This document shows positions 1 to 64,000 of a DNA stretch of 64,000 nucleotides, in pieces. Position 1 is the stretch's first letter. Each line of letters opens with the position of its first letter. The DNA lies in IMG/VR virus record IMGVR_UViG_3300010158_000051, positions 1-64,000 of that record. One strand, given 5' to 3'. Below the pieces are notes generated by a model. It saw only the letters and a program-made list of their open reading frames with translations, was not told the origin of the DNA and made no database searches. This stretch comes from a virus. A program made the translations under genes and the position numbers.

Positions 1-831
1 ACAAACGCAGCTGCAACTTTCTCAAAGGTTTCTTTGACAACACGCAAGCTTCGTCTTGACTGGGAACTCTCATCAGAGTCTCTTGAAGACAATATTGAGG
101 GTCCAGATCTAGAAGACCACATTGCACGTCTTATGGCTACCCAGGCTGGTAACGATATCGAGGATGTTCTCATCAACGGTACAGGAACTAGCACAGGTTT
201 GCTTTCAGCGTTCAAGGGCTTCAGAACACTTGCTCTCGCAAATGCACACGTTGTGGATGCTGCAGGACTAGGACTTGACAAGGCTGTGTTTAACATGGCA
301 ATCAAGACTATGCCTCGTAAGTATAAGCAACGTCGTAACCAACTTCGATTCTTCTCAGGATCAAACTTGGTACAAGATTATTTGTACAACCTAACTGCTA
401 ACGCAGGCAACGGCAATCCATTTGATATCGCTTCTGGCGTAATTCGTGGAGATGTTGCTGCTAACGATGGCGGTCCAGGTACTGTAACACCATTCGCATT
501 TGGTATTCCAGTAATTAACGTTCCATTGATGGACGAGACTCGTGCAGGAGACTATTCAAGCCCAAGCGGTTTGCATGGTGATCTACACTTGACTTTCCCT
601 CAGAACTTTATTATTGGTATCAAGCGTGATGTTACTGTTTATCGTCTGTTCCAGCCAAAGAAGGATACAATTGAGTACACTCTCTTTATTCGTGTTGGTT
701 GCCAGGTCGAAAACTTCGATGCACACGTAATCGTAAAGAACATTAAGGTCTCAGGATCAACAGGTACATCATTTGGTTCCGTAACACACGGATCAAACGT
801 AACTGGTGGCTCAGGAACTTACACATACTAA
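1..831 (+). CDS. Major capsid protein, HK97-like (5' end outside window)
   Basis: The frame is open from base 1, so the N-terminus lies outside the window; the first possible internal start (TTG at 34) is not the real one. The visible 276 residues read like the C-terminal two thirds of an HK97-fold coat protein: a stretch with GTGTSTGLL, a long helix-rich segment, a proline-rich loop, and a final beta-rich part with 'RVGCQVENFDAHVIVKN', the usual P/A-domain ending. It forms the icosahedral shell. A hairpin terminator follows directly, as expected for a highly expressed gene. The family call rests on general resemblance and on position before connector and tail genes. Confidence 0.75.
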   Translation, partial: TNAAATFSKVSLTTRKLRLDWELSSESLEDNIEGPDLEDHIARLMATQAGNDIEDVLINGTGTSTGLLSAFKGFRTLALANAHVVDAAGLGLDKAVFNMAIKTMPRKYKQRRNQLRFFSGSNLVQDYLYNLTANAGNGNPFDIASGVIRGDVAANDGGPGTVTPFAFGIPVINVPLMDETRAGDYSSPSGLHGDLHLTFPQNFIIGIKRDVTVYRLFQPKKDTIEYTLFIRVGCQVENFDAHVIVKNIKVSGSTGTSFGSVTHGSNVTGGSGTYTY

Positions 832-853
832 TATTTATTAGTTGCAAGATTGG

Positions 854-875
854 GGGGATTACTTCGGTAGTCCCC
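854..875 (+). terminator. Intrinsic-type terminator after capsid gene
   Basis: GGGGATTAC pairs with GTAGTCCCC (one G-U) around a TTCG tetraloop, followed by TTAATCATTTT. It lies 20 bases after the capsid stop. Confidence 0.8.
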
Positions 876-887
876 TTAATCATTTTC

Positions 888-896
888 TGCTATAAT
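888..896 (+). promoter_or_regulatory. Extended -10 promoter for the connector genes
   Basis: TGCTATAAT is an extended -10 (TGN + perfect TATAAT). No good -35 is seen, which is tolerated for extended -10 promoters. It lies 26 bases before the next start codon and restarts transcription after the capsid terminator. Confidence 0.6.
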
Positions 897-922
897 TAAA
901 TCACATTAACGAGAGGAAGATA

Positions 923-1321
923 ATGTCATTTTCAGATTTAAAAATAAGCGAGTTAAAAAAGGCAGCCGAGTCATTTGGAGTAGATCTTGATGGATCTAAG
1001 ACAAAAACAGAGATTGTAGCACTTCTTGAAGAAGAAGGCATCACTTATCAAATGTATGAAAAGTTTACCAATACTGAAAAGCAAGAAATTGAAATTTCAG
1101 AAGTAGAAAAGAAACAGAGAGAGAAAAAGATTATGAAAACTGAAAACTCAGTACTAGTAAAGATGGAAAGAGATAACTTCTCTTACCAAGCAATGGGTCA
1201 TGCTTTTACACAACAGCACCCATTTGTAGCTATGTCAGAATCAGATGCACAACGTATTTTTGATACACAAGATGGATTTAGACTTGCGACTCCAAGAGAG
1301 GCTCAAGAATTCTACGCATAA
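923..1321 (+). CDS. Hypothetical head protein with SAP/HeH-like N-terminal helix-hairpin
   Basis: 132 residues. Residues 5-40 ('LKISELKKAAESFGVDLDGS') look like a SAP/HeH/Rho-N helix-extension-helix module that often binds nucleic acid. A Lys/Glu-rich linker (60-72) follows, then a compact C-terminal part with 'MSESDAQRIFDTQDGFRLATPREA'-type composition. GAGAGGAAG gives a good ribosome site 9 bases before ATG. The place between capsid and connector suggests a head or DNA-packaging accessory role; the function itself is unknown. Confidence 0.7.
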   Translation: MSFSDLKISELKKAAESFGVDLDGSKTKTEIVALLEEEGITYQMYEKFTNTEKQEIEISEVEKKQREKKIMKTENSVLVKMERDNFSYQAMGHAFTQQHPFVAMSESDAQRIFDTQDGFRLATPREAQEFYA

Positions 1322-1335
1322 CGGAGGCGTTTTAA

Positions 1336-2286
1336 TTGCAAAATATAGTCAAGGGAAGTAAGCAAAAGATATACCTTAATGTATACAACGATGGGGTCTT
1401 AACACAGGCAACAGCAGTACCAACCTTGAGCGTATATGATGCAGATAGCGATACCATTGCGTTAACTGGATATTCCAGTATTACAGTAACAGACGAGAAC
1501 GCTGCTGGGGTTTATTCTTATACAATGACCCCAGCACTTACTCAAATTAATAGAGTTTTAAAATTTGTTTGGTCATATGCACTAAGCGGTGTTGCTACAT
1601 CAGAAACTCAGTTTTATGCAGTAGAAACACAATATTCAAGCGTAAGTGAGATTCAAGACTTTCTAGGTCTAGGAACAAGCCCGTCAGAAATTAATTACAA
1701 AAACCCTAAAGAAATTGAAGCAGCTGAAAAAGTTGCAAGAACAATTATTGATGGATATACAGGGCAAAAGTTTATTCAATATTATGGTCAGCAAGAGCAA
1801 TTTGGTTTTGGATCAGATGCTATTGAACTTGTTGAAAAGATGCTTACAGTAGATAAAGTCTGGGAAAACGATGAATTGCTAATTGACAATACAGTAACCC
1901 CAGTTTATAACAATTTTGGGTTCCCGCTGGAATTAAGTCCTACAAAGAAAGCAATTAGAATTATCAATGTAGGCTGGGACCTTAGATACGATAATCAAGT
2001 AGACCCAACTGCAATGGGTAACGGTAGATTTAGAGATGGCTCAAGATACAAGTTTGAAGGCTTAGTTGGATGGAAATACGTTCCAGAAGACATTAAAATT
2101 GCTTCAATGCTTCTTGTTGGGGACATATTGGCCAATGATTATAATTGGCGTAACAAGTACCTTAAAAAGGTAAACCTTTCAGAAATTTCATTTGAAATGG
2201 CGGGAGGAGCATTTAACGGTACGGGTAATGTGACTGTGGATAATATCCTTGATCAATACCGCAACGTTAATATTGTAATCATTTAA
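1336..2286 (+). CDS. Head-tail connector (adaptor-like) with Ig-like N-terminal domain
   Basis: 316 residues from a TTG start chosen because GGAGG lies 9 bases upstream. The first ~100 residues are beta-rich and Ig-like ('KQKIYLNVYNDG'). Residues 105-300 are mostly helical, starting 'SVSEIQDFLGLG', typical of gp6/gp15-type adaptors that dock on the portal. It is the first of four tightly joined connector genes; its stop overlaps the next ATG by one base. The adaptor call comes from gene order and from the helical domain. Confidence 0.6.
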   Translation: MQNIVKGSKQKIYLNVYNDGVLTQATAVPTLSVYDADSDTIALTGYSSITVTDENAAGVYSYTMTPALTQINRVLKFVWSYALSGVATSETQFYAVETQYSSVSEIQDFLGLGTSPSEINYKNPKEIEAAEKVARTIIDGYTGQKFIQYYGQQEQFGFGSDAIELVEKMLTVDKVWENDELLIDNTVTPVYNNFGFPLELSPTKKAIRIINVGWDLRYDNQVDPTAMGNGRFRDGSRYKFEGLVGWKYVPEDIKIASMLLVGDILANDYNWRNKYLKKVNLSEISFEMAGGAFNGTGNVTVDNILDQYRNVNIVII

Positions 2287-2747
2287 TGTTTAATACATCA
2301 ATCATTGCATCAATTATGAACATGACCGCTCAAGTTTACGGTCAACAAAATGTACAGGATACAGATACTGGAGCAATATCCAGACAATGGGTGTACAAGA
2401 AAACTATTCAATGCAAGATTGAGCCTATTCAAGCAAGAGGCACAAATACAAAAGGCGACAATAAAACTTTTGACACTTCAGATAATGCAGGTGGAGGTTA
2501 TGATGAAGGCTTTCAGCTTAAACTAAAAACTCTTGAACTACTTAGTAAGCGTTGGAGAGTTGCATATGTTAGGTCAAGTGACGGACAACAAGTGTTTGTT
2601 GAAATTGATAAGATTGATCAGCCAGATACCATTTTTGAAGTAACATCCTCACACGCAGTCTTAGACCCATTTGGAAGAGTTTCTTATTATGAAAGTACAA
2701 TCCACAGGGTAAAGGTCCAAGACAATGATAAAACTATCAATAAGTAA
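2286..2747 (+). CDS. Head-closure (stopper)-like protein
   Basis: 153 residues, ATG overlapping the previous stop (TAATG). Beta-rich, with Gly-rich insert 'DNAGGGYDEGFQLKLK'. The third position after the capsid is where siphophages encode the head-closure/stopper ring that plugs the connector after packaging. No family motif was recognised; the call is by synteny and size. Confidence 0.45.
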   Translation: MFNTSIIASIMNMTAQVYGQQNVQDTDTGAISRQWVYKKTIQCKIEPIQARGTNTKGDNKTFDTSDNAGGGYDEGFQLKLKTLELLSKRWRVAYVRSSDGQQVFVEIDKIDQPDTIFEVTSSHAVLDPFGRVSYYESTIHRVKVQDNDKTINK

Positions 2748-3456
2748 GCAAAGTGTTGATGCTTTAAATAGAGAAATTGATCTCAAAGTTAAAGCTATTG
2801 GTCATATGACCCAACCAGATTTTTTAAATGAAGTTTCAAAAGCTGTATTTGTTATATTGGGTGAAAGATTTGTTTTAGCGGTAGATAGATTTTCTGTAAC
2901 AAATCCAAAAAGAATGCACCACATATATGAATGGAACAAAGTTGGATCCCCATCAGCAAGACTTTTTGTTTTAAATAAAGCAATATTGGTAAGTGGATCT
3001 ATGACTATTAAGACAGAATTTAAACCATCAAAAACTCCCGTTCCAATTAACCCAGAACTTCTTTTGCCTGGGGCTACAGGAAAAGTAGTAAGCAAAAAAA
3101 ATGTATTTAGAGATAAAGCTCAAGTAATGGAAGAAGGAAGAGCGGTTCACTATCAAGCAAAAAAGATGCTTGCATTTATGGGCTCAGACCTAGGTATAAA
3201 ATTTATACAGCCTGGAACCACAGTAAATATTAATAATCCAGGCGGGAAATACGTAAAAGGCTCTTTGGCTACTTTCATGTCTGCTTGGTATAATAAGAAT
3301 GCTCAAACAATTATAGATTCTTCTGGACTATATGAAAGAATAGCTAATGAAACAGCTAGGGTTTTGTCTAAGAATAATGCGGGTATTGCAGATGTAAAAG
3401 CTGTTACCCAGCAAGTTGTAAATTCAATTGTTGCAGGCAGGGAGATAATTAAATGA
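2725..3456 (+). CDS. Neck / tail-completion protein (gp10-like position)
   Basis: 243 residues. It starts inside the previous gene (23-base overlap), implying translational coupling. Mixed alpha/beta, basic, with a C-terminal amphipathic helix region rich in VTQQVVNSIV. Position between stopper and tail terminator suggests an HK97-gp10-type neck protein. No diagnostic residues are visible. Confidence 0.45.
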   Translation: MIKLSISKQSVDALNREIDLKVKAIGHMTQPDFLNEVSKAVFVILGERFVLAVDRFSVTNPKRMHHIYEWNKVGSPSARLFVLNKAILVSGSMTIKTEFKPSKTPVPINPELLLPGATGKVVSKKNVFRDKAQVMEEGRAVHYQAKKMLAFMGSDLGIKFIQPGTTVNINNPGGKYVKGSLATFMSAWYNKNAQTIIDSSGLYERIANETARVLSKNNAGIADVKAVTQQVVNSIVAGREIIK

Positions 3457-3968
3457 CAGCAGACTACAAGTATGTGGCATCATACGATATCCGTAAAACG
3501 CTTTTAAACGAGCTTATAGCCAAGGGTATTATTGACCTTAATGATTACCTAGCAGATGGCTTTACACAGCCTCTACAGCCTATTATACCCGCACAGCAGG
3601 TACCAGAATTTAATAACATGCTTCCAGGAAAGACATTCGTAATCTATGATATTACTCAAAGTCATGGTGTTACCCAATGGTGGATGAGCGAAGACGTTAT
3701 AACATTTGATATTGTTTCAAGAGATCCTGCCGAGATTCAGACAATCATTAACATTGCTACGGACCTATTTAGAAGATATGACGATTCAGCAAGAGAGATT
3801 AACTTGTCTTTAATATCTTCAAGCCCATATACATACCACTACTTTAAGGTAGAATCAGCAGATCCCGTTCAAGCTTTTGCAAATGAAGGCGGGTTTATGA
3901 ATGGTATGCTTTCAGTAAGATACGCCTACACGAGAGAACTAGATCCAGTTACAGGTAGATACGCATAA
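3453..3968 (+). CDS. Tail terminator-like protein
   Basis: 171 residues, ATG overlapping the previous stop by four bases (ATGA). An N-terminal helix ('YDIRKTLLNELIAKG') is followed by a beta-sheet domain with a central 'DVITFDIVSRDPAEIQTI' strand-helix unit, the layout of tail terminator proteins that cap the tail tube and join it to the head. It directly precedes the tail-tube gene. Confidence 0.55.
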   Translation: MTADYKYVASYDIRKTLLNELIAKGIIDLNDYLADGFTQPLQPIIPAQQVPEFNNMLPGKTFVIYDITQSHGVTQWWMSEDVITFDIVSRDPAEIQTIINIATDLFRRYDDSAREINLSLISSSPYTYHYFKVESADPVQAFANEGGFMNGMLSVRYAYTRELDPVTGRYA

Positions 3969-3971
3969 AAG

Positions 3972-4000
3972 TTTGATTTATTTGACTTCGATGCTATGAT
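3972..4000 (+). promoter_or_regulatory. Promoter for the tail-tube gene
   Basis: TTTGAT, 17 bases, TATGAT. It lies 72 bases before the major tail protein start and gives this abundant protein its own transcript, which ends at the terminator at 4863. Confidence 0.45.
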
Positions 4001-4019
4001 TTTACATGAGGAAGTAAAT

Positions 4020-4043
4020 ATGTCATCTTTTTTAGATTTTTAA
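4020..4043 (+). other. Possible 7-codon leader ORF
   Basis: GAGGAAG sits 7 bases before an ATG that opens a 7-codon ORF (MSSFLDF) ending in TAA. It lies in the 5' leader of the major tail protein. It could be a leader peptide or a chance ORF. Confidence 0.25.
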
Positions 4044-4072
4044 TCTAATTAAAATAAGGTGGTGAAATAAAA

Positions 4073-4825
4073 ATGGCTACAAATACAAAAAATGTTATTG
4101 TCGGTGCAGCATCTCTCTTCATAAGCTCTCAAGAAGACGAATCTAGACCAGCAACTACAAACGCAATTATTACAGGTACAACAGCAAATGGTGGTTTTCT
4201 AACTTCAGGTGCTTCAGCTCGTACAGGTTTGCTTGCAACAGGTTCTAAGTACCGTGAAGTTGGTTACACTAACTCAGGTCTAGAAATTTCTTACGAGCCT
4301 AACTACGGTGAAGTAATGGTTGACCAGTTGCTAGACGCAGCAAAGTTATTTAAGCAAACACTTAAAGTTACGCTTAAGACAGAATTAGTAGAAGCAACTC
4401 TTGACAATCTTACTCTTTCATGGGGTCAGATGGATACATACTATGTAAACCAAACAGGAAGCTCAATTACTGCAGTTAACTCTCTTGCTGATACAACACC
4501 AGTTGGTGGATCAGAAGTTGGTTCAACTTTGAACATGGCAGCAGGTGCTCTCGGAGATGCTCCAGTAGAGCGTACTCTTGTTGCAATCGGTAATGCTCCA
4601 GCTCAGGTTAAGAACCTTACTCCAACTTCATCTGCTCTACGCAATAAGGAGCGTGTATATATTGCACGTCGTGTTGTTTCTATGGATACAACTGCTCACG
4701 GACTAAAGCGTGATTCAGCTACAGTATTCCCAGTAAGCTTCCGTTGCCTACCAGATGACTCAAATGCTGCTTATGCAGGTGCTGAGTATGGTGTCGTAAT
4801 TGATCGTGTGTGGGGAACTAACTAA
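4073..4825 (+). CDS. Major tail (tube) protein
   Basis: 250 residues, starting after AAGGTGGTG. Composition is typical of tail-tube proteins: Ala/Thr/Gly-rich beta sandwich, segment 'GLEISYEPNYGEVMVDQLLD', then 'TLKTELVEATLDNLTLSWGQ', which matches the tube fold in which each ring packs on the previous one. A dedicated promoter and a strong terminator flank it, fitting a high-copy structural protein. No sheath gene is present, so the tail is probably non-contractile. Confidence 0.75.
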   Translation: MATNTKNVIVGAASLFISSQEDESRPATTNAIITGTTANGGFLTSGASARTGLLATGSKYREVGYTNSGLEISYEPNYGEVMVDQLLDAAKLFKQTLKVTLKTELVEATLDNLTLSWGQMDTYYVNQTGSSITAVNSLADTTPVGGSEVGSTLNMAAGALGDAPVERTLVAIGNAPAQVKNLTPTSSALRNKERVYIARRVVSMDTTAHGLKRDSATVFPVSFRCLPDDSNAAYAGAEYGVVIDRVWGTN

Positions 4826-4862
4826 CTAGGATAAAACCTGTTAACAATTTAATAATATTCAG

Positions 4863-4884
4863 GCCCCGTCAGAAATGACGGGGC
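4863..4884 (+). terminator. Strong terminator after tail-tube gene
   Basis: Perfect 9-bp stem GCCCCGTCA/TGACGGGGC with GAAA tetraloop, then TTTGAATTTG. It lies 37 bases after the stop. Confidence 0.9.
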
Positions 4885-4891
4885 TTTGAAT

Positions 4892-4919
4892 TTGTGTATG
4901 CTGATTCTATTGGTATAAT
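4892..4919 (+). promoter_or_regulatory. Promoter for tail chaperone and tape measure operon
   Basis: TTGTGT, 16 bases, perfect TATAAT, 24 bases before the chaperone start. Confidence 0.6.
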
Positions 4920-4943
4920 TTAACTAAACAAAGGAGCTATAAA

Positions 4944-5285
4944 TTGGCAACAACAGTATACGATGTAGTAGAAATAGAACTTTCAAATGGTGAGCAGATC
5001 ACTTTAAAACCGCTTCCTATTAAGAAGTTAAGAGAGTTCATGGAACTCATTAAAAAGATGGATATGCCAGAAAATGCATCTGAAGACGCAGCTATGGATA
5101 TCTTTATTGACGGTGCAATGCTATGCATTAGCGGACTGTACCCAGACTCACCTTTAGGTAAAGATAAAGACAAGTTTGAAGACGTTGTAGAAATTCCAAC
5201 CATGATGAAGATTCTAGAAATCGCTGGTGGATTGAAACTAACAGACCCAAACCTTCTGGGAGCGGCACTAGTTGGGACGAACTAG
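4944..5285 (+). CDS. Tail assembly chaperone, short (G) form
   Basis: 113 residues from a TTG start with AAAGGAG 8 bases upstream. Opening 'TTVYDVVEIELSNGEQITLK' followed by a helical domain is typical of siphophage tail assembly chaperones that bind and fold the tape measure protein. It lies directly before the tape measure gene. A -1 slippery heptamer near its end lets some ribosomes continue into the downstream frame, giving the long GT form (see 5246 and 5252). The short form stops at 5285. Confidence 0.8.
   Translation: MATTVYDVVEIELSNGEQITLKPLPIKKLREFMELIKKMDMPENASEDAAMDIFIDGAMLCISGLYPDSPLGKDKDKFEDVVEIPTMMKILEIAGGLKLTDPNLLGAALVGTN
5246..5252 (+). other. Programmed -1 ribosomal frameshift site
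   Basis: In the G-frame the codons GAC CCA AAC create C_CCA_AAC, a canonical X_XXY_YYZ heptamer. A -1 slip here continues in a frame that is open from 5222 to 5584 and reads as good protein. The fusion would be about 213 residues: 103 from the G part and 110 from the T part. Confidence 0.85.
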
Positions 5286-5584
5286 ACCTACGCTCCCTTG
5301 AGTCCGAAGTTTTTCTACTTGGTCGTTGGAAAAATTATGAGGAATTAGAAAGTAGTTTGTCTTTAGAAGAATTAATGGCAACTATTGAAGCAATTCGTAG
5401 TAAAGATAACAATGATAAAAAGTTTGTCGCAGCGATAAACGGAGTAGATTTAGAAAACAGCAATGAAGAAGTAATAGAAGATGTTACTGATTTAAATTCT
5501 GCAAGAGTTGCACAAAAAGAAGGCTTCGGAATAGGTGAAGGACTTGGCTTTATGCAAATGGGGGAGGATGAATGGCAAGAGTAG
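5252..5584 (+). CDS. Tail assembly chaperone, T extension (reached by -1 frameshift)
   Basis: This segment is translated only as the C-terminal part of the GT fusion. It begins just after the slippery site with 'PSGSGTSWDELDLRSLE' and continues as a charged helical domain to the stop at 5584. An internal ATG at 5375 and a TTG at 5357 could be misread as separate starts, but the coding sense upstream of them (5252-5356) argues for the fusion. The G part binds the capsid-distal tail tube and the T part the tape measure in the lambda model. It overlaps the tape measure ATG by 13 bases. Confidence 0.8.
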   Translation, partial: PSGSGTSWDELDLRSLESEVFLLGRWKNYEELESSLSLEELMATIEAIRSKDNNDKKFVAAINGVDLENSNEEVIEDVTDLNSARVAQKEGFGIGEGLGFMQMGEDEWQE

Positions 5585-8500
5585 AACTTAATATAGTTGC
5601 CCTAGGTGACTTTAAATCCGTTAACTCTCAAATCAAAGCACTCCAAGATCAAGTAAACCTTCTTAATAAAAGCGTTGCTAGTGTTGGCGTTAATGCCAAT
5701 CTAACAAAACAATTAAACGAAGCTAACGCTGCTTTTAAAGCAACGCTGCTTTCTACTGGACAATTTACCGCAAGCACGGTTAGACTAAAAGCTGAAACAG
5801 ATAAATTTGGCGAATCTTTAGTTAACGGTAAATTAAAACTTACACAATATTTCCAGATCATAAAGTCTGGAACAACAAACGCAACTGCCCAAATGAAGGC
5901 ACTTGCTATGGAGCAAACAAAGCTTCAAAACTCAATGGTAATGTCAGACCCTACAAAACAAGGTGTTCTTTCTGTATTTACCCCAACAAAAATTAATGCT
6001 GTAGCCAACGCTACCAAGATTGCAGCAAATACTCAAAATCTTTACAATATTGCAGTAGACAAAGGAACACAGTCTCTTATTAACTGGGGTAAGAATACTC
6101 AGTGGGCAGGTCGTCAGTTAACAGTAGGTATGACTGTGCCTCTTACAATTTTTGGAACTACAGCAACAAGAATTTTTCAAGAAGTTAATGATGAAATTGT
6201 AAGATTGCAAAAGGTTTACGGCACTGGAATCCAGCAGCCAACACAAGCGGCATTAGCAGCAATTAAGCAACAAGTTCTTGCTCTTTCAAAAGAGTTAGCA
6301 GCAGGCATGGGTGTTGCAGTAAAAGATACTGCAGCTATGGCAGCAGATTTAGCTGCTACTGGATTGCAAGGTAATGACCTTATTGGTGCAACAAGAGAAT
6401 CAATTCGTTTACAAAAGCTTGGCGAAATGGATCAACAGTCAGCAATGCAAACAACTATTTCTTTGCAAAACGTTTATAAGCTAAGCACAAATCAATTGTC
6501 TGGTGCAATTGACTTTCTTAACGCAGTTGAAAACCAAACGTCAACAAGCATGCAAGATTTAGCAGCAGGTATTCCAAAGGTTGGACCTATTGTTCAACAA
6601 CTTGGCGGATCTTTTAAAGACACAGCACTCATGATGGTTGCAATGAAAGAAGCGGGAGTTCCAGCAGCTCAATCAGCAAACGCAATTAAATCAGCTTTGG
6701 CATCACTTATTAACCCAACTAAAGCAGCAAAAGATGCCTTTGCTGCATACAACATAGACCTATCATCAATTGCTACGAAGACTGGCGGAAATCCCGTACA
6801 AATGATTATGATGCTTCAAGATGCATTAAAAGGCTTGCAACCACTTGCACAAGCTCAATTAATTGAAAAACTTTTTGGAAAGTTTCAAGAAGCAAGAATT
6901 CAAGCACTTATTACAAACTTAGGTGCAGTTAACAGTCAAACTAAACAAGCATTTGATTTGATGAATGCTTCAGAATCACAACTAAAGGGAATTGCAGCAG
7001 GAGAATTAAAAACCGCTACAGAATCAACGACTGGAAAATTTAGAAGAGCAGTTGAAACTATGAAAGCAGATCTGTTGCCTGTTGGTGAAAAGATTATGCA
7101 AGTTGCTACAACTTTGCTTAACTTTGGTAATAGTGTTGCAAAAGTATTTGGCGGATTGCCAGGACCAGTAAAAACAGTACTTGGAATTGTAGCAGCTGGC
7201 GTTGCATTATCTGGTCCTATTATTATGTTTACTGGTGTACTTGCTAACTTTGTTGGATATTTAATCAAGGGTCTATTCTCAATGAAAGATCTTATTAATG
7301 GAACTAAAACATTTGGTCAATTATTTACGCCAGAGATTATTGCATCTCAAAATGCAGCACAACTATTTAGTCAAAAGATTTTGCAAGATGAGTCTGCAGT
7401 AATGCTTCTTAATAAAGCAGTAAGAGAACTTACAGTTAGCCTTGAAGGAATGGCTGTAGGTATGGCAGCAGCATCTGGAAGTGGCATGGCAGCAAAACTT
7501 CTTGCAGCAGAAGCTGGACTTGCAGGCGGAAGAATTCCATTTAAGGGGCCAAAGATGGCATCTGGGGGAATTGTTCCAGGTAGCCCTTCCGCAGGAGATG
7601 TTTATCCTGCACTTTTGATGGGCGGGGAATCAGTAATTCCTACAGCACAAACACAAAAGTATGCACCATTTATTACTGCAATGATTAATGGAACACTTCC
7701 TCAACATGGCGATGGAGTAACTCCAGGTGGATCAAGTAGACCTTCATCTGCATTTACACAAGCTGAAAGAGTGTATGGAGCAATGCCAGGTGTAAGAGAT
7801 ACACAGCTTGGTATTATTGCTAGAGAAATTGCTGCTATGAGAGCAGCTGGAATGTCCATATCTAGCAAATCTGAAAAAGAAATGATGTTTGGAAACATCT
7901 CACATATTGCTCCAAGAGAAGGTGCAATGCCAAAAGACTGGACAGATTACTCAAAGATGTATGCTTTGACAGCTCCAGAAAATCAATCACTTAATCTTTT
8001 GACACGACCTAATAGCAAAAACAATGTTGCAGCATTTGGCAAATCAATGGAAAATGCTATTGCAACTATGGTTGACGAAGGATTTAGTGAAACAGAACTA
8101 AGAGCTTCTGGTAAAAAAATATTAGCTGGACAACAACCAATTGAAAAATTAGAAATGAAGTTATTTAAGGCAGCATTAGATGATCTTGATAAAAGAGTCA
8201 CAAGCGGAGAATTAAAACCAGGAAAAAATTTTGGATCTAGAACCTTGCCTTGGGTTAAGAGTGCTTCAGCAATAACGGGTGCAAGATTAGCTGGAGAACT
8301 TCCAATGGCAGAAAAAATGAGATTAGATCAAATAGTAGCATCTACTACTTCCTCACCTCAACCATTTGCTAATTCACCACAATTTCAACCAAAAATTGAT
8401 TTGTCTGGGCCATCAGGAAGTAATGCTAGAAGTAGCGGAAGTTATACAAGAACACACAATCTTATTCTTGACAAAATTAAAAGAGAAGAAGAATTAGCAA

Positions 8501-10620
8501 AAGAATTAAATATTGCATCAGAGTCTAAATCTCCATCAAAAGCAACAAAACGTGCTGCTAAAAATATGGTTGATGGTGTTACAGAAGGAATTAAAGAGTC
8601 AAGACCAAAAGTTAGAGCAGCTGCTAATGTTGCTATGGAAGAAGCATTGCTTGCAAATGCGGGTGGTGGAGAATATACAAATCTTGCTACTGAAACAGAA
8701 CCAGGCCTAGCAGCAGTATCAAGATCTGGTGGAAGGTTTGATAAATTTAATGCAGCAAGAATGGCTGCAAGAGCAAAACTTCAATCAAGAATGCCTAAAA
8801 TGATGACTGGAAGATTCAGCGGAATTGGCATGGGTCTTGGATTGCAAATGGCACAACAGTTTGGCGGACAATATGTAGATAAACTTCCTGGTGGAGATAT
8901 TGCAAACTCTGCTATATCTGGTGCAAGCATGGGAGCATTTTTAGGTCCAGAAGCTGCTGTGGCAGGTGCAGCATTAGGAGGACTAGCAGCAGTAATAAAA
9001 AGAACAGCAGAAGATACTAGAATTGCATCAAATACATTACAATCCTCATTTAGCGTAAGTTCGGTAGCAGTACAACATTTTGGATTACAAGCAAATAATT
9101 TATCACAATTTGATTTTTCTAGTACTTTGTCAAATGTTAAATCTCACGCATCAGCAATAGCAGAAAATAAAGCTGCAGTTGACAAGCTAACATTAGCTTA
9201 TATGAATGCTTCAGATCAAATGACAAAAGATTATATAACTGAAGTTAAAAATTCAAACCCTCAAGAATTAACAAAATTAATGCAACAAAAATATGCATCA
9301 GATGTTGCTGCTGGAATGGGGCCAAAAAAAGATGCTAAAACTGGAGTAGTAACAGATAAAGCAAAAGAAGATGTAATTGCTATAATGCAAGCTGCTGGAA
9401 AAAATAACATTGCTCAAAATGAAGCTTTATCAAAATTGCCAAATTATGGCGTTGATGAAAAAACAACAGCAAGAGGTTTTACTAGTGCTTTAACACATGC
9501 AGCAAATGATATACCAAAGGGTACATGGAAAAGATTTTTACCAGGCGGAACAGTTGACGATACAATTGAACAACAAAACAAAGCTGTTGGAGTTGCAATA
9601 ACAAGCGTAGCAACAACATTGCCTTCAAATGTTAAAGCAGCAATATCTGGATTAAGCCCTACAGTTGTTTCTGAAATTAATAAATCAAAATTAGCTTTTA
9701 CGGATTGGATGGGAGCACTTAAAAAAGATTCTCCGACATTAGCAAAATATTTAGAAAATGCAGTAAAAATGAAAGATGCAAATGGAAAAACAGCATATTC
9801 AACACTTGATCTTGTTAAAGCAGTTTCATTATTAAATTCTGGAGTAGTAAAAACTCCAGAAGAGCTAGATAAAATTTTAAAGAAATTTGGAACATTAGAA
9901 ACATTATTTAATAGTAAAGAAGCTCAATCATATACTGGAATTACTCCTACAACAAACAATCTAAATTTTCACGCAGATGGCTCTCCTTTAAGTGCTGAAG
10001 AAATTGCTGCCAATAAAGCATCTGCTCTTCAAAAGAAATATAAGCCATTACTTGATTTAGAGAATAAAAGAATAACCGCACTAGAACGACAAAAGAAATT
10101 AATGGATGATCAAAATACTGCCGCTCAAGATGCAATTAGTTATGCTACTCAACAGACAGATATTCAAAATCAAATTAGAAAAGCTATGGCTGGTGGAGAT
10201 TATCTTCAAGCTAACCTGCTTCGTCAACAGCTAGCGGGTAATGCTGACAAATATAATCAAACAAAAATATCAAATGAAAATACTGCAACAATTGATAAAG
10301 GTCGCCAGTTAGTTGCTGATGCTCAAGAAAAACTATCAAGCGGTAAAGATCTTACAAAAGCAGAAGTTACAGCACTTAAAAATTATAACCCTAAGCTTGG
10401 AACATACAATGTTGGTTCTGTTAATATGCCTTCGGCTGTTCAATATGGAACCGCCGCATCAATGGGCTCTGGAGCAGGTGCTCAGCCAATAGTAAACATG
10501 GTATTTAACGATACTGGCAAGTTTACACAAGAACAATTACAGGCTATAGTAGATAATGCATTTAAGAAAAATGGAGTAACTGCTAATATGTCAGGTGTAA
10601 AAAGTAAGGTGGGTGGATAA
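5572..10620 (+). CDS. Tail tape measure protein
   Basis: 1682 residues, the longest gene in the window; at roughly 1.5 angstrom per residue it would specify a tail of about 250 nm. An N-terminal coiled coil (1-60) is followed by a TP901-type core at about 200-480, rich in 'SMQDLAAGIPKVGPI'- and 'KEAGVPAAQSANAIK'-like repeats. Hydrophobic segments lie near 530-568 and 1090-1145 and may insert into the host membrane at DNA entry. A Gly/Pro loop near 665-700 contains GGIVPGSPSAGDVYPALLMG, widespread in actinophage tape measures. C-terminal coiled coils lie around 1490-1600. GGGGGAGG precedes the ATG. Confidence 0.93.
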   Translation: MARVELNIVALGDFKSVNSQIKALQDQVNLLNKSVASVGVNANLTKQLNEANAAFKATLLSTGQFTASTVRLKAETDKFGESLVNGKLKLTQYFQIIKSGTTNATAQMKALAMEQTKLQNSMVMSDPTKQGVLSVFTPTKINAVANATKIAANTQNLYNIAVDKGTQSLINWGKNTQWAGRQLTVGMTVPLTIFGTTATRIFQEVNDEIVRLQKVYGTGIQQPTQAALAAIKQQVLALSKELAAGMGVAVKDTAAMAADLAATGLQGNDLIGATRESIRLQKLGEMDQQSAMQTTISLQNVYKLSTNQLSGAIDFLNAVENQTSTSMQDLAAGIPKVGPIVQQLGGSFKDTALMMVAMKEAGVPAAQSANAIKSALASLINPTKAAKDAFAAYNIDLSSIATKTGGNPVQMIMMLQDALKGLQPLAQAQLIEKLFGKFQEARIQALITNLGAVNSQTKQAFDLMNASESQLKGIAAGELKTATESTTGKFRRAVETMKADLLPVGEKIMQVATTLLNFGNSVAKVFGGLPGPVKTVLGIVAAGVALSGPIIMFTGVLANFVGYLIKGLFSMKDLINGTKTFGQLFTPEIIASQNAAQLFSQKILQDESAVMLLNKAVRELTVSLEGMAVGMAAASGSGMAAKLLAAEAGLAGGRIPFKGPKMASGGIVPGSPSAGDVYPALLMGGESVIPTAQTQKYAPFITAMINGTLPQHGDGVTPGGSSRPSSAFTQAERVYGAMPGVRDTQLGIIAREIAAMRAAGMSISSKSEKEMMFGNISHIAPREGAMPKDWTDYSKMYALTAPENQSLNLLTRPNSKNNVAAFGKSMENAIATMVDEGFSETELRASGKKILAGQQPIEKLEMKLFKAALDDLDKRVTSGELKPGKNFGSRTLPWVKSASAITGARLAGELPMAEKMRLDQIVASTTSSPQPFANSPQFQPKIDLSGPSGSNARSSGSYTRTHNLILDKIKREEELAKELNIASESKSPSKATKRAAKNMVDGVTEGIKESRPKVRAAANVAMEEALLANAGGGEYTNLATETEPGLAAVSRSGGRFDKFNAARMAARAKLQSRMPKMMTGRFSGIGMGLGLQMAQQFGGQYVDKLPGGDIANSAISGASMGAFLGPEAAVAGAALGGLAAVIKRTAEDTRIASNTLQSSFSVSSVAVQHFGLQANNLSQFDFSSTLSNVKSHASAIAENKAAVDKLTLAYMNASDQMTKDYITEVKNSNPQELTKLMQQKYASDVAAGMGPKKDAKTGVVTDKAKEDVIAIMQAAGKNNIAQNEALSKLPNYGVDEKTTARGFTSALTHAANDIPKGTWKRFLPGGTVDDTIEQQNKAVGVAITSVATTLPSNVKAAISGLSPTVVSEINKSKLAFTDWMGALKKDSPTLAKYLENAVKMKDANGKTAYSTLDLVKAVSLLNSGVVKTPEELDKILKKFGTLETLFNSKEAQSYTGITPTTNNLNFHADGSPLSAEEIAANKASALQKKYKPLLDLENKRITALERQKKLMDDQNTAAQDAISYATQQTDIQNQIRKAMAGGDYLQANLLRQQLAGNADKYNQTKISNENTATIDKGRQLVADAQEKLSSGKDLTKAEVTALKNYNPKLGTYNVGSVNMPSAVQYGTAASMGSGAGAQPIVNMVFNDTGKFTQEQLQAIVDNAFKKNGVTANMSGVKSKVGG

Positions 10621-11156
10621 TGCAATTACAGACAGGAATTCAAGTATCATTAACTGGTGACGCTGGGACATGGTATAAACTTACAGATCATAATCGTCAA
10701 CCAATTCATGTTACATATGACGTGGTAGAAAAAACAAACCGTATGGCAGACGGCACTTTACGTCGTTATGTTGTGGCAAGAAAGCATAAGTTTACTGCAT
10801 CATGGAGCTTAGTCCCATCACTTACAGAACAAACAGTTGATTATAAATCAACAGATTCTTACAGCGGAAAAGCTGGAGCATGGATGAAATCATTTTATGA
10901 GGCTAATGTGTTTGTTCCTATTAAAGTTAGAATTATTAGTGCGGGATTAACTACACAAAATATTAACTCAACAGAAGGTTTTCCGCCAGATGAAAATACT
11001 TACTACTCTTCATTTCAAGCACCTACGGATGCAGACAATCCCGTATATACTGCTTATATAACAAACTTTGATTATGAGGTTGTTAAAAGAAATGCAGGCG
11101 GTAGAGGAAAAGGATTCGATCTCGTAAATATAACAATAGAATTTACGGAGGTATAA
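10620..11156 (+). CDS. Minor tail protein (distal tail-like)
   Basis: 178 residues; its ATG overlaps the tape measure stop (TAATG). Beta-rich, with Trp/Tyr-containing strands ('RKHKFTASWSLVPSL') and 'GFDLVNITIEFTEV' at the C-terminus. The gene after the tape measure normally encodes the distal tail protein, the hexameric ring that links tube and tip. The call is by order and fold character. Confidence 0.6.
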   Translation: MQLQTGIQVSLTGDAGTWYKLTDHNRQPIHVTYDVVEKTNRMADGTLRRYVVARKHKFTASWSLVPSLTEQTVDYKSTDSYSGKAGAWMKSFYEANVFVPIKVRIISAGLTTQNINSTEGFPPDENTYYSSFQAPTDADNPVYTAYITNFDYEVVKRNAGGRGKGFDLVNITIEFTEV

Positions 11157-14100
11157 TGCTAGGTACATCAGCAGTTAAGCAATATTTTGCAACGGGTGAT
11201 TCACATTATGTGGTTCCCGCCGTTTCTGCTGAATGGAATTACAATTTATTTTATGCTCCATACGCTACTTTTGCTGGAGACGGAACATCACTTTCAAGCA
11301 ATTGGAAAACACCAGGAAGTTGGTCAACATCTAATTGCACAGCAACATACGAATCAACAGGAGGTAGAGGCTCAAGCGGATACACAGATACAAGCGTATT
11401 AAAGTTTGCAGCAACTGGTCAAAACGGGTCGGGAAGTTTAACAGTAGCTACTCCAGGAGGAGCTAATACATATAAGATCATATTCTATGCTAAGACTGTA
11501 GAGAATGTAGAAGTAACCCTAACATCACTGGCATACATAGATAGCCATAGATCAGATTCAAAGTCTTTAACTATTGATAATACAACATGGACCAAGTTTG
11601 AGCTTTATGCAAGTTCTCGTCCAATTGATACAACATACTCATCATTTACATTTAGCCTTGATTTTACTTCAAGAGATACAACAATTGCTTCAAAAGTTGG
11701 TACAGCACCTTCATCATATACTGTGCTAATTGATCAATTTGAAATTTTTAAATCAACAGCATTTGATTACCAATACGGCAATCTTTGGAAAACAGACGCA
11801 CCATTTGGATTCTTTAGACCTGGAGAAAGCTATGTGCCATCTGGTAATGCTTTGACACCACTACCATCAGGATTTAGAACAGTTAATACACAATTTCCAA
11901 AAGGATCTAATAGCACATTTTGGGATGCACAATCAATGCCATGTAGCCCAGTTGTATTCCATCCACAGGCATTGGGTTCATCAAAAAGTAATCCACTATA
12001 CAAAAATGGCATTCTTTCAGATTACACAACATATAAGTATTTTGTTTCAGATGGAACAACAAACTCAATTGGTGCACTATATGACAAGATAATGTCAACA
12101 AACAAGCTTGTTTTAAAGTTTAATGTTTCATATTCAACTCCAACAAGCGTTACTATTAATCTTTATAATACAGTTACAAATTATTCAAAGGCAATTACAA
12201 TCACAAATGCAAACATTTCAAGTGCTGGAGTTTGCATATTGTATCTTCAGACTAACGGTGAATGGACAACTACACCTTGGTCTACAATGCCAACATTTAA
12301 TAATCAAGGAGAAATTACTCTTTCACAAGCAATTAATAAAATTGTTCTTACTCAAAACTCAGCAGACATTAAAACAGAGTATTCATCTCCATCTGCAGAT
12401 ATTGTAAACAATGTAAGATATTCAGAGTACGGAGCAACCATCAGCGTACCTGGGAGATACACTCAGTATCAAGCAGATATGAAAAGACTACAGGTTGTTG
12501 AAATTTCTCCAAGAATTGAATTAGATCTTACTAACTTTGTAATGAATGTAGAGACAACCTCAGAGTTAGATAATAAGCAAAACCCATTGCCAATTTCAGC
12601 TATATCTTCTAATAGTGCACAAATTCATCTTTCAAATATTCCGTTCAATGTTAGCGGTTATGTATTAAGTATATTTTCAAACAACTCTTCAAAGTCACCA
12701 CTTTCTGGTTTATTTAAAAAGAACGTAAAGTTTTATGTTAACTATGTAATTAAAGATACAGTTGCGGGTGCAACTTCTGCTGATAAAGTAATTCCAGGTG
12801 GCATCTGGTATGCAGAAAACTGGGATGGACAGGACCTTCAAAGAACAACCGTTACAGCATTTGATGTGTCAAAATACCTTCAACTACTATCGCCAACAGA
12901 CTACGTTTCTAAATCTCAAGATGTATTTAACGTTATCACTAATATTTTAGATCTTGCTGGTTTTACTGATTACGATTATGATAGTTTAAGAAAAGTTACA
13001 GTTTCTAACACAACAATGGTTGACGGATCTATTCATAAAAACAAACAACCAATTGACTCTTCATTCTTTTATGCAGATGGTCAGCAACAAAAAGTTTTTG
13101 ATGTTCTAAGAGAATTGTTTGAGGTATATCAAATTGGAGCTTATGTTGATTCATATGGAGTAATGAAATTCCTCAGCCTAGACAACATCTTGTCAAACAC
13201 TCAACCAAACCTTTTGCTTCACGATAACTCTACTCCTCAGTCTATTACAACCGCAGCGGGGTACACAGACAACCTCACAGTAACAAGTAATATTACTCAA
13301 GATACATACACCGAGCAAGTAAAAACAAAGCTTGGAAAAGCTACGCTTAAGTTTAAGATACCTCAAATTAATAAAACTTTTGATATTCAAGGTCTTGCAA
13401 ACACACAATCTTTGACAACAAGTATTGTTGATAAGTACGATATTGTCTGGCAGCTAGATAAGGAAGATGTTGCTACATTTAATTATTTAAATCAATCAAT
13501 AACAAATAATTCTCAAAACTATTTCTATTTAAATCCAGATGATCTTGTAAGTACATTTAATGGGTTTGGTGTAGATCACGAAGGATTTGGAATTATTGAA
13601 GGAGAAATTGTATCTTTCAAGGATAAAGAGTTTAAATTTACAACAACCGTTTCAGATCAATCTTCAATGACACCAACTTTCTATGACAATGATTACAGAG
13701 TAATTGTTGGAAACAGTGCTGAATTAAGTACTGCTGTTTCAGATTTTTCTGCCAGAGCGGGATTTGGTGGAACTGTAAAATATACACCAACAGGAAAAAT
13801 TGCAAACGTCTCTAGAGGATTATTTAATACACCAGTACGAACACACAATATTATTTCTAATACAAATAGCTCTTCAGATCCAAATTCATTGTATTCAAGA
13901 ATGTCTTATTATTCTGGACAATATCCTTCTATTATAGATAACAAGGTTGTTATGCCTGCAAATACAGTTGGCACATATACAATTCTTACACCTAATGGCG
14001 GAGAGACAAGTTCTGCAAGTCATCCATATTACACATTTTCTACAAAGATGCATATTGGCCCAGCTTCTGATTATCCAATGAATGTTGGTATGGGCGGGGG

Positions 14101-15352
14101 AATAGTAATGAACCTCGGAAGCAATCCCGTATATGTAGAAATAAGAAAGACATTGGGTACAAGCAAGTCATCATCTGGAAAAACAACTTCAAGTTTTGAA
14201 TATCGCCTATACGTTTATCAAGGCTCAGAGTCTAATTCTTTGCTTCAAAAAGATGGCACAACTGTTCCATACCGTGTATTAGGAGCTGCTCTACTTGATG
14301 ATATTGAGGCTTATCCAGCAAATTCTCCTTTTGCAGAATTTGGAAAAACAGTTCATTTAAAGTTTGTTAAAATAGAAAATCCAACAAGTTATCTAAACCT
14401 AGACACTGGTAAAGTTATTAAAAATCCATCATTTGAAATACATTTAAATAAAAAAAGATTGGCACTTTCAACAAAAGATATCAACATAGATACAACAGGA
14501 TCTTACGGTATTTTTTCACACACTACTAATCAACAAGTTGGAACTACAGGAAGTATTGTGTTTTCAGAACTTTATGCAACACAGTCGCAGCTAGATCACC
14601 CAGCAATTTGGTATCACTGGCAACTCCCAAGCTTTGCAAATGCAATTGCTGGAGGACACAAAGTATTTGAAATTAATTATATGATGCAAACAAAACCTCA
14701 AGTTTACGGTGTAAACTATTATGATGTTCAGTATCAATTAGCACCAGCAATTAATGCTTATGCTGTACCATCGCCTTATGATTGGTATTACTATACAAAG
14801 AATCCAGCATACAATCCAAACAAAGCTGTACCAGGAGTAAGCCAACTATTGCTTGAAAGCATAAAAGTTTCAAATGATGCACTTTCGTATTCAAATATTT
14901 ATAATTCTGGATTTAGAGGAAGGTTTGCAATTATTAACGGTTCCCCTTCAGCTGTTTGGGTTAAGAAGAGCCCAGATGGTAAAAATCCAGTAGATGTTAG
15001 TTTTTTGGTAAACACTAATGATTTAATTACATTGAGTAGCGAAGTATCTGTAGAAAAAGTTTTTGATCCAGCAAATGTTAATGAAAGTGTAGAAATAAGA
15101 TCTAATTGGGTTCAATCAAAGAATGCAGCACTTGGAATTTTAAAAAACATCTTCAGAGCAATTGACGGGTTCAGTAGAGATACACAAGTCTCAATATATG
15201 GAAACCCATTATTTGAAATTGGAGATGTTGTTAAAGTTAATTATTCATTAAAGAATATATCTAATCAAACATATTTTGTTCAAGGTGTTCATCAAACATT
15301 TGATCAAGGCTTAAAAACAGTATTGGTGCTAAATCAGATAGCAACAAGCTAA
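11156..15352 (+). CDS. Tail tip / baseplate hub protein, very large
   Basis: 1398 residues; ATG overlaps the previous stop. The first ~200 residues resemble a carbohydrate-binding jelly roll ('WKTPGSWSTSNCTATYES'). The middle part (about 440-760) carries hub-like segments such as 'FDVLRELFEVYQIGAYVD', seen in tail-tip hubs that anchor the fibres. Residues 950-1200 are again jelly-roll or lectin-like. The C-terminal part ('VFDPANVNESVEIRSNW') returns to a hub-like fold. It probably combines tip structure with host-glycan binding. Confidence 0.6.
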   Translation: MLGTSAVKQYFATGDSHYVVPAVSAEWNYNLFYAPYATFAGDGTSLSSNWKTPGSWSTSNCTATYESTGGRGSSGYTDTSVLKFAATGQNGSGSLTVATPGGANTYKIIFYAKTVENVEVTLTSLAYIDSHRSDSKSLTIDNTTWTKFELYASSRPIDTTYSSFTFSLDFTSRDTTIASKVGTAPSSYTVLIDQFEIFKSTAFDYQYGNLWKTDAPFGFFRPGESYVPSGNALTPLPSGFRTVNTQFPKGSNSTFWDAQSMPCSPVVFHPQALGSSKSNPLYKNGILSDYTTYKYFVSDGTTNSIGALYDKIMSTNKLVLKFNVSYSTPTSVTINLYNTVTNYSKAITITNANISSAGVCILYLQTNGEWTTTPWSTMPTFNNQGEITLSQAINKIVLTQNSADIKTEYSSPSADIVNNVRYSEYGATISVPGRYTQYQADMKRLQVVEISPRIELDLTNFVMNVETTSELDNKQNPLPISAISSNSAQIHLSNIPFNVSGYVLSIFSNNSSKSPLSGLFKKNVKFYVNYVIKDTVAGATSADKVIPGGIWYAENWDGQDLQRTTVTAFDVSKYLQLLSPTDYVSKSQDVFNVITNILDLAGFTDYDYDSLRKVTVSNTTMVDGSIHKNKQPIDSSFFYADGQQQKVFDVLRELFEVYQIGAYVDSYGVMKFLSLDNILSNTQPNLLLHDNSTPQSITTAAGYTDNLTVTSNITQDTYTEQVKTKLGKATLKFKIPQINKTFDIQGLANTQSLTTSIVDKYDIVWQLDKEDVATFNYLNQSITNNSQNYFYLNPDDLVSTFNGFGVDHEGFGIIEGEIVSFKDKEFKFTTTVSDQSSMTPTFYDNDYRVIVGNSAELSTAVSDFSARAGFGGTVKYTPTGKIANVSRGLFNTPVRTHNIISNTNSSSDPNSLYSRMSYYSGQYPSIIDNKVVMPANTVGTYTILTPNGGETSSASHPYYTFSTKMHIGPASDYPMNVGMGGGIVMNLGSNPVYVEIRKTLGTSKSSSGKTTSSFEYRLYVYQGSESNSLLQKDGTTVPYRVLGAALLDDIEAYPANSPFAEFGKTVHLKFVKIENPTSYLNLDTGKVIKNPSFEIHLNKKRLALSTKDINIDTTGSYGIFSHTTNQQVGTTGSIVFSELYATQSQLDHPAIWYHWQLPSFANAIAGGHKVFEINYMMQTKPQVYGVNYYDVQYQLAPAINAYAVPSPYDWYYYTKNPAYNPNKAVPGVSQLLLESIKVSNDALSYSNIYNSGFRGRFAIINGSPSAVWVKKSPDGKNPVDVSFLVNTNDLITLSSEVSVEKVFDPANVNESVEIRSNWVQSKNAALGILKNIFRAIDGFSRDTQVSIYGNPLFEIGDVVKVNYSLKNISNQTYFVQGVHQTFDQGLKTVLVLNQIATS

Positions 15353-15356
15353 ATGG

Positions 15357-15362
15357 TATAAT
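15357..15362 (+). promoter_or_regulatory. -10 element before fibre genes
   Basis: GGTATAAT 15 bases before the next start, followed by AAAAGGAGG. No clear -35 is seen. Confidence 0.45.
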
Positions 15363-15377
15363 TGAAAAGGAGGACAA

Positions 15378-16202
15378 ATGACACACGTATATATGAGTAA
15401 TAGAACCCCTACAAGCGTAGCGGGTAGTGTACAGAAGCGTAAGACGCTTATTATCTCAGCCACAGACCCTAGAAATAACCCTAGATACATAGCCAACTAT
15501 GTTGGAGAAGTCGTTGTCCTTTCAGAGCTTAAGTATAGAGAGTACCTTACTAGTCAAAACTTTACGATAGGGGATGATTCTGGATCAGGTACAGATAGCT
15601 CAAATGAAGTTGTTGTTTCTACATTGCATCCGCCAACAAACGTATATTGGGATCCAACATCAACATCAGACACAGAGTATATTAATTCTGGTTCAGCACC
15701 CATAGTCAATATTATTGTTACATTTGATGCTGCCACAGATGATATTACTACAGATGGATCAATATCATATGAAGCAGAAGTTGCAGTTTCTAATCATCAG
15801 GTAACTTCGGGCATAGTTGGATCTGGTGGAGGCACCAGCACAAATGCATCTGCAACAAAAACAGTTTCTACAAATGCTTCTCTTGCAAAAGTTGTTGCGT
15901 CTACAATCAAGGCACCTATTAAGACTGCAAGTCACATACAGCTTACATGGAAGCCAGCTGCAGCTTCAGGGGTTATTGGTTATGAAGTCACAGTAGTTGG
16001 AGCCAATCAAGCAGGAGCTAATGGTAAAAATACTAAAGTTTGGCATAATGGTGCAACTGTTAATGCTACAACAAAGCTTCACTATTTTAATTTATATCCA
16101 GAAACTGGTACTGTGTTTAGTGGACATTATTCTTTTACAATTGCAGCAAAATATAGCAAGGGACAATCGGGGGCGGTGACATACAGTGGATTTAACATTT
16201 AA
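15378..16202 (+). CDS. Minor tail protein with Fn3-like domain
   Basis: 274 residues. After a basic N-terminal part, residues ~75-130 ('HPPTNVYWDPTSTSDTEYIN') and ~180-270 ('SHIQLTWKPAAASGVIGYEV') look like two fibronectin type III units joined by a Ser/Thr/Gly linker. Fn3 domains are common in phage tail proteins and probably act as spacers or weak glycan binders. An ideal AAAAGGAGG ribosome site precedes the ATG. Confidence 0.65.
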   Translation: MTHVYMSNRTPTSVAGSVQKRKTLIISATDPRNNPRYIANYVGEVVVLSELKYREYLTSQNFTIGDDSGSGTDSSNEVVVSTLHPPTNVYWDPTSTSDTEYINSGSAPIVNIIVTFDAATDDITTDGSISYEAEVAVSNHQVTSGIVGSGGGTSTNASATKTVSTNASLAKVVASTIKAPIKTASHIQLTWKPAAASGVIGYEVTVVGANQAGANGKNTKVWHNGATVNATTKLHYFNLYPETGTVFSGHYSFTIAAKYSKGQSGAVTYSGFNI

Positions 16203-17115
16203 AGGAACCTACGTATTTAAACAAGATGGCGTAGAAATAGGAAGATCTGAAAACTTAATTACCACAAATGGTAGAAAAGTTCTTCTACAATATTTGTCGG
16301 GAGTGAGATCTAATTGGGCATCAGATATGGCACTGGGTGCAATAAATACAGCACCAACGGTTTCTGATATGGAATTAAACTTTGAAACAATGAGAGTTCC
16401 AGTATCTTTAAAAACTTATAAATCTGCGACTAATAGCAGTCCAGATTTAATTATTGTAAGAGGAACTTTGCCAGCAAGCTTGTATGCAAATATTTATGAA
16501 ATTGGATTATATCCAGATTCAAGAATAACAGATGTTGCAAATCGCAATGATAGAATTATTACTGAATTTTCTGATCTTTCAAATTGGGCTGCAAGTGTTA
16601 ATGATCCAGCTCAAACTATAGCAAATCAAGGAACTGTATACCTTACAGGATTTTCACCACAATCTGAAGCATCTCCAAGAATTGGTGGTTTTTCAGTAGA
16701 CCTTGCTCAAAATACAAGATATGAAAATAATACTTTTGGATTTAGTTTATTGGGATATTCAGATGTAGATACATTAAAAATTCTTGCATATAATACAGTG
16801 GCGGGAGTTCTTACAGTAACACTGGTAGATACATACGATAATGCATTTACATTTACATACACGCTGGAAGATAACTCTGGCTATCAAATTTTAAATGCTT
16901 CATTTCCAGCAAACGTTGTATTTAACAATACAATTAAAACAGTTAGAATTGCTACAGACAATACAGCTTCTGTTACAGTTGATGCTATTAAAGCTTCAAC
17001 AACTCAAGAATTAACAAGCGAAGATTATTTAATTAGTAAGTCAGTACTTTCAACACCAATTGCCAAAGAATACGGTACTCCATTGGATGTTGAGTATTAC
17101 GTACAAATACTATAA
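16186..17115 (+). CDS. Tail fibre / baseplate protein
   Basis: 309 residues from GTG; a stop lies three codons upstream in frame, so the start is well fixed, with GGGGGCGG about 8 bases before it. 'FKQDGVEIGRSENLITTNGR' at the N-terminus is a motif of phage fibre attachment proteins ('N-L-I-T-x-x-G-R-x-x-L-L'). Residues 130-290 form a carbohydrate-binding-like beta sandwich. It overlaps the end of the previous gene by 17 bases. Confidence 0.6.
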   Translation: MDLTFKGTYVFKQDGVEIGRSENLITTNGRKVLLQYLSGVRSNWASDMALGAINTAPTVSDMELNFETMRVPVSLKTYKSATNSSPDLIIVRGTLPASLYANIYEIGLYPDSRITDVANRNDRIITEFSDLSNWAASVNDPAQTIANQGTVYLTGFSPQSEASPRIGGFSVDLAQNTRYENNTFGFSLLGYSDVDTLKILAYNTVAGVLTVTLVDTYDNAFTFTYTLEDNSGYQILNASFPANVVFNNTIKTVRIATDNTASVTVDAIKASTTQELTSEDYLISKSVLSTPIAKEYGTPLDVEYYVQIL

Positions 17116-17131
17116 AAAAGGGGTAAGGTAA

Positions 17132-19237
17132 ATGGCAGTTGGCACATTAGCTGGAATGCATTGTTCTGCAGGTACTACTTATGTAGATATTACCTTTACC
17201 CGTCCATCCAATTGTACTAAAATTATTTTTATAATGACTGCAACAGATGGTGTCAGTGCAGCAATTCAAAAATCATATACAATACCATTGCCATATGCAG
17301 TTGGGGCAACTATCACTTATAGATTTACGGGCCTATCATCAACTAAAAAGTATTATTTAACTGGAAGACCATATAACGGATCAACAGCTGGTACATTAAA
17401 AACTTATTCCAATTCAACATCAACTCCAATAAATTGCATTGTTATGCCATCAGCAAAAACAACAGCAACTTCAGGAACCACTACAACTACAACAAAATCA
17501 CCAACAACCGCATCTGCTGGTTCAGGGCCAGTAACTACATCCTCATCAACTGGAACAACAATCAATGGTGGAACAGTTTCTACATCAAGTGCTGCAGGAT
17601 CTAACACCCCAACACCTGGTGCAACAGACGCAACCATTCCATCTGACTTAAACTCTCCGAGTAGATTAAGTTTAAAAATTCCAAATCTTGAACCAAATCA
17701 AACATATAGCATTAAAGTTCGTGCATTTACAACAGATGTAAATGGAGAAACTGTATATTCTCAATACTCAGAACCAATCTATATTACAACCCCAGGTTTT
17801 TCAGCATCTGGAACAAACCATTTAACAACAAATGTTAATGGGGATATTTTATTAAGTGGCGGATCAATTTTTGCAGGAGATTTTGGAACTGATGCTGGTT
17901 TGCTTGATGTTGTAAATGGTACAACAGACGGTACTGGTGTTATATTAAACCAAACTGGTCTTGCTGGATTTAATGCTGGAACAAGAGAGTTTTACATAGA
18001 TGCTTCAACTGGTAACGCATATTTTGCAGGAACTATTGGTGCAACAGTAATTCAAAGCACAAACTATTCAGCATCAATAGCCACATCAGAACCTAAGTAC
18101 ACAGTTGCTGGAATGCAAATAGATTTAAATAATGGATCAATTTCTTCAAAAACTTTTAGAATTACGGAAGCTGGCAATGCATATTTTGCTGGAACAATTG
18201 GTCAAGAAGCTTTAATTGGTTCTACTCTTGCATCAACAGTTGTTTCAAATGCTGCACAGGGTTTGTTAAAAATTAAAACATTCCAGCAAGATGAACCTCC
18301 AACAGCTACTCAAGTAGGTGATCTTTGGTATGATACAAATGATGGATATAAGATGTATCGTTGGAATGGATCATCGTGGATAAGCGTCCAAGATGGTGCT
18401 ATTGTTACCGCAGCAAATGCAGCAGCAGCTGCACAATCAAGTGCTAATGGAAAAAATAGGATTATTTATGGTGCAGCGGGAACAACAACGGATGAAGGAC
18501 AAGCACCAAATTTACAATACTATACGGTTAATGCAACTACAGATACATTTTCTGCAACATACTCAAATTCTACAGGCAACATAGAAGGAGACACTTGGTT
18601 TGTTAGAAACAGCGTAGGAAGCATTATTGCTCAATATACAATTGTAAGCGGAACATGGACAAGAACTACTGTGGCAAGTCAAGTAATTGGTAATCTAGAT
18701 GCTGGAAAAATTTCAGCAGGAACAATTAGCGTAGCACTTGGGATAACCAACCCTTCTGGAAATTTTACCGTAGACGCAGCAACTGGAAAACTTACCGCAG
18801 TTAATGCAGATATTAGGGGAGGGTTAACAGTAGCATCAGGTACAAACTATTGGACCTCTACAGGTTTATATGCTAACACAACATCTAACGGAACTATTGA
18901 ATTATATGCTTCTAATGGAATTGAAAATGGATCTACAGATGGATTAACAACATCTTATTCAACAAAGATCTCTAAGATTAAAATGACAGCTAGTGGAGGT
19001 ACTCAAATTTTTGGTATACCCGTACAAAAAGGTGTAACAAGTATTGGAAACTATGTAACAGATGCCTATACTGGAAACAGTGCTTGGGGACTTGGTTCGG
19101 CAGGAAGAACAAGAGTTTTAATTGAAGATATATATGATGGACAAGTTAGATTAGGTCTTGGCATTTATTATGGACAAAGAACTTCTCCCCCAGGTGCAAG
19201 CACGGGGTATGTAGGAGATCTTTGGGTTAGCTGGTAA
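17132..19237 (+). CDS. Tail fibre with Ser/Thr-rich linker
   Basis: 701 residues. An Fn3-like start (to ~100), a low-complexity Thr/Ser/Gly linker (about 108-165), a second Fn3 end, then repeated 'GNAYFAGTIG' units (near 290 and 350). These repeats are typical of the trimeric shaft of phage fibres, seen also in actinophage tails. The C-terminal part (600-700) is the probable receptor-binding head. AAAAAGGGG precedes the ATG. Confidence 0.65.
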   Translation: MAVGTLAGMHCSAGTTYVDITFTRPSNCTKIIFIMTATDGVSAAIQKSYTIPLPYAVGATITYRFTGLSSTKKYYLTGRPYNGSTAGTLKTYSNSTSTPINCIVMPSAKTTATSGTTTTTTKSPTTASAGSGPVTTSSSTGTTINGGTVSTSSAAGSNTPTPGATDATIPSDLNSPSRLSLKIPNLEPNQTYSIKVRAFTTDVNGETVYSQYSEPIYITTPGFSASGTNHLTTNVNGDILLSGGSIFAGDFGTDAGLLDVVNGTTDGTGVILNQTGLAGFNAGTREFYIDASTGNAYFAGTIGATVIQSTNYSASIATSEPKYTVAGMQIDLNNGSISSKTFRITEAGNAYFAGTIGQEALIGSTLASTVVSNAAQGLLKIKTFQQDEPPTATQVGDLWYDTNDGYKMYRWNGSSWISVQDGAIVTAANAAAAAQSSANGKNRIIYGAAGTTTDEGQAPNLQYYTVNATTDTFSATYSNSTGNIEGDTWFVRNSVGSIIAQYTIVSGTWTRTTVASQVIGNLDAGKISAGTISVALGITNPSGNFTVDAATGKLTAVNADIRGGLTVASGTNYWTSTGLYANTTSNGTIELYASNGIENGSTDGLTTSYSTKISKIKMTASGGTQIFGIPVQKGVTSIGNYVTDAYTGNSAWGLGSAGRTRVLIEDIYDGQVRLGLGIYYGQRTSPPGASTGYVGDLWVSW

Positions 19238-19240
19238 TAA

Positions 19241-22200
19241 ATGGCAGCACATTTGTATGTTAAAAATGCAACAAGCACTTGGTCTGAAGGAACTTTGTAT
19301 ATTAAAGTTGGAGCAAGCAATTGGCAACCCGCAAGTGATGCGTGGGTTAAAACAAGCCCCTCAACGTGGGAATCAATTTATTCTTCAACATTTACAATAG
19401 ATAATACACCCCTTGTAAATTTTGATCTAACTTCTGGAAGTGCAACTTATTCTAATAATGATTTATATCAATTTTATGGAACAAATTATCATTTTACTCC
19501 AACACCAACCAGCATATCTGCAAATTTTAAAATGTTTAATCCTCAAAGTGGTAACACAACAACGCTTAAAACATATACTGGCTTAACAAACCCATCATCT
19601 AACTCATCAACAAGAGTCCCATCAAGCGGATATGCATACAAACTATTACAATCCGATGCTTATAATCGTGGAGCAGATACGTATATTACCTTTGGAGTTA
19701 CAGCGTCAAATGCAAATGGAGTAACATATACATCTACTGGGTCTTATACATTAAGAACTCCTGCAGCACCAACAGTTACAATTGATACAACATATCAAGT
19801 TTCAAATCAAATTAGAATAAATTGGACTGCAGCAAGTAATGATGATTGGTATGCAACAAATAGATACATTGTTTATTATTATGATATTACAGCTGGAACC
19901 TACACTTACGGTTCTTCTGGAAGTACAAACGGAACTGGCGGATACGGTGCAACAACTATTTCTGGTACTGCCACATTTACTGGATTAAATAATTCTCACA
20001 CGTACATTTTTTATATTTTGCCAACTACTGGTACACAAGGGTATACACCAACAAACTATAGCGGATATTTGGGTGCAGTAGGAACAGTAACAACTGGAAC
20101 GTCTCTTGCACCAGTTGCAAATTCATCACCATCAATTACAGGAAATGCTTATCCAAACGGTGTTGTAACAGTAAGTAATGCTACATGGTCATTAACGCCA
20201 ACATCATATACATATTCTTGGTATAAATCTACAGATTTTCAAACATATGTTTCTATGGGGCTTACAACACAATCAATAACAATACCATCAGATTTTATTT
20301 CAACTGGTTATCGTGCAGTAAAATGTTATGTAACTGCATATTACGGAACCATACCAAGTGATCCAAATGGTTCTTATCCGCTTGAAATTACTTCAAATCA
20401 ATTAGCTACTCCAACTTTATCAACAACTACAATAGGATATTCAGTGTATCCTGCAGGATATGCAAACGTTCAAATTGGAAATTACTATACAGCTTATACA
20501 AGTAATGAAACTTGGTCTGCATCAATTTCTCCAACAGGGCCAACAATTACAAAAAATCAAGAATTTCCAGAAGAATGGAATTTTTCAAATCTAACTGCTG
20601 GAGCAACTTATACAGTAACAATATATGTTTCAAGAACGGGATTCACTGGAGCATCACAAACAATTCAATTTACTGCATTGCCCCTTAGAGCAAGCAAACC
20701 AGTATTTATTACAAATCAAGGAACAAGTAATTCTACTAAAGGTTATATTGGAGTTTATTCCGCAAACGCTTCTTCAGTAAGCTGGCAAGTATGGAGAAGC
20801 GCAAATGGCACAGGAACAAGTGGTTATGGGAATGCATATTCTTATACACTTTATGATAGTGGTTCTTTTAGTGGAACAGGTTATCAATTTTATGATTTGC
20901 CAAGAAATGGTTATTACTATATGTCTGCAATCGGATACAACAGTCAAGGAACTGCTTCTGATACAGGTTATTCAAATGGTAGCGGAGATGCGGGTACTGC
21001 TGCAAACTGGTTTTATACTGGAACAGTAGATACACCTTCGGCGGGTGGAGGATATGCATCAGGGTCAGATGCCTATCTTTATTGGTCAGCTCCAGTGGAT
21101 TCTTATAATCAACAAATTGGTGCTTCAATATTAAACAACGTTGTTTCATATGAAATTTATTGGTCTTACTTAAATAGTACTCCATCAAGCGGTGCAACTG
21201 CAGACTACACTGGAATTACTGCAACAAACTATACCGCAACAATTGGTTTAGCAACAACAAGATATTATTGGGTAAGATCATATACAACAAGTGGAAACAT
21301 TGTTGGTAGAAGTGCTTGGGTAGCACTTGGTTCCGTAACTATTACTGGAGTAGCACCTTCTGGTATGACAGTATCTTTAGCACCTTCTGGTACACAAATG
21401 GCGGGAACAACAATAACAGCAACGGTATCTGCAGCAACTGCAGGTGCTTCTCCAATTACATATAGTGTGCAAATATTTAAAGCAACAGGAGTTGATCCAA
21501 CTAATGCTAATACTGGACTTGAAAGTGGAACAACTTCTGCAAGTCACGCAATTACAACATCTGAAGCATCAGGAACGCCAGATCGTTTTATTGCATATGC
21601 AACTGCAACAAATTCATATGGTACGCAAACAGCATATTCAAATGTTGTTACATCTACCCCATATGTTGCACCAAATGCTGCACCAACAGGAGGAACTGCA
21701 ACAGTAACACCTTCTTCAGGTACCGCTGGCTCTACATCATATACAGCATCAACTTCGGGATGGAGTGGAAATCCTTCTACATTTACATATACATATTCTT
21801 GGCAATATTTTAGTAGCAGTTCGTTTTCATGGGTACAATATACAACTGGTTCTACATTTTCACCAGCATCAAACATAAATACTTTATATCCAAACTACGG
21901 TTGGCAATTATATGTAACAGCTTCTAATGGTATATCTCCAAATGGTACAGCAAGCACAAGTTTTACTGTAAGCACTCCCGCCGCTACCACTACAACGACT
22001 ACTACAACAACAGCTTGTACTTGTGTTTATTCAGACTATGGAACATATTATTATTCTCCACAATGTTGCGGATCTGGTGCACCTTATACAGGACTACCAT
22101 CTGGTCTTTCTCCTTCAGGTTCATGTTGTCCCAATGTTAGTAAGCCAGCTACAACTACCACAACAGCTGCTTCCAGACCAACAGTTTATTGGAAATGCAA

Positions 22201-22306
22201 TTCTGCAGACGTTGCAAATGCCTCAAATCCTTGTACTTATGTTGGTCAATGTCGTTATGCTGGAAATACTTATTACTCTCCAGGTTGCGTATCGTGTTGC
22301 GACTAG
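19241..22306 (+). CDS. Large multi-domain tail fibre with Cys-rich C-terminal knobs
   Basis: 1021 residues, starting 4 bases after the preceding gene. The N-terminal part ('LYIKVGASNWQPASDAWV') is a fibre-attachment motif. It is followed by about eight Fn3/Ig-like units rich in Tyr/Ser/Thr. Near 915 a run of Thr (TTTTTTTT-like) leads into a Cys-rich block (about 925-960), then another Thr linker and a second Cys-rich block ending in 'CVSCCD'. Such Thr-linked Cys knobs are unlike the rest of the protein and may be disulfide-stabilised receptor-binding tips. Confidence 0.65.
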   Translation: MAAHLYVKNATSTWSEGTLYIKVGASNWQPASDAWVKTSPSTWESIYSSTFTIDNTPLVNFDLTSGSATYSNNDLYQFYGTNYHFTPTPTSISANFKMFNPQSGNTTTLKTYTGLTNPSSNSSTRVPSSGYAYKLLQSDAYNRGADTYITFGVTASNANGVTYTSTGSYTLRTPAAPTVTIDTTYQVSNQIRINWTAASNDDWYATNRYIVYYYDITAGTYTYGSSGSTNGTGGYGATTISGTATFTGLNNSHTYIFYILPTTGTQGYTPTNYSGYLGAVGTVTTGTSLAPVANSSPSITGNAYPNGVVTVSNATWSLTPTSYTYSWYKSTDFQTYVSMGLTTQSITIPSDFISTGYRAVKCYVTAYYGTIPSDPNGSYPLEITSNQLATPTLSTTTIGYSVYPAGYANVQIGNYYTAYTSNETWSASISPTGPTITKNQEFPEEWNFSNLTAGATYTVTIYVSRTGFTGASQTIQFTALPLRASKPVFITNQGTSNSTKGYIGVYSANASSVSWQVWRSANGTGTSGYGNAYSYTLYDSGSFSGTGYQFYDLPRNGYYYMSAIGYNSQGTASDTGYSNGSGDAGTAANWFYTGTVDTPSAGGGYASGSDAYLYWSAPVDSYNQQIGASILNNVVSYEIYWSYLNSTPSSGATADYTGITATNYTATIGLATTRYYWVRSYTTSGNIVGRSAWVALGSVTITGVAPSGMTVSLAPSGTQMAGTTITATVSAATAGASPITYSVQIFKATGVDPTNANTGLESGTTSASHAITTSEASGTPDRFIAYATATNSYGTQTAYSNVVTSTPYVAPNAAPTGGTATVTPSSGTAGSTSYTASTSGWSGNPSTFTYTYSWQYFSSSSFSWVQYTTGSTFSPASNINTLYPNYGWQLYVTASNGISPNGTASTSFTVSTPAATTTTTTTTTACTCVYSDYGTYYYSPQCCGSGAPYTGLPSGLSPSGSCCPNVSKPATTTTTAASRPTVYWKCNSADVANASNPCTYVGQCRYAGNTYYSPGCVSCCD

Positions 22307-22309
22307 CTA

Positions 22310-22338
22310 TTGACAGAAATTTGACGGGATGGTAGAAT
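22310..22338 (+). promoter_or_regulatory. Promoter, leaderless type
   Basis: Perfect TTGACA, 17 bases, TAGAAT, ending 6 bases before the ATG at 22345, so the mRNA probably starts at or next to the start codon. Confidence 0.75.
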
Positions 22339-22344
22339 AAACAA

Positions 22345-22704
22345 ATGCTATTAAGTAAAAACGTAATACACATAATCCCTCATGGGCAAGAATATAATTT
22401 TGATCCAAATGTTCATATGTTAGCTTGTTTTATTATTGATGATTTAGTTGTTGAAAATGGAATGTATTCAGAAGAACTAGTTAACTTATTTAATAATTCA
22501 TATGCTGAGGAAAAAGAACAATATGAAAATGGTGAAATTCTTTTTACATTAACTCATAAGTCTGATGGTTCAGAACAGTGGATGCGTTTAGATGAAAGGT
22601 TGGGATCTATCATGCTAAGCAACCCAAAGTTGGTAGAAGTAACAGAAGGATTTCAATGGGTTACAATTGGTTGCAAATATATAGACGGGGTGTTTTATCC
22701 ATGA
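22345..22704 (+). CDS. Hypothetical protein
   Basis: 119 residues, acidic. No ribosome site is present; the gene sits just behind a consensus promoter, implying leaderless translation. Its last four bases (ATGA) start the next gene. No family was recognised. Position after the fibres and before a glycosyltransferase suggests a tail-related accessory role, which is only a guess. Confidence 0.6.
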   Translation: MLLSKNVIHIIPHGQEYNFDPNVHMLACFIIDDLVVENGMYSEELVNLFNNSYAEEKEQYENGEILFTLTHKSDGSEQWMRLDERLGSIMLSNPKLVEVTEGFQWVTIGCKYIDGVFYP

Positions 22705-22955
22705 CAGAAAAAACAAAATGGGAACAGTATTTAGATAAGCAAAAAGAAAAAAGCGGGAAAAAGGATGTAAAGCCTTGGGACCTTTTAAACCCTAATACAG
22801 AATATATTGATAGAGAAGTATCAGAGCAAAGGCTTGAAATTTGTAAAGCTTGCCCAGAATTTTTTGATTTAACAAAGCAGTGTAAAAAATGCGGTTGTTT
22901 TATGGCATTAAAAACAAAAATGAAAGAGGCTTCTTGCCCTATTGGTAAATGGTAA
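22701..22955 (+). CDS. Small zinc-ribbon protein (DUF6171-like)
   Basis: 84 residues, ATGA overlap with the previous stop. The C-terminal half has C-x2-C, C-x2-C and a final Cys ('ICKACPEFFDLTKQCKKCGC', then 'ASCPIGKW'), a pattern common in small phage proteins next to tail or glycosyltransferase genes. The N-terminal half is charged. Metal binding is expected; function unknown. Confidence 0.7.
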   Translation: MTEKTKWEQYLDKQKEKSGKKDVKPWDLLNPNTEYIDREVSEQRLEICKACPEFFDLTKQCKKCGCFMALKTKMKEASCPIGKW

Positions 22956-23857
22956 TGGCAAGCATATTTGTTCAAATCCCCGCATATCATGATTTTGAGT
23001 TAGCTAGAACAATTAAAGATTGTTTAAGAAAAAGTTCTGGAAAACACATTATAAATTTTGGTGTACATATAACATATTTTAATGAATTAAACATTGATAT
23101 TCCTCAAATGGATAATGTTAAATATAGCACAAGTCTTGCCCCAGAGAACTTAGGGGTTGGTAATGGAAGATACCTTGCAAATGAATTTTATAATGATGAA
23201 GATTATTATTTGCAAATAGATTCTCATATGAGATTTGAGCCATTTTGGGATGATATATTAATAAATAATTATTTAAAATATTCTTCTATGGGTACAAATC
23301 CAGCAATTTCAGCTTATCCTGGAGCATACGAATATGACGGAGTTGATGTAAAAATATTAAACACTAAAGCACACGTATCATATACCGACTTTATTCAAGA
23401 GTTAAGCTTCCTAGATAATTATGTGCCACATCAAAGAGCTGTAGGAAATTTTTCAAATAACGTTTTTTCAAGATCTGTTTCTGCCGCTTCAATATTTGCA
23501 AGCGGAGAAATAGCTTCTATCAAGCCAAATAAAAAAATGTTTTTTTGGGGAGAAGAAGCTTTAACTGCTTTAAGATTATATACTCATGGATTTGATATTA
23601 TGCTTCCAGAATCTCAAAACTTTTATCATTTATATTATGACAATCAAAAAGGTTATAAAAATTTAAGAAGGCAGGCAATTGAAGATTTCCCACAAGAGTC
23701 TTCAACTTTAGAAATAGCTTCGCAAGAAGAGCTTAAAAGAATAATCATTGATAAACCAATTGATGATCAAGGTTTAGGCAGCGTAAGAACGCTAGAAGAA
23801 TATCAATCTTTTGCGGGAGTAAATTTTATTGCCAAAAAGATAGTACCAGTGCTATAA
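22955..23857 (+). CDS. Glycosyltransferase, GT60 / GlcNAc-transferase-like
   Basis: 300 residues from ATG at 22955, which overlaps the previous stop (TAATG); an alternative ATG lies two codons upstream at 22949. 'FVQIPAYHDFELARTIKDCL' at the N-terminus and 'YYLQIDSHMRF' (the D-x-H metal/UDP-sugar site) match the Skp1-type GlcNAc-transferase family (PF11397). A later 'FFWGEEALTALRLYTHG' also fits. It may glycosylate the Ser/Thr-rich fibres just upstream, or a host surface polymer. Confidence 0.75.
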   Translation: MASIFVQIPAYHDFELARTIKDCLRKSSGKHIINFGVHITYFNELNIDIPQMDNVKYSTSLAPENLGVGNGRYLANEFYNDEDYYLQIDSHMRFEPFWDDILINNYLKYSSMGTNPAISAYPGAYEYDGVDVKILNTKAHVSYTDFIQELSFLDNYVPHQRAVGNFSNNVFSRSVSAASIFASGEIASIKPNKKMFFWGEEALTALRLYTHGFDIMLPESQNFYHLYYDNQKGYKNLRRQAIEDFPQESSTLEIASQEELKRIIIDKPIDDQGLGSVRTLEEYQSFAGVNFIAKKIVPVL

Positions 23858-23873
23858 TAGGAGAGGAGGAAAT

Positions 23874-24086
23874 ATGACAACACTATCAAATGAAGAAAAG
23901 GTTGGGATTGCACAGCAACACCTAAGAAACCTGCAGATTAACAGATATAACATTGAATTGTCTCTTAAAGAAGAGCAGGCAGTATCAGAGCCAAGCGACA
24001 AGGTAATTCAAGATCTTACTGATCAAGCTGTTACTTTTGATTTAAGAATTGCTGCAATTCAGGCAGAAATTTCTTCCCTATCGTAA
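23874..24086 (+). CDS. Small coiled-coil protein
   Basis: 70 residues after a strong GGAGAGGAGG site. Almost entirely helical with heptad-like Leu/Ile spacing. The next gene (24100) encodes a similar short helical protein. The pair may be small tail-tip components. No family recognised. Confidence 0.6.
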   Translation: MTTLSNEEKVGIAQQHLRNLQINRYNIELSLKEEQAVSEPSDKVIQDLTDQAVTFDLRIAAIQAEISSLS

Positions 24087-24099
24087 AAGGAAAATATAA

Positions 24100-24279
24100 A
24101 TGGCAGAAAAAGCGGAATTAGTAATTACCGCTCTTCAGCAACGCATCGGAGAACTTGTATCACATTACGAAACTCAAATTGCGGTACTTAGAGCAGACAT
24201 TACACAACTAATGGATAAGCAGGAAGCTATAAATGAATATTCTAAAAGCCTTTCAGAAAAAACAGATCAAGCAAATTAA
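24100..24279 (+). CDS. Small helical protein (59 aa)
   Basis: 59 residues, AAAAGGAAA 6-9 bases upstream of ATG. Opening 'MAEKAELVITALQQRIGELV' and a continuing coiled coil resemble the neighbour at 23874. It overlaps the next gene by 47 bases in another frame. The coding sense, the ribosome site and the 13-base gap from its neighbour support it as real. Confidence 0.6.
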   Translation: MAEKAELVITALQQRIGELVSHYETQIAVLRADITQLMDKQEAINEYSKSLSEKTDQAN

Positions 24280-24634
24280 AGATGCACCTTTTGTACCCAG
24301 CGGTTTAATCGGATTAAACGCTGGTTCTTTTTACTATGTAAAGGGTAATAAGAGGTTTAAATTTGTTTCTGAAAGAGCCATGAAGTCTTGGTACCTTCCC
24401 GTCCTTAAAATTGATGCAACGTTTTTAAACAAACTATTATCTGGCGGAACTTTAGGCTTTAGAGATGGTTCTTTGGTTAAGGACATTTCTGATGGTAAAA
24501 TATATCTTATAAGCGATTCAAAACGTAGGCATGTGGTTGATCCAGATGTGTTACAATGGATTGATACAGATATTATAGAGGCGGGACAAAAAGAAGTCCT
24601 AGTCCATCAAGAGGGAGAACCAATTGGCGAGTAA
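24233..24634 (+). CDS. Surface-repeat-like protein
   Basis: 133 residues. It holds 'RDGSLVKDISDGKIYLISDS' then 'KRRHVVDPDVLQW', the D-G-(S/T)-L-(V/I)-K ... (K)xYLI...KRR motif found as repeats in cell-surface proteins of many bacteria. In a phage tail module it may be a virion surface or tip protein. Start inferred from the ATG with AGGAAGC upstream. Confidence 0.55.
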   Translation: MNILKAFQKKQIKQIKDAPFVPSGLIGLNAGSFYYVKGNKRFKFVSERAMKSWYLPVLKIDATFLNKLLSGGTLGFRDGSLVKDISDGKIYLISDSKRRHVVDPDVLQWIDTDIIEAGQKEVLVHQEGEPIGE

Positions 24635-25049
24635 TAAGATTATCCAATCAGACAATGCAGTAATTGACTATACAACTATTTCAGTAATGATTGATACTTT
24701 AAATAATCAGCAAAAGTCTATTGAAGATTTGCAAGCAGCAATTACACATTCACAAATCAATGTAGACCCTACAAGTGGATCAACAACTACTGTACAAGGA
24801 ACTCAAAAGGTTGCTGCAGGAATTGTTCCAATAAAAGGGACAACGGTTGACGTTACATACTCGTTTAGCTCAAAGCCATCATCAGTTGTAGGCACAGTTC
24901 TTTCAAATACTAAGACTCAAAATGGATATGCTTACATTAGCAAGACCATTACAAATACGGGTGCAACATTTACTTATGTTGGTAAAACAGCCCCTACAGC
25001 CCAAACAACAGGCTTGTACCTATACTGGATAGCAGTAGGTCTACAGTAG
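24624..25049 (+). CDS. Putative tail-associated protein
   Basis: 141 residues from TTG (GAGGGAGAA 8 bases before). An N-terminal coiled coil (about 15-45), a Thr/Gly linker, then a beta-rich domain with 'GTTVDVTYSFSSKPSSVVGT', like C-terminal domains of fibre-tip proteins (H-type lectin-like). It is the last gene of the tail block. Confidence 0.5.
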   Translation: MASNKIIQSDNAVIDYTTISVMIDTLNNQQKSIEDLQAAITHSQINVDPTSGSTTTVQGTQKVAAGIVPIKGTTVDVTYSFSSKPSSVVGTVLSNTKTQNGYAYISKTITNTGATFTYVGKTAPTAQTTGLYLYWIAVGLQ

Positions 25050-25309
25050 TGTATTCTCCTATCAATGCTTGGACTAAGCGTGATAGGAAAATAAGTCGTG
25101 AAGGCTACATTTTAATTAAAGTACCTGAACATCCTAAAAACTTTAAAGGCTGGTATTATGAACACCGCCTTATGATTGAAAAACAATTAAATAGAATTAT
25201 AGAAGATTGGGAAACTATCCATCATATCAATCAAGATAAAAAGGATAACAGATTAATCAATCTTTTTCTTTGTTCAAGAAAAGAACATAATAAAGCACAC
25301 GCTGCTTGA
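25049..25309 (+). CDS. HNH homing-type endonuclease
   Basis: 86 residues, GTG start overlapping the previous stop. 'GYILIKVPEHPKNFKGWYYE' followed by 'IHHINQDKKDNRLINLFLC' is the classic phage HNH layout: the HH-x-N pair, then K-x-D-N-R-x-x-N-L. It lacks a separate DNA-binding domain, so it is probably a small mobile or free-standing nuclease. The promoter of the next gene overlaps its last codons. Confidence 0.8.
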   Translation: MYSPINAWTKRDRKISREGYILIKVPEHPKNFKGWYYEHRLMIEKQLNRIIEDWETIHHINQDKKDNRLINLFLCSRKEHNKAHAA

Positions 25310-25335
25310 CAGAAAACAATAAGATACGCTACAAT
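25306..25335 (+). promoter_or_regulatory. Consensus promoter
   Basis: TTGACA, 18 bases, TACAAT, followed by a 26-base leader with AGAAAGGG before the ATG at 25362. Confidence 0.8.
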
Positions 25336-25361
25336 TAACTAAACCCTCAGAAAGGGATTAC

Positions 25362-26165
25362 ATGAGTAATGATTTAAAATGGATGCTTTCATCCGACCAG
25401 CAATTTCCATATCAGGATGACAAGGCCATTGAACTATGGTTTAAGGTCATGAAATGGTTCAAACCAGATGTTGTAGATTATCTTGGAGATACAGACGATC
25501 AAGCATGCTATAGTAAATATACAGAGGGCAGATCTGCAGAATTTATGCAGTTGCACAAAGATGATAGCAAAGATCTTATTGTCCCTATGATGAGACATGA
25601 AGCAAAAGGTGCAAGAGATTTTTATGCTAAGACCAGAGATATGCTTCCAGATGCTCAATTATTTTCCGCATTAGGAAATCACGATGTTAGAGTTTTTGAT
25701 TATATTGACAAAAAGCTTCCAGACTATGCTAAAGATGTTACTCCAGAATCTTTGTGGTCGCTAGATTCACTTGGCTATGAATATATTTATTATAACGAAT
25801 TGCCTAAGCATCGCTTTGGTGATATTCACGTACATCATGGTCTTTCAATTGCTGACACAGGTGCAGCAAGAAAAGATATTGATGACCTTCAAATTTCTTT
25901 AATTAGAGGACACTCACACAGAATTGCCTCACACTTTCAAACATACGAGCTCCCGCTAGCAACTGGTGGTAGAGCAATTCGTGGTTACGAGATTGGTCAC
26001 ATGTGTGATGAAAAAAGCTCTGGTATGAACTATACACAGAACCACAATTGGCAAAAAGGTTTTGCTATCGCACACATTGAGAATGGTGAACATCCTCATG
26101 TGCAGATAGTAGAAATTTCCCCTAACTACACTTGTTTTGTAGATGGGAAACTGTTCTCTTTGTAG
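25362..26165 (+). CDS. Calcineurin-like metallophosphoesterase
   Basis: 267 residues. Ordered motifs of the two-metal phosphoesterase family: D12-x-Q, G42-D-x-x-D46, GNHD (near 107), HHG (near 164) and GHSH (near 188). Related phage proteins hydrolyse phosphodiesters or phosphomonoesters; the real substrate is unknown. It has its own promoter, starting the middle gene block. Confidence 0.85.
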   Translation: MSNDLKWMLSSDQQFPYQDDKAIELWFKVMKWFKPDVVDYLGDTDDQACYSKYTEGRSAEFMQLHKDDSKDLIVPMMRHEAKGARDFYAKTRDMLPDAQLFSALGNHDVRVFDYIDKKLPDYAKDVTPESLWSLDSLGYEYIYYNELPKHRFGDIHVHHGLSIADTGAARKDIDDLQISLIRGHSHRIASHFQTYELPLATGGRAIRGYEIGHMCDEKSSGMNYTQNHNWQKGFAIAHIENGEHPHVQIVEISPNYTCFVDGKLFSL

Positions 26166-26260
26166 AGAGCAAATACGTAGATGGAAAAATTTTATATAAA
26201 AAGGTTTCAAATCCTGCTTGCAAAAGCAACATCTATACTAACAAATAAGGAGAAATAAAA

Positions 26261-26563
26261 ATGAAGATTAATCAAGCAATGATTGAATCTTATATCCGTA
26301 ACTTGGTAGGTCAAATTATTGGAGCGGCAACAATTGTTGCAGCATCAACACATGTGGCTATTTCAAGTTTCGGTGGACATGAGTGGTTGCTAGTAACAAA
26401 CTCTCTATGGGCATCACTTGTTCCAGTAGCACTACGCTATGTTAACAAGAAGGATCCTGCATTTGGCATGGTTGCACAATTTGCAACATCTGCTGTAACC
26501 AAGAAGCTAGATGAGGCTGCGAAGCCTAAGAAGGCTCCTGCTAAGAAGTCAGCTTCTAAGTAG
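26261..26563 (+). CDS. Small membrane protein, possible holin
   Basis: 100 residues with a strong AAGGAGAAA site. Two hydrophobic stretches ('LVGQIIGAATIVAAST' and 'WLLVTNSLWASLVPVALRY') and a Lys/Ala/Pro-rich C-terminus ('KPKKAPAKKSASK') match the layout of class II holins. The endolysin is far away (47127), so the role is open. The 95 bases before it hold only a small GC-poor hairpin and the ribosome site. Confidence 0.5.
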   Translation: MKINQAMIESYIRNLVGQIIGAATIVAASTHVAISSFGGHEWLLVTNSLWASLVPVALRYVNKKDPAFGMVAQFATSAVTKKLDEAAKPKKAPAKKSASK

Positions 26564-26582
26564 TCTATAGAAAAACTAAATA

Positions 26583-26765
26583 ATGTATTGTAAAAGATGT
26601 AATGGCAGAGTTTTTGTAGACAGGGTTTATTCTCAAAAAATCCGTGTTGAACTGTATTGCATTATGTGTGGGAACAGATGGATGATCAAGAGAGATTCAA
26701 GGTTCGGTATATGGCTGTCAAAAAGCGAGGAAAGGCTTCACAAAAGCTACGGTATTTCTACTTAA
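26583..26765 (+). CDS. Small zinc-ribbon protein
   Basis: 60 residues starting 20 bases after the preceding stop. Two C-x2-C pairs ('YCKRCNGRV' and 'YCIMCGNRW') make a zinc ribbon, followed by a basic tail. Its 3' end overlaps the next gene. Possibly a regulator or nucleic-acid binder. Confidence 0.6.
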   Translation: MYCKRCNGRVFVDRVYSQKIRVELYCIMCGNRWMIKRDSRFGIWLSKSEERLHKSYGIST

Positions 26766-27226
26766 ATACCAAGCTTTATAAAGTCTTAAGACAATCAAGA
26801 GCAGAAGATCTTATGGTCGCCTGGGATTACGAGATGGGTAAGCGTGTAGCGTTTGTATTAACTGACGTTAAAAACAATATGCAAAACGCTTACCCTCTTT
26901 CCAAAGTTTGTAAACTTATCGGAAGACATGAAGACACGATCAAAAGACATTTATATGCGGGTAATATTAGAAAGCCACAACAGGTTTATTCTTTAAACGG
27001 AAAGAAAACTCCAGGTAAGTATTATTGGAGTGAAGATGATATTAGAGAAATGCATGAATTTTTTAAAACTGTACACAGAGGTAGACCAAGAAATGATGGC
27101 GAGATCCATCCAGGCAATATGCCAAGTAGAGCAGAGGTGGAAGCAATGATGAGACAAGAAAATATTTTATATGTTAAAAATAACGATGGGACATTTAGTC
27201 CAGTTTGGAAGCAACCAGAATGGTAG
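26711..27226 (+). CDS. MerR/excise-like HTH DNA-binding protein
   Basis: 171 residues. Residues ~60-115 ('YPLSKVCKLIGRHEDTIKRH' then 'GKYYWSEDDIREMHEFF') form a winged-helix domain of MerR/excisionase type. Start chosen at 26711 where the basic 'MAVKKRGKASQKLRYFYL' begins; ATG 26678 is an alternative. It precedes the replication genes and may regulate them. Confidence 0.7.
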   Translation: MAVKKRGKASQKLRYFYLNTKLYKVLRQSRAEDLMVAWDYEMGKRVAFVLTDVKNNMQNAYPLSKVCKLIGRHEDTIKRHLYAGNIRKPQQVYSLNGKKTPGKYYWSEDDIREMHEFFKTVHRGRPRNDGEIHPGNMPSRAEVEAMMRQENILYVKNNDGTFSPVWKQPEW

Positions 27227-27462
27227 AGAATAATAAATTAAGTAAAGAGGCAAAGCAAACTCTTGATGCTGCCATTAGAGTTCTTGAATACGCTATGGAG
27301 ATAGCTGGACAAAAAGAGGATCTTGATGCTATGATAGCAATATCAGACCGCCTTATGATGCTTTACCAGCATTTGGCAGACAAAGGTCACAAGAAGTTTA
27401 AGCCAGGCTTTGCATTAATGGAAAAGGAAGATATAAAAGATGACAACTCAGACGAACGTTAA
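27220..27462 (+). CDS. Hypothetical helical protein
   Basis: 80 residues; the ATG at 27220 overlaps the previous stop region. Helical and acidic at the end ('DDNSDER'). It overlaps the next gene by 23 bases. Part of the tightly packed pre-helicase operon. No family recognised. Confidence 0.6.
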   Translation: MVENNKLSKEAKQTLDAAIRVLEYAMEIAGQKEDLDAMIAISDRLMMLYQHLADKGHKKFKPGFALMEKEDIKDDNSDER

Positions 27463-27652
27463 GGTTGATTTACAATTTACTCGTAACCTAGGAAACTTTG
27501 AAAGTTTAAAAGTCGGGATTGGAATTGAAGATTTTCAACGCAATGGTGAGACTATTGACGAAGCCACAAATAGAGTGTATACTTTTGTAGAGAAAAAGCT
27601 AATGGAAAAAGTTGGCGAGATAGAGGAAGAGCTAAAGGCCAAGAAAAAATGA
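27440..27652 (+). CDS. Hypothetical protein
   Basis: 70 residues. A beta-strand pair ('VKVDLQFTRNLGNFESLKVG') is followed by a long charged helix ending in Lys. Small proteins with 'LQF-x-R-N-L-G-N' occur near helicases in other phages. Its last bases overlap the next ATG. Confidence 0.6.
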   Translation: MTTQTNVKVDLQFTRNLGNFESLKVGIGIEDFQRNGETIDEATNRVYTFVEKKLMEKVGEIEEELKAKKK

Positions 27653-28008
27653 CCAAAGATGAAGCAAAGTTAGCCTACGGTTTAGTTGGGTTTTATTGTG
27701 CTTTATACAAACAGGTCTACGGTAAATCCCCAGTTGTAAATCGTTATCGTGAAAAATGGGCGATGCAAGATGTTATTGATAGTATTGGATATGACAGAGC
27801 AAAAGAATTACTTGAGTATTATTTTAAATCAAGTCGTCCAGGTCATCCTATACAATGGTTTTTTTATAACTTTGAGAAGATAGATTTAACTCTTACTCAA
27901 ATTGAGCAAGACAAAGTGCGTCGTGAACTAATAAGAGCCAAGACAAAGACTATGGTTGAAGAAAGAGACAATGAATACAGAGTCAGCAGTAATCACAGCG
28001 ATATGTGA
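27649..28008 (+). CDS. Hypothetical protein, possible helicase loader
   Basis: 119 residues, ATGA overlap with its neighbour. Helical, with 'RPGHPIQWFFYNFEKIDL' in the middle. A small helical protein overlapping the start of a DnaB-type helicase is the usual place for a helicase loader; this is inference from position only. Confidence 0.5.
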   Translation: MTKDEAKLAYGLVGFYCALYKQVYGKSPVVNRYREKWAMQDVIDSIGYDRAKELLEYYFKSSRPGHPIQWFFYNFEKIDLTLTQIEQDKVRRELIRAKTKTMVEERDNEYRVSSNHSDM

Positions 28009-29197
28009 AAATAAAGATATTTCAGTTGTTATGTCTGGAAATATTGATGAAGTCTTTACTTCACACAGAGATGTGTGGGAAGGTCTTAAGTCTTATTATT
28101 TAAAGTTTAAAGCTGTACCTGATGTTTCTGTGCTTACTGAAAGATTTAAAGATTTTGAGCCTACAAAAACTAAAGGTGAAACAGCATACTACCTAGATCA
28201 ACTTAAGAATGAATATCTTGCTTCCCGTCTACGCAACTTACTTTTATCCTCTGGTGCAAGTTTAAAGACAGAAGCTTCAGGAAGAGTTGTTGCACAAATG
28301 CAAGCAGAACTTGCAACACTTAGCAGACTAACTTCTAATGTTAGAGATGTTGACTTAACTGATTATAAAGAAGCAAAAAAACATTTTCAAGCAATTAAAG
28401 ACCGCTCTGATGCAATGGGTGGTAGTCCAGGAATTATGACTGGCTTTAAAGCAATTGATTATGCATATCCTACAGGAATGGCTCCAGGACACCTTATCGT
28501 TATGATTGGTTGGCCAGGTAAGGGTAAGACTTGGTTCTCGTCTTATTTGGCCTGCAAAGCCTGGGAACAGGGCTTTAAACCCATGATTGTGTCACTTGAA
28601 ATGACACCAGAGAATATGCGTGACCGTATCTATACTATGATGGGGTCGGGATTGTTTAAGGCTTCAGACTTTGCTAGAGGAGATATTAACATTGATCAAT
28701 TTGATGATTGGGGTTCAAAGAAATTTGCTGATAAGAACCAATTTATCCTAGTATCAAATGAAGGTGTGGGAGAAGTAACTCCAAATGTTATTCAAGCAAA
28801 AATTGACCAGTATAAACCTGATATTGTTATTTTAGATTATCACCAGCTGTTTTCTGATAACCAGAATTCAAAGGGTCCTACAGAACGAAATATGAATATT
28901 TCTAAATCTTTCAAGAAGTTGGCAATGTCTAATAACATTCCAATTATTGATATTACTGCTGCAACTGCAGAAGAAGTAGCAGATCACGATTCACCGCCAA
29001 TGCTAAGCCAAGTTGCTTGGTCAAAGGCAATTGAATATGATGCTGATATGGCTATGGCAATACACAAAAACCCTGATAGCAATATCATGGAGATTGTCAG
29101 TCGCAAGAACCGTCACGGAACTGAATTCGGAATGTATCTGGATTGGGATCTTAATCGGGGAATTGTTAAAGAAGTCTACGATATTCCTATTGGATAA
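27971..29197 (+). CDS. dnaB: Replicative DNA helicase, DnaB-like
   Basis: 408 residues from ATG 27971 (GAAAGAG upstream; an in-frame TTG lies five codons earlier). An N-terminal helical domain (to ~130) resembles DnaB-N. The RecA-type core has Walker A GWPGKGKT (about 179-186), 'PMIVSLEMTPENMRDR', Walker B 'PDIVILDYHQL', and a terminal Arg/Lys region 'SRKNRHGTEFGMYLDWD'. It unwinds the replication fork, and the primase follows one gene later. Confidence 0.9.
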   Translation: MNTESAVITAICENKDISVVMSGNIDEVFTSHRDVWEGLKSYYLKFKAVPDVSVLTERFKDFEPTKTKGETAYYLDQLKNEYLASRLRNLLLSSGASLKTEASGRVVAQMQAELATLSRLTSNVRDVDLTDYKEAKKHFQAIKDRSDAMGGSPGIMTGFKAIDYAYPTGMAPGHLIVMIGWPGKGKTWFSSYLACKAWEQGFKPMIVSLEMTPENMRDRIYTMMGSGLFKASDFARGDINIDQFDDWGSKKFADKNQFILVSNEGVGEVTPNVIQAKIDQYKPDIVILDYHQLFSDNQNSKGPTERNMNISKSFKKLAMSNNIPIIDITAATAEEVADHDSPPMLSQVAWSKAIEYDADMAMAIHKNPDSNIMEIVSRKNRHGTEFGMYLDWDLNRGIVKEVYDIPIG

Positions 29198-29220
29198 TAT
29201 GTAATGTCTGGCTAACTTGG

Positions 29221-29226
29221 TATAAT
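29221..29226 (+). promoter_or_regulatory. -10 element before primase operon
   Basis: GGTATAAT 21 bases before the ATG at 29248; no clear -35. A near-copy of the GTAATGTCTG core of the 59.6-60 kb repeats lies just upstream (29201-29211). Confidence 0.45.
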
Positions 29227-29247
29227 TATCAAGACAGTTAGGCAGCC

Positions 29248-29529
29248 ATGTACCCAAGAAAAATACATGACTTTTGGATTAGCGGAACCATCATGGATGA
29301 TTCTAAACTCCAAAACTCTAGAGAGAATTACGAGAGGCTTTTAGTCCAGCAGATGCGGGACAAGGGCTATATACCCGTCCTTGACATACAGCCACAATTT
29401 AATATAAAATATAACGAGGAGAAGGATCACTATACCTTCAACCTAGTTATGTACGGGATTTATCTTGGGAAAGCCAAAGCACTGAAATACGAAGGTTTCT
29501 CGGGACAGAGTTTAATACCTAAAGGATAA
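29248..29529 (+). CDS. Hypothetical protein
   Basis: 93 residues, basic N-terminus, C-terminus beta-rich ('HYTFNLVMYGIYLGKAKALK'). Between helicase and primase; no family recognised. It starts after AGGCAGCC, a weak ribosome site. Confidence 0.55.
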   Translation: MYPRKIHDFWISGTIMDDSKLQNSRENYERLLVQQMRDKGYIPVLDIQPQFNIKYNEEKDHYTFNLVMYGIYLGKAKALKYEGFSGQSLIPKG

Positions 29530-29532
29530 TAC

Positions 29533-30492
29533 ATGTTAGATGCATATACTAAAGCGGATCTCCGCTCTATTCTGCGTTCTTGCAATATAGAAATTGTTTC
29601 AGAAACAGGCACAGATTTTTTATGTCTATGTCCATTTCATCACAATGTAGACTCCCCAGCTTTTGCAGTAAGTTATTCAAAAGGCCTTTACATTTGCTAC
29701 AATCAAAATTGTGATTCATCTGGAACTGTATTAGACCTTGTAAAACTACTTACAAATAGAAATGACTTTGAAGCATTAAGATTTATTTCTCAAAACAAAC
29801 AGACTGCAGAAGATGCATTTGAAGATGGGCTCAAAGACTTGCTTGATGAAAAACCAGAGTTTGTTCCGTTTCCAGAAGAGACATTAGAAAAATTGTACAA
29901 AGAACTTGCAGTAACACCAGAAGCTGTGAGCTATTTTGATTCACGTCAAATAGGTTTGTCTGCAATTGCACATTTTAAACTTGGCTACTCTTCTAATATG
30001 GGAATGGTAACTGTACCATTGCATTCACCAGATGGGTTACCTGTAGGCATTATTGGCAGATCAATTACTGATAAAAAGTTTAAGAATAGTGTTAACTTAC
30101 CACGTAATAAGACTATGTTTAATTTGCATCGTGCTAAGCGTGAGGGTGGAACTATTATTGTTGTTGAGTCTAGCTTTGATGCTATTCGTTTATGGCAGGC
30201 GGGATATCCAAATGCAGTAGCCACTCTAGGTGGAAGCATTTCAGAGATTAATATACAAAACTTAAACAAATACGCATCTACAATTATTTTAATGATAGAT
30301 AATGATTCTGCTGGACGTGCACTTGGTAATACAATTGCTAATAAATTAAAGAGTAAAAATGTTTTGTGGGCTAAATATGACCACAACAATATCTATCCTC
30401 ATTCTGCTAAAGATGTGGGAGATATGACAGATGAAGAAATAAAACAATGTATTAAGAATGCAATTCCGCATTTTGAGTACGCTGTTATGTGA
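29533..30492 (+). CDS. dnaG: DNA primase, DnaG-like
   Basis: 319 residues, shorter than cellular DnaG (about 580) because the helicase-interaction domain is absent. The zinc site is C33-x2-H36 with C55 and C60. The Toprim domain shows 'IIVVESSFDAIRLWQAGYPN' (catalytic E and following D) and 'IILMIDNDSAGRAL' (D-x-D). It makes RNA primers for the polymerase encoded at 31246. Confidence 0.9.
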   Translation: MLDAYTKADLRSILRSCNIEIVSETGTDFLCLCPFHHNVDSPAFAVSYSKGLYICYNQNCDSSGTVLDLVKLLTNRNDFEALRFISQNKQTAEDAFEDGLKDLLDEKPEFVPFPEETLEKLYKELAVTPEAVSYFDSRQIGLSAIAHFKLGYSSNMGMVTVPLHSPDGLPVGIIGRSITDKKFKNSVNLPRNKTMFNLHRAKREGGTIIVVESSFDAIRLWQAGYPNAVATLGGSISEINIQNLNKYASTIILMIDNDSAGRALGNTIANKLKSKNVLWAKYDHNNIYPHSAKDVGDMTDEEIKQCIKNAIPHFEYAVM

Positions 30493-30498
30493 TATAAT
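30493..30498 (+). promoter_or_regulatory. -10 element after primase
   Basis: TATAAT one base after the primase stop, 45 bases before the next gene, which has AAGGAG. A -35 is not evident. Confidence 0.4.
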
Positions 30499-30543
30499 GG
30501 TAATAACAGGACACATTACAGTCCACTACACAAGGAGAAATAA

Positions 30544-31221
30544 ATGGGAATAGTAACAGGGTTGAAGGCAATGAACCTTCAAATGGAACAAAAATCACAT
30601 TCAGGTGATTCACAAAAAGGAAGATGGCTACAACTTAAAGATGGTCAATCACTAAAAATCAGATTCATGCAAGAAATTGATCCAGACTCACCAACATATG
30701 TTGAAAAAGCTGGTCTAGCATTTATTGCAATTGAACACACAAATCCAGCAGACTACAAGCGTAAAGCACTTTGCACAATTGAAGACCAAGGTCGTTGTTA
30801 CGGATGCGAAATGCATCGTCGTGATCCAAAGGCAGGTTGGAAAGGTCGTCAACGTTTCTACGCAAACGTTTTAGTTGATGACGGTACAGAAGAGCCATAC
30901 GTTGCAATCTTTTCACAAGGCGTTGGTCCAAAATCAGCAACTCAAGAAGTTGTTTCTTATGCGGGAGAAACTGGAAGCATCACAAACCTTAACTGGAAAC
31001 TAAAGCGTACAGGCGAGAAGACTGATACAAATTACTCAATCATTCCACTTCCTACTGCATCTGCAGAAGCAATTGATTTTGACAAGTATGAACTTCATGA
31101 TCTTTCAAAGACAGCAGTTCGTGATGTTCAATATCCAGACCAGGAAAATTTCTATTTTGGAATTACTTCAGAATCATCAGATTCAAAAGCATCAACCACC
31201 TCATCAGCTGTTGAGTGGTAA
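30544..31221 (+). CDS. Putative single-stranded DNA-binding protein with Cys motif
   Basis: 225 residues. 'GRWLQLKDGQSLKIRFMQEI' and a central 'CTIEDQGRCYGCEMHRRD' zinc-type site with three Cys and a His, followed by an OB-like beta-rich middle, match the T4 gp32-like SSBs found in actinophages between primase and polymerase. The C-terminus is Ser/Thr-rich, acidic only in part. Assigned by layout rather than by a strict motif. Confidence 0.6.
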   Translation: MGIVTGLKAMNLQMEQKSHSGDSQKGRWLQLKDGQSLKIRFMQEIDPDSPTYVEKAGLAFIAIEHTNPADYKRKALCTIEDQGRCYGCEMHRRDPKAGWKGRQRFYANVLVDDGTEEPYVAIFSQGVGPKSATQEVVSYAGETGSITNLNWKLKRTGEKTDTNYSIIPLPTASAEAIDFDKYELHDLSKTAVRDVQYPDQENFYFGITSESSDSKASTTSSAVEW

Positions 31222-31245
31222 TAACTAACAAGTAGAAAGCTAAAC

Positions 31246-34200
31246 ATGTCTGACTTTGTTCACCTGCATGTCCATTCGCACTATTCGCTTATGGATGGTT
31301 TAAATACACCAAACGAGTTGCTCGTTGCTGCAAAAAATCAAGGTCAGGCATGTTTGGCTATTACTGATCATGGCTCTCTTGCATCTCACAGAGATATGCA
31401 AATTGCTGCAAAAGAACTTGGTATGAAACCGATTCTTGGGCTTGAAGCCTATCTTTCAGAAACAGATCGTTTTGACAAAAGAGCAGTAGCAAAAAGAGAT
31501 GACAATACTTCTTTATATTCTCACATTATCCTATTGGCAAAGAATGATTTAGGTTTAAAAAATCTTCAAAAGCTTTCCCAGATTGCTTGGACAGAAGGTT
31601 ACTACCATAAACCACGCATTGACATGGAAGTTCTTTTTGAGTTTGGTGACGGTATAATTGTATTGTCTGGTTGCATGGGTGGAATTATTTCTAAAGCTAT
31701 AGAGCGTGGGGATAATGAAAAAGCAAGAGAATATACTAAGATGCTAAAAGATCGTTTTGGTAAAGATTTTTATATTGAAGTTCAAGCACATAACCCAGAT
31801 AGTTTAAATACTGCTTTACTTGCATTGGCAGATGAGTTTAAAGTACAGCCAGTAGCAACGGGGGATTGTCATTTTGCAGTTAAAGAAGAACGGGATTTGG
31901 AAGAGCTTTTGCTTATTCTATCTACCAAGCCAACACAAAACAAAGAAGCAGATTATACAAGTGGTCGTTTACGATCTAACATTATTGATAGGTTTGACCA
32001 TCTTTATCCCAATCGCCCTATTAGTTTCGCTGACATTAACGTTTTTATTCAATCCCGCATTGAGATTGAAGAAGACTTTATCAAAGCGGGCATTACACGC
32101 AAAGACATTTATGAATCATCAGTAGAGATTGCTGATAAGATTGAAGCATATGATTTTCACGAAAATCTAGATTTGCTTCCAGTACCAAAAAAGAATGCAC
32201 TAAAAACAGTAAAAGATTTATGTGAAAAGTCTCTAGTAGAAATGGGTTTAGATAATGAGACATATAAAGAAAGACTTAAAGAAGAACTTCAAGTTATTTC
32301 CGATAAAAACTTTGCTAGCTATTTCCTTGTTGTTGGGGATATGGTTGGCTGGGCGAAAGAAAATGAAATCCTTGTTGGACCAGGAAGAGGATCTGCAGCA
32401 GGATCGTTAGTATGTTATTTAATGGGTATTACAGAAGTAGACCCAATTAAATATGATTTACTTTTCTTTAGATTTATTAACCCAGAGCGTAATGACTTTC
32501 CAGATATTGATACAGATTTTATGGATCGTCGTCGTGGTGAGGTTAAAGAATATCTAAGAAAAAAGTTTAAACATGTTGCTTCTATTTCTACATTTCAATA
32601 TTTTAAAGATAAGGGCGTAATTAAAGACGTTGCACGTACTTTTTTAGTTCCGCTTAAAGAGGTTGAAAGAACACTCAAGCATGTTGAAACTTTTGAAGAA
32701 TATGAATCAAGCCCAAACACAGAAGAATTTAGAAAGAAGTATCCTGAAGTAACAAAATATGCATCAATGTTGCGTGGAAAAATTCGTGGTAATGGAATGC
32801 ATGCAGCGGGAGTTGTAGTTGCAAAAGATGATATTAGCAAGTACGTTCCAATTGAAACACGCAAAGACCCAAACGATTCAGTATCTGGGCGTATTCCAGT
32901 TGTTGCATATGACATGGAGCAAACAGCAGACTTAGGTTTGATTAAACTTGATGTGCTTGGACTTAAAACTTTATCAGTTATTGATGACACATTAAAAACT
33001 ATTCAAAAGATTAGCAAGAAAAAGATTGACCTTAAATCTTTAACGCTTGACGATCCTAAAGTATTTGAGATGCTTTCAAATGGATTTACTAAGGGTGTTT
33101 TTCAAGCTGAAGCAACACCTTACACAAACCTTCTTATGAAGATGGGCGTTAGCACATTTGAAGACCTAGCAGCATCTAATGCTTTGGTTCGTCCAGGTGC
33201 AATGAATACTGTAGGTGGATCTTATGTTCGTCGTAAAAAGGGTGATGAAATGATTACATATGCCCATCCAATTATGCATGAATTTACAGAACGTACATAC
33301 GGTGTTATTATTTATCAGGAACAAGTCATGCAAGCTTGCGTTCACTTAGGCGGAATGACTTGGATGGAAGCTGATAAGGTTAGAAAAATTATTGGAAAGA
33401 AGAAAGATGCTAAAGAGTTTGATATATTTAAAGATCAGTTTATTGCGGGAGCAAGCAAACATATTACTCCAGAAGATGCCGCCAAACTTTGGCATGACTT
33501 TGAAGCTCATGCTGGTTATTCTTTCAACCGTTCCCATGCTATTGCTTACTCTATGCTTAGTTATTATACTGCTTGGCTTAAGTGTTATTATCCGCTTGAG
33601 TTTATGTTTGCCATTCTTAAAAATGAAAAAGACAAAGATGCAAGAACAGACTACCTCCTTGAGGCTAAGCGATTGGGAATTAAGGTCTTATTACCCCATG
33701 TAAATGAATCAGAGTTGGATTTTAGTATTCAAGGCAACTCAATTCGATTTGGTTTATCCAATATTAAATATATTTCAGATAACATTGGTAGTAAGATTAC
33801 AACACTAAGGCCTTTTAAAACATATGCAGAATTTATTGATAAAGCTAAAGAAAAGGGTAGCGGTATTAATTCAAGAGCATTAGAATCTTTAAATATGATT
33901 GGTGCTTCTGCTTTTCCAGATAATCCACGTAAGGGTAACGAAAATGAAAACCTTTATGAGTATCTAGGAATTCCAAAGTTTGATACTGGAAAGCTAAGTC
34001 CAGCAATTAAAGCACAAGTCAACCCACTTCAAGAGTTTCTTGAGGAAGGATGCTTTGTTCTTTTAGCAATGGTTAAGTCTATTAAGAAAGGGACGGGATG
34101 GAGCCGTGTAGAGCTTGTAGATGATACAGGATCAGTAGGTATATTCCATAGCGAGAATACGCAGATTGAGACGGGCATGATGTACTTTTTCCTAGTCGGA

Positions 34201-34521
34201 GATAACCGTATTCATAAGTATGTAACTATTGATGATGTTGTAAATAAAACAGATGATGCATTTGTACAATGGCTTTATAGAGACAAGTTAAAGATTGATT
34301 CTGGCAAAAGGTTAGTTCTTGATTTTACACACTATAAAACAAAAGCTAATAAGATGATGGCACATATTATCTTGTCTGATGCAGATAAAAATTTAGAGCG
34401 TGTTATTGCTTTTCCAAAGTTGTACACAAAAGCTCTTGGCAAAATGCAGGCGGGAAGTATTTGTGACCCTGCTATTGCTGAAATGGATGATGGAACGCTA
34501 TACGTAAAGGAGGTAAATTAA
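31246..34521 (+). CDS. dnaE: DNA polymerase III alpha subunit (DnaE-type)
   Basis: 1091 residues, near the bacterial length (about 1160). PHP domain at the N-terminus: H6-x-H8-x-H10-x-H12-Y-S, then TDHG and GDCHF, so metal ligands look intact and proofreading by PHP is plausible. Polymerase palm: PDIDTD with D420, D422 and the third Asp in 'KLDVLGLKTLSVID'. 'GPGRGSAAGSLV' precedes the palm. C-terminal OB part near 960-1010. It replicates the phage genome. Confidence 0.95.
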   Translation: MSDFVHLHVHSHYSLMDGLNTPNELLVAAKNQGQACLAITDHGSLASHRDMQIAAKELGMKPILGLEAYLSETDRFDKRAVAKRDDNTSLYSHIILLAKNDLGLKNLQKLSQIAWTEGYYHKPRIDMEVLFEFGDGIIVLSGCMGGIISKAIERGDNEKAREYTKMLKDRFGKDFYIEVQAHNPDSLNTALLALADEFKVQPVATGDCHFAVKEERDLEELLLILSTKPTQNKEADYTSGRLRSNIIDRFDHLYPNRPISFADINVFIQSRIEIEEDFIKAGITRKDIYESSVEIADKIEAYDFHENLDLLPVPKKNALKTVKDLCEKSLVEMGLDNETYKERLKEELQVISDKNFASYFLVVGDMVGWAKENEILVGPGRGSAAGSLVCYLMGITEVDPIKYDLLFFRFINPERNDFPDIDTDFMDRRRGEVKEYLRKKFKHVASISTFQYFKDKGVIKDVARTFLVPLKEVERTLKHVETFEEYESSPNTEEFRKKYPEVTKYASMLRGKIRGNGMHAAGVVVAKDDISKYVPIETRKDPNDSVSGRIPVVAYDMEQTADLGLIKLDVLGLKTLSVIDDTLKTIQKISKKKIDLKSLTLDDPKVFEMLSNGFTKGVFQAEATPYTNLLMKMGVSTFEDLAASNALVRPGAMNTVGGSYVRRKKGDEMITYAHPIMHEFTERTYGVIIYQEQVMQACVHLGGMTWMEADKVRKIIGKKKDAKEFDIFKDQFIAGASKHITPEDAAKLWHDFEAHAGYSFNRSHAIAYSMLSYYTAWLKCYYPLEFMFAILKNEKDKDARTDYLLEAKRLGIKVLLPHVNESELDFSIQGNSIRFGLSNIKYISDNIGSKITTLRPFKTYAEFIDKAKEKGSGINSRALESLNMIGASAFPDNPRKGNENENLYEYLGIPKFDTGKLSPAIKAQVNPLQEFLEEGCFVLLAMVKSIKKGTGWSRVELVDDTGSVGIFHSENTQIETGMMYFFLVGDNRIHKYVTIDDVVNKTDDAFVQWLYRDKLKIDSGKRLVLDFTHYKTKANKMMAHIILSDADKNLERVIAFPKLYTKALGKMQAGSICDPAIAEMDDGTLYVKEVN

Positions 34522-34739
34522 TGACTGAAGAAACAAAGCAAGATATTAACAATATTAATATCTCTATTGAACAAATTATTGCAGCAATTCTTAACAAGGT
34601 TGGGAAAATGGAACTTACTTTGCAAGAATTATTAACTGATTATTCATCTAAGAGTATTGCGGTTAATCAAGATCCAGATACTCAAATGGTAACATTTGAA
34701 ATGGCAGATGTGCCAGAAACAGAAAACGAAGAAGTTTGA
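34521..34739 (+). CDS. Small acidic helical protein
   Basis: 72 residues; ATG overlaps the polymerase stop by one base. Rich in Asn/Ile/Glu, a probable coiled coil near 15-40, acidic end. Translationally coupled to the polymerase. No family recognised. Confidence 0.55.
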   Translation: MTEETKQDINNINISIEQIIAAILNKVGKMELTLQELLTDYSSKSIAVNQDPDTQMVTFEMADVPETENEEV

Positions 34740-34745
34740 TATAAT
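34740..34745 (+). promoter_or_regulatory. -10 element, leaderless type
   Basis: TATAAT 8 bases before the ATG at 34754. -35 is poor. Confidence 0.45.
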
Positions 34746-34753
34746 AGGTATAT

Positions 34754-35008
34754 ATGTCTAAAGCTTACATACTAAAAGGTACGCAAGAAGAATACCTTTT
34801 AGTTATTAGAACGGAAGATGAAAAAGCAGTCTATAAAATAATAGACTTTTTAGCAACAAGTAAAAATGAACAGGTACAACAACTGGCTATCGAATTAGAG
34901 AAGAGTATGAATGATAACGGAAGAGATTCTAGCAAAGCTAGACCCGAAGACAAGAGCAAGAGTACAGCTAGCAACAAAAATAAGCGTAGAAAAACAAAAG
35001 ACTCCTAG
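34754..35008 (+). CDS. Hypothetical protein overlapping recA
   Basis: 84 residues. The folded part ('ILKGTQEEYLLVIRTEDEKA') ends near 50; the rest is Lys/Ser/Arg-rich and overlaps the recA start by 98 bases in another frame. The tail may therefore be shaped by the overlapping recA frame. Confidence 0.5.
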   Translation: MSKAYILKGTQEEYLLVIRTEDEKAVYKIIDFLATSKNEQVQQLAIELEKSMNDNGRDSSKARPEDKSKSTASNKNKRRKTKDS

Positions 35009-35909
35009 TATTGGTTTAAACTTAGCACTCAAAGGTGGACTAGGTTTTGGTCGCCAAGTAATGATTTGGGGTAACAAGTCTGCGGGTAAGTCATCTTTTT
35101 GTTTGCAAATGATTGCTGATGCACAAAAAAATGGAAAGACGTGTGCTTGGATTGATGCGGAAGCATCATATGATGTAGCTTGGGCTAAAACTTTGGGTGT
35201 TGATTCAGATTCACTTATTTATTCGCAAGCTAAATCAATTAATGACATGGTAGATGTTGCAACTCAGCTTATGGATGCTGGTGTTGATATAATTGTAGTT
35301 GACTCTATTTCAGCACTACTTCCCGCAATTTATTTTGAAAAGGACAGTACAGAGTTAAAGAAGCTTGAAGATACTAAGCAGATTGGTGCGGAAGCAAAGG
35401 ATATGACCCATGCGGTCAAAATGTTAAACTATGCCAATAAAAACACGCTACTGGTTCTCATTTCACAACAACGTAATCAGTTTGGTAGCATGCATGCCTC
35501 CCACATCCCCACAGGTGGAATGGCGGTCAAATTCTTTTCATCTACGATCATTAAGCTTTGGTCGTCAGAAGCTGAGGCGAATGCTATTAAATCTGGCATT
35601 CAAGTTGGTGATAAGATTATTGAACAAAAAGTCGGACGACCAGTCAATTGGATTGTTGATTACAATAAACTCGGACCGCCAAATCTCTCAGGACAATATG
35701 ACTTTTACTACCAAGGTGATTCACTGGGAGTAGATTCTATAGGTGAAGTTTGCGACGTTGCAGAAATGATGGGAATCATTCAAAAAGGCGGAGCATGGTA
35801 TACAGTTGGAGAAGAACGTTTTCAAGGACGTGCTAAAGTTGTAGACTATTTAAAAAATAATCCTAAGATAGTTGAAGAATTAAGAGGCAAGATTTATGAC
35901 AAGTCTTGA
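34911..35909 (+). CDS. recA: RecA-like recombinase
   Basis: 332 residues. Walker A G54-N-K-S-A-G-K-S, then 'KTCAWIDAEASYDVAWAKTL' (the Glu and Tyr stacking region), Walker B 'VDIIVVDSISAL', and 'VLISQQRNQFGS', the L2-type loop. The C-terminal domain is short. It performs strand exchange in recombination-dependent replication with the Cas4-like exonuclease and the resolvase downstream. Confidence 0.92.
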   Translation: MITEEILAKLDPKTRARVQLATKISVEKQKTPSIGLNLALKGGLGFGRQVMIWGNKSAGKSSFCLQMIADAQKNGKTCAWIDAEASYDVAWAKTLGVDSDSLIYSQAKSINDMVDVATQLMDAGVDIIVVDSISALLPAIYFEKDSTELKKLEDTKQIGAEAKDMTHAVKMLNYANKNTLLVLISQQRNQFGSMHASHIPTGGMAVKFFSSTIIKLWSSEAEANAIKSGIQVGDKIIEQKVGRPVNWIVDYNKLGPPNLSGQYDFYYQGDSLGVDSIGEVCDVAEMMGIIQKGGAWYTVGEERFQGRAKVVDYLKNNPKIVEELRGKIYDKS

Positions 35910-36093
35910 AGATTTTTTAAAAAGTAATAAAGTAGAAACAGGTTCTTCTATACAAAAAGAACCAGCAAATGGATCTTTTTCTTGTCAACATGAAGATTGT
36001 GATGAAGTAATTTACGAAGGTACAATTGACAGAAGCAATCATCGCCTAACCTGGACTTGTTCTAGGGGCCACCATTCAAGCGTGGTCGTTTAA
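35896..36093 (+). CDS. Small zinc-ribbon protein
   Basis: 65 residues, ATG inside the recA end. C-x4-C in 'FSCQHEDCDEVIYEG' and a later 'WTCSRGHHSSVVV' with one Cys and two His make a likely metal site. Position between recombination genes suggests nucleic-acid binding. Confidence 0.55.
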   Translation: MTSLEDFLKSNKVETGSSIQKEPANGSFSCQHEDCDEVIYEGTIDRSNHRLTWTCSRGHHSSVVV

Positions 36094-36398
36094 TGTCAGA
36101 GCGTGGGGAGATAAAAAGAGATGGTGCAAAAGGGCAAAAAAATAGTGGTCGTGGTGACTATCAAAAAGGGGACGCTCAATGGCGTAATTTTTTGGTTGAT
36201 TACAAAGAGTATTCAAAATCAATCTCGATATCAAAAGACATTTGGGCAAAAATTTGTACTGACACTTTTAAGGTGGACAGAAATAAATATCCAGTCCTTA
36301 AGCTCATACTTGGCGAGAGCACTAAAACGAGACTTGCGGTAATAGAATGGGCGTTACTAGAACAACTGATAGACTGTTGGGAGCAGCATAATGAGTAA
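36093..36398 (+). CDS. Putative PD-(D/E)XK-type nuclease
   Basis: 101 residues, ATG overlapping the previous stop. 'GRGDYQKGDAQWRNFLVDYK' contains a D followed later by V-D-Y-K, the D...(D/E)xK order of small resolvase-like nucleases, and 'LAVIEWALLEQL' near the end. It lies among recombination genes. The nuclease reading is suggestive only. Confidence 0.4.
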   Translation: MSERGEIKRDGAKGQKNSGRGDYQKGDAQWRNFLVDYKEYSKSISISKDIWAKICTDTFKVDRNKYPVLKLILGESTKTRLAVIEWALLEQLIDCWEQHNE

Positions 36399-36573
36399 GT
36401 ATGAAATAACTGATTTTCAAGAATGGTTAGAGTTTGGTCATTCTAAAGGTTGGGTAAGCGATGTGTTTTGCAATACACATGACGGTGGACCAATGACTGA
36501 TGAAGAATCACAGGAATGGGAAGAAGGCGGAGATCCTTGCATGTTCTGCGTTAGGGTGAATGAACTTGACTGA
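36391..36573 (+). CDS. Small hypothetical protein
   Basis: 60 residues, overlapping both neighbours by a few bases. Acidic; 'CNTHDGGPMTDEES' and 'GGDPCMFCVRV' give three Cys and one His. The 'C-N-T-H-D-G' motif recurs in actinophage small proteins. Function unknown. Confidence 0.55.
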   Translation: MSKYEITDFQEWLEFGHSKGWVSDVFCNTHDGGPMTDEESQEWEEGGDPCMFCVRVNELD

Positions 36574-36892
36574 GAAACCTTTAATTGAATTGATTAGTGA
36601 AGTAACTGAATTCAATGATATAAAAGAGTATATGAATGATCCAGATTTAGATTATGCTCTTGATTTAATTATTAAACTTATTACTAAGCCTGATGTTCCA
36701 TCTTCAAAAGCTCCCGACCTTATTATTAAGATGCAAGCGTTGGGTGCAAAGTTTGCCATGCTTTCCAGATTCTACACCACCTTTGAAAAAGGCGGGGAGA
36801 ATTCAAAGAAGAAGAACGTATATTACACAGCAGAAGAAGCAATTAATAGACTAGTGGATGCTCTTAAGTATTCAGCAAGGTATGGAGCATAA
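36560..36892 (+). CDS. Hypothetical helical protein
   Basis: 110 residues. Mostly helical, with paired 'YALDLIIKLITKPDVPSSK' segments. The stop overlaps the next ATG by one base, so it is coupled to the exonuclease and may be a partner of it. No family recognised. Confidence 0.55.
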   Translation: MNLTEKPLIELISEVTEFNDIKEYMNDPDLDYALDLIIKLITKPDVPSSKAPDLIIKMQALGAKFAMLSRFYTTFEKGGENSKKKNVYYTAEEAINRLVDALKYSARYGA

Positions 36893-37674
36893 TGGCTAGA
36901 GAGATTATAAGTAATTTAAAATTCCAGAAAAACCATGAGCCTGGAAGTTTTGATGTAAACGAGTTTGCACTCATGGTAGAAAAGGCATATACAGATGGAG
37001 AACAAAGAGATCCCTTCACTCAAAAGAAGACGTTTAGCCCCAGTACTATTGGTTATGGTCACGGTAACTGTGCTAGATATTGGTTCATTGCTTTTACTGG
37101 TGCGGAGTTTGAAGACCAGTTCGATGCTATGGCTAGGGCTAACATGGATAACGGTACGGCTGCTCATGACCGCATTCAGAAAGTCATGGCTAAAACTGGA
37201 GTACTCAAGGCAACAGAAATTGAAATTACCCATGATGATCCTCCGATTCGAGGCTTTGCAGACGCTATTATCGAATGGAACGGAAAAGAAGTAGTAGGAG
37301 AAATCAAGACTGCTAAAGATGAAGTTTTTTCAATGCGAAGAGCAGAAATGAAACCATCAGGCAATCACTTGCTTCAAATTCTTACATACATGAAAATTAG
37401 AAAAGCTGCACAAGGATTTTTGTATTATGAAAATAAAAATGATCAATCAATTTTAATCATTCCAGTTAATGTAAATGAAAGAAATAAAGCAATCATTGAA
37501 GAAGTTTTTGAATGGTTGAGAACAACTTACAAAGCATATACTGATAATACCTTGCCAGAAAGACCTTTTACTAAATCGCAATCGGCTTGTAAGTATTGCC
37601 CAGTTAAAAAGGTTTGTTGGAAAGAAATGGATGAGGGCGAAATTTTTATACCAGCAATGGTGCCACCAAAATGA
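36892..37674 (+). CDS. Cas4/RecB-like exonuclease with iron-sulfur cluster
   Basis: 260 residues. PD-(D/E)XK core: H92, D124 (GFADAII), E137 and K139 (GEIKT). Four Cys (C60, C233, C236, C242) match the 4Fe-4S cluster of Cas4 and AddB. Such phage enzymes resect DNA ends to give single strands for RecA. No CRISPR array is nearby, so a recombination role is more likely than spacer acquisition. Confidence 0.88.
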   Translation: MAREIISNLKFQKNHEPGSFDVNEFALMVEKAYTDGEQRDPFTQKKTFSPSTIGYGHGNCARYWFIAFTGAEFEDQFDAMARANMDNGTAAHDRIQKVMAKTGVLKATEIEITHDDPPIRGFADAIIEWNGKEVVGEIKTAKDEVFSMRRAEMKPSGNHLLQILTYMKIRKAAQGFLYYENKNDQSILIIPVNVNERNKAIIEEVFEWLRTTYKAYTDNTLPERPFTKSQSACKYCPVKKVCWKEMDEGEIFIPAMVPPK

Positions 37675-37967
37675 TATGTGCTTACGATAAATGCAACAAT
37701 GAATTTGAGCCAAAAACACACAATCAAAAGTATTGTTCAGATGAGTGTTGCAGAACTGCTACAAATCAAAAGCTTAAAGACGCATATTATGAAAAAAAAG
37801 CAAGGCTTGCTGGAAAGCCAAGAATTTGTAAAACTCAAGGATGCAACGTAGTGCTTAGTAGATATAACGAAGGTCGTATTTGCGATAAGTGCGAGAGTGC
37901 AAAGAGAGAAGAAGAGCGTAAAGCTTTGGTTGAAATGGTGAGAAGTGTCTCTGGCAAAACTCGTTAA
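37671..37967 (+). CDS. Double zinc-finger protein
   Basis: 98 residues, ATG overlapping the previous stop. First site: C-x4-C ... YCSDEC. Second site: C-x4-C ('ICKTQGCNVVL') then 'ICDKCESAKREEE', ending in a basic-acidic helix. Two probable zinc fingers with a C-terminal helix suggest nucleic-acid binding. It overlaps the resolvase start by 23 bases. Confidence 0.6.
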   Translation: MICAYDKCNNEFEPKTHNQKYCSDECCRTATNQKLKDAYYEKKARLAGKPRICKTQGCNVVLSRYNEGRICDKCESAKREEERKALVEMVRSVSGKTR

Positions 37968-38502
37968 ACCAAGATCTAATAGGGTTTTGGGTATAGATGC
38001 TAGCACCAACAACATTGCTTTTTGCCTTATGGAGGATAAAAAAGCAATTAAATGGGGAGAAATAACGTTTGAAGGATCAGATGTTTATCAAAGAATACTT
38101 GATGCAAAAAGAAAAATCAAGGCTTTTAAAAACGAGTTGGATACAGATTTTGTTGCAATAGAAGCAGCCATATCTGTCAAGTCAGTACACACGGGAATTA
38201 AGATGGCATACGTATTTGGTGCTATAATGGGAGAGTTACTTAGTGATAATATGCAAGTGGTTGAAGTTCACCCTATAACCTGGCAATCATATATTGGTAA
38301 TAAAAACTTTAACAAAATAGAAAAGCAGGCAATAAAAGATGAGTTTCCAGACAAATCCGACACATGGATTAAAGGAAAAATCAGAGAGCGTAGAAAACAA
38401 CGCACTATTGATTTTAGTAGAACGTTGGGCGTTGAAACTCAGTCCGATAATGTTGCTGATGCGACGGGAGTAGCTTGGTATGCCATCAATGAAATTATAT
38501 GA
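37945..38502 (+). CDS. RuvC-like Holliday junction resolvase
   Basis: 185 residues from GTG. RNase H-like fold: 'RVLGIDASTNNIAFCL' with catalytic D18, 'FVAIEAAISVKSV' with the Glu, and 'DNVADATGVAWYA' with the C-terminal Asp. It would resolve recombination or replication junctions before packaging. Strong match to the family pattern. Confidence 0.85.
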   Translation: MSLAKLVKPRSNRVLGIDASTNNIAFCLMEDKKAIKWGEITFEGSDVYQRILDAKRKIKAFKNELDTDFVAIEAAISVKSVHTGIKMAYVFGAIMGELLSDNMQVVEVHPITWQSYIGNKNFNKIEKQAIKDEFPDKSDTWIKGKIRERRKQRTIDFSRTLGVETQSDNVADATGVAWYAINEII

Positions 38503-38650
38503 CAGTAAAGACTGGTGTTACAAACGTTATGTCGTAGAAAAGAAAACAATATTAGATATGGCTATGGAAGCTAAATGTAGCCACATGACTATTCAAAGAT
38601 CCTTGCAAAGATGGGGTCTGATTAAGCAGCAAAGAAAATGGACTAAGTGA
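38480..38650 (+). CDS. Small HTH protein (56 aa)
   Basis: 56 residues, overlapping both neighbours. 'KLYDSKDWCYKRYVVEKKTI' then 'LDMAMEAKCSHMTIQRSLQR' and 'WGLIK' is a resolvase-type helix-turn-helix found as the stand-alone HTH of many phages. The ATG at 38480 is inside the resolvase end; a second ATG at 38489 is possible. Missed by length filters. Confidence 0.7.
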   Translation: MPSMKLYDSKDWCYKRYVVEKKTILDMAMEAKCSHMTIQRSLQRWGLIKQQRKWTK

Positions 38651-39300
38651 TACCAGTATTAGCTATACCAGTTTTAAATAGATATGATCTGTTAGATCAA
38701 AACTTAGAAACAATTGATTATCCAGTTAAAGAAATATTAATATTAAATAATGGCAAAGAGCCATATGAGCCTAAGCGTAAAGATTTAAATGTAAGAGTAC
38801 TTAATCTGCCGTCAAATCTTGGCATGTCTGGTTCTTGGAACCTAACCATAAAACTTTACCCACATGAAGAATACTGGATGTTTTCATCAGCAGATACACA
38901 TTGGGTTCCAGGATCTCTTGAAGAATTAAATCGTGCAAGTGGAAAAGAAAAACTTGTTATGACAGTAGAGGGTTGGAGCTGTTTTTCAATTGGAGAAAAT
39001 ATTGTAAGAGAAGTTGGTTTATTTGATGAATTCTTTTATCCAATTTACTTTGAAGACAATGACTACTATGAAAGAGTTATGCGCTCAAGTGTAAAAGACG
39101 GCTATGTAAATGGTACTATAAAAGTTAATGTGCCAGATGGTGCGTCTCAAACTATTAATAGTGATGAAAAGTTAAAGAATAGAAACAATGAAACATTTGT
39201 TGTAAATGAAGCATACTTTAATCAAAAGAAAGAACAAGACTTTAAGATTAATGGTGTTTGGAATATTGATCGTAGAAAGGCTCAAGAATGGCTGCGGTAA
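38647..39300 (+). CDS. GT2-like glycosyltransferase
   Basis: 217 residues from GTG overlapping the preceding stop. 'VLAIPVLNRYDLLDQNLETI' is a GT-A opening, 'NLPSNLGMSGSWNLTI' the sugar-nucleotide part, 'SSADTHW' the D-x-H metal site, and 'PIYFEDNDYYERV' the ED acceptor motif. It is followed by a sugar nucleotidyltransferase gene, so both may act in glycosylation of virion or DNA. Confidence 0.75.
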   Translation: MIPVLAIPVLNRYDLLDQNLETIDYPVKEILILNNGKEPYEPKRKDLNVRVLNLPSNLGMSGSWNLTIKLYPHEEYWMFSSADTHWVPGSLEELNRASGKEKLVMTVEGWSCFSIGENIVREVGLFDEFFYPIYFEDNDYYERVMRSSVKDGYVNGTIKVNVPDGASQTINSDEKLKNRNNETFVVNEAYFNQKKEQDFKINGVWNIDRRKAQEWLR

Positions 39301-39950
39301 TTGGTTTACTACCTGCTTCTGGAAGTGCATCAAGATTGGGCGGAATCCCAAAGTTTTGTTTACCATTAACTGATCAACAGAATATATTACAATGGCATGT
39401 AGAGCAAATGCTTAAGGTTTGCGACATAGTAAAGATATCAACTAGAAAATCATGGCTTCCTATTGTAAATCAAATGGATTTGCCACCGACAGCAGTTGTA
39501 TATGAAATTGAACCTTCAACAATGTCAGATGCATTAGTTAAAATGATGGTTAACCCAAACTCTAAATACATTATTGGTATGCCAGATACTTATATGCCAG
39601 GTTCTGACGGAGATTTTTACAGACAACTTGCTTGGTCTGATGCAGACGTAACATTAGCAGCATTCGAATGTCATGAAGATATCAAAGGCAGAGTTGGGCA
39701 GATTAAGTTTGATGAGTTTGGCAGAGTTATTGATGCTCTTGACAAGACCCCAGGTTGTGATTATAATTATATGTGGGGAGCGATGGCTGTACAAAATATT
39801 TATATTGATGAAGAGCTTCCAAATCCAGGCGTTCAAATTATGGATTGGGTTAATGAAGGTAAGGATGTAAAAGCGTTAGTTGCACAAGGCAAGTACCTAG
39901 ATATTGGAACAGTAAATGGTCTTAAAATGTTGTATAGAGAGGAATTATAA
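39288..39950 (+). CDS. Sugar-phosphate nucleotidyltransferase-like
   Basis: 220 residues. 'GLLPASGSASRLGGIPKFCL' is a nucleotidyltransferase signature in which the usual G-x-G-T-R becomes S-x-S-R, and 'IIGMPDTYMPGSDGDFY' matches the D region. 'GRVGQIKFDEFGRVIDALDK' fits the sugar-binding half. It probably activates a sugar for the upstream glycosyltransferase. The start overlaps that gene by 13 bases. Confidence 0.7.
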   Translation: MAAVIGLLPASGSASRLGGIPKFCLPLTDQQNILQWHVEQMLKVCDIVKISTRKSWLPIVNQMDLPPTAVVYEIEPSTMSDALVKMMVNPNSKYIIGMPDTYMPGSDGDFYRQLAWSDADVTLAAFECHEDIKGRVGQIKFDEFGRVIDALDKTPGCDYNYMWGAMAVQNIYIDEELPNPGVQIMDWVNEGKDVKALVAQGKYLDIGTVNGLKMLYREEL

Positions 39951-40291
39951 TGTCGGATTATCCAGATAAAAGCGGATATCAATCTTGGATTACAGATCTT
40001 CAATTAATGGCTACTGGAGCACCTTCAGGTAGCAAGATTATTGTATCCTGTTTAGAAATCATGGAGATGCTTATTAAAAAGAATGTTTCATACGGAGATT
40101 CCGCACTTAGCCCAGTTAGAATATTTGCACAATCTGACAGCATTGAACAAATTAAAATTAGAATTGACGATAAAATCAACCGTGTAAAGAACAATCAAGG
40201 TTTTGCTGGAGACAACGATATTGATGATTTGATTGGTTATTTAATTTTACTTAAAATTGCTATTGACAAAGACAGGTCTAAAGGAGTATAA
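39950..40291 (+). CDS. DUF1599 / nucleotide-modification-associated protein (Nmad1-like)
   Basis: 113 residues, ATG overlapping the previous stop by one base. 'CLEIMEMLIKKNVSYGDSAL', then 'IRIDDKINRVKN' and 'DIDDLIGYLILLKIAID', match the DUF1599 family, which Iyer and co-workers linked to phage base modification. Its place behind a glycosyltransferase and a nucleotidyltransferase supports a hypermodification or glycosylation set. Confidence 0.75.
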   Translation: MSDYPDKSGYQSWITDLQLMATGAPSGSKIIVSCLEIMEMLIKKNVSYGDSALSPVRIFAQSDSIEQIKIRIDDKINRVKNNQGFAGDNDIDDLIGYLILLKIAIDKDRSKGV

Positions 40292-40292
40292 T
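40263..40292 (+). promoter_or_regulatory. Consensus promoter, leaderless type
   Basis: TTGACA, 18 bases, TATAAT ending 5 bases before the ATG at 40298. The promoter lies within the end of the upstream gene and starts the terminase transcript. Confidence 0.85.
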
Positions 40293-40297
40293 AGATT

Positions 40298-40477
40298 ATG
40301 CCTACATATGAGTATGCTTGTATTACATGTGAGACAAGCGAAGAAATAACAAGAGGGCTTAGTGATCCAGAATCATTACCCGCCTGCCCTTCATGCGGAT
40401 ATAGTATGGCAAGGGTTTACAATGCTCCAGGAATTACGTTTAAAGGGTCAGGGTTTTATAAAACAGACAATGGATAA
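40298..40477 (+). CDS. FmdB-like zinc-ribbon protein (59 aa)
   Basis: 59 residues. 'MPTYEYACITCETSEEI' with C-x2-C and later 'LPACPSCGYSMARVY' with C-x2-C is the FmdB-type zinc ribbon seen beside terminases in many actinophages. Leaderless start behind a strong promoter. Overlaps the next ATG by 8 bases. Confidence 0.8.
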   Translation: MPTYEYACITCETSEEITRGLSDPESLPACPSCGYSMARVYNAPGITFKGSGFYKTDNG

Positions 40478-40994
40478 TTCAGTAGAACTTGCAAGTCAGT
40501 TTGATCAAATGAATAAGGTCGTAGAGGAATTGCTTAAAGGCAACTCCCCTGCAAAGATTGCCACAAGCTTAGGGCTGACTAGAGTTCAAGTAGAAAACCA
40601 TGTAAAAAGTTGGAAAAATTTTGTGCAAGATAGCAAAGTTATTCGTGAACGTGCAAAAGAAGCACTTGCTGGAGCAGACGAACATTACAACATGCTTATT
40701 AAAGAAGCGTGGGACGTTGTTCACGAAGCTGGAGTTGCATCAGAACTTAACACAAAAAACGCAGCATTAAAACTTATTGCTGACATTGAGGCTAAACGTA
40801 TTGATATGCTTAACAAGGCGGGAGTCCTTGAAAGCGATTCTATGGCTGATCAGATACTAGAATCAGAAAGAAAGCAAGACTTATTGGTTGGAATATTAAA
40901 GGATGTTACTGCAAAATGTGAACACTGTAAGTGGGAAGTGTCCAAAAGATTATCTCAGGTTACAGGACAAGTTGAAGCAGTAATAGTAGACTAA
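40470..40994 (+). CDS. Small terminase-like HTH protein
   Basis: 174 residues from ATG 40470; the longer frame from 40362 would run through the preceding zinc-ribbon gene. 'VVEELLKGNSPAKIATSLGL' and 'TRVQVENHVKSWK' make an HTH, followed by a long helical region and a Cys/His end ('KCEHCKWEV'). Gene order directly before the large terminase supports a small terminase role in DNA recognition. Confidence 0.6.
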   Translation: MDNSVELASQFDQMNKVVEELLKGNSPAKIATSLGLTRVQVENHVKSWKNFVQDSKVIRERAKEALAGADEHYNMLIKEAWDVVHEAGVASELNTKNAALKLIADIEAKRIDMLNKAGVLESDSMADQILESERKQDLLVGILKDVTAKCEHCKWEVSKRLSQVTGQVEAVIVD

Positions 40995-42841
40995 TGTCAG
41001 AATTTAATATCTTTTTAGATGCACTTGAAGGCGATGAATTTGTAGAAAAACCAGCACCTCTTGAAGAGTTTGTAACAAGCAAAGATTATTTAGGGTTGCC
41101 CCCTTTATCAGAACATCAATACACAATGATTAAAGCATCAACACAAATTTACAAGCAAGAAACATTGATTAAAATTTACGGGGAAGATGAAGGTCGCAAG
41201 ATCTTTAAACAAACATGTAATGAAGTAATCCTACAACTGGGCAAAGGTTCTGGTAAAGATTATACTTCTACTATTGCTTGTGCATATATGGTGCACTTGC
41301 TTCTTTGTCTTACAGATCCTGCCAGATATTATGGCAAACCTCCAGGCGATGCAATTGATATTATTAACATTGCTATTAACGCTGTTCAGGCAAACCGAGT
41401 ATTTTTTAAAGGCTTTAATCAACGTATTGAAAAGTCACCTTGGTTTCAAGGCAAGTACATATCAAAAGCTAATATGGTTGAATTTGATAAAGGAGTTACA
41501 GTTCACTCAGGTCACTCTGAAAGAGAAGCTTGGGAAGGATATAACGTTCTTGTTGTTATTCTTGATGAAATTTCAGGTTTTGACTTGGAATCAACATCTG
41601 GAAATGAACAAGCTAAAACAGCATCATCTATTTATAAGATGTATCGTGCATCTGTAAATTCTCGTTTCCCAGACTTTGGTAAAGTTATTTTGCTTTCATT
41701 CCCACGCTTTAAGAACGATTATATTCAACAAAGATACAATGAAGTTATTGCTGAAAAAGAAGTTGTTCTACGTCATCATAGGTTTAAGGTAGATCCAGAA
41801 TTGCCAGACGGGGTGGAGGGAAATGAATTTGAAATGGAATGGGAAGAAGACCATATTGTTTCTTACAAAATTCCTAGAGTATACGCACTCAAAAGACCAA
41901 CATGGGAAGTAAACCCTACACGTCAGATAACTGATTTTACTATTGACTTTTATACAGATCCTACGGATGCTTTATCTCGTTTTGCATGTATGCCACCAGA
42001 CGCAACAGATGCATTCTTTAAAAACCGTGCAGTAATTGAAAAAGCATTTTCAAATCCTAATTTAAATGTAGACTCATATGGTCGTTTTGCTGATACATTT
42101 AAACCAGATCCAGATAAATGGTATTACATTCACGTTGACCTTGCACAAAAGCATGACCATTGTGCCGTAGCATTAGCACATGTTCACAACTGGGTAACGA
42201 TGAAAATCGGGGATAAGATGAAAGAAGCTGCCCCACGCATCATAGTAGACGCAGTTAGATTTTGGACACCTACAGCATCAAAGTCTGTAGATTTTACAGA
42301 CGTAAAAGAATATATAATTAGTTTAAGAGAACGTGGTTTCAATATTAAGATGGTTACATTTGACCGTTGGAATTCACACGATATGATGCAGCAATTAAAA
42401 GCTCATGGAATGAATTGTGAAACTTTATCTGTTGCTAAAAAGCACTACGAAGATATGTCTCTTTGTATTACAGAAGAACGAGTAGATGGTCCTAGAATCC
42501 AGCTGTTGGTTGATGAGCTGCTTCAGCTTCGCATTGTAAAGGATAAGGTAGACCACCCTAGAAAAGGCTCTAAGGACCTCTCTGATGCCGTTTGCGGGGC
42601 TATTTACAACTCTGTAGCCCTAACACCTAGGGATTTAGACCCTGAAGTAGAACTTTATACTTACGCTGGTGTATTTTCAGATGAATTAGATCAATTAAGA
42701 AAAGAATCAGATGCCAGACTAATTAGAAATAAAACAATTAAACTTCCAGATAGGGAAGAGATGCCATCAAATTTGCGGGACTACTTAGGGATAGAAGAAG
42801 ATGAAGATGAATTCCCTATTGACAGCATGCGTGTGCTCTGA
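40994..42841 (+). CDS. terL: Terminase large subunit
   Basis: 615 residues, ATG overlapping the preceding stop. ATPase: Walker A 'LGKGSGKDY' near 83-90, Walker B 'LVVILDE' with D191-E192. Nuclease (RNase H-like): 'IHVDLAQKHDHCAVA' with D382, 'VTFDRWNSHDMMQQL' and 'KDLSDAVCGAIYN' with the C-terminal Asp. It packages DNA into the prohead. Unusually it lies about 40 kb from the capsid gene. Confidence 0.93.
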   Translation: MSEFNIFLDALEGDEFVEKPAPLEEFVTSKDYLGLPPLSEHQYTMIKASTQIYKQETLIKIYGEDEGRKIFKQTCNEVILQLGKGSGKDYTSTIACAYMVHLLLCLTDPARYYGKPPGDAIDIINIAINAVQANRVFFKGFNQRIEKSPWFQGKYISKANMVEFDKGVTVHSGHSEREAWEGYNVLVVILDEISGFDLESTSGNEQAKTASSIYKMYRASVNSRFPDFGKVILLSFPRFKNDYIQQRYNEVIAEKEVVLRHHRFKVDPELPDGVEGNEFEMEWEEDHIVSYKIPRVYALKRPTWEVNPTRQITDFTIDFYTDPTDALSRFACMPPDATDAFFKNRAVIEKAFSNPNLNVDSYGRFADTFKPDPDKWYYIHVDLAQKHDHCAVALAHVHNWVTMKIGDKMKEAAPRIIVDAVRFWTPTASKSVDFTDVKEYIISLRERGFNIKMVTFDRWNSHDMMQQLKAHGMNCETLSVAKKHYEDMSLCITEERVDGPRIQLLVDELLQLRIVKDKVDHPRKGSKDLSDAVCGAIYNSVALTPRDLDPEVELYTYAGVFSDELDQLRKESDARLIRNKTIKLPDREEMPSNLRDYLGIEEDEDEFPIDSMRVL

Positions 42842-42877
42842 TAGACTAACACCTATAACTACTAACAAAGGAATAAA

Positions 42878-43165
42878 ATGCTAGGTAATGGCACAATGAG
42901 AACAATTGAAGATGAAAAAGATATTTATATTTCTCTTACACAACTTTGCGAATACTTTACACAATCTGTTGTAAACATGCAAAAAGAAATTGAAGAAGCT
43001 GATCCAAAAAGTAAGCGATATGCAGCAGGATTGCTTGATATGATGCACACAATTGCTGATGAAATGGTTCAACTTGGTAAGTTTGAAGCACAGAGACGTT
43101 TGATTAATAGTCCAGAAGATTTGCTGAAGATGATTGACAACAATCCATTCGGTAAGGTAGAATAA
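42878..43165 (+). CDS. Hypothetical helical protein
   Basis: 95 residues after AAAGGAATAAA. Helical ('YISLTQLCEYFTQSVVNMQK'), acidic. It follows the terminase and precedes the tRNA cluster. No family recognised. Confidence 0.6.
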   Translation: MLGNGTMRTIEDEKDIYISLTQLCEYFTQSVVNMQKEIEEADPKSKRYAAGLLDMMHTIADEMVQLGKFEAQRRLINSPEDLLKMIDNNPFGKVE

Positions 43166-43176
43166 ATTCTACTGAT

Positions 43177-43247
43177 GCCCCATAGCTCAATTGGCAGAGC
43201 ACCGCACTGTTAATGCGGGTGTTCCTGGTTCGAGTCCAGGTGGGGCA
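43177..43247 (+). tRNA. tRNA-Asn (GTT)
   Basis: Cloverleaf with acceptor GCCCCA/TGGGGC, D arm GCTCAATTGGCAGAGC, anticodon loop CTGTTAA on a CGCA/TGCG stem, and T arm with GTTCGAGTC. 3' CCA is not encoded. Confidence 0.92.
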
Positions 43248-43289
43248 GCAAATTATCAACCTTCAACTAGAGAGAGTATAATTATGAAT

Positions 43290-43523
43290 ATGACAGCAGA
43301 ATCAGTTGTAGAAGAAATAGAGTATGTATTAAGTCCACTTGATCGTTGCGATCAATGTTCTGCAGAAGCCTTAGTTTTAGTAAAAGGCGTAACGGGTCAG
43401 CTTATGTTTTGCGGTCATCACTACGCAAAAAATGAAGAAGCATTATCAAAGTTTGCATATGAAACTATTGATGAGCGAGATAAACTAAAAGAAAATAAAT
43501 CAAAAGAACCCCCACACGCATAA
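43290..43523 (+). CDS. DUF7455-like small protein
   Basis: 77 residues. 'PLDRCDQCSAEALVLVKGVT' and 'LMFCGHHYAKNEEAL' give a C-x2-C / C-x-H-H metal site that matches the actinobacterial DUF7455 family. A TATAAT ends 7 bases before the ATG at 43290, so leaderless translation is likely; ATG 43284 is the alternative. A longer frame from 43191 would run through the tRNA gene and is not credible. It sits between two tRNAs. Confidence 0.75.
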   Translation: MTAESVVEEIEYVLSPLDRCDQCSAEALVLVKGVTGQLMFCGHHYAKNEEALSKFAYETIDERDKLKENKSKEPPHA

Positions 43524-43532
43524 TTAAACAAA

Positions 43533-43605
43533 GAGCAATAGCTTAGTTGGTTAAAGCCCCGAACTCATAATTCGGTAATCGTAGGTTCGAGTCCTACTTG
43601 CTCTA
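43533..43605 (+). tRNA. tRNA-Met (CAT)
   Basis: Acceptor AGAGCAA/TTGCTCT, anticodon stem CCGAA/TTCGG around CTCATAA (anticodon CAT), T arm GTAGGTTCGAGTCCTAC. Elongator Met, or Ile if C34 is modified to lysidine; it cannot be told by eye. Confidence 0.88.
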
Positions 43606-43608
43606 CAA

Positions 43609-43732
43609 GGCTATAAACGACACAACTTAGGATGTTATAGTTACATATACACCCAAAACTCGGAAGAGTGGCGTGTGAGACAGATACAGCATGTACGTCA
43701 TGTGCAACTGGAAGTCGCCATCGTTTATAGCC
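43609..43732 (+). ncRNA. Candidate structured RNA closed by a 12-bp helix
   Basis: GGCTATAAACGA (43609-43620) and TCGTTTATAGCC (43721-43732) pair over 12 bp and enclose 100 bases. Inside, ACTC-GGAA-GAGT forms a hairpin with GNRA loop (43658-43669), extended by ACACCC/GGCGTGT. TGGCG (43669-43673) can alternatively pair with CGCCA (43716-43720), directly stacked on the closing helix. CATG-tacgt-CATG forms another hairpin. It lies between tRNA-Met and tRNA-Gly and is neither a tRNA nor tmRNA (no T-loop). Confidence 0.5.
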
Positions 43733-43735
43733 CCT

Positions 43736-43806
43736 GCGAATATTGCATAGTGGTAGTGCGTAACCTTGCCAAGGTTAATGTGCGAGTTCGATTCTCGCTA
43801 TTCGCT
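43736..43806 (+). tRNA. tRNA-Gly (GCC)
   Basis: Acceptor GCGAATA/TATTCGC, anticodon loop TTGCCAA on TAACC/GGTTA, T arm GCGAGTTCGATTCTCGC. 3' CCA not encoded. Confidence 0.92.
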
Positions 43807-43811
43807 CATAT

Positions 43812-43882
43812 TCCCAGATCGTCTAACGGTAGGACACCGCCCTTTGGAGGCGGGTATCTTGGTTCGAATCCAGGTCAGGGAG
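43812..43882 (+). tRNA. tRNA-Gln (TTG)
   Basis: Acceptor TCCCAGA/TCAGGGA with one A-A mismatch, anticodon stem CCGCC/GGCGG around CTTTGGA (anticodon TTG), T arm TTGGTTCGAATCCAG. The mismatch may be tolerated or may mark decay. Confidence 0.85.
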
Positions 43883-43886
43883 CTGA

Positions 43887-43892
43887 TATAAT
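43887..43892 (+). promoter_or_regulatory. -10 element overlapping the ribosome site region
   Basis: TATAAT followed directly by AGGAGG and then ATG at 43902. Transcripts started here would lack the ribosome site; read-through from the tRNAs would contain it. Confidence 0.35.
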
Positions 43893-43901
43893 AGGAGGAC
43901 T

Positions 43902-44939
43902 ATGCCATATAAAATTGTTCAACACGGAGATAAGTTTTCAGTAGTAGCACAAAATACTGGACACGTAGCTGGGACACACCCAAGCAAACAAAAAGCACAA
44001 GCACAAATGGCGGCTTTGTACGCCAACGAACCAGAAGCAAGCGTAAAAAAATGTATGACTTGCGGATGCGATGATTTAGGAAATGATCATCATTATGTTT
44101 CTGATACAGAAAAATGCACATATTGTATTGATAAAGGTCAAGGCCCATGTTGGGATGGCTACGAGTATGCTGGGACTAAAGACAAAGATGGTAAGACAGT
44201 TCCTAATTGCATTCCCGTTAAAAAATCTGATGGTGGATATCAACCAAACGCAGGCATGAAAGCAGCAGCACGTCGTGCATTAAAATGGCGAGATGCAGGA
44301 TTAGCAACTGGAGCGGGAACACCCGTTGGTTGGGGTCGTGCAAGCGATATAGTTGCAGGTAGATCAATGTCTCTTGATACAGTTAAAAGAATGTATTCTT
44401 TCTTTTCAAGACATGAAGTTGATAAAAAAGGCAAAAATTGGAACGATCCTTCTAACGGAAAAATTATGTGGAATGCTTGGGGCGGAGATGCAGGATTTGC
44501 ATGGTCTCGTGCTATTGTAAACAGAGAAAACAAGATTGAAAAAGAATCAGCTGGTGCTGGAAGATTAGGCGGCGGAAATGGATTTAAACTTGAATACAAT
44601 GTTCCAGATTGCCAAGGTGGATATGCTATTACTAAAGTAGGAACAGGACAGGTAATTGGTTGCTATACAACTAAAGCACATGCAGAAGAAGCTATGAAAG
44701 CAATAGCAGTAAATGAACCAATTGTAAAAGGTGGAGATCCAGTTCCAACAAAAGATTCAACTTCTATTTGGGATGGCGTATTTGAGCCAACAGGAGACAT
44801 AACCTCTGGAACTAATTTTGGTGACCGTATGGGAGATGTTGGTTGGAGATCAACTTACAACAGCCCACCGCAAAATGACGGAAAACCAAGTGCGGGATAC
44901 GGAAATCGTTCCGATCAACACGGTAGATCTAATTCATAG
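43902..44939 (+). CDS. Multi-domain phage protein with duplicated KxxA motif and head-associated core
   Basis: 345 residues. The N-terminal 45 residues ('YKIVQHGDKFSVVAQNTGHV', ending QMAALYANEP) recur in altered form near 225-270 ('GYAITKVGTGQVIGC', ending MKAIAVNEP), a tandem domain seen at the ends of phage head proteins. Between them are a Cys/His zinc-like site (near 50-65), and about 110-205 a core 'SLDTVKRMYSFFSRHEVDKK ... GGDAGFAWSRAIVNR' common near phage head-protease genes. Possibly a virion or head-maturation accessory. Confidence 0.55.
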   Translation: MPYKIVQHGDKFSVVAQNTGHVAGTHPSKQKAQAQMAALYANEPEASVKKCMTCGCDDLGNDHHYVSDTEKCTYCIDKGQGPCWDGYEYAGTKDKDGKTVPNCIPVKKSDGGYQPNAGMKAAARRALKWRDAGLATGAGTPVGWGRASDIVAGRSMSLDTVKRMYSFFSRHEVDKKGKNWNDPSNGKIMWNAWGGDAGFAWSRAIVNRENKIEKESAGAGRLGGGNGFKLEYNVPDCQGGYAITKVGTGQVIGCYTTKAHAEEAMKAIAVNEPIVKGGDPVPTKDSTSIWDGVFEPTGDITSGTNFGDRMGDVGWRSTYNSPPQNDGKPSAGYGNRSDQHGRSNS

Positions 44940-44946
44940 TTTGTGA

Positions 44947-44952
44947 TATAAT
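44947..44952 (+). promoter_or_regulatory. -10 element of hsp20
   Basis: TATAAT directly after the preceding gene, giving a leader of about 55 bases before the hsp20 ATG. Confidence 0.5.
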
Positions 44953-44960
44953 ATATATAC

Positions 44961-45012
44961 AGAATGCCGTAAGGGTTCTGAATTTAACTAACTTGCTGAA
45001 AAGGAGCTAAGT
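44961..45012 (+). promoter_or_regulatory. Possible RNA thermometer in hsp20 leader
   Basis: Two hairpins: CAGAA-(CC GTAA GG)-TTCTG with a GNRA loop (44961-44981), then ACTTGCT/AGC(T)AAGT (44991-44997 with 45005-45012) whose loop and 3' arm hold AAGGAG at 45001-45006. The second hairpin ends at the start codon and partly hides the ribosome site, as in small heat-shock gene thermometers. Confidence 0.4.
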
Positions 45013-45447
45013 ATGACAAACCTAACATATACAAATCCATTTACACAAATTCAAACCATTTTTAATGACCCATTTTTCTTGGGTTTTGGTGATCAATTTG
45101 TGAGATGGGAAACAAATAAGAAGACAACCTCTTCATTCCCACCATACAATGTAAAACAAATTGATGAAGATAACTACACGATTGAACTTGCAGTTGCAGG
45201 GTATACTCGTGAAGATCTTGATATCAAGGTGGAAAAAGATACTCTAACAATTAAAAGCGATAAAGATAATGACGATAAGTCTGATTTCTTGCATCGTGGG
45301 ATTGCTGGACGTAACTTTACACAACATTTTACATTAGGTGAATATATGAGTGTTAAGTCAGCTTTACTTGAGAATGGAATGCTTATCATTAAGATTGAGC
45401 GTGAACTTCCAGAGGAAGCTAAGCCTAAGACCATTAAAATCAAATAA
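45013..45447 (+). CDS. hsp20: Small heat-shock protein (Hsp20 / alpha-crystallin)
   Basis: 144 residues. N-terminal 'NPFTQIQTIFNDPFFLGFGD', then the alpha-crystallin domain (about 37-130) with 'YTIELAVAGYTREDLDIKVE' and 'ALLENGMLIIKI', and a C-terminal I141-x-I143 motif that mediates oligomers. It would hold unfolded host or virion proteins during infection. Tail chaperone aside, it is one of two chaperones here (GroES at 49402). Confidence 0.92.
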   Translation: MTNLTYTNPFTQIQTIFNDPFFLGFGDQFVRWETNKKTTSSFPPYNVKQIDEDNYTIELAVAGYTREDLDIKVEKDTLTIKSDKDNDDKSDFLHRGIAGRNFTQHFTLGEYMSVKSALLENGMLIIKIERELPEEAKPKTIKIK

Positions 45448-45451
45448 GGTA

Positions 45452-45457
45452 TATAAT
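45452..45457 (+). promoter_or_regulatory. -10 element of small RNA
   Basis: TATAAT 5 bases after the hsp20 stop; transcription would begin near 45461-45464, at the base of the first stem of the RNA. Confidence 0.5.
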
Positions 45458-45460
45458 ATA

Positions 45461-45537
45461 AATCTGCACCCCTTCATCGGGGAGTCGCAGATTAGGGGCC
45501 TGAGCAAGCCCCAAACAAAAACTGCTCTTTATTTTTT
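45461..45537 (+). ncRNA. Candidate small RNA with H-type pseudoknot
   Basis: Stem I AATCTGC/GCAGATT (45461-45467, 45487-45493) holding CCCC/GGGG. Stem II GGGGC/GCCCC (45495-45499, 45508-45512) whose loop contains GAGCA (45502-45506), which pairs with TGCTC (45523-45527) across an A-rich linker: a classic H-type pseudoknot. TTTATTTTTT follows, so stem III plus U-tract may terminate it. A -10 element places the 5' end at stem I. No coding frame exists. The GGGG/CCCC runs can swap partners, which would allow a switch. Confidence 0.5.
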
Positions 45538-45828
45538 ATCTTTTGTTACGGCTTTTTCAATTCTATCAATTGAATCACGCAATGATGATCCGCCGTTATT
45601 AAATAATTCAGCTTTGACTATGCTGATTTCTTTTTCAATATTATCAAATCTTGCATTACCGTGTGCTAATCTTTCTACCACACCTGGATACTCTTCTGTT
45701 CCGTACCAGTCATCCATAAACCTAGTCATAGATTGTACAAAGTTGTATAATTTATGTAAAATAAATCCAATAGATGCAAGTGCAGTTGTTGCTCCACCAA
45801 TAATAAACAATATGTTAACGGATGACAT
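45529..45828 (-). CDS. Single-pass membrane protein (DUF2746-like)
   Basis: 99 residues on the minus strand. N-terminal transmembrane helix (about 5-27, 'ILFIIGGATTALASIGFI'), then 'FMDDWYGTEEYPGVVERLAH' and a coiled coil. Resembles the DUF2746 family of actinophage membrane proteins, possibly lysis-related (holin or antiholin helper). Its 3' end overlaps the U-tract of the small RNA. Confidence 0.7.
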   Translation of the reverse strand: MSSVNILFIIGGATTALASIGFILHKLYNFVQSMTRFMDDWYGTEEYPGVVERLAHGNARFDNIEKEISIVKAELFNNGGSSLRDSIDRIEKAVTKDKK

Positions 45829-45837
45829 GATAGGTTA

Positions 45838-45843
45838 ATTATA
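45838..45843 (-). promoter_or_regulatory. -10 element for the minus-strand membrane gene
   Basis: TATAAT on the minus strand, 9 bases before its ATG. A CRP-type site lies at the -35 side. Confidence 0.5.
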
Positions 45844-45846
45844 CAT

Positions 45847-45862
45847 TGTGATTTATATCACG
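45847..45862. promoter_or_regulatory. CRP-type site between divergent promoters
   Basis: TGTGA-N6-TCACG (one mismatch to TGTGA-N6-TCACA) placed between the minus promoter (45838) and the plus promoter (45871). It overlaps the -35 position of the minus promoter, so binding would probably repress that gene. Confidence 0.55.
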
Positions 45863-45870
45863 CAAAATTA

Positions 45871-45900
45871 TTGACAAAAATATAGTAAATAGACTATAAT
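45871..45900 (+). promoter_or_regulatory. Perfect consensus promoter
   Basis: TTGACA, 18 bases, TATAAT, before the small basic gene at 45925. Leader of ~18 bases with AAGGGAG. Confidence 0.9.
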
Positions 45901-45924
45901 GAAAATAACAAACAAGGGAGAATC

Positions 45925-46071
45925 ATGGGAAGCAAAAAGAATCAAATGAAGATCAAGGCCGCACTTGAAGTGCGTATAGCCAAGACTCCAAATAAACCAG
46001 GATTTAAAAAGCCAGGCTCAATGAACAAGAAAAAAACGGGATTTGTTAAAATTGCCCCTCTTAACAAATAG
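45925..46071 (+). CDS. Small basic protein (48 aa)
   Basis: 48 residues, AAGGGAG 7 bases upstream, own consensus promoter. 13 Lys/Arg, 'NKPGFKKPGSMNKKK': strongly basic and unstructured. Possibly binds nucleic acid or a host complex. Below usual length filters; the perfect promoter makes it convincing. Confidence 0.7.
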   Translation: MGSKKNQMKIKAALEVRIAKTPNKPGFKKPGSMNKKKTGFVKIAPLNK

Positions 46072-46079
46072 GGTATAAT
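46052..46079 (+). promoter_or_regulatory. Promoter of dps, leaderless type
   Basis: TTGCCC, 16 bases, TATAAT ending 6 bases before the dps ATG. Confidence 0.55.
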
Positions 46080-46085
46080 AAATAC

Positions 46086-46535
46086 ATGGAAGCATTAATT
46101 AAAGTACTAAAAGAACTGCAAGCAGATTCAATGAATATGTATGCACAATCACACGGATACCACTGGAATGTGGAAGGTCGTATGTTTAAGCAAGATCACG
46201 CATTTTTCCTAGAAATTTACGAGGATCTATTTGATTCAATTGACGATTATGCAGAAAATATTCGTAAGTTAAATGCAAAAGCACCATTTGGATTATCTCA
46301 GCTACAAGCAAACAGCGATTTAAAAATTAATGATTCGCTTGAATTAAGTGCCACACAAATGTATCTTGAATTAATTACTACAAATAATCATATTATTGAA
46401 AAACTAAAAAGTGCTTGCGATGTTGCAGATGCTTCTCGTGAACAATCAATTCTTAATTTTTTTGCAGATAGATTAGCACAGCATGAATTTTGGAACTGGC
46501 AATTGACAGCATCAATTAAAACAACTATAATGTAA
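46086..46535 (+). CDS. dps: Dps-like DNA-protecting ferritin
   Basis: 149 residues, four-helix ferritin fold. Ferroxidase ligands are visible: H in 'SHGYHWNVEG', then 'HAFFLEIYEDLFDSIDDYAE' with the acidic D/E set. C-terminal 'FFADRLAQHEFWNWQL' is typical. It stores iron and shields DNA from oxidative damage; in a phage it may protect the replicating genome. Terminator follows. Confidence 0.9.
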   Translation: MEALIKVLKELQADSMNMYAQSHGYHWNVEGRMFKQDHAFFLEIYEDLFDSIDDYAENIRKLNAKAPFGLSQLQANSDLKINDSLELSATQMYLELITTNNHIIEKLKSACDVADASREQSILNFFADRLAQHEFWNWQLTASIKTTIM

Positions 46536-46566
46536 TTAACAGATCAACGTTCTGATTTATATAAGG

Positions 46567-46584
46567 GGTACTAGAAATAGTACC
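46567..46584 (+). terminator. Terminator after dps
   Basis: GGTACTA-GAAA-TAGTACC, then TTTTATGTTT. Confidence 0.85.
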
Positions 46585-46594
46585 TTTTATGTTT

Positions 46595-46667
46595 GCCCCC
46601 ATAGCTCAGAGGATAGAGCGTTGGACTTCTAAGCCAAGCGTCGTAGGTTCGAGTCCTACTGGAGGCA
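46595..46667 (+). tRNA. tRNA-Arg (TCT)
   Basis: Acceptor GCCCCCA/TGGAGGC with one C-A mismatch, anticodon loop CTTCTAA (anticodon TCT, reads AGA), T arm GTAGGTTCGAGTCCTAC. AGA is the commonest Arg codon in the phage genes, so this tRNA fits codon supply. Confidence 0.88.
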
Positions 46668-46668
46668 C

Positions 46669-47190
46669 ATGAAAAGAGATTATTTTAAAAAGTTATGGTC
46701 ATCTATTTTGTCTAACGGTGTTAGGCAAGACGGTGATGGTAATTGGAATGTCATAAATTCTTCAACAAATAAAAGAAGAATGGAAGGCAAAGGTTCTTCA
46801 GTTGGCGGTCCTGCGGGAGAAAACCAAAGGCTTTGGATACCAGCAAAAATTATAGTTACACCAGCAGAGTTACAAGAAATCTGGGAAAAACAAGATGGGC
46901 GTTGTTATTGGTTTGGTGTACAATTAGATTTAGGATTGCTATATAAGGATCACCCTGATTGGATGCCAAAACATCCATTAGCCCCATCTATTGATAAGAT
47001 AGATGTAAATGGTGATTATACAAAGGAAAATATAGTAATCACCTCAAGGTTCGCAAATTTTGGAAGAAATGTGTGTGACTTTGACAAATTTTATGAAATA
47101 GTAAAAACTTTAAAAGGAGAAGATATATGTCAGCAAAACCAGTACCAGCAGTTACAACCGCTCAACCAGGAACAGCCGCAAGACTATTAG
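46669..47190 (+). CDS. HNH endonuclease
   Basis: 173 residues. 'GRCYWFGVQLDL' and 'PSIDKIDVNGDYTKENIVIT' give the HNH core (D-K-I-D-x-N-G-x-Y). A mobile-type nuclease placed right behind a tRNA gene. The ATG lies 2 bases after the tRNA with no ribosome site, so a later start (ATG 46780) is possible. Confidence 0.7.
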   Translation: MKRDYFKKLWSSILSNGVRQDGDGNWNVINSSTNKRRMEGKGSSVGGPAGENQRLWIPAKIIVTPAELQEIWEKQDGRCYWFGVQLDLGLLYKDHPDWMPKHPLAPSIDKIDVNGDYTKENIVITSRFANFGRNVCDFDKFYEIVKTLKGEDICQQNQYQQLQPLNQEQPQDY

Positions 47191-47660
47191 AAATTGCAAA
47201 GTCACAAATTGGCGTTGTAGAAGGTCCAAAAGATAATGAAACAGATTACGGCAAGTTTACAAAGCATGATTTTCAACCTTGGTGCGGAAGTTTCTGCATG
47301 TGGGTTGCTAATCAAGCAAAGGTAACAATTCCTAATACAGTTTATACTCCATCAGGAGCAGATGCTTTTAAGAAAAACAAAAAGTGGTCAGATGCCGCAA
47401 CAGCAACTCCAAAGCCTGGAGACATTGTTTATTTTGACTTTGTTAAAGGCGGGAATGCAGTAGAGCATGTAGGCATTGTTGTAAAAGACAATGGTGATGG
47501 AACTGTAACAACTTATGAAGGAAATACAAGTCCAGAACATAAAGCTACTGGAAGTCAAGCAAATGGCGGAGAAGCAGCAGAAAGAATTCGTGCTTACAAA
47601 ACAAATAAGCGAGGACTACTACAATTTATTGTAGGCTTCGGTCATCCAGATTATAAGTAA
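47127..47660 (+). CDS. Endolysin with CHAP domain
   Basis: 177 residues after AAAAGGAGAAG. CHAP amidase/peptidase: catalytic C53 in 'PWCGSFCMWVAN', H114 in 'VEHVGIV', and E131/N133 in 'TYEGNTSP'. Cleaves host peptidoglycan for release. It has no signal peptide, so a holin is expected; the candidates are the membrane proteins at 26261, 45529, 53795 and 54093. No separate cell-wall-binding domain is visible. Confidence 0.9.
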   Translation: MSAKPVPAVTTAQPGTAARLLEIAKSQIGVVEGPKDNETDYGKFTKHDFQPWCGSFCMWVANQAKVTIPNTVYTPSGADAFKKNKKWSDAATATPKPGDIVYFDFVKGGNAVEHVGIVVKDNGDGTVTTYEGNTSPEHKATGSQANGGEAAERIRAYKTNKRGLLQFIVGFGHPDYK

Positions 47661-47670
47661 AAGGATAAAA

Positions 47671-47997
47671 ATGGAATACGATCCATCAAATGAAGAGCAT
47701 CGTGAAGCAATGGAGCACCTTATAGAAGAAGGTGCTGCAATTCTTGACGGGATTGATGAAGATGGGGAACCAGTCTATAAGTTTGACATGAACGTACTAG
47801 AAGAAGTAATGCCAGAACTACATCAGGCTATGATGGATGATATGGACAAAGTTCTTATTGATTTATATCAAAAAGGGCTTATTGAGATAAGTTATGATGA
47901 AAACCTTAACGCTCAAATGTCCGTATCTTTAGAAGGCAGGCAGGCTTTGGAAGATGCAGGATTTGACATGGATGGTTCTGAAGAAGAAGAATATTAA
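47671..47997 (+). CDS. Acidic hypothetical protein, winged-helix-like
   Basis: 108 residues, very acidic. 'MDKVLIDLYQKGLIEISYDE' has the spacing of a winged-helix C-terminal half. AAAGGATAAAA precedes the ATG. Function unknown. Confidence 0.55.
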   Translation: MEYDPSNEEHREAMEHLIEEGAAILDGIDEDGEPVYKFDMNVLEEVMPELHQAMMDDMDKVLIDLYQKGLIEISYDENLNAQMSVSLEGRQALEDAGFDMDGSEEEEY

Positions 47998-47999
47998 GG

Positions 48000-48005
48000 T
48001 ATAAT
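48000..48005 (+). promoter_or_regulatory. -10 element
   Basis: GGTATAAT 22 bases before the ATG at 48028, with AAGGCGGTG as ribosome site. Confidence 0.45.
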
Positions 48006-48027
48006 TAACCATAAGGCGGTGATTTAA

Positions 48028-48267
48028 ATGGATAACAACCAACAAGTAGCTGGTGCAGGAACAGAACAACCAGCAACAGCAACTCCAGTAACAGAACAAG
48101 CAGGCTCAGGTAATACACTTGCAGCTCCAGCAGTTTCTAACCTAGGAGTGCATAACCCAAGCACAATGAATACAGGAAGCCCATTCACAGGGAAAGATGT
48201 TTCAATGACAACACCACAGTATGCAGGTGGACCAATTGCAACAACTGAAGCAGGCTCACACGCATAA
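48028..48267 (+). CDS. Low-complexity small protein
   Basis: 79 residues, Ala/Thr/Pro/Gly/Asn-rich with no clear fold. Its stop overlaps the next ATG (TAATG), so the two are coupled. Could be an unstructured virion decoration or linker protein. Confidence 0.6.
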   Translation: MDNNQQVAGAGTEQPATATPVTEQAGSGNTLAAPAVSNLGVHNPSTMNTGSPFTGKDVSMTTPQYAGGPIATTEAGSHA

Positions 48268-48896
48268 TGAATAGCAAACAATTTTTTAATGAAGTTGTTA
48301 GCATGATCAAAGCTATTGGTACTTCATCTTCGGCTAACGAGGAACGAGATGAAAGATCAGTTGAAAACTATGTTAGAGGAAATGCTAACACAAATACAAA
48401 TTCAAGTATAGGAGGTAGTATAGTGTCAAACACAACAGAACCAGATCCACAAGGAGATATTGCGGTAACAAAGTCTTTTTCAAACGCAACAGGTGGTCCA
48501 CTGATTAATCAGGAAACTCGTCCAACAGACGGAGTTGCAGTGGCATCAGCACCAAATAATGATGGAGTTGTTCCAAACAACGCAACATTTGATAGCTCAG
48601 CAACTTCAGCTATTGCTCCAACATCTGCACAGATGGCAGAAGCAACAGAAGAAACAATTTCAAAGGCTGCAACTTGCAAGGAATGCGGACAAGCACTTCC
48701 AGTAGCAAAAGCAGATGAAATTGCAAAAGCAGCAACATGCCAAGATTGCGGAAAGTCAATGGATTTGTGCGATTGCATGGGCAAAGCAGTAGATGAAAAA
48801 GAATCTGCAGCGGAAGCAGCAAAAGAAACTCCAGAAGATGAAAAGGCGGAAATGAAGAAGTCCCTATGGGGCGGAGCATTTGCACCACGTAAGTAA
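48267..48896 (+). CDS. Protein with paired zinc-ribbon motifs and acidic tail
   Basis: 209 residues. First half low-complexity (Asn/Thr/Ser/Pro). Then 'ATCKECGQALPVAK' and 'ATCQDCGKSMDLCDCMGK', two successive C-x2-C knuckles, and an Ala/Glu/Lys-rich end 'KKSLWGGAFAPRK'. The KS(L/D)WGGAF ending recalls phage virion proteins such as the one at 43902 with 'SIWDGVFEP'. A terminator follows. Confidence 0.55.
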   Translation: MNSKQFFNEVVSMIKAIGTSSSANEERDERSVENYVRGNANTNTNSSIGGSIVSNTTEPDPQGDIAVTKSFSNATGGPLINQETRPTDGVAVASAPNNDGVVPNNATFDSSATSAIAPTSAQMAEATEETISKAATCKECGQALPVAKADEIAKAATCQDCGKSMDLCDCMGKAVDEKESAAEAAKETPEDEKAEMKKSLWGGAFAPRK

Positions 48897-48918
48897 TTAA
48901 TTATATATACGTATATAT

Positions 48919-48951
48919 ATGAACAAGGACGGTAACCCCGTCCTTGTTCAT
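48919..48951 (+). terminator. Strong bidirectional-type terminator
   Basis: 14-bp perfect stem ATGAACAAGGACGG / CCGTCCTTGTTCAT with TAACC loop. Preceded by AT-alternating tract. Confidence 0.9.
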
Positions 48952-48966
48952 TTCAGAAAGGAAAAA

Positions 48967-49335
48967 ATGAGAGTAATAGTTTTTGGAAGCAAAGATTGGT
49001 CAGATTACAATGATCTAATCCGTCAACTTACAGTATTGATTGATGACCGTAAACATTTCTATCCTGAAGATACAGAGTACACTTTTGTTCACACAGGTAT
49101 GCGGGGTGCAGAAAATATGGTTACAGAATACATTGGTAAGACAGAAAAGTTTCTCAGACAAAAAGGTTATAAGATCAAAGAAGAAATAATCAAAGATAAA
49201 TCTGGTTTAGCAGATCATTCTTTAATTGAAGCTATGCCTGATTTTGCCCTTGTTTTTGGAGACTCACCTAGAAATAGGTCATGTGTAAAATTGTTAGAAG
49301 CATATGCAGTTCCACACAGATATATTAAAAAATAA
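48967..49335 (+). CDS. SLOG/YspA-like (DUF2493) nucleotide-binding protein
   Basis: 122 residues from ATG 48967 (AGAAAGGAAAA upstream); the frame extends back into the terminator hairpin, so the earlier ATG is not used. 'VIVFGSKDWSDYNDLIRQL' and 'FVHTGMRGAENMVTEYIGKT' match the Rossmann-like SLOG superfamily, thought to bind NAD/ADP-ribose-type ligands. In phages these may act in anti-defence or signalling; the exact role is unknown. Confidence 0.75.
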   Translation: MRVIVFGSKDWSDYNDLIRQLTVLIDDRKHFYPEDTEYTFVHTGMRGAENMVTEYIGKTEKFLRQKGYKIKEEIIKDKSGLADHSLIEAMPDFALVFGDSPRNRSCVKLLEAYAVPHRYIKK

Positions 49336-49337
49336 GC

Positions 49338-49367
49338 TTGACACAAGCGTGTATAAACTGATACAAT
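49338..49367 (+). promoter_or_regulatory. Consensus promoter of groES operon
   Basis: TTGACA, 18 bases, TACAAT, with a 34-base leader and AAAGGAA. Confidence 0.85.
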
Positions 49368-49401
49368 AGATTAACACTATACTTACTATTAAAGGAATAA
49401 A

Positions 49402-49707
49402 ATGACAGATATTGAACCATTTGGAAGCTTGCTTTTGATTGAAGAAATTGAGCAGGCAGATAGAAAGACAGCCTCTGGACTTGTATTATCCGCATCAGTT
49501 CTTGATAGCGAATTAAAGCGTGGAAAAGTAATTGCTGTTGGTACAGGTGATTACGATAACGCAGGGAACAAACACGAAATACCCTTGACATTCGGGGATG
49601 TAGTAATATATAATGAAGGTAACGCCACTGAAGTAACAGATGCTTCAGGAAGTAAATACTACTTTATTAACTGGCGACATTTATTTGGAAAAGAAGGTAA
49701 TATCTAA
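49402..49707 (+). CDS. groES: GroES-like co-chaperonin
   Basis: 101 residues, about the normal Cpn10 length. 'PFGSLLLIEEIEQADRKTAS' with mobile loop 'KTASGLVLS', 'GKVIAVGTGDYDNAG' and 'LTFGDVVIYNEGNATEV' are Cpn10 hallmarks. It would cap host GroEL to fold phage proteins, as T4 gp31 does. No GroEL is seen in the window. Confidence 0.9.
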   Translation: MTDIEPFGSLLLIEEIEQADRKTASGLVLSASVLDSELKRGKVIAVGTGDYDNAGNKHEIPLTFGDVVIYNEGNATEVTDASGSKYYFINWRHLFGKEGNI

Positions 49708-49937
49708 TGACAAAGATTGTATTAAATTATGATAAAGCACATAGTTTTGTAAACAAGAATAAGAAGAATGGCTTCTTCTGGGATGGTTACACCATTGTAA
49801 AATGGACACCAGGCTCCAACGGTTACATGCAAAAAAATGGCATGTTTCGAAATAATCAATGGGGTTATTCCTCACGATATGAAGTCACTTCCTCTGGCAC
49901 ATGGGAATTAAACGACAAATATGCCAGATTTATTTAG
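49707..49937 (+). CDS. Small hypothetical protein
   Basis: 76 residues, basic, Tyr/Trp/Asn-rich beta type ('GFFWDGYTIVKWTPGSNGYM'). Overlaps groES and whiB. No family recognised. Confidence 0.55.
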   Translation: MTKIVLNYDKAHSFVNKNKKNGFFWDGYTIVKWTPGSNGYMQKNGMFRNNQWGYSSRYEVTSSGTWELNDKYARFI

Positions 49938-50247
49938 TCAATTAGGTTTAGATGAGCAAGATGTTAAGTGGTATCACTTAGCAGCATGCAAAGGTATGCC
50001 AATTGATTGGTTCTACGATAATTATGAAGCAGATAAAGAATTAGCTAAACAAGCTGATCAAGTATGTTTACATTGTCCTGTAATTAAAATGTGTCACGCA
50101 CAAGGCGTGATTAACAAAGAAAAAGGAGTTTGGGGCGGGGTCTACATGGACCTTGGAAGACCAGACAAACAACATAATTCACATAAAGATCCTGAGATAT
50201 GGAAGCAGTTAAAAAAGGCACATGGTAAAAATATCGTACACGGTTGA
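49921..50247 (+). CDS. WhiB-family iron-sulfur regulator
   Basis: 108 residues. Four Cys in WhiB spacing (C23, C49, C52, C58) for a 4Fe-4S cluster, then G69-V-W-G-G73 (the turn that binds sigma factor region 4) and a basic C-terminus. WhiB proteins occur only in actinobacteria and their phages, so this is the clearest host marker. Such phage WhiBs change host sigma-A promoter use; TM4 WhiBTM4 represses host whiB2. Confidence 0.9.
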   Translation: MPDLFSQLGLDEQDVKWYHLAACKGMPIDWFYDNYEADKELAKQADQVCLHCPVIKMCHAQGVINKEKGVWGGVYMDLGRPDKQHNSHKDPEIWKQLKKAHGKNIVHG

Positions 50248-50248
50248 T

Positions 50249-50500
50249 ATGGCAAAAAAAATAAGGGATGTTAAAGTTCCTGTCAAAGGCCTTATCCTAG
50301 ATGTTAGAGCAAGACCAAACTATCTTGCTTTAACTGTGTATGAAAGCAATATCATGGAATATAACGAAAGTCAACGAATGCAACTGATGGAGTATTTGTT
50401 AATGATTAGAAATCTTATCATGTCTTATGGAACACCATGTGAAATAGAGGGGATGAAATATACTGATGAGCAAGCAAGAAAACAACGAAGAGCTACCTGA
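50249..50500 (+). CDS. Hypothetical protein
   Basis: 83 residues, ATG at 50249 two bases after the whiB stop (an upstream ATG at 50222 lies inside whiB). Beta-alpha ('GLILDVRARPNYLALTVYES' then a helix), similar in layout to other small actinophage proteins. Function unknown. Confidence 0.5.
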   Translation: MAKKIRDVKVPVKGLILDVRARPNYLALTVYESNIMEYNESQRMQLMEYLLMIRNLIMSYGTPCEIEGMKYTDEQARKQRRAT

Positions 50501-50717
50501 TTTAACTGTTACATATGTCTACATTCCAGATGAGGACATATATGGAACTCTTATCGCCCAAAATAGTTACTATTCTATAGTAGAATATTTTGATAATGGT
50601 GTAGGTTATCGAATTGAAGTTGACAATGAAGATTTTTTTGTTGTTGATGAATTTGGAATAAGTTACATTGAAGAAACTGAAGACTACGAAGATGAAGAAA
50701 TGGAAGAAGATTTATAA
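50466..50717 (+). CDS. Acidic hypothetical protein
   Basis: 83 residues, strongly acidic tail ('EDYEDEEMEEDL'). A short beta core 'TYVYIPDEDIYGTLIAQNSY'. It could be a DNA mimic, but nothing specific proves it. Confidence 0.55.
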   Translation: MSKQENNEELPDLTVTYVYIPDEDIYGTLIAQNSYYSIVEYFDNGVGYRIEVDNEDFFVVDEFGISYIEETEDYEDEEMEEDL

Positions 50718-50947
50718 TGCAATGTTTTAGTTGCGGAAAGCCAAAAAACGAGCTTCACCCTAAAAAGTCCGATATAATTAATGGAGTGACACTATTAATG
50801 TGTCAAACCTGCATAGATGCTAAATTTGAGCCTAGATGGGTTATTATTCTGAGTGGTAGGCAGAATGGCGTAGATTCAGTAAAAGATTATATTGTTAAGC
50901 GACGTTATATAGGCAGAATTATTGATGCCGAAGAATTGATCGCTTAG
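50717..50947 (+). CDS. Small zinc-ribbon protein
   Basis: 76 residues, ATG overlapping the previous stop. C-x2-C in 'CFSCGKPKNELHPKK' and C-x2-C in 'LMCQTCIDAKFEPR'. The second half is a basic helix. Confidence 0.65.
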   Translation: MQCFSCGKPKNELHPKKSDIINGVTLLMCQTCIDAKFEPRWVIILSGRQNGVDSVKDYIVKRRYIGRIIDAEELIA

Positions 50948-50960
50948 AAAAGAGGGTAGT

Positions 50961-51269
50961 ATGCTAAAAATTAGCAATGACATGGAAGAAATTATTAATC
51001 AGGACAACGCTGTTGTTTATTTTAGTGCTGAATGGTGCGGACCATGTAAGCAATTAAAACCACAATATGCTAAAGCTGCGGTAATTGATGCAGACACTAT
51101 GTATTATGTAGTAGATGTAGATAAGGTAGGATCAGAGTATTTAAATCAGTATGGTATTCAAAGTATTCCCCAAATTTTTGAAATGAATAAGGGATTAATT
51201 AACAAAAAAATTATAGGAAAAACGTCAGATGCTATTCTGGCAGAAATGGGTAAAACAAATGCAGCGTAA
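50961..51269 (+). CDS. trx: Thioredoxin
   Basis: 102 residues, normal thioredoxin size. W25-C-G-P-C29 active site and the cis-Pro in 'QSIPQIFEM'. A cytoplasmic disulfide reductase that may help phage nucleotide reduction or the redox state of the infected cell. Its stop overlaps the next ATG region. Confidence 0.92.
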   Translation: MLKISNDMEEIINQDNAVVYFSAEWCGPCKQLKPQYAKAAVIDADTMYYVVDVDKVGSEYLNQYGIQSIPQIFEMNKGLINKKIIGKTSDAILAEMGKTNAA

Positions 51270-51804
51270 TAAGTTAATGATTGCTATTGCTTTAGGACTT
51301 ACTATGGTAAGTACATCAGCGATTGCAGCAACTACAGCAAAGAAACCAGATTGGGTTGTTCAGGATAAGAAGGTAACTCCAGGAGCATTGAATCCTTCAG
51401 TTACACAATCAAATATTGCTACAACAGTTTGTAAGTCTGGATGGACAGCAACAATTCGTCCAACAGTAACGTACACAAACAAGCTTAAAGATACACAACT
51501 TAAGACAACCTATAAGTCTTATGTTGCTATTTGGGGTGCAACTTCAGGAGGATATGAAGAAGATCATTTAATCTCACTTCAACTTGGCGGAGATCCATCA
51601 AGCGAAAAGAACCTTTGGCCTCAACCATATGCTGACAATGGTGCACGTAAAAAAGACGTTGTAGAGACTGCTCTAAAGCGTTTGGTATGTGCAGGTACAC
51701 TTAAGTTGGCTGATGCTCAAAAGGCTATCTTAGATTGGCCTACAGCCTATAAAAAGTATGTTACAGCAGCAGATGCTGCAAAACCAGACACATCAGATAA
51801 CTAA
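51259..51804 (+). CDS. Secreted HNH-type nuclease
   Basis: 181 residues from ATG 51259. Signal peptide: basic N-terminus then 'LMIAIALGLTMVSTSAIAA'. Mature part holds 'YEEDHLISLQLGGDPSSEKN' followed by LWPQP, the E-D-H-L-x-x-L-x-L-G-G ... N-L-W-P core of exported HNH nucleases. A phage-encoded exported nuclease could degrade outside DNA or block other phages. Confidence 0.75.
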   Translation: MQRNKLMIAIALGLTMVSTSAIAATTAKKPDWVVQDKKVTPGALNPSVTQSNIATTVCKSGWTATIRPTVTYTNKLKDTQLKTTYKSYVAIWGATSGGYEEDHLISLQLGGDPSSEKNLWPQPYADNGARKKDVVETALKRLVCAGTLKLADAQKAILDWPTAYKKYVTAADAAKPDTSDN

Positions 51805-51818
51805 TTAAAGGGATAGAA

Positions 51819-52364
51819 ATGACAACTATTGTTGGATTGTGTAAAAATGGAACCGTAACACTTGGGGCAGACTCACAAGTTACAGATGATGACAGACGAC
51901 ATAATAGTTTAATCATGGAAAAAATTACTAAAAATAATGGATATTTAATTGCAGGTAGTGGAGATTCTACTCCTTGCGATATTCTTCAACACATATTTAA
52001 ACCTCCAGTTCCTACTGTTGCTGAAAGAAAGAATATGTACAAATTTATGATTACTAAATTTGTACCAGCAATGCGAGAAGCTTTGGAAGAAAATGGTTGG
52101 AAACCAACACCTAATGACGATTCAGGATTTAGTATGCTTATAGCCTTTGATGGAGAGCTATTTGACATAGGTGATGACTTTAGTGTATTATTGAATGATA
52201 CGGGCATATATGGGGTCGGGAACGGCTCAAAATATGCCATAGGAGCATTATCAGTAGGGGCATCTGTAGAAAAAGCTTTAGAGGTTGCCGCAGATAATGA
52301 TATTTATACATCTGGACCATTTCAGATTGTAAAGCAAACCAAGAAGATAAATAAGAATTCGTAA
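51819..52364 (+). CDS. HslV/proteasome beta-like Ntn hydrolase
   Basis: 181 residues. After Met, T2-T3-I-V-G then 'GTVTLGADSQVT' and 'LIAGSGDSTPCDIL' follow the HslV/beta-subunit pattern with N-terminal Thr as nucleophile; 'YAIGALSVGASVEKALEVAA' matches the later helix region. HslV (about 175 residues) is the best length match. An HslU-like ATPase is not seen in the window. It may process host or phage proteins. Confidence 0.75.
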   Translation: MTTIVGLCKNGTVTLGADSQVTDDDRRHNSLIMEKITKNNGYLIAGSGDSTPCDILQHIFKPPVPTVAERKNMYKFMITKFVPAMREALEENGWKPTPNDDSGFSMLIAFDGELFDIGDDFSVLLNDTGIYGVGNGSKYAIGALSVGASVEKALEVAADNDIYTSGPFQIVKQTKKINKNS

Positions 52365-52419
52365 CACCCGTTACGATAATCCTGATCAGGGATAAAATAA
52401 ACTAAACTATAGGAGAAAA

Positions 52420-53433
52420 ATGAACACGTTCAAGAAGATCAGTGCAGTCGTTGCTACAGTAGTAGCATTCGGTGCACTTTCAACACTTCCAGCAAACGCA
52501 GCAGTATCAACAACACTAACAGTTGGCGGATCAGCAGCAGCGACAACTGGAGCAACTTCAGCAACAGCAATTGCACTACCAGTTCCAGCAGATAATTCTG
52601 TTGATTCAGCAGATGCACTTAAAATTGCAGTTACAGGACTTGATACAGGTACAACAGTATCTGCAGTCGCATCAAACGCAACAATCGTACCAGCACTTGC
52701 AACAGTAGCAACACCTGTTACTGCAGCATCAGGTTCGGCATCACTTTCTGTTTCAACAGGAACAGGAACAACAGCAGAATTTTTTGTTTACACAAAGACT
52801 TCAGCAGTTGGCTCAGTGTCAGTGACTATCGCTGGAAACACAACAGTATATTATGTACAAGGTACCGCAGGTGCTTTGAACTCTATTACTCTTACAGCTC
52901 CTGCAACAGCAGCAGCAGGTACAACACAGAAGATCACAGTTGCAGGATACGATGTATTCGGTAACGCAAAGTCTGGTGCAACAATCAATACTTTGGTTAC
53001 AAAGGATGGAGCAGCAACTGCTACAGCCCTTACAACTGATACAGCAACAGCAACAATTGGAACAAAGACACAAGATATCGTTCTTCCAGCATCAGGTTCA
53101 GTAAGCATTACTGCTTATGCAACAGTTGCTGCAGCGGTTACAGGTCTTTCAACACCAGTTGGCTCAGTAGTTACAACAATTTCAGTTCGTGACCTTGCTG
53201 GAGAATTGGCATCAATTACAGCACAGCTTGCAGCAGAAAAGGCTGGACGTGCAGCAGATAAGGTAGCAGCAGATAAGGCACTTGCAGATGCAAAGGCAAC
53301 TGCAGCAACTGCAGCAACAACTGCATCAGCAGCAGCAGATCTTGCAACAGCAACATATAAGGCAGAGTACAATGCTCTTGCTACAAAGTGGAACAAGGCT
53401 CATCCAAAGGCTAAGGTTGCACTAAAGAAGTAA
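52420..53433 (+). CDS. Exported Ala/Thr-rich surface-type protein
   Basis: 337 residues. Signal peptide ends near A28 ('FGALSTLPANA'). Residues 30-240 are Ala/Thr/Ser/Val-rich with repeating Ig-like strands; 250-320 an Ala-rich coiled coil ('AAEKAGRAADKVAADKALAD'). Codon use is more GC-rich at wobble than its neighbours and opens long frames on the other strand, suggesting later transfer, perhaps from a host surface protein. Confidence 0.6.
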   Translation: MNTFKKISAVVATVVAFGALSTLPANAAVSTTLTVGGSAAATTGATSATAIALPVPADNSVDSADALKIAVTGLDTGTTVSAVASNATIVPALATVATPVTAASGSASLSVSTGTGTTAEFFVYTKTSAVGSVSVTIAGNTTVYYVQGTAGALNSITLTAPATAAAGTTQKITVAGYDVFGNAKSGATINTLVTKDGAATATALTTDTATATIGTKTQDIVLPASGSVSITAYATVAAAVTGLSTPVGSVVTTISVRDLAGELASITAQLAAEKAGRAADKVAADKALADAKATAATAATTASAAADLATATYKAEYNALATKWNKAHPKAKVALKK

Positions 53434-53448
53434 TCAAGCTCACCTTGG

Positions 53449-53480
53449 GGGACGGGAATTTAATTGTCCCGTCCTCTTTG
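53449..53480 (+). terminator. Terminator
   Basis: GGACGGGA/TCCCGTCC stem around ATTTAATTG, then TCTTTGGTTT. Confidence 0.85.
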
Positions 53481-53499
53481 GTTTAATAAAGGAGATATT

Positions 53500-53736
53500 A
53501 TGGCTGACATTCCATTGTCAATGAATGAACTAGAAGATATTGCAACAGAAGTAGCAAGAGAATTGTTAGAACAATGGGCAATTGATGATAGATTTACAGA
53601 AGAGCAAGAACTTGAAGCAGCACAAAATGCAGCAAGTGATGCCATATTTGTTATTAACAGATTTATGGAAGCTTTTAATGATCATATGATGATTAAAGCA
53701 GAGCAAGTACCAACAAAGTTAGTACTACCAGAATAA
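53500..53736 (+). CDS. Small acidic helical protein
   Basis: 78 residues from ATG 53500 with AAAGGAG 8 bases upstream; an earlier in-frame ATG (53464) lies in the terminator stem. Helical, Glu-rich. No family recognised. Confidence 0.6.
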   Translation: MADIPLSMNELEDIATEVARELLEQWAIDDRFTEEQELEAAQNAASDAIFVINRFMEAFNDHMMIKAEQVPTKLVLPE

Positions 53737-53751
53737 TTATTTAACAATAGA

Positions 53752-53786
53752 AAAGAGCTATAGCATAAACGCTATAGCCCTTCTTT
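53752..53786. terminator. Bidirectional terminator between convergent genes
   Basis: GCTATAGC (53757-53764) and GCTATAGC (53771-53778), perfect 8-bp stem with ATAAAC loop, flanked by AAAAG and CCTTCTTT on opposite sides. Confidence 0.85.
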
Positions 53787-53794
53787 ATTTCTAT

Positions 53795-54091
53795 TTACTT
53801 CTTTGCTTTTGCTCTGCGTGTTTCAACTTCAACATCTGCAACAGATGGTTCTGCTGCATCAATTGTTGAGAATGCAGAATTAATTTCATCTGCAGTTAGC
53901 TTTCCGTCGTCCATAAATGCACGAGCTAGCTTTTCAATTACCGCTGCTACTGCTGTAAGTCCAGCTACAGTGATTGCTTTTGCTGTAGAGATACCTGCAA
54001 TTGCTCCAGCACCAATAACAGCAAGGCCATTTGCAGCAAATACTGCAACAATACGCATTAGTATATTTTTAATATTTTTTACGCCGTTCAT
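53795..54091 (-). CDS. Small membrane protein, possible holin
   Basis: 98 residues. Two hydrophobic Ala/Gly-rich stretches ('IVAVFAANGLAVIGAGAIAG' and 'AITVAGLTAVAAVIEKLARA'), then 'FMDDGKLTADEINSAFSTID' and a basic tail. Matches the layout of actinophage holins. The following gene on the same strand is also a small membrane protein. Confidence 0.6.
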   Translation of the reverse strand: MNGVKNIKNILMRIVAVFAANGLAVIGAGAIAGISTAKAITVAGLTAVAAVIEKLARAFMDDGKLTADEINSAFSTIDAAEPSVADVEVETRRAKAKK

Positions 54092-54092
54092 G

Positions 54093-54278
54093 TTATTCTC
54101 CTTCCTTTGGGTTACGTAATCTTAGTGTGATGATCCATAGAACAAAAGACACTAAAGTTACTTTTCCAATTACTGTTTTAGCAGATCCAGTGAGAACCAA
54201 CCATGCTGAAAATAATCCAACAAATGTCCAAATCTCACTGAAAAAATCTGCAGATATATCTTTAAAGAATTGCTTCAT
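54093..54278 (-). CDS. Small two-helix membrane protein
   Basis: 61 residues. Two hydrophobic segments, 'TFVGLFSAWLVLTG' and 'VTLVSFVLWIITLRLR', with a charged end. Paired with the gene at 53795 it may form a holin/antiholin unit. Its ATG overlaps the large gene's stop by one base. Confidence 0.6.
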   Translation of the reverse strand: MKQFFKDISADFFSEIWTFVGLFSAWLVLTGSAKTVIGKVTLVSFVLWIITLRLRNPKEGE

Positions 54279-56011
54279 TATCCGAACCTCCTTCTAACGG
54301 CAGCGACCACTACAGTCAATACCAGTATTTTTTTAGCTTTTTTTCTTGTTATAGGCGACATATCGTTTCCAATATTAGCCATTGCTGTGTAGGCTGCACC
54401 TACTGCTTGCACTGCTTGCCCAGCTCCTGGGATAGCATTAAGTGCTGCAGGTAAGAACGTACATTGTGAAATCGGATGTTCTTCTCCGTTTACATCTAAA
54501 TGTATTTCTTTGCCATCTTTTGTGATTGTTTCGCAGACATACGTCATTAATACAGGCACAGCAATATCAGGGGCATTAAATGTTGTACCGCCAGGTTGAC
54601 CAATAAATGTAGCAGTGGTTGTAATTGCATCTGCAGGAATAGGAAGACCTGATCCTGGAGGTGGGGCGGGAGGAGTAAGTTTGCCATTTTCTCCTACTAC
54701 TTGAGGTGCAGACTTAGTACCAAAAAATTCAATACCACCATTTTCTACACCTGCTTTATCTACTTGTATATGTGCTACCAATACTTCTTTAGGTGCTTCT
54801 TTAACTACAGTATCTAAAAGTTGATCTGGATTATTAGGTTTTAAACCAGTTTGCTCTTCAATTTTTTTATCTTCTTCTGCTTGAATTGCTTTTTCTTCTG
54901 CAATCTTTGCATCTTGTTCTGCCTTAGCATCTATTACTTGTTGTTCTTTATCTGCTTTTTCTTGAGCAATTCTATCTTCTTCAGCTTGTTGTTTATCAAC
55001 TTCTGCTTGAGCATTTGCTTCTTCTTGTGCAATACGATCAGCTTCATCTTGTGCCATTTGTTCTTCTAAAATTTTATTAGCTTCTTCTTGTGCAGCCGCT
55101 TTAGCTTCTGCAGCAATCTTATCGGTTTCAGCTTTTGCATTTATCTCTGCTTGTATTCTTGCTTCTTCTGCCGCAATTGCTGCAGCATTTTCTGCTTCTT
55201 TTGCAGCAAGCTCCGCTGCTATTTTATCCGCTTCCGCTTTTGCTGCTGCCGCTTCTGCAATTTTATTTGCTTCGGCTTGCGCTGCTGCTGCTTGTTGTGC
55301 AATTAATGCTGCTGCTTCTGCTTGTATTCTTGCCGCTTCTGCTTGTTGAGCAGATAACTGGGCTGCTACTTGTGCCGCAATTTCAGCTGCCGTTGGTCCA
55401 GATGGCTCTATTGCAACTGGTGTAGGTGGTGGTGTTTGAGTTGCAACTGGTGTGGGTGTAGGCGTTGGTGTAGGTGTAGGCGTTGGTGTGGGTGTAGGCG
55501 TTGGTGTGGGTGTAGGCGTTGGTGTGGGCGTTGGTGTGGGTGTTGTTACGGTTGCAGTCTCACTTGGAGTAGGTGTTGGAGAGGGTGTAGGTGTAGGAGC
55601 AACGGTAGAAATATTTGCAATATTTGATGCTGAAGAATAAGCATGAAGTGTATCATTGTCAGATCTAATACTAAATGACCATACTGTTCCTGCAGGACAA
55701 ATGCTATCTAAAAAAGATTTAGGAAGTGTCATTGTTGTTTTTAGGGCAGATGCGTCTCCACCATTTCCTGTTGCAATTCCGTAACCACCGCCACCTCCGC
55801 TAAACATAATAGCGTATCTTTCTGGTTGAACTGTTGCTGTGCCAGATTCTGGTGCATTCCATGTAAGAGTAAATGAAGTATTAGTTTCTGTAATAGTTAA
55901 ATTAGTTGGTGCTCCGATAGATTGACCATCAGCTTGGGCGGGAGCCATAAACATCCATCCCATTGATAATAGACTAACTAAGAATATATGAAATTTAATC
56001 TTTCTGGTCAT
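54278..56011 (-). CDS. Large exported coiled-coil protein with Thr-Pro repeats and C-terminal anchor
   Basis: 577 residues from ATG 56011 (GGGGGTC upstream). Signal peptide (about 1-28). An Fn3-like domain (about 35-125), a long Thr-Pro repeat (about 145-190), an Ala/Glu/Gln/Lys coiled coil (about 195-390), a Pro/Gly-rich part, and a last hydrophobic stretch with R-R-R at the end ('ILVLTVVVAAVRRRFG'). Topology is like a surface-anchored stalk, possibly a host-surface or superinfection factor. No LPxTG-type motif was seen. Confidence 0.6.
   Translation of the reverse strand: MTRKIKFHIFLVSLLSMGWMFMAPAQADGQSIGAPTNLTITETNTSFTLTWNAPESGTATVQPERYAIMFSGGGGGYGIATGNGGDASALKTTMTLPKSFLDSICPAGTVWSFSIRSDNDTLHAYSSASNIANISTVAPTPTPSPTPTPSETATVTTPTPTPTPTPTPTPTPTPTPTPTPTPTPTPTPVATQTPPPTPVAIEPSGPTAAEIAAQVAAQLSAQQAEAARIQAEAAALIAQQAAAAQAEANKIAEAAAAKAEADKIAAELAAKEAENAAAIAAEEARIQAEINAKAETDKIAAEAKAAAQEEANKILEEQMAQDEADRIAQEEANAQAEVDKQQAEEDRIAQEKADKEQQVIDAKAEQDAKIAEEKAIQAEEDKKIEEQTGLKPNNPDQLLDTVVKEAPKEVLVAHIQVDKAGVENGGIEFFGTKSAPQVVGENGKLTPPAPPPGSGLPIPADAITTTATFIGQPGGTTFNAPDIAVPVLMTYVCETITKDGKEIHLDVNGEEHPISQCTFLPAALNAIPGAGQAVQAVGAAYTAMANIGNDMSPITRKKAKKILVLTVVVAAVRRRFG
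55449..55556. repeat. Tandem repeat encoding Thr-Pro run
   Basis: Repeated GGTGTNGGCGTT-like units with a 6/12-base period. Length can change by slippage. Confidence 0.8.
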
Positions 56012-56060
56012 TTTGACCCCCAAATAAAGCATATTTAACTATTTAATTATAACATTTGTG

Positions 56061-56090
56061 TTGACAAAAACATAAGTTGGATGGTACACT
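56061..56090 (+). promoter_or_regulatory. Promoter, leaderless type
   Basis: TTGACA, 18 bases, TACACT ending 5 bases before GTG at 56096. The in-frame ATG at 56081 lies upstream of the -10 hexamer and would not be on this transcript. Confidence 0.75.
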
Positions 56091-56095
56091 TAAGC

Positions 56096-56407
56096 GTGGA
56101 CATTAAAGCAGCCGAAGAATATATTATAGAAACAACAGATGTTGATCTTAAAATTGAAAACAAAACAGAAAATAAACCCCCATGTCCTTGTAGCACTTGT
56201 GCTAAATCAAGACAATGGGAGCGGGATCAAATTATAGATGCACTCTTAACGCACAAACGTGAGTATCTTGTATACAGAGGCTCATCATTTGATGCAGATG
56301 GAAACTTGTATTTTGCTAAAGATGATGCCTTAGCTTATTCAGAAGGTATTGATGCCGTAATAAAATTTATTGAAGATAGGAAACCTAAAGTTGCCAAAAG
56401 AAAATAA
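56096..56407 (+). CDS. Small hypothetical protein with Cys cluster
   Basis: 103 residues from a leaderless GTG. 'CPCSTCAKSRQWERDQIIDA' (three Cys) is followed by a helical region. A start at ATG 56081 would give five more residues. First gene of the microprotein block. Confidence 0.6.
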   Translation: MDIKAAEEYIIETTDVDLKIENKTENKPPCPCSTCAKSRQWERDQIIDALLTHKREYLVYRGSSFDADGNLYFAKDDALAYSEGIDAVIKFIEDRKPKVAKRK

Positions 56408-56567
56408 CGATATTGATTGGATCAAACACGAACATCCTAATTGGTTTAAACGTACATATAGCAACATTATGGGAAAAATTTCACATATATTTCTTATTCA
56501 ATATTTAAAATGGGGAACTACATTTGAGTGGAGCATGGAAGAGGACATAGATAAAGATGAGTACTGA
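56391..56567 (+). CDS. Small hypothetical protein
   Basis: 58 residues from TTG 56391; a start at TTG 56370 gives 65. Trp/His-rich opening ('DIDWIKHEHPNWF'), then a possible membrane-near segment and acidic end. It overlaps both neighbours. Confidence 0.4.
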   Translation: MPKENNDIDWIKHEHPNWFKRTYSNIMGKISHIFLIQYLKWGTTFEWSMEEDIDKDEY

Positions 56568-56733
56568 ATCTGGTTTTGATGCATACATCAAACGAATTAT
56601 GGACGAGAATAAAGAAATTCTTGAAGCCCTTGGATCAGATTTTGATGAAGAAGGAATTCCTTATTGGGAAAAATGGGGCAAGGGTAAAGAAACTAGATTT
56701 GATGCTGAATACCCTATTGACAAGACACAATAG
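56557..56733 (+). CDS. Small acidic protein (58 aa)
   Basis: 58 residues, ATG overlapping the previous stop region. Mostly helix, with 'GIPYWEKWGKGKETRFD' at the end. Below usual length filters. No family recognised. Confidence 0.5.
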   Translation: MSTESGFDAYIKRIMDENKEILEALGSDFDEEGIPYWEKWGKGKETRFDAEYPIDKTQ

Positions 56734-56746
56734 TAAATGGTAGACT
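56717..56746 (+). promoter_or_regulatory. Promoter, leaderless type
   Basis: TTGACA, 18 bases, TAGACT ending 6 bases before the ATG at 56753. Confidence 0.8.
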
Positions 56747-56752
56747 AAGGTC

Positions 56753-57238
56753 ATGCAAACATTCCTTCCTTATGGTGATTATGAAGCCTCAGCTCAAACA
56801 CTAGATAATAAAAGATTAAATAAACAAATACTTGAAGGATATCAAATTCTTAAAGTATTATCTAACGCTTCGCCTTCAGGTGCTTGGCGTAATCATCCTG
56901 CAGTACTAATGTGGAAAGGCTCAGAGAAAGAACTTCTTGCCTACCTTGATCACATGATTTATGAAGCTAATTGGCGGGGTATCAAGACAGATAAAAATGC
57001 AGCTAACATTAAAGAACTTAAAAGACAATATGGTAATCAATGGGGTGAAAACATTCCATCTTGGATGGAGGATGTAGAAAAACTTAGACGTGTAACTACT
57101 ACTCATCAAGTTAATCTATTTAATAAAGATTCAATAGCGTATGCTGGATTTAAACAATCTTTGAACAGTTCATATAATCAACCATGTTGCCCAAAATGTC
57201 TATACTTTTGGCCTACTCATCCATTAAAGAAAAAATAA
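56753..57238 (+). CDS. Pyrimidine-dimer DNA glycosylase-like (endonuclease V family)
   Basis: 161 residues. 'MQTFLPYGDYEASAQTLDNK' then 'RLNKQILEGYQILKVL' and 'WRNHPAVLMWKG' match the PF03013 family, related to T4 DenV, which cuts at UV dimers. A final C-x2-C ('CCPKCLYFWP') is added. Useful for a phage of sunlit water. It has its own leaderless promoter. Confidence 0.85.
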   Translation: MQTFLPYGDYEASAQTLDNKRLNKQILEGYQILKVLSNASPSGAWRNHPAVLMWKGSEKELLAYLDHMIYEANWRGIKTDKNAANIKELKRQYGNQWGENIPSWMEDVEKLRRVTTTHQVNLFNKDSIAYAGFKQSLNSSYNQPCCPKCLYFWPTHPLKKK

Positions 57239-57381
57239 TGGGTGCATACAATCGTTGTCCCGATTGTGGGAGTTTAAAGAAGCGTCACATGCCATTAGGG
57301 GATAAAAAGGTGTGCATTGATTGTTATAATGAATATGCAGCATTTGCATGGTTAAAGGAGCAAAAAGAAAAAGATGGATAA
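57238..57381 (+). CDS. Zinc-ribbon microprotein (47 aa)
   Basis: 47 residues, ATG overlapping the previous stop. 'NRCPDCGSLKKRHM' and 'VCIDCYNEYAAF' give two C-x2-C pairs. Confidence 0.65.
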   Translation: MGAYNRCPDCGSLKKRHMPLGDKKVCIDCYNEYAAFAWLKEQKEKDG

Positions 57382-57508
57382 AAAAAAGTTAAGAATGGGA
57401 ATAAAAAAGGCACAAACAATGAAAAAATGCGATCACACTTGGTATATGAAAGAGCCAGAAATCCAATGTACGAAATGTCTAGAAGTCTGGGAAAGTGATG
57501 ACAAATGA
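57374..57508 (+). CDS. Zinc-binding microprotein (44 aa)
   Basis: 44 residues. 'KKCDHTWYMKEPEIQCTKCL' holds Cys-x-His and C-x2-C. Overlaps both neighbours by 4-8 bases, the typical spacing here. Confidence 0.55.
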   Translation: MDKKKLRMGIKKAQTMKKCDHTWYMKEPEIQCTKCLEVWESDDK

Positions 57509-57624
57509 CCCACGATTGCATATTTAATTTAGATTTAGATGGGCAGGTAACTTGTTCTATATGTGGCGCGATGGATGATGATATGGATAATAGTATGTTT
57601 GAAACACAGGTGGATTTTGAATGA
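57505..57624 (+). CDS. Cys-containing microprotein (39 aa)
   Basis: 39 residues, ATGA overlap. 'THDCIFNLDLDGQVTCSICG' holds His, Cys and C-x2-C, then an acidic tail. Confidence 0.5.
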   Translation: MTHDCIFNLDLDGQVTCSICGAMDDDMDNSMFETQVDFE

Positions 57625-57761
57625 ATGAACGAGAGTTGAGAGAAGAATTAGTTAAGCAGCTTGAAGTCCTTAAATACAAGGTGGATGGCACCCCAATGGA
57701 GTCCATAATGGCTCATTTATGGGTAAATAAGTGTATAGAGATTGTAAGACCGAAAGATTGA
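57621..57761 (+). CDS. Helical microprotein (46 aa)
   Basis: 46 residues, ATGA overlap. 'MNERELREELVKQLEVLKYK' is an amphipathic helix. No family recognised. Confidence 0.5.
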   Translation: MNERELREELVKQLEVLKYKVDGTPMESIMAHLWVNKCIEIVRPKD

Positions 57762-57786
57762 GCAAAAAGCAGGAAGGATATTTGCC

Positions 57787-57815
57787 TTGTCAGGATTACC
57801 CAAATACGGTATAAT
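57787..57815 (+). promoter_or_regulatory. Promoter in the microprotein block
   Basis: TTGTCA, 17 bases, TATAAT, then AAGGTGG before the ATG at 57845. Confidence 0.75.
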
Positions 57816-57844
57816 TAATACGGTATGGTAAGGTGGTTGAATTT

Positions 57845-58054
57845 ATGGGTTGGTTATTTTTGCCGTTGGCAATAAATTTCTTTTTTCTTTGGAAACTAGA
57901 AAAACACGATCATGATATGGCTAAAAAGCACTTTGGCGAATTATATAAACAATACGAGAAGTTAGGCAAAAAATATGAAAAAGAACAACGTAAAAACATC
58001 GCAGCGGGGATTAAAGAGAGATTCAAAAAACAAAGCCCGAATAATCAGGGCTAA
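57845..58054 (+). CDS. Single-pass membrane protein with coiled coil
   Basis: 69 residues; GTG 57833 would add four. 'WLFLPLAINFFFLWKLEKHD' is a transmembrane helix, followed by Lys/Glu-rich coiled coil. Layout resembles the gene at 58907. Function unknown. Confidence 0.6.
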   Translation: MGWLFLPLAINFFFLWKLEKHDHDMAKKHFGELYKQYEKLGKKYEKEQRKNIAAGIKERFKKQSPNNQG

Positions 58055-58154
58055 TAAAAAACGGGATTGGCACCACATGGTAGCCCAAGTAAAGTTTATG
58101 CAAGATTATATGAAGAAGGTACAAGACGGCGGGTCTGGAAGTAAAGATGCCTAA
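57975..58154 (+). CDS. Basic microprotein (59 aa), overlapping frame
   Basis: 59 residues, 80 bases overlapping the previous gene in another frame. Lys/Arg-rich to ~33, then 'DWHHMVAQVKFMQDYMKKVQ', a helix. The unoverlapped end lies between two well-spaced genes, so at least the C-terminal part is credible; an internal ATG at 58080 is an alternative start. Confidence 0.4.
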   Translation: MKKNNVKTSQRGLKRDSKNKARIIRANKKRDWHHMVAQVKFMQDYMKKVQDGGSGSKDA

Positions 58155-58245
58155 AGAATCAAGTATAATGAAGATGGATTGGAAAGCTTTAGGCTATTGG
58201 CCTGTATATAAAGATGGTAAATTAGTTTGGGAGAAACAAAAATGA
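58147..58245 (+). CDS. Microprotein (32 aa)
   Basis: 32 residues; overlaps neighbours by 4-8 bases. 'MDWKALGYWPVYKDGKLVWE' is beta-hairpin-like and aromatic. Confidence 0.4.
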   Translation: MPKESSIMKMDWKALGYWPVYKDGKLVWEKQK

Positions 58246-58319
58246 ACTGGATACAAGCAGCAGTAATATTTGGTCCAATTATATTCCTATTAGTTGCCTT
58301 TTGGGATGACATTAAATGA
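58242..58319 (+). CDS. Transmembrane microprotein (25 aa)
   Basis: 25 residues, ATGA overlap. 'AAVIFGPIIFLLVAFW' spans a membrane. Confidence 0.4.
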   Translation: MNWIQAAVIFGPIIFLLVAFWDDIK

Positions 58320-58432
58320 GCGAAAATAATGGAACAGTATTGTTTGTTTGTCCCTCATGTGGCAAGTCAAACAGAATAAAATATAATGATAAGATAGTCT
58401 GTAATAGTTGCATATACGGGGAGAAGAAATGA
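58316..58432 (+). CDS. Zinc-ribbon microprotein (38 aa)
   Basis: 38 residues, ATGA overlap. 'FVCPSCGKSNRIKYNDK' and 'VCNSCIYGEKK' give two C-x2-C pairs. Confidence 0.6.
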   Translation: MSENNGTVLFVCPSCGKSNRIKYNDKIVCNSCIYGEKK

Positions 58433-58557
58433 GCGAAAAAGTGGAAAACAACATAATCAATTTACCCATAGAAAATAAGGTCACAGATGAGGAATTTAAC
58501 CTATTTATGGAAGCTTTGTTAGGACCATATAAGGGTGGAGGATATAACCCAGAATGA
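58429..58557 (+). CDS. Microprotein (42 aa)
   Basis: 42 residues, ATGA overlap. Acidic-helical with 'LGPYKGGGYNPE' end. No family recognised. Confidence 0.45.
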   Translation: MSEKVENNIINLPIENKVTDEEFNLFMEALLGPYKGGGYNPE

Positions 58558-58712
58558 GTTACATGCACACATATGAGTACGAATGCACATGCGGATACAA
58601 GGTAAAGATGGAGATCCATAAGGTCCTTGATAAGCATCATAATCAGTGCGTTTGCGGGAATACAATGGATTTAAACTTCTATATGAGAAGTCCAGATACG
58701 AGAGCGGAATAA
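58554..58712 (+). CDS. Zinc-ribbon microprotein (52 aa)
   Basis: 52 residues, ATGA overlap. 'YECTCGYKVKMEIHKV' (C-x-C) and 'QCVCGNTMDL' (C-x-C) form a zinc-type core. It resembles the FmdB-like N-terminal part ('HTYEYECTCGYK'). Confidence 0.6.
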   Translation: MSYMHTYEYECTCGYKVKMEIHKVLDKHHNQCVCGNTMDLNFYMRSPDTRAE

Positions 58713-58713
58713 A

Positions 58714-58917
58714 ATGGAAACCAAAGAAAAGACAGTTTGTTATACATATAAGGTAGAGATGATTGTCCAAGTATTGGCTGATAGTGAAGAGAAAGCTAAG
58801 GCTATGCTAGATGATAAGGGTGGATATGTAACCCGTCGTAAAGTCTCAATTATAGACTCAGTAGCCCTGCACAGCGGGGATACTCTAAAAGTAGCAAAGG
58901 GCGGGAATGATAAGTAA
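58714..58917 (+). CDS. Small hypothetical protein
   Basis: 67 residues. 'VCYTYKVEMIVQVLADSEEK' and 'AKAMLDDKGGYVTRRKVSI' are a beta-alpha-beta fold of the kind seen in many small phage proteins. Function unknown. Confidence 0.6.
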   Translation: METKEKTVCYTYKVEMIVQVLADSEEKAKAMLDDKGGYVTRRKVSIIDSVALHSGDTLKVAKGGNDK

Positions 58918-59305
58918 TACTGAATGGCTTATACTAGGCATAATGCTCCCTTATACTATAGTAATAGTACTAGGTATACATAGATATGAAGCTAAGCTTA
59001 AGAGAATAAAAAATGATCTAGATATTCTAGAAACAGATTTTTTTGACTTATATAATGAATACTGCAATAAGAGCTCAAATGCACAACATTACACTCAAAT
59101 TCAGCTAGATAATATAGACCTACGTAAGACCATATCCGACCTAGATGTTGCCAATAAGTTGCTTCAACAGCAAAATAGGCAATTAAAGGAATCTCTAGCC
59201 CAATCCCGCCTTCCCCAATATGAGTCTAGTGTCTATCAGAATAATCTATGGGCTAATCAACAAGAGTTAGAATTAGAACACAAATACATTAAGGATAAAC
59301 CATGA
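58907..59305 (+). CDS. Single-pass membrane coiled-coil protein
   Basis: 132 residues, overlapping the previous gene by 11 bases. Transmembrane helix (about 7-25, 'WLILGIMLPYTIVIVLG'), then long coiled coil. Spanin-like topology, but spanins are not usual in Gram-positive hosts, so a scaffold or envelope-bound role is also possible. Confidence 0.55.
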   Translation: MISNTEWLILGIMLPYTIVIVLGIHRYEAKLKRIKNDLDILETDFFDLYNEYCNKSSNAQHYTQIQLDNIDLRKTISDLDVANKLLQQQNRQLKESLAQSRLPQYESSVYQNNLWANQQELELEHKYIKDKP

Positions 59306-59373
59306 GCTTCGTAATACTTGCAGTGATTATATTGATTTTAATTGCAGTTGTTCCGTTAGATAATGATAAGTAA
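59302..59373 (+). CDS. Transmembrane microprotein (23 aa)
   Basis: 23 residues, ATGA overlap. 'SFVILAVIILILIAVV' spans a membrane. Confidence 0.4.
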   Translation: MSFVILAVIILILIAVVPLDNDK

Positions 59374-59380
59374 AGGAAAT

Positions 59381-59482
59381 ATGGATTATTTAAAAAAGAT
59401 TCCCACCGAATGTAAGCACAAGATAACAGTTGTAGATCAAAAACTTATCTGTGCTTATTGTGGTGAAGCAATTAAACTATAA
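59381..59482 (+). CDS. Zinc-type microprotein (33 aa)
   Basis: 33 residues after AAAGGAAAT. 'TECKHKITVVDQ' and 'ICAYCGEAIK' hold Cys, His and C-x2-C. Last gene before the control region. Confidence 0.5.
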   Translation: MDYLKKIPTECKHKITVVDQKLICAYCGEAIKL

Positions 59483-59523
59483 TAAGATAAATATACATTA
59501 TATAAGCTATATTCTATGGTTTA

Positions 59524-59553
59524 AAGTGGAGTAAAGTGGAGTATTGTGGAGAA
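59524..59553. repeat. Three phased 10-bp iterons
   Basis: AAGTGGAGTA, AAGTGGAGTA, TTGTGGAGAA in tandem with exact 10-base period, thus on one face of the helix. Confidence 0.8.
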
Positions 59554-59593
59554 TAAATACAGTAGTTATTATTTATTTAACAATTCATTATAT

Positions 59594-59607
59594 GTTTCAC
59601 GTGAAAC
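59594..59607. promoter_or_regulatory. parS: parS-type ParB-binding site
   Basis: GTTTCACGTGAAAC, a perfect 14-bp palindrome identical to the parS core of bacterial chromosomes (including Streptomyces and Mycobacterium). Such 14-mers are very unlikely by chance. No ParA or ParB gene is visible in the window, so host ParB is the probable ligand. Confidence 0.85.
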
Positions 59608-59667
59608 CATGTTATAGAACGATACATGATGGCGTTCGTAATGTCAAGTCCATATACGCATAAAATA

Positions 59668-59683
59668 TGTGATTAATATCACA
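59668..59683. promoter_or_regulatory. Perfect CRP/GlxR-type site
   Basis: TGTGA-N6-TCACA exact. Confidence 0.75.
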
Positions 59684-59703
59684 CATAATATGCCTATAAA
59701 ATT

Positions 59704-59748
59704 GGACAAAATAGGACAAAATGTACACAAAATAGGGTTATTTTGTCC
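59704..59748. repeat. GGACAAAAT repeats with inverted copy
   Basis: GGACAAAATA and GGACAAAATG in tandem (10-base period), then an inverted ATTTTGTCC at 59740-59748. Confidence 0.7.
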
Positions 59749-59766
59749 ATATATTGAGATATATTG

Positions 59767-59782
59767 TGTGAATTTGATCACA
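59767..59782. promoter_or_regulatory. Perfect CRP/GlxR-type site
   Basis: TGTGA-N6-TCACA exact. Confidence 0.75.
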
Positions 59783-59812
59783 TTTAATGTATCTCTATTT
59801 TTGTATACATTA

Positions 59813-59828
59813 TATGATCAACATCACA
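59813..59828. promoter_or_regulatory. Degenerate CRP/GlxR-type site
   Basis: TATGA-N6-TCACA: one perfect half. Confidence 0.45.
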
Positions 59829-59843
59829 CTTTATATGCTTGAC

Positions 59844-59880
59844 TTCCAGCGAAATTTATGCATCTTCGTAATGTCTGCAT
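59844..59880. repeat. 37-bp direct repeat, copy A
   Basis: TTCCAGCGAAATT, 7 variable bases, CTTCGTAATGTCTG, N, AT. Copy B is at 59952. Confidence 0.85.
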
Positions 59881-59951
59881 ATTTGAATATACATTTATAT
59901 AGACATATGTTTCTCCAGGTATTATTTGGTATGTTCGTAATGTCTGGAAAG

Positions 59952-59988
59952 TTCCAGCGAAATTCCCGCCCCTTCGTAATGTCTGGAT
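59952..59988. repeat. 37-bp direct repeat, copy B
   Basis: Same block structure as copy A. The core TTCGTAATGTCTG occurs also at 59934-59946, and shortened at 59635-59645 next to parS and at 62652-62664. Confidence 0.85.
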
Positions 59989-60021
59989 CTGAGCTACGCC
60001 TGCTCCTGCGTTTGGAAATGC

Positions 60022-60056
60022 GAGAGACCCCCACACCCAACATGTGGAGGTCTCTC
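60022..60056. terminator. Strong terminator for the leftward genes
   Basis: GAGAGACC/GGTCTCTC plus CCACA/TGTGG stem with CCCAACA loop; no U-tract. Sits about 30 bases from the end of the minus-strand block. Confidence 0.75.
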
Positions 60057-60086
60057 TTGGACTTGGCGGAAAAGCCTGAACGCCCG

Positions 60087-60380
60087 TTATGTCAGCATGA
60101 ACTCATTCATTGGTTCATCTTTTCTGACCATTCCCGTAAGGCCCAACTCCTCTAAGGAATACTTTAATTGCTTACACATCTGGTGAATTTCTACCAGTGG
60201 CATTGGTACCATTTCTTGGTCAGCCATTAGGATTACATAGTTAACTAAATAACCTAACATGGCCTCATTTACGTAGCGGTTTTCTCTTGTCATTTTAAGT
60301 GCAAGAATAGCGGGACTAACTCTTTGGTCCGCCAACCCTGCAGTAATCTTGTCATGTAGTTTTTGGTCAACGCTTGCCAT
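60087..60380 (-). CDS. Hypothetical helical protein
   Basis: 97 residues. Helical throughout ('QKLHDKITAGLADQRVSPAI', 'LVNYVILMADQEMVPMPLVE'). Last gene of the leftward block before the terminator. No family recognised. Confidence 0.6.
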   Translation of the reverse strand: MASVDQKLHDKITAGLADQRVSPAILALKMTRENRYVNEAMLGYLVNYVILMADQEMVPMPLVEIHQMCKQLKYSLEELGLTGMVRKDEPMNEFMLT

Positions 60381-60562
60381 TATGGATACTCCTCTTCGAA
60401 AGACAATGGTATCATATCATCTTCTAACTCGTCAACTCCTAAATCAATAAGTAACTTGGCTATGATGTTATGAGCTGCGATATTCTCAGTCTCGGACCCA
60501 CCCCATAAAAGCTTTTGGGCAAGTGCCAACTGACGATTTAGATGCTGATCACTGATCTTCAT
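60380..60562 (-). CDS. Small hypothetical protein
   Basis: 60 residues from ATG 60562 with AGGAGGAAGAAG upstream. Helical then acidic; overlaps the next gene by 14 bases on the same strand. Function unknown. Confidence 0.6.
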   Translation of the reverse strand: MKISDQHLNRQLALAQKLLWGGSETENIAAHNIIAKLLIDLGVDELEDDMIPLSFEEEYP

Positions 60563-60914
60563 CTTCTTCCTCCTCAAGGTCTTCTACGGGGATAACGATA
60601 TCTCTATCAATCATCCAGTCCCATATGTGCTCGTCTAGGTCTTCTGTTCCATACTCCAGTGTGAAGCCATTCTTGTCTGCATCTTCCCAGAACATTTTAA
60701 ATATATCATGCATCTCAAGGCCAGGCTTGATAACATATTCATCATCAACGTTTTCCAAATGATTCTTGTACTTGTCAACAACTATATCCCAGGTCCATAC
60801 CCAAACCAGGGACGGGAATACAGGAAGGTCTGTAATCAATGCTGATATAGTCTGTAACTTATCATAGATATCCCACATACGTGTTTCATCTTGTAGATCT
60901 AATTCATTATCCAT
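60549..60914 (-). CDS. Acidic hypothetical protein
   Basis: 121 residues with a strong acidic end ('VEDLEEEEDEDQ'). Trp/Asp-rich core ('LVWVWTWDIVVDKYKNHLEN'). Such acidic early proteins are candidates for DNA mimics against host nucleases. Confidence 0.55.
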   Translation of the reverse strand: MDNELDLQDETRMWDIYDKLQTISALITDLPVFPSLVWVWTWDIVVDKYKNHLENVDDEYVIKPGLEMHDIFKMFWEDADKNGFTLEYGTEDLDEHIWDWMIDRDIVIPVEDLEEEEDEDQ

Positions 60915-60995
60915 TTAGCACTCCTCACATAGTACATCGCCATAGGGAATAGATTTCCCACATTCACAACACCAGTCTTCATCATACATTCCCAT
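60915..60995 (-). CDS. Zinc-ribbon microprotein (26 aa)
   Basis: 26 residues. 'WCCECGKSIPYGDVLCEEC' gives two C-x2-C pairs in a minimal ribbon. Its ATG overlaps the stop of the preceding gene on this strand (TAATG). Below usual length filters. Confidence 0.6.
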   Translation of the reverse strand: MGMYDEDWCCECGKSIPYGDVLCEEC

Positions 60996-61270
60996 TATCC
61001 TTTTGCCTCCCTATCAGCAATTGCAAAACTTAGGTCATATGTCATTTTATATAGTGCAGTTAAAGCGTCAAGGAAGCCTTCTGCATATTTTCTTTCAAAC
61101 CCGTCCATTGCGTCAGAGTAGTCATTCTCTTCCTCAACTTCAACAGCATTTGAGTACTCTTGCTCCCAGATAAGCATTAGGTTCTTAAGTTCACCGTGCA
61201 TTATATCTAGTGGGTTAATCTTGTAATTAACCAAACGTTGTAAATGTGGTGCCAACTCTTGCTTTTCCAT
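60995..61270 (-). CDS. Hypothetical helical protein
   Basis: 91 residues, acidic helices ('LIWEQEYSNAVEVEEENDYS'). Its start overlaps the stop of the gene at 61270-62055 by one base. No family recognised. Confidence 0.55.
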   Translation of the reverse strand: MEKQELAPHLQRLVNYKINPLDIMHGELKNLMLIWEQEYSNAVEVEEENDYSDAMDGFERKYAEGFLDALTALYKMTYDLSFAIADREAKG

Positions 61271-62055
61271 TATGATTCTACCTTTCGATATTCAGGGACT
61301 TTGGTTTCCAAGTATACACTGTGGGTCTGACATTCTGCTACAGCCTCAAGGTCTGCCTCGCCAAGCCAATTGCAGTTACTACAGATTTCACCACATTCAT
61401 TTTCGCAATAATCTAATGTATTATATGAATCACAATCTCTGCATTGATTATCATATTCAACTAGTTCTTTTACATTACCACGAACAATCTCATACTCCCC
61501 ACCCCAACCTGTCTCTTCCTCAAATTCTAAAGTAAGCAGGCAGTTAGGAACAAGATTAGATAGTTTAGTTAAGATAGTTACAGCAGGTGACCATGCTGTT
61601 TCATATTTGTAGACAAGCCAGTTATCTTCGCCTTCTGATTTATATTCAAGTAACTCCGTATTTGGATACTCATCTTCATCACGAACGGCTACATCCCATT
61701 TGGTTCCCCAATTTGAGTTGTTCCATGAATACCAGTCTTTTTGAGTTTTTGCATGTGCAACTTCTTGTGCAAACCAATTAGGGTCTTTCATATCTGCCCC
61801 AGACCGTGTAGGTTGGCAAGCATATTCCTCATCTGTAATACCGTCGTCTTTATACGAATGGATATTAAAGAAAGAGAATACAGGATTAGAGTAACTAACC
61901 TGTGTAACTTTGGTCGGGAATCCAGAAGATGAAATATCACCCATACCATATGTCTCTTGTGCTAATGTAAAAGGTTTATTCAATCTATCCTTAATCATAT
62001 CAACTTCTGATTTAGGACCTTGTATAGTTAATGTGTTATATACCCAGTTTGGCAT
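61270..62055 (-). CDS. Api92-like protein with ferredoxin-type fold (DUF1281-like)
   Basis: 261 residues. 'MPNWVYNTLTIQGPKSEVDM' is the hallmark opening. The middle has 'WNNSNWGTKWDVAVRDEDEY' and the C-terminal part ends in a Cys cluster (about 207-230, 'CRDCDSYNTLDYCENECGEI'). The family is common in phages and plasmids but without a known role. Confidence 0.75.
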   Translation of the reverse strand: MPNWVYNTLTIQGPKSEVDMIKDRLNKPFTLAQETYGMGDISSSGFPTKVTQVSYSNPVFSFFNIHSYKDDGITDEEYACQPTRSGADMKDPNWFAQEVAHAKTQKDWYSWNNSNWGTKWDVAVRDEDEYPNTELLEYKSEGEDNWLVYKYETAWSPAVTILTKLSNLVPNCLLTLEFEEETGWGGEYEIVRGNVKELVEYDNQCRDCDSYNTLDYCENECGEICSNCNWLGEADLEAVAECQTHSVYLETKVPEYRKVES

Positions 62056-62080
62056 TGTTCTTACTTTCTCTTAGTTGGGG

Positions 62081-62269
62081 TTAGTTATCTGAATCTAATT
62101 CAGCGATGATTTCATTACAAGCATAAGCGATTTCGTTGAATACTAAGTCGCCTTCTGCATTTACTGATGATAGGGCTTCAATGTCCATTTGAGTTTGGAT
62201 AATACCTGCCTCATCTGTGAGTTCGGGTAGTTCAATGTAGTATTTAGCAGATACATAAAATCCAGCCAT
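62081..62269 (-). CDS. Small hypothetical protein
   Basis: 62 residues, acidic, beta-alpha. AAAGGAAAC upstream. It is the first gene downstream of the operator-promoter at 62299. Confidence 0.55.
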   Translation of the reverse strand: MAGFYVSAKYYIELPELTDEAGIIQTQMDIEALSSVNAEGDLVFNEIAYACNEIIAELDSDN

Positions 62270-62298
62270 TTTGTTTCCTTTCGTTGGTTTATTGTCCT

Positions 62299-62321
62299 AT
62301 TGTATCAGAGGGCACTGACAT
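62299..62321 (-). promoter_or_regulatory. Promoter with shared operator-like element
   Basis: Minus strand: ATGTCAGTGCCCT, 4 bases (CTGA), TACAAT. Same element and spacing as at 63818 and 63915. Confidence 0.65.
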
Positions 62322-62547
62322 TTTCAATAGCATCTTGCTTAAAGTACCAGCCAAGTGACCTGATTGATAGGTTAATCTCTGATTCAGGATACCTCTTGAT
62401 CATCCAGTTCAAAGCTTGGGCGGGATTCCGAAATTCAGCATAGGAACTATGATATAGAGAATCCCTTATATCTAAACCCCACATGTTTATTCCACCTGGG
62501 GAACATGAATAATCAATTTCGTAAAGTTCTGCATTCATAGGGTTCAT
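62305..62547 (-). CDS. Small hypothetical protein
   Basis: 80 residues, or 77 from the second ATG at 62538. A possible leaderless promoter (TAGACA, 18 bases, TATTAT) ends 7 bases before that ATG. Beta-alpha type with 'NPAQALNWMIKRYPESEINL'. Its 3' end carries the promoter of the next gene. Confidence 0.55.
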   Translation of the reverse strand: MNPMNAELYEIDYSCSPGGINMWGLDIRDSLYHSSYAEFRNPAQALNWMIKRYPESEINLSIRSLGWYFKQDAIENVSAL

Positions 62548-62585
62548 AATACCATATCGTAAAGGTTACTGTCTAGTAGCATCTC

Positions 62586-62591
62586 ATTATA
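62586..62591 (-). promoter_or_regulatory. -10 element
   Basis: TATAAT on the minus strand, about 39 bases upstream of ATG 62547; near the CRP-type site. Confidence 0.35.
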
Positions 62592-62605
62592 TGAGATATA
62601 TTTCA

Positions 62606-62621
62606 TGTGATAAATATCACG
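62606..62621. promoter_or_regulatory. CRP/GlxR-type site
   Basis: TGTGA-N6-TCACG, one mismatch from consensus. Confidence 0.6.
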
Positions 62622-62681
62622 TCTTCATAATCCCGTGATTAAATATACATATCCGTAATGTCCGATTTGTATGCTTTTGTC

Positions 62682-62711
62682 GGCACGGCTGTGCCCACTT
62701 TGTCAAGTGGG
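62682..62711. terminator. Two overlapping hairpins (terminator-like)
   Basis: GGCAC-GGCT-GTGCC and CCCACTT-TGTC-AAGTGGG share CC, so they are mutually exclusive. They lie directly after the minus gene at 62726. Confidence 0.5.
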
Positions 62712-62725
62712 ACACGCCTGGCTAT

Positions 62726-62881
62726 TTAATCAAAATATCCTTCTGCCCAAAGCCCATCCAAAAAGCTTTTCACCATGTTTAATCCAATAGTGATTCCTTC
62801 TTGTGCAGGTGGAATATAAAGCTTTGATTGTTCTACCATGTCAGACATGATGTTTAGATCTTCTAAATCATACCCCAACAT
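62726..62881 (-). CDS. Small hypothetical protein
   Basis: 51 residues from ATG 62881; a start 22 codons earlier (62947) lies inside the neighbour. 'YDLEDLNIMSDMVEQSKLYI' is helical. No family recognised. Confidence 0.45.
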   Translation of the reverse strand: MLGYDLEDLNIMSDMVEQSKLYIPPAQEGITIGLNMVKSFLDGLWAEGYFD

Positions 62882-63236
62882 GGTATTCCTTGACTTCCTG
62901 TTGGTATTCAATGAATGAATCAAACGAGTGCCAATTACCATCATCACAAACTTCTTGTGTGATTAGATTTACTTCTACTGTTGTGTCAAAGTAATCTTGG
63001 TCTGCTTTTGCTAAATAGATTCCGAAACCAGTTTCCTCGTCCCGTCCCTCTTTAGTTAGTTGGTCTATGATGTTGCGAAGTGCGTATGATGTATCACCAA
63101 TGTTTAGCCGCTTGCTTGCGAATAACAAAGCGTGTGCCAAATCTTCACGCCAAGAAGTTTCGCCCCAATGTGAATACAGCACAATGTTTGGAAGTTCCTC
63201 ATCTGTCTTGAATACGAAATTGACTCGTGCTCCCAT
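62868..63236 (-). CDS. Hypothetical protein
   Basis: 122 residues. 'RVNFVFKTDEELPNIVLYSH' with Trp-Gly-Glu-Thr next, then helical 'DLAHALLFASKRLNIGDTSY', a pattern seen in many actinophage early proteins. Translation is coupled to the micro-gene upstream (overlap TAATG). Confidence 0.6.
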   Translation of the reverse strand: MGARVNFVFKTDEELPNIVLYSHWGETSWREDLAHALLFASKRLNIGDTSYALRNIIDQLTKEGRDEETGFGIYLAKADQDYFDTTVEVNLITQEVCDDGNWHSFDSFIEYQQEVKEYHVGV

Positions 63237-63304
63237 TACATTACACCCCCGATTGCGATTAGAATTGCGATTGCGATTACGCCTAGAATTATGAAGTTTG
63301 TCAT
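63236..63304 (-). CDS. Transmembrane microprotein (22 aa)
   Basis: 22 residues, 'FIILGVIAIAILIAIGGV': one membrane helix. A -10 (TAGGAT) ends 6 bases before its ATG, so it may be leaderless; its stop overlaps the next ATG. Confidence 0.5.
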   Translation of the reverse strand: MTNFIILGVIAIAILIAIGGVM

Positions 63305-63310
63305 TTGCCT

Positions 63311-63316
63311 ATCCTA
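63311..63316 (-). promoter_or_regulatory. -10 element, leaderless type
   Basis: Minus strand TAGGAT preceded by CTGA, similar to the operator promoter at 62299. Confidence 0.4.
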
Positions 63317-63325
63317 TCAGATTGG

Positions 63326-63352
63326 GGGTGGGGAGTCAATGACCCCCCACCC
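63326..63352. terminator. G/C-rich terminator hairpin
   Basis: GGGTGGGG pairs with CCCCCACC(C) around AGTCAATGACC; no clear U-tract. Sits just after the minus gene at 63369. Confidence 0.75.
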
Positions 63353-63368
63353 AAGAGAAGTTATCTAA

Positions 63369-63785
63369 TTAGAGATACTTAGCAATCTGCTTCATAGTGG
63401 AAGCATTTACTGTTTCCTCATCTGTCATACGCAAGATAGAGAGGGCATTGTTAATTTCCTCTACAATTTCATTGTATGTGTGTTGGTGCATTGTTGTAAA
63501 ATCACGCTGTGGCTCTGCTGGGAACTCAGTTTCTTTTACAATCAAATCAAAATCAACATTAAGAGTGTTGTTCCAAGAACGATAGTTTGTGCGGAAGTTT
63601 TCAGCCTTCTTGATGTTAGCGATAGCAAACTCGCCAACTTCCTTACGCCATTTTTCCCGTGACTTTTCATACTTGGCTTCATTTGCTGATTGTTCAGCAT
63701 AGTCCTTTTTGATTGTTACCAACTTTGTTTCCAAAGCCTTGATTACCTTTGGTGTTGCTACCTTTACTGTGATTGCTCTACTCAT
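63369..63785 (-). CDS. Hypothetical early protein
   Basis: 138 residues, basic N-terminus ('SRAITVKVATPKVIKALETK'), then coiled-coil-like charged helix. AAAGGAAAA precedes the start. Two repeated promoters lie upstream, so it is probably expressed strongly and early. Confidence 0.65.
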   Translation of the reverse strand: MSRAITVKVATPKVIKALETKLVTIKKDYAEQSANEAKYEKSREKWRKEVGEFAIANIKKAENFRTNYRSWNNTLNVDFDLIVKETEFPAEPQRDFTTMHQHTYNEIVEEINNALSILRMTDEETVNASTMKQIAKYL

Positions 63786-63817
63786 TTTTTTCCTTTGTTA
63801 GTTGGGTTGGAGGTTTT

Positions 63818-63840
63818 ATTATACCAGAGGGGTCTGACAT
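63818..63840 (-). promoter_or_regulatory. Promoter with shared operator-like element
   Basis: Minus strand: ATGTCAGACCCCT, 4 bases, TATAAT, 33 bases before the next start codon. Confidence 0.7.
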
Positions 63841-63850
63841 AAACTTAGGT

Positions 63851-63888
63851 GCTAGTTCTTACTTACGACATTGGGCTAGAACTCTAGC
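63851..63888. other. Inverted repeat in leader region
   Basis: GCTAGTTCT and AGAA-CT-CTAGC pair over 9 bp with a 2-base bulge. On the transcript from the 63915 promoter it would form a 5' hairpin. Confidence 0.35.
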
Positions 63889-63914
63889 AAACTGCCCCTG
63901 TTTCGTTATCCCCT

Positions 63915-63937
63915 ATTATAGCGTAGGGGTCTGACAT
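63915..63937 (-). promoter_or_regulatory. Promoter with shared operator-like element
   Basis: Minus strand: ATGTCAGACCCCT, 4 bases, TATAAT, same geometry as at 63818. The remaining end of the window (63938-64000) shows no gene. Confidence 0.7.
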
Positions 63938-64000
63938 TATGCCTCGTATTTGGGCATACCTACCCTGACTTCTTTGTGATTTACAGCACTTAGGATTTTA

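Follow-up and report, generated by a model that had tools for sequence, protein, structure and literature searches.

The parS site and its surroundings

The window, a 64,000-nucleotide stretch of a 77,819-bp IMG/VR virus record, contains a 14-bp perfect palindrome, GTTTCACGTGAAAC, in a 0.6-kb gap between convergent gene blocks (Table 1). An exact-match search of the record locates this sequence (site A), which agrees with the bacterial chromosomal parS core at 14 of 14 positions. The bacterial parS consensus is TGTTNCACGTGAAACA (PMC7022226). On the + strand the window reads T-GTTTCACGTGAAAC-C, so that the parS 16-mer is matched at one of its two flanking letters. No second copy is found in the window or in the whole record with up to two mismatches allowed, and at 37.2% GC the chance expectation for an exact copy in the record is 0.0003. 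The first-pass annotation had described an exact parS core, improbable by chance and placed in a gene-free region between convergent blocks beside other DNA-binding motifs; all of this is borne out.

The gap is delimited by the last + gene, which ends near 59482 as judged by eye, and by the first - gene, which ends at 60087. The parS sequence starts 11 bp beyond the second hexamer of a promoter-like element. A consensus promoter scan of this element gives no excess over shuffled sequences, its support being conservation in relatives; it may be a plain promoter, facing away from the genes of the direct terminal repeat (DTR). The neighbouring repeats are real and comprise four copies of TTCGTAATGTC (GACATTACGAA in Table 1) in the gap near site A, together with GGACAAAAT and GTGGAG repeats and palindromes of the CRP/GlxR type (TGTGAN6TCACA). 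The terminator-like hairpin is not among the predictions of a terminator scan. An RNA element was rejected, as an Rfam search of the gap returned no match. A small ORF beginning at parS (ATG GTT TCA CGT GAA ACA...) was likewise discarded, since it is not conserved in L137. The region from 58.0 to 61.5 kb has no DNA similarity to isolated phages.

Table 1. Features of the site-A gap and the WhiB-family gene
Feature	Position	Strand	Basis or remark
WhiB-family gene	49921..50247	+	profile match 4.5e-12; marker of actinobacterial host
Gene-free gap, convergent gene blocks	59483..60086	.	architecture kept in about 16 relatives; Jay2Jay synteny
GTGGAG repeats (CTCCACTTT on - strand)	59523..59555	.	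conserved beside site A
parS GTTTCACGTGAAAC, site A	59594..59607	.	exact match; also at site A in L126, L133, L137
Promoter-like element TTGACATTACGA..TAT(GC/CG)T	59619..59647	-	conservation in relatives
GACATTACGAA repeat, copy 1	59634..59645	-	repeat search
CRP/GlxR-type palindrome TGTGATTAATATCACA	59668..59683	.	perfect TGTGAN6TCACA
CRP/GlxR-type palindrome TGTGAATTTGATCACA	59767..59782	.	perfect TGTGAN6TCACA
GACATTACGAA repeat, copy 2	59864..59875	-	repeat search
GACATTACGAA repeat, copy 3	59933..59944	-	repeat search
GACATTACGAA repeat, copy 4	59972..59983	-	repeat search
Terminator-like inverted repeat (hairpin), beyond stop of last - gene	60022..60056	.	inverted-repeat pair

The record encodes a DnaB-like helicase, a primase, a DnaE-type polymerase, a RecA-like recombinase, a Cas4-type exonuclease, a large terminase, a ribonucleotide reductase and a DUF932 protein. 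The polymerase shares 54-57% identity with its counterparts in Streptomyces phages, among them BillNye, Circinus, Bmoc and Gilson; the DUF932 protein shares 51% with its Jay2Jay homologue. Judged by its genes, the record is an actinophage with WhiB and a relative of the Stanwilliamsviridae phages of Streptomyces; the likeness lies in homologous DnaE and DUF932 proteins, gene order and the DTR end. Among 14 control genomes the WhiB profile matches in Corynebacterium glutamicum only. WhiB is encoded in the record and in 23 of the 29 relatives examined for it, which makes an actinobacterium the most likely host. Our reading of the IMG sample numbers places the relatives in fresh water; the virus itself probably infects freshwater actinobacteria. 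A search for the phage polymerase in genome contigs of binned genomes recovered no host genome.

The profile for ParB_N has no match in the record or in 35 relatives, and that for AAA_31 (ParA type) has none in 22 records (this one and 21 relatives), the control being recognized in 14 of 14 cases. Pfam profiles could miss some ParB families. An unannotated phage ParA or ParB was rejected on these searches, whose controls worked. The first-pass annotation had seen neither gene in the window, and this extends to the whole record and to its relatives. With neither parA nor parB in cis, the locus is not a ParABS system. A tyrosine integrase (PF00589), which would point to a temperate, integrating phage, is likewise without a match in the 22 records. 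The record may be incomplete; full-length relatives of about 95-120 kb are likewise without ParB_N, AAA_31 and PF00589. In Jay2Jay (KM652554.1), gp11 and gp13 are annotated as 'ParB-like nuclease domain', yet PF02195 gives no match.

Conservation and relocation of parS on one genome arm

The 80 loci that surround DUF932 homologues (1.35 Mb) contain eight exact and three one-mismatch parS sequences, and no exact match to any of eight control palindromes. Site A is occupied in the near-identical L123 and in L126, L133 and L137. About 16 relatives are sequenced through the site-A gap; three keep parS there, and about 13 have the conserved gap without it. At a second position, site B, exact parS occurs in five relatives (L149, L143, L339, L341 and L342) and a one-mismatch version in L124 and L125, while in about 28 relatives the element is present and parS is not. 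Site C lies inside a small gene, with exact copies in L146 and L150 and one mismatch in L141. Its codons read CAC GTG AAA in L146 and L150, and CAT or CAC followed by ATH in 14 of the other relatives in the alignment. Site D is found in L059, a 98-kb relative, just beyond a tRNA-like sequence.

The parS sequence thus occupies at least four positions (A, B, C and D), unrelated to one another and all on one arm of the genome. When the complete records of 100 relatives are scanned (5.17 Mb, in which 0.02 exact copies are expected), none has more than one parS, and exact copies lie only on the DUF932/DTR arm. Several full-length relatives have no parS anywhere. Because of these, and because most relatives have no copy at site A, parS is not essential to the clade.

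Conservation of parS exceeds that of its flanks. At site A the 14 bp are 100% identical in four phages, with flanks at about 70%. At site B they are 100% identical in five phages, with right flanks at 28%, an identity so low that these flanks are unrelated. Both comparisons fit selection on the palindrome itself. The first-pass annotation had named absence of the site from the same place in close relatives as evidence against it. Most relatives do have no copy at site A, and several of them have one parS at another place on this arm, a finding that adds to the argument for host ParB.

The same arm is rich in CRP/GlxR-type palindromes. All ten perfect TGTGAN6TCACA sequences of the record fall between 59.6 and 73.4 kb, with none in the first 59 kb; the eight beyond those in Table 1 are at record positions 66217, 67617, 68759, 69033, 71234, 71841, 71956 and 73345. 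In the relatives, 357 are found on DUF932 arms and none in polymerase loci, and control palindromes give 0-2. A phage CRP-like protein reading these palindromes was rejected, as the HTH_Crp_2 profile has no match in 30 records. On this distribution, the early arm seems to be wired to a host CRP-family regulator.

Position of parS relative to the direct terminal repeat

The DTR measures 11,438 bp in Jay2Jay, 2,262 bp in BillNye and 766 bp in Gilson. Its right end carries a motif common to all three phages, TATGGGCGCACTA..TAT|CATACA..AACATTT. The corresponding motif, GGGCGCACTA..TAT|CATACA..AACATTT, is present in the freshwater relatives L143, L149, L339, L341 and L342. Since the site-B element has the right-end motif of the Streptomyces phages, site B marks the right DTR end in the freshwater phages, and its parS lies about 40 bp outside the terminus, this end being identified by homology. 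Sites C and D lie outside the right end by 2.3 kb and about 0.65 kb, respectively. The homologous end of the record falls at about 71643/71644, 12.0 kb from parS; the motif is found at 71601-71680, and also in KM652554.1, NC_042105.1 and NC_048742.1. The first-pass annotation contained nothing on the DTR of this arm or on the several parS copies that abut its right terminus.

By gene order, site A corresponds to a convergent junction of Jay2Jay that is found within the DTR, less than 1 kb from its left end. This synteny suggests that the site-A gap lies on the left side of the DTR or close to it. The left end shows no conservation among the Streptomyces phages, so that site A can be assigned to a left terminus by inference only. 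Two contigs, L144 and L183, end exactly at the site-A element, which weakly suggests a left DTR end there.

Host ParB as the probable ligand

We consider it fairly probable, from the pattern of conservation, that the site is a genuine host-type parS under selection, which would load host ParB onto the terminal-repeat/early arm of actinophages that have no ParB of their own. The site would then most likely be a borrowed host centromere. The interpretation of the first-pass annotation is supported in part. Recruitment of host ParB, as proposed there, is the reading best supported by the exact conservation and by the several positions on one arm, even though most relatives are without parS at site A; retention, partition or action on the host chromosome, the ends that it named, would be putative. 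ParB-CTP loads at parS and then slides along DNA. A host ParB-CTP clamp would accordingly be expected to load at the single phage parS, on entry or during replication, and to slide over the neighbouring arm that holds the DTR and small early-type genes; most likely, host ParA/SMC would thereby be used for positioning, compaction or retention of the phage genome. In C. glutamicum, ParB needs no more than a single parS to spread over up to 16 kb on either side and to bring about folding and SMC-dependent alignment of the chromosome arms (PMC7083940), so that one site, whether A or B, would be enough to cover the 12-kb DTR arm. We infer the binding, the spreading and the purpose of host ParB at the phage site. 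As a counter-point, partition is of little benefit to a phage that is purely lytic, and no integrase or ParA was found.

The same binding might serve other ends. ParB clamps spreading from parS beside promoter-like elements could repress transcription on the early/DTR arm or set its timing, as KorB or ParB repress promoters nearby, a possibility that we hold only tentatively. Two reports describe repression by ParB of parS-adjacent promoters in Pseudomonas (PMC5521831) and long-range silencing by KorB (PMC11790492). The 11-bp spacing between parS and the conserved element at site A and the wealth of CRP-type operators on the arm are in line with such a role, whereas the element is directed away from the DTR genes, scores no better than shuffles, and has no counterpart at sites C and D. 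A role in packaging, in which ParB beside the DTR would aid or limit formation of the genome end like host DNA-bending proteins at cos/pac, seems unlikely. It would account for site B, so close to a terminus whose motif Jay2Jay, BillNye and Gilson share, and for site A at a junction that matches the left DTR side by synteny, but not for the distances of sites C and D from the end, and in most relatives this terminus has no parS beside it.

We find it improbable that the site is a decoy by which replicated phage genomes titrate ParB off the host origin and disturb chromosome segregation. Phage replication would multiply the site and no phage ParB would be necessary, but titration should favour several copies rather than one per genome. 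Moreover, in those relatives whose DTR end could be placed, the sites are all outside the repeat, although inside it a second copy would be free; the single copy and this placement both argue against titration. Very improbable, finally, is a chance sequence or the operator of an unrelated protein that resembles parS. Absence from the same place in most relatives and the plentiful other palindromes on the arm (TGTGAN6TCACA) would be compatible with it. Against it stand the eight exact copies around DUF932 genes, when 0.02 are expected in 5.17 Mb, the identity of the letters to the exact bacterial consensus, and the excess of the 16-mer among viral contigs described below; a chance match was rejected on the expectation and the control palindromes.

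The 16-mer TGTTTCACGTGAAACA is present in at least 120 IMG/VR contigs, compared with 10 and 1 for two control palindromes of the same composition. Among 42 parS-bearing records, of which 39 measure 30 kb or more, 35 give no ParB_N match. This excess is a lead and not a result, since the contigs may include fragments, host or plasmid DNA; borrowing may nevertheless extend beyond one clade. A wider and more speculative proposal is that many phages without ParABS carry a host-type parS that docks host ParB; here, beside the terminal-repeat end, the clamps would cover the terminal/early arm and tie the location of the phage genome, its compaction or the processing of its ends to the host segregation machinery. 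Among the other contigs, L091 (926, 4731) and L356 (3097, 7122) are related to each other and unrelated to the record, and each carries a pair of exact parS copies at matching positions, one intergenic and the other coding-like. L340, a 94.5-kb viral contig, has three (4091, 4635, 4665) and no ParB_N. The short viral contigs L029 and L074 have five parS each within about 1 kb and are possibly host or plasmid DNA.

If the borrowed-centromere reading is true, a lytic-type clade has repeatedly acquired one host centromere with no ParB, a distinct form of host exploitation. A search of the available literature found no description of a phage parS used with host ParB. Phages are known to carry partition systems of their own. 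The mycobacteriophage RedRock and other cluster A phages encode ParA/ParB and have a parS of 8-bp direct repeats (PMC7157519); like them, the present phages are actinophages whose DNA has a centromere for a ParB, whereas here the site is of the host type and no ParA/ParB domain was found. Jay2Jay, BillNye and Gilson of Stanwilliamsviridae resemble the record in DnaE, DUF932, gene order and DTR right-end motif, but the seven Streptomyces phage genomes tested have no parS at 0-1 mismatches. Chromosomal ParABS systems differ in their setting, as the site described here lies on a phage genome, in one copy, with neither parA/parB nor a chromosomal oriC nearby; its 14-bp core is identical to that of the chromosomal parS of C. 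glutamicum and B. subtilis (PMC7022226, PMC7083940).
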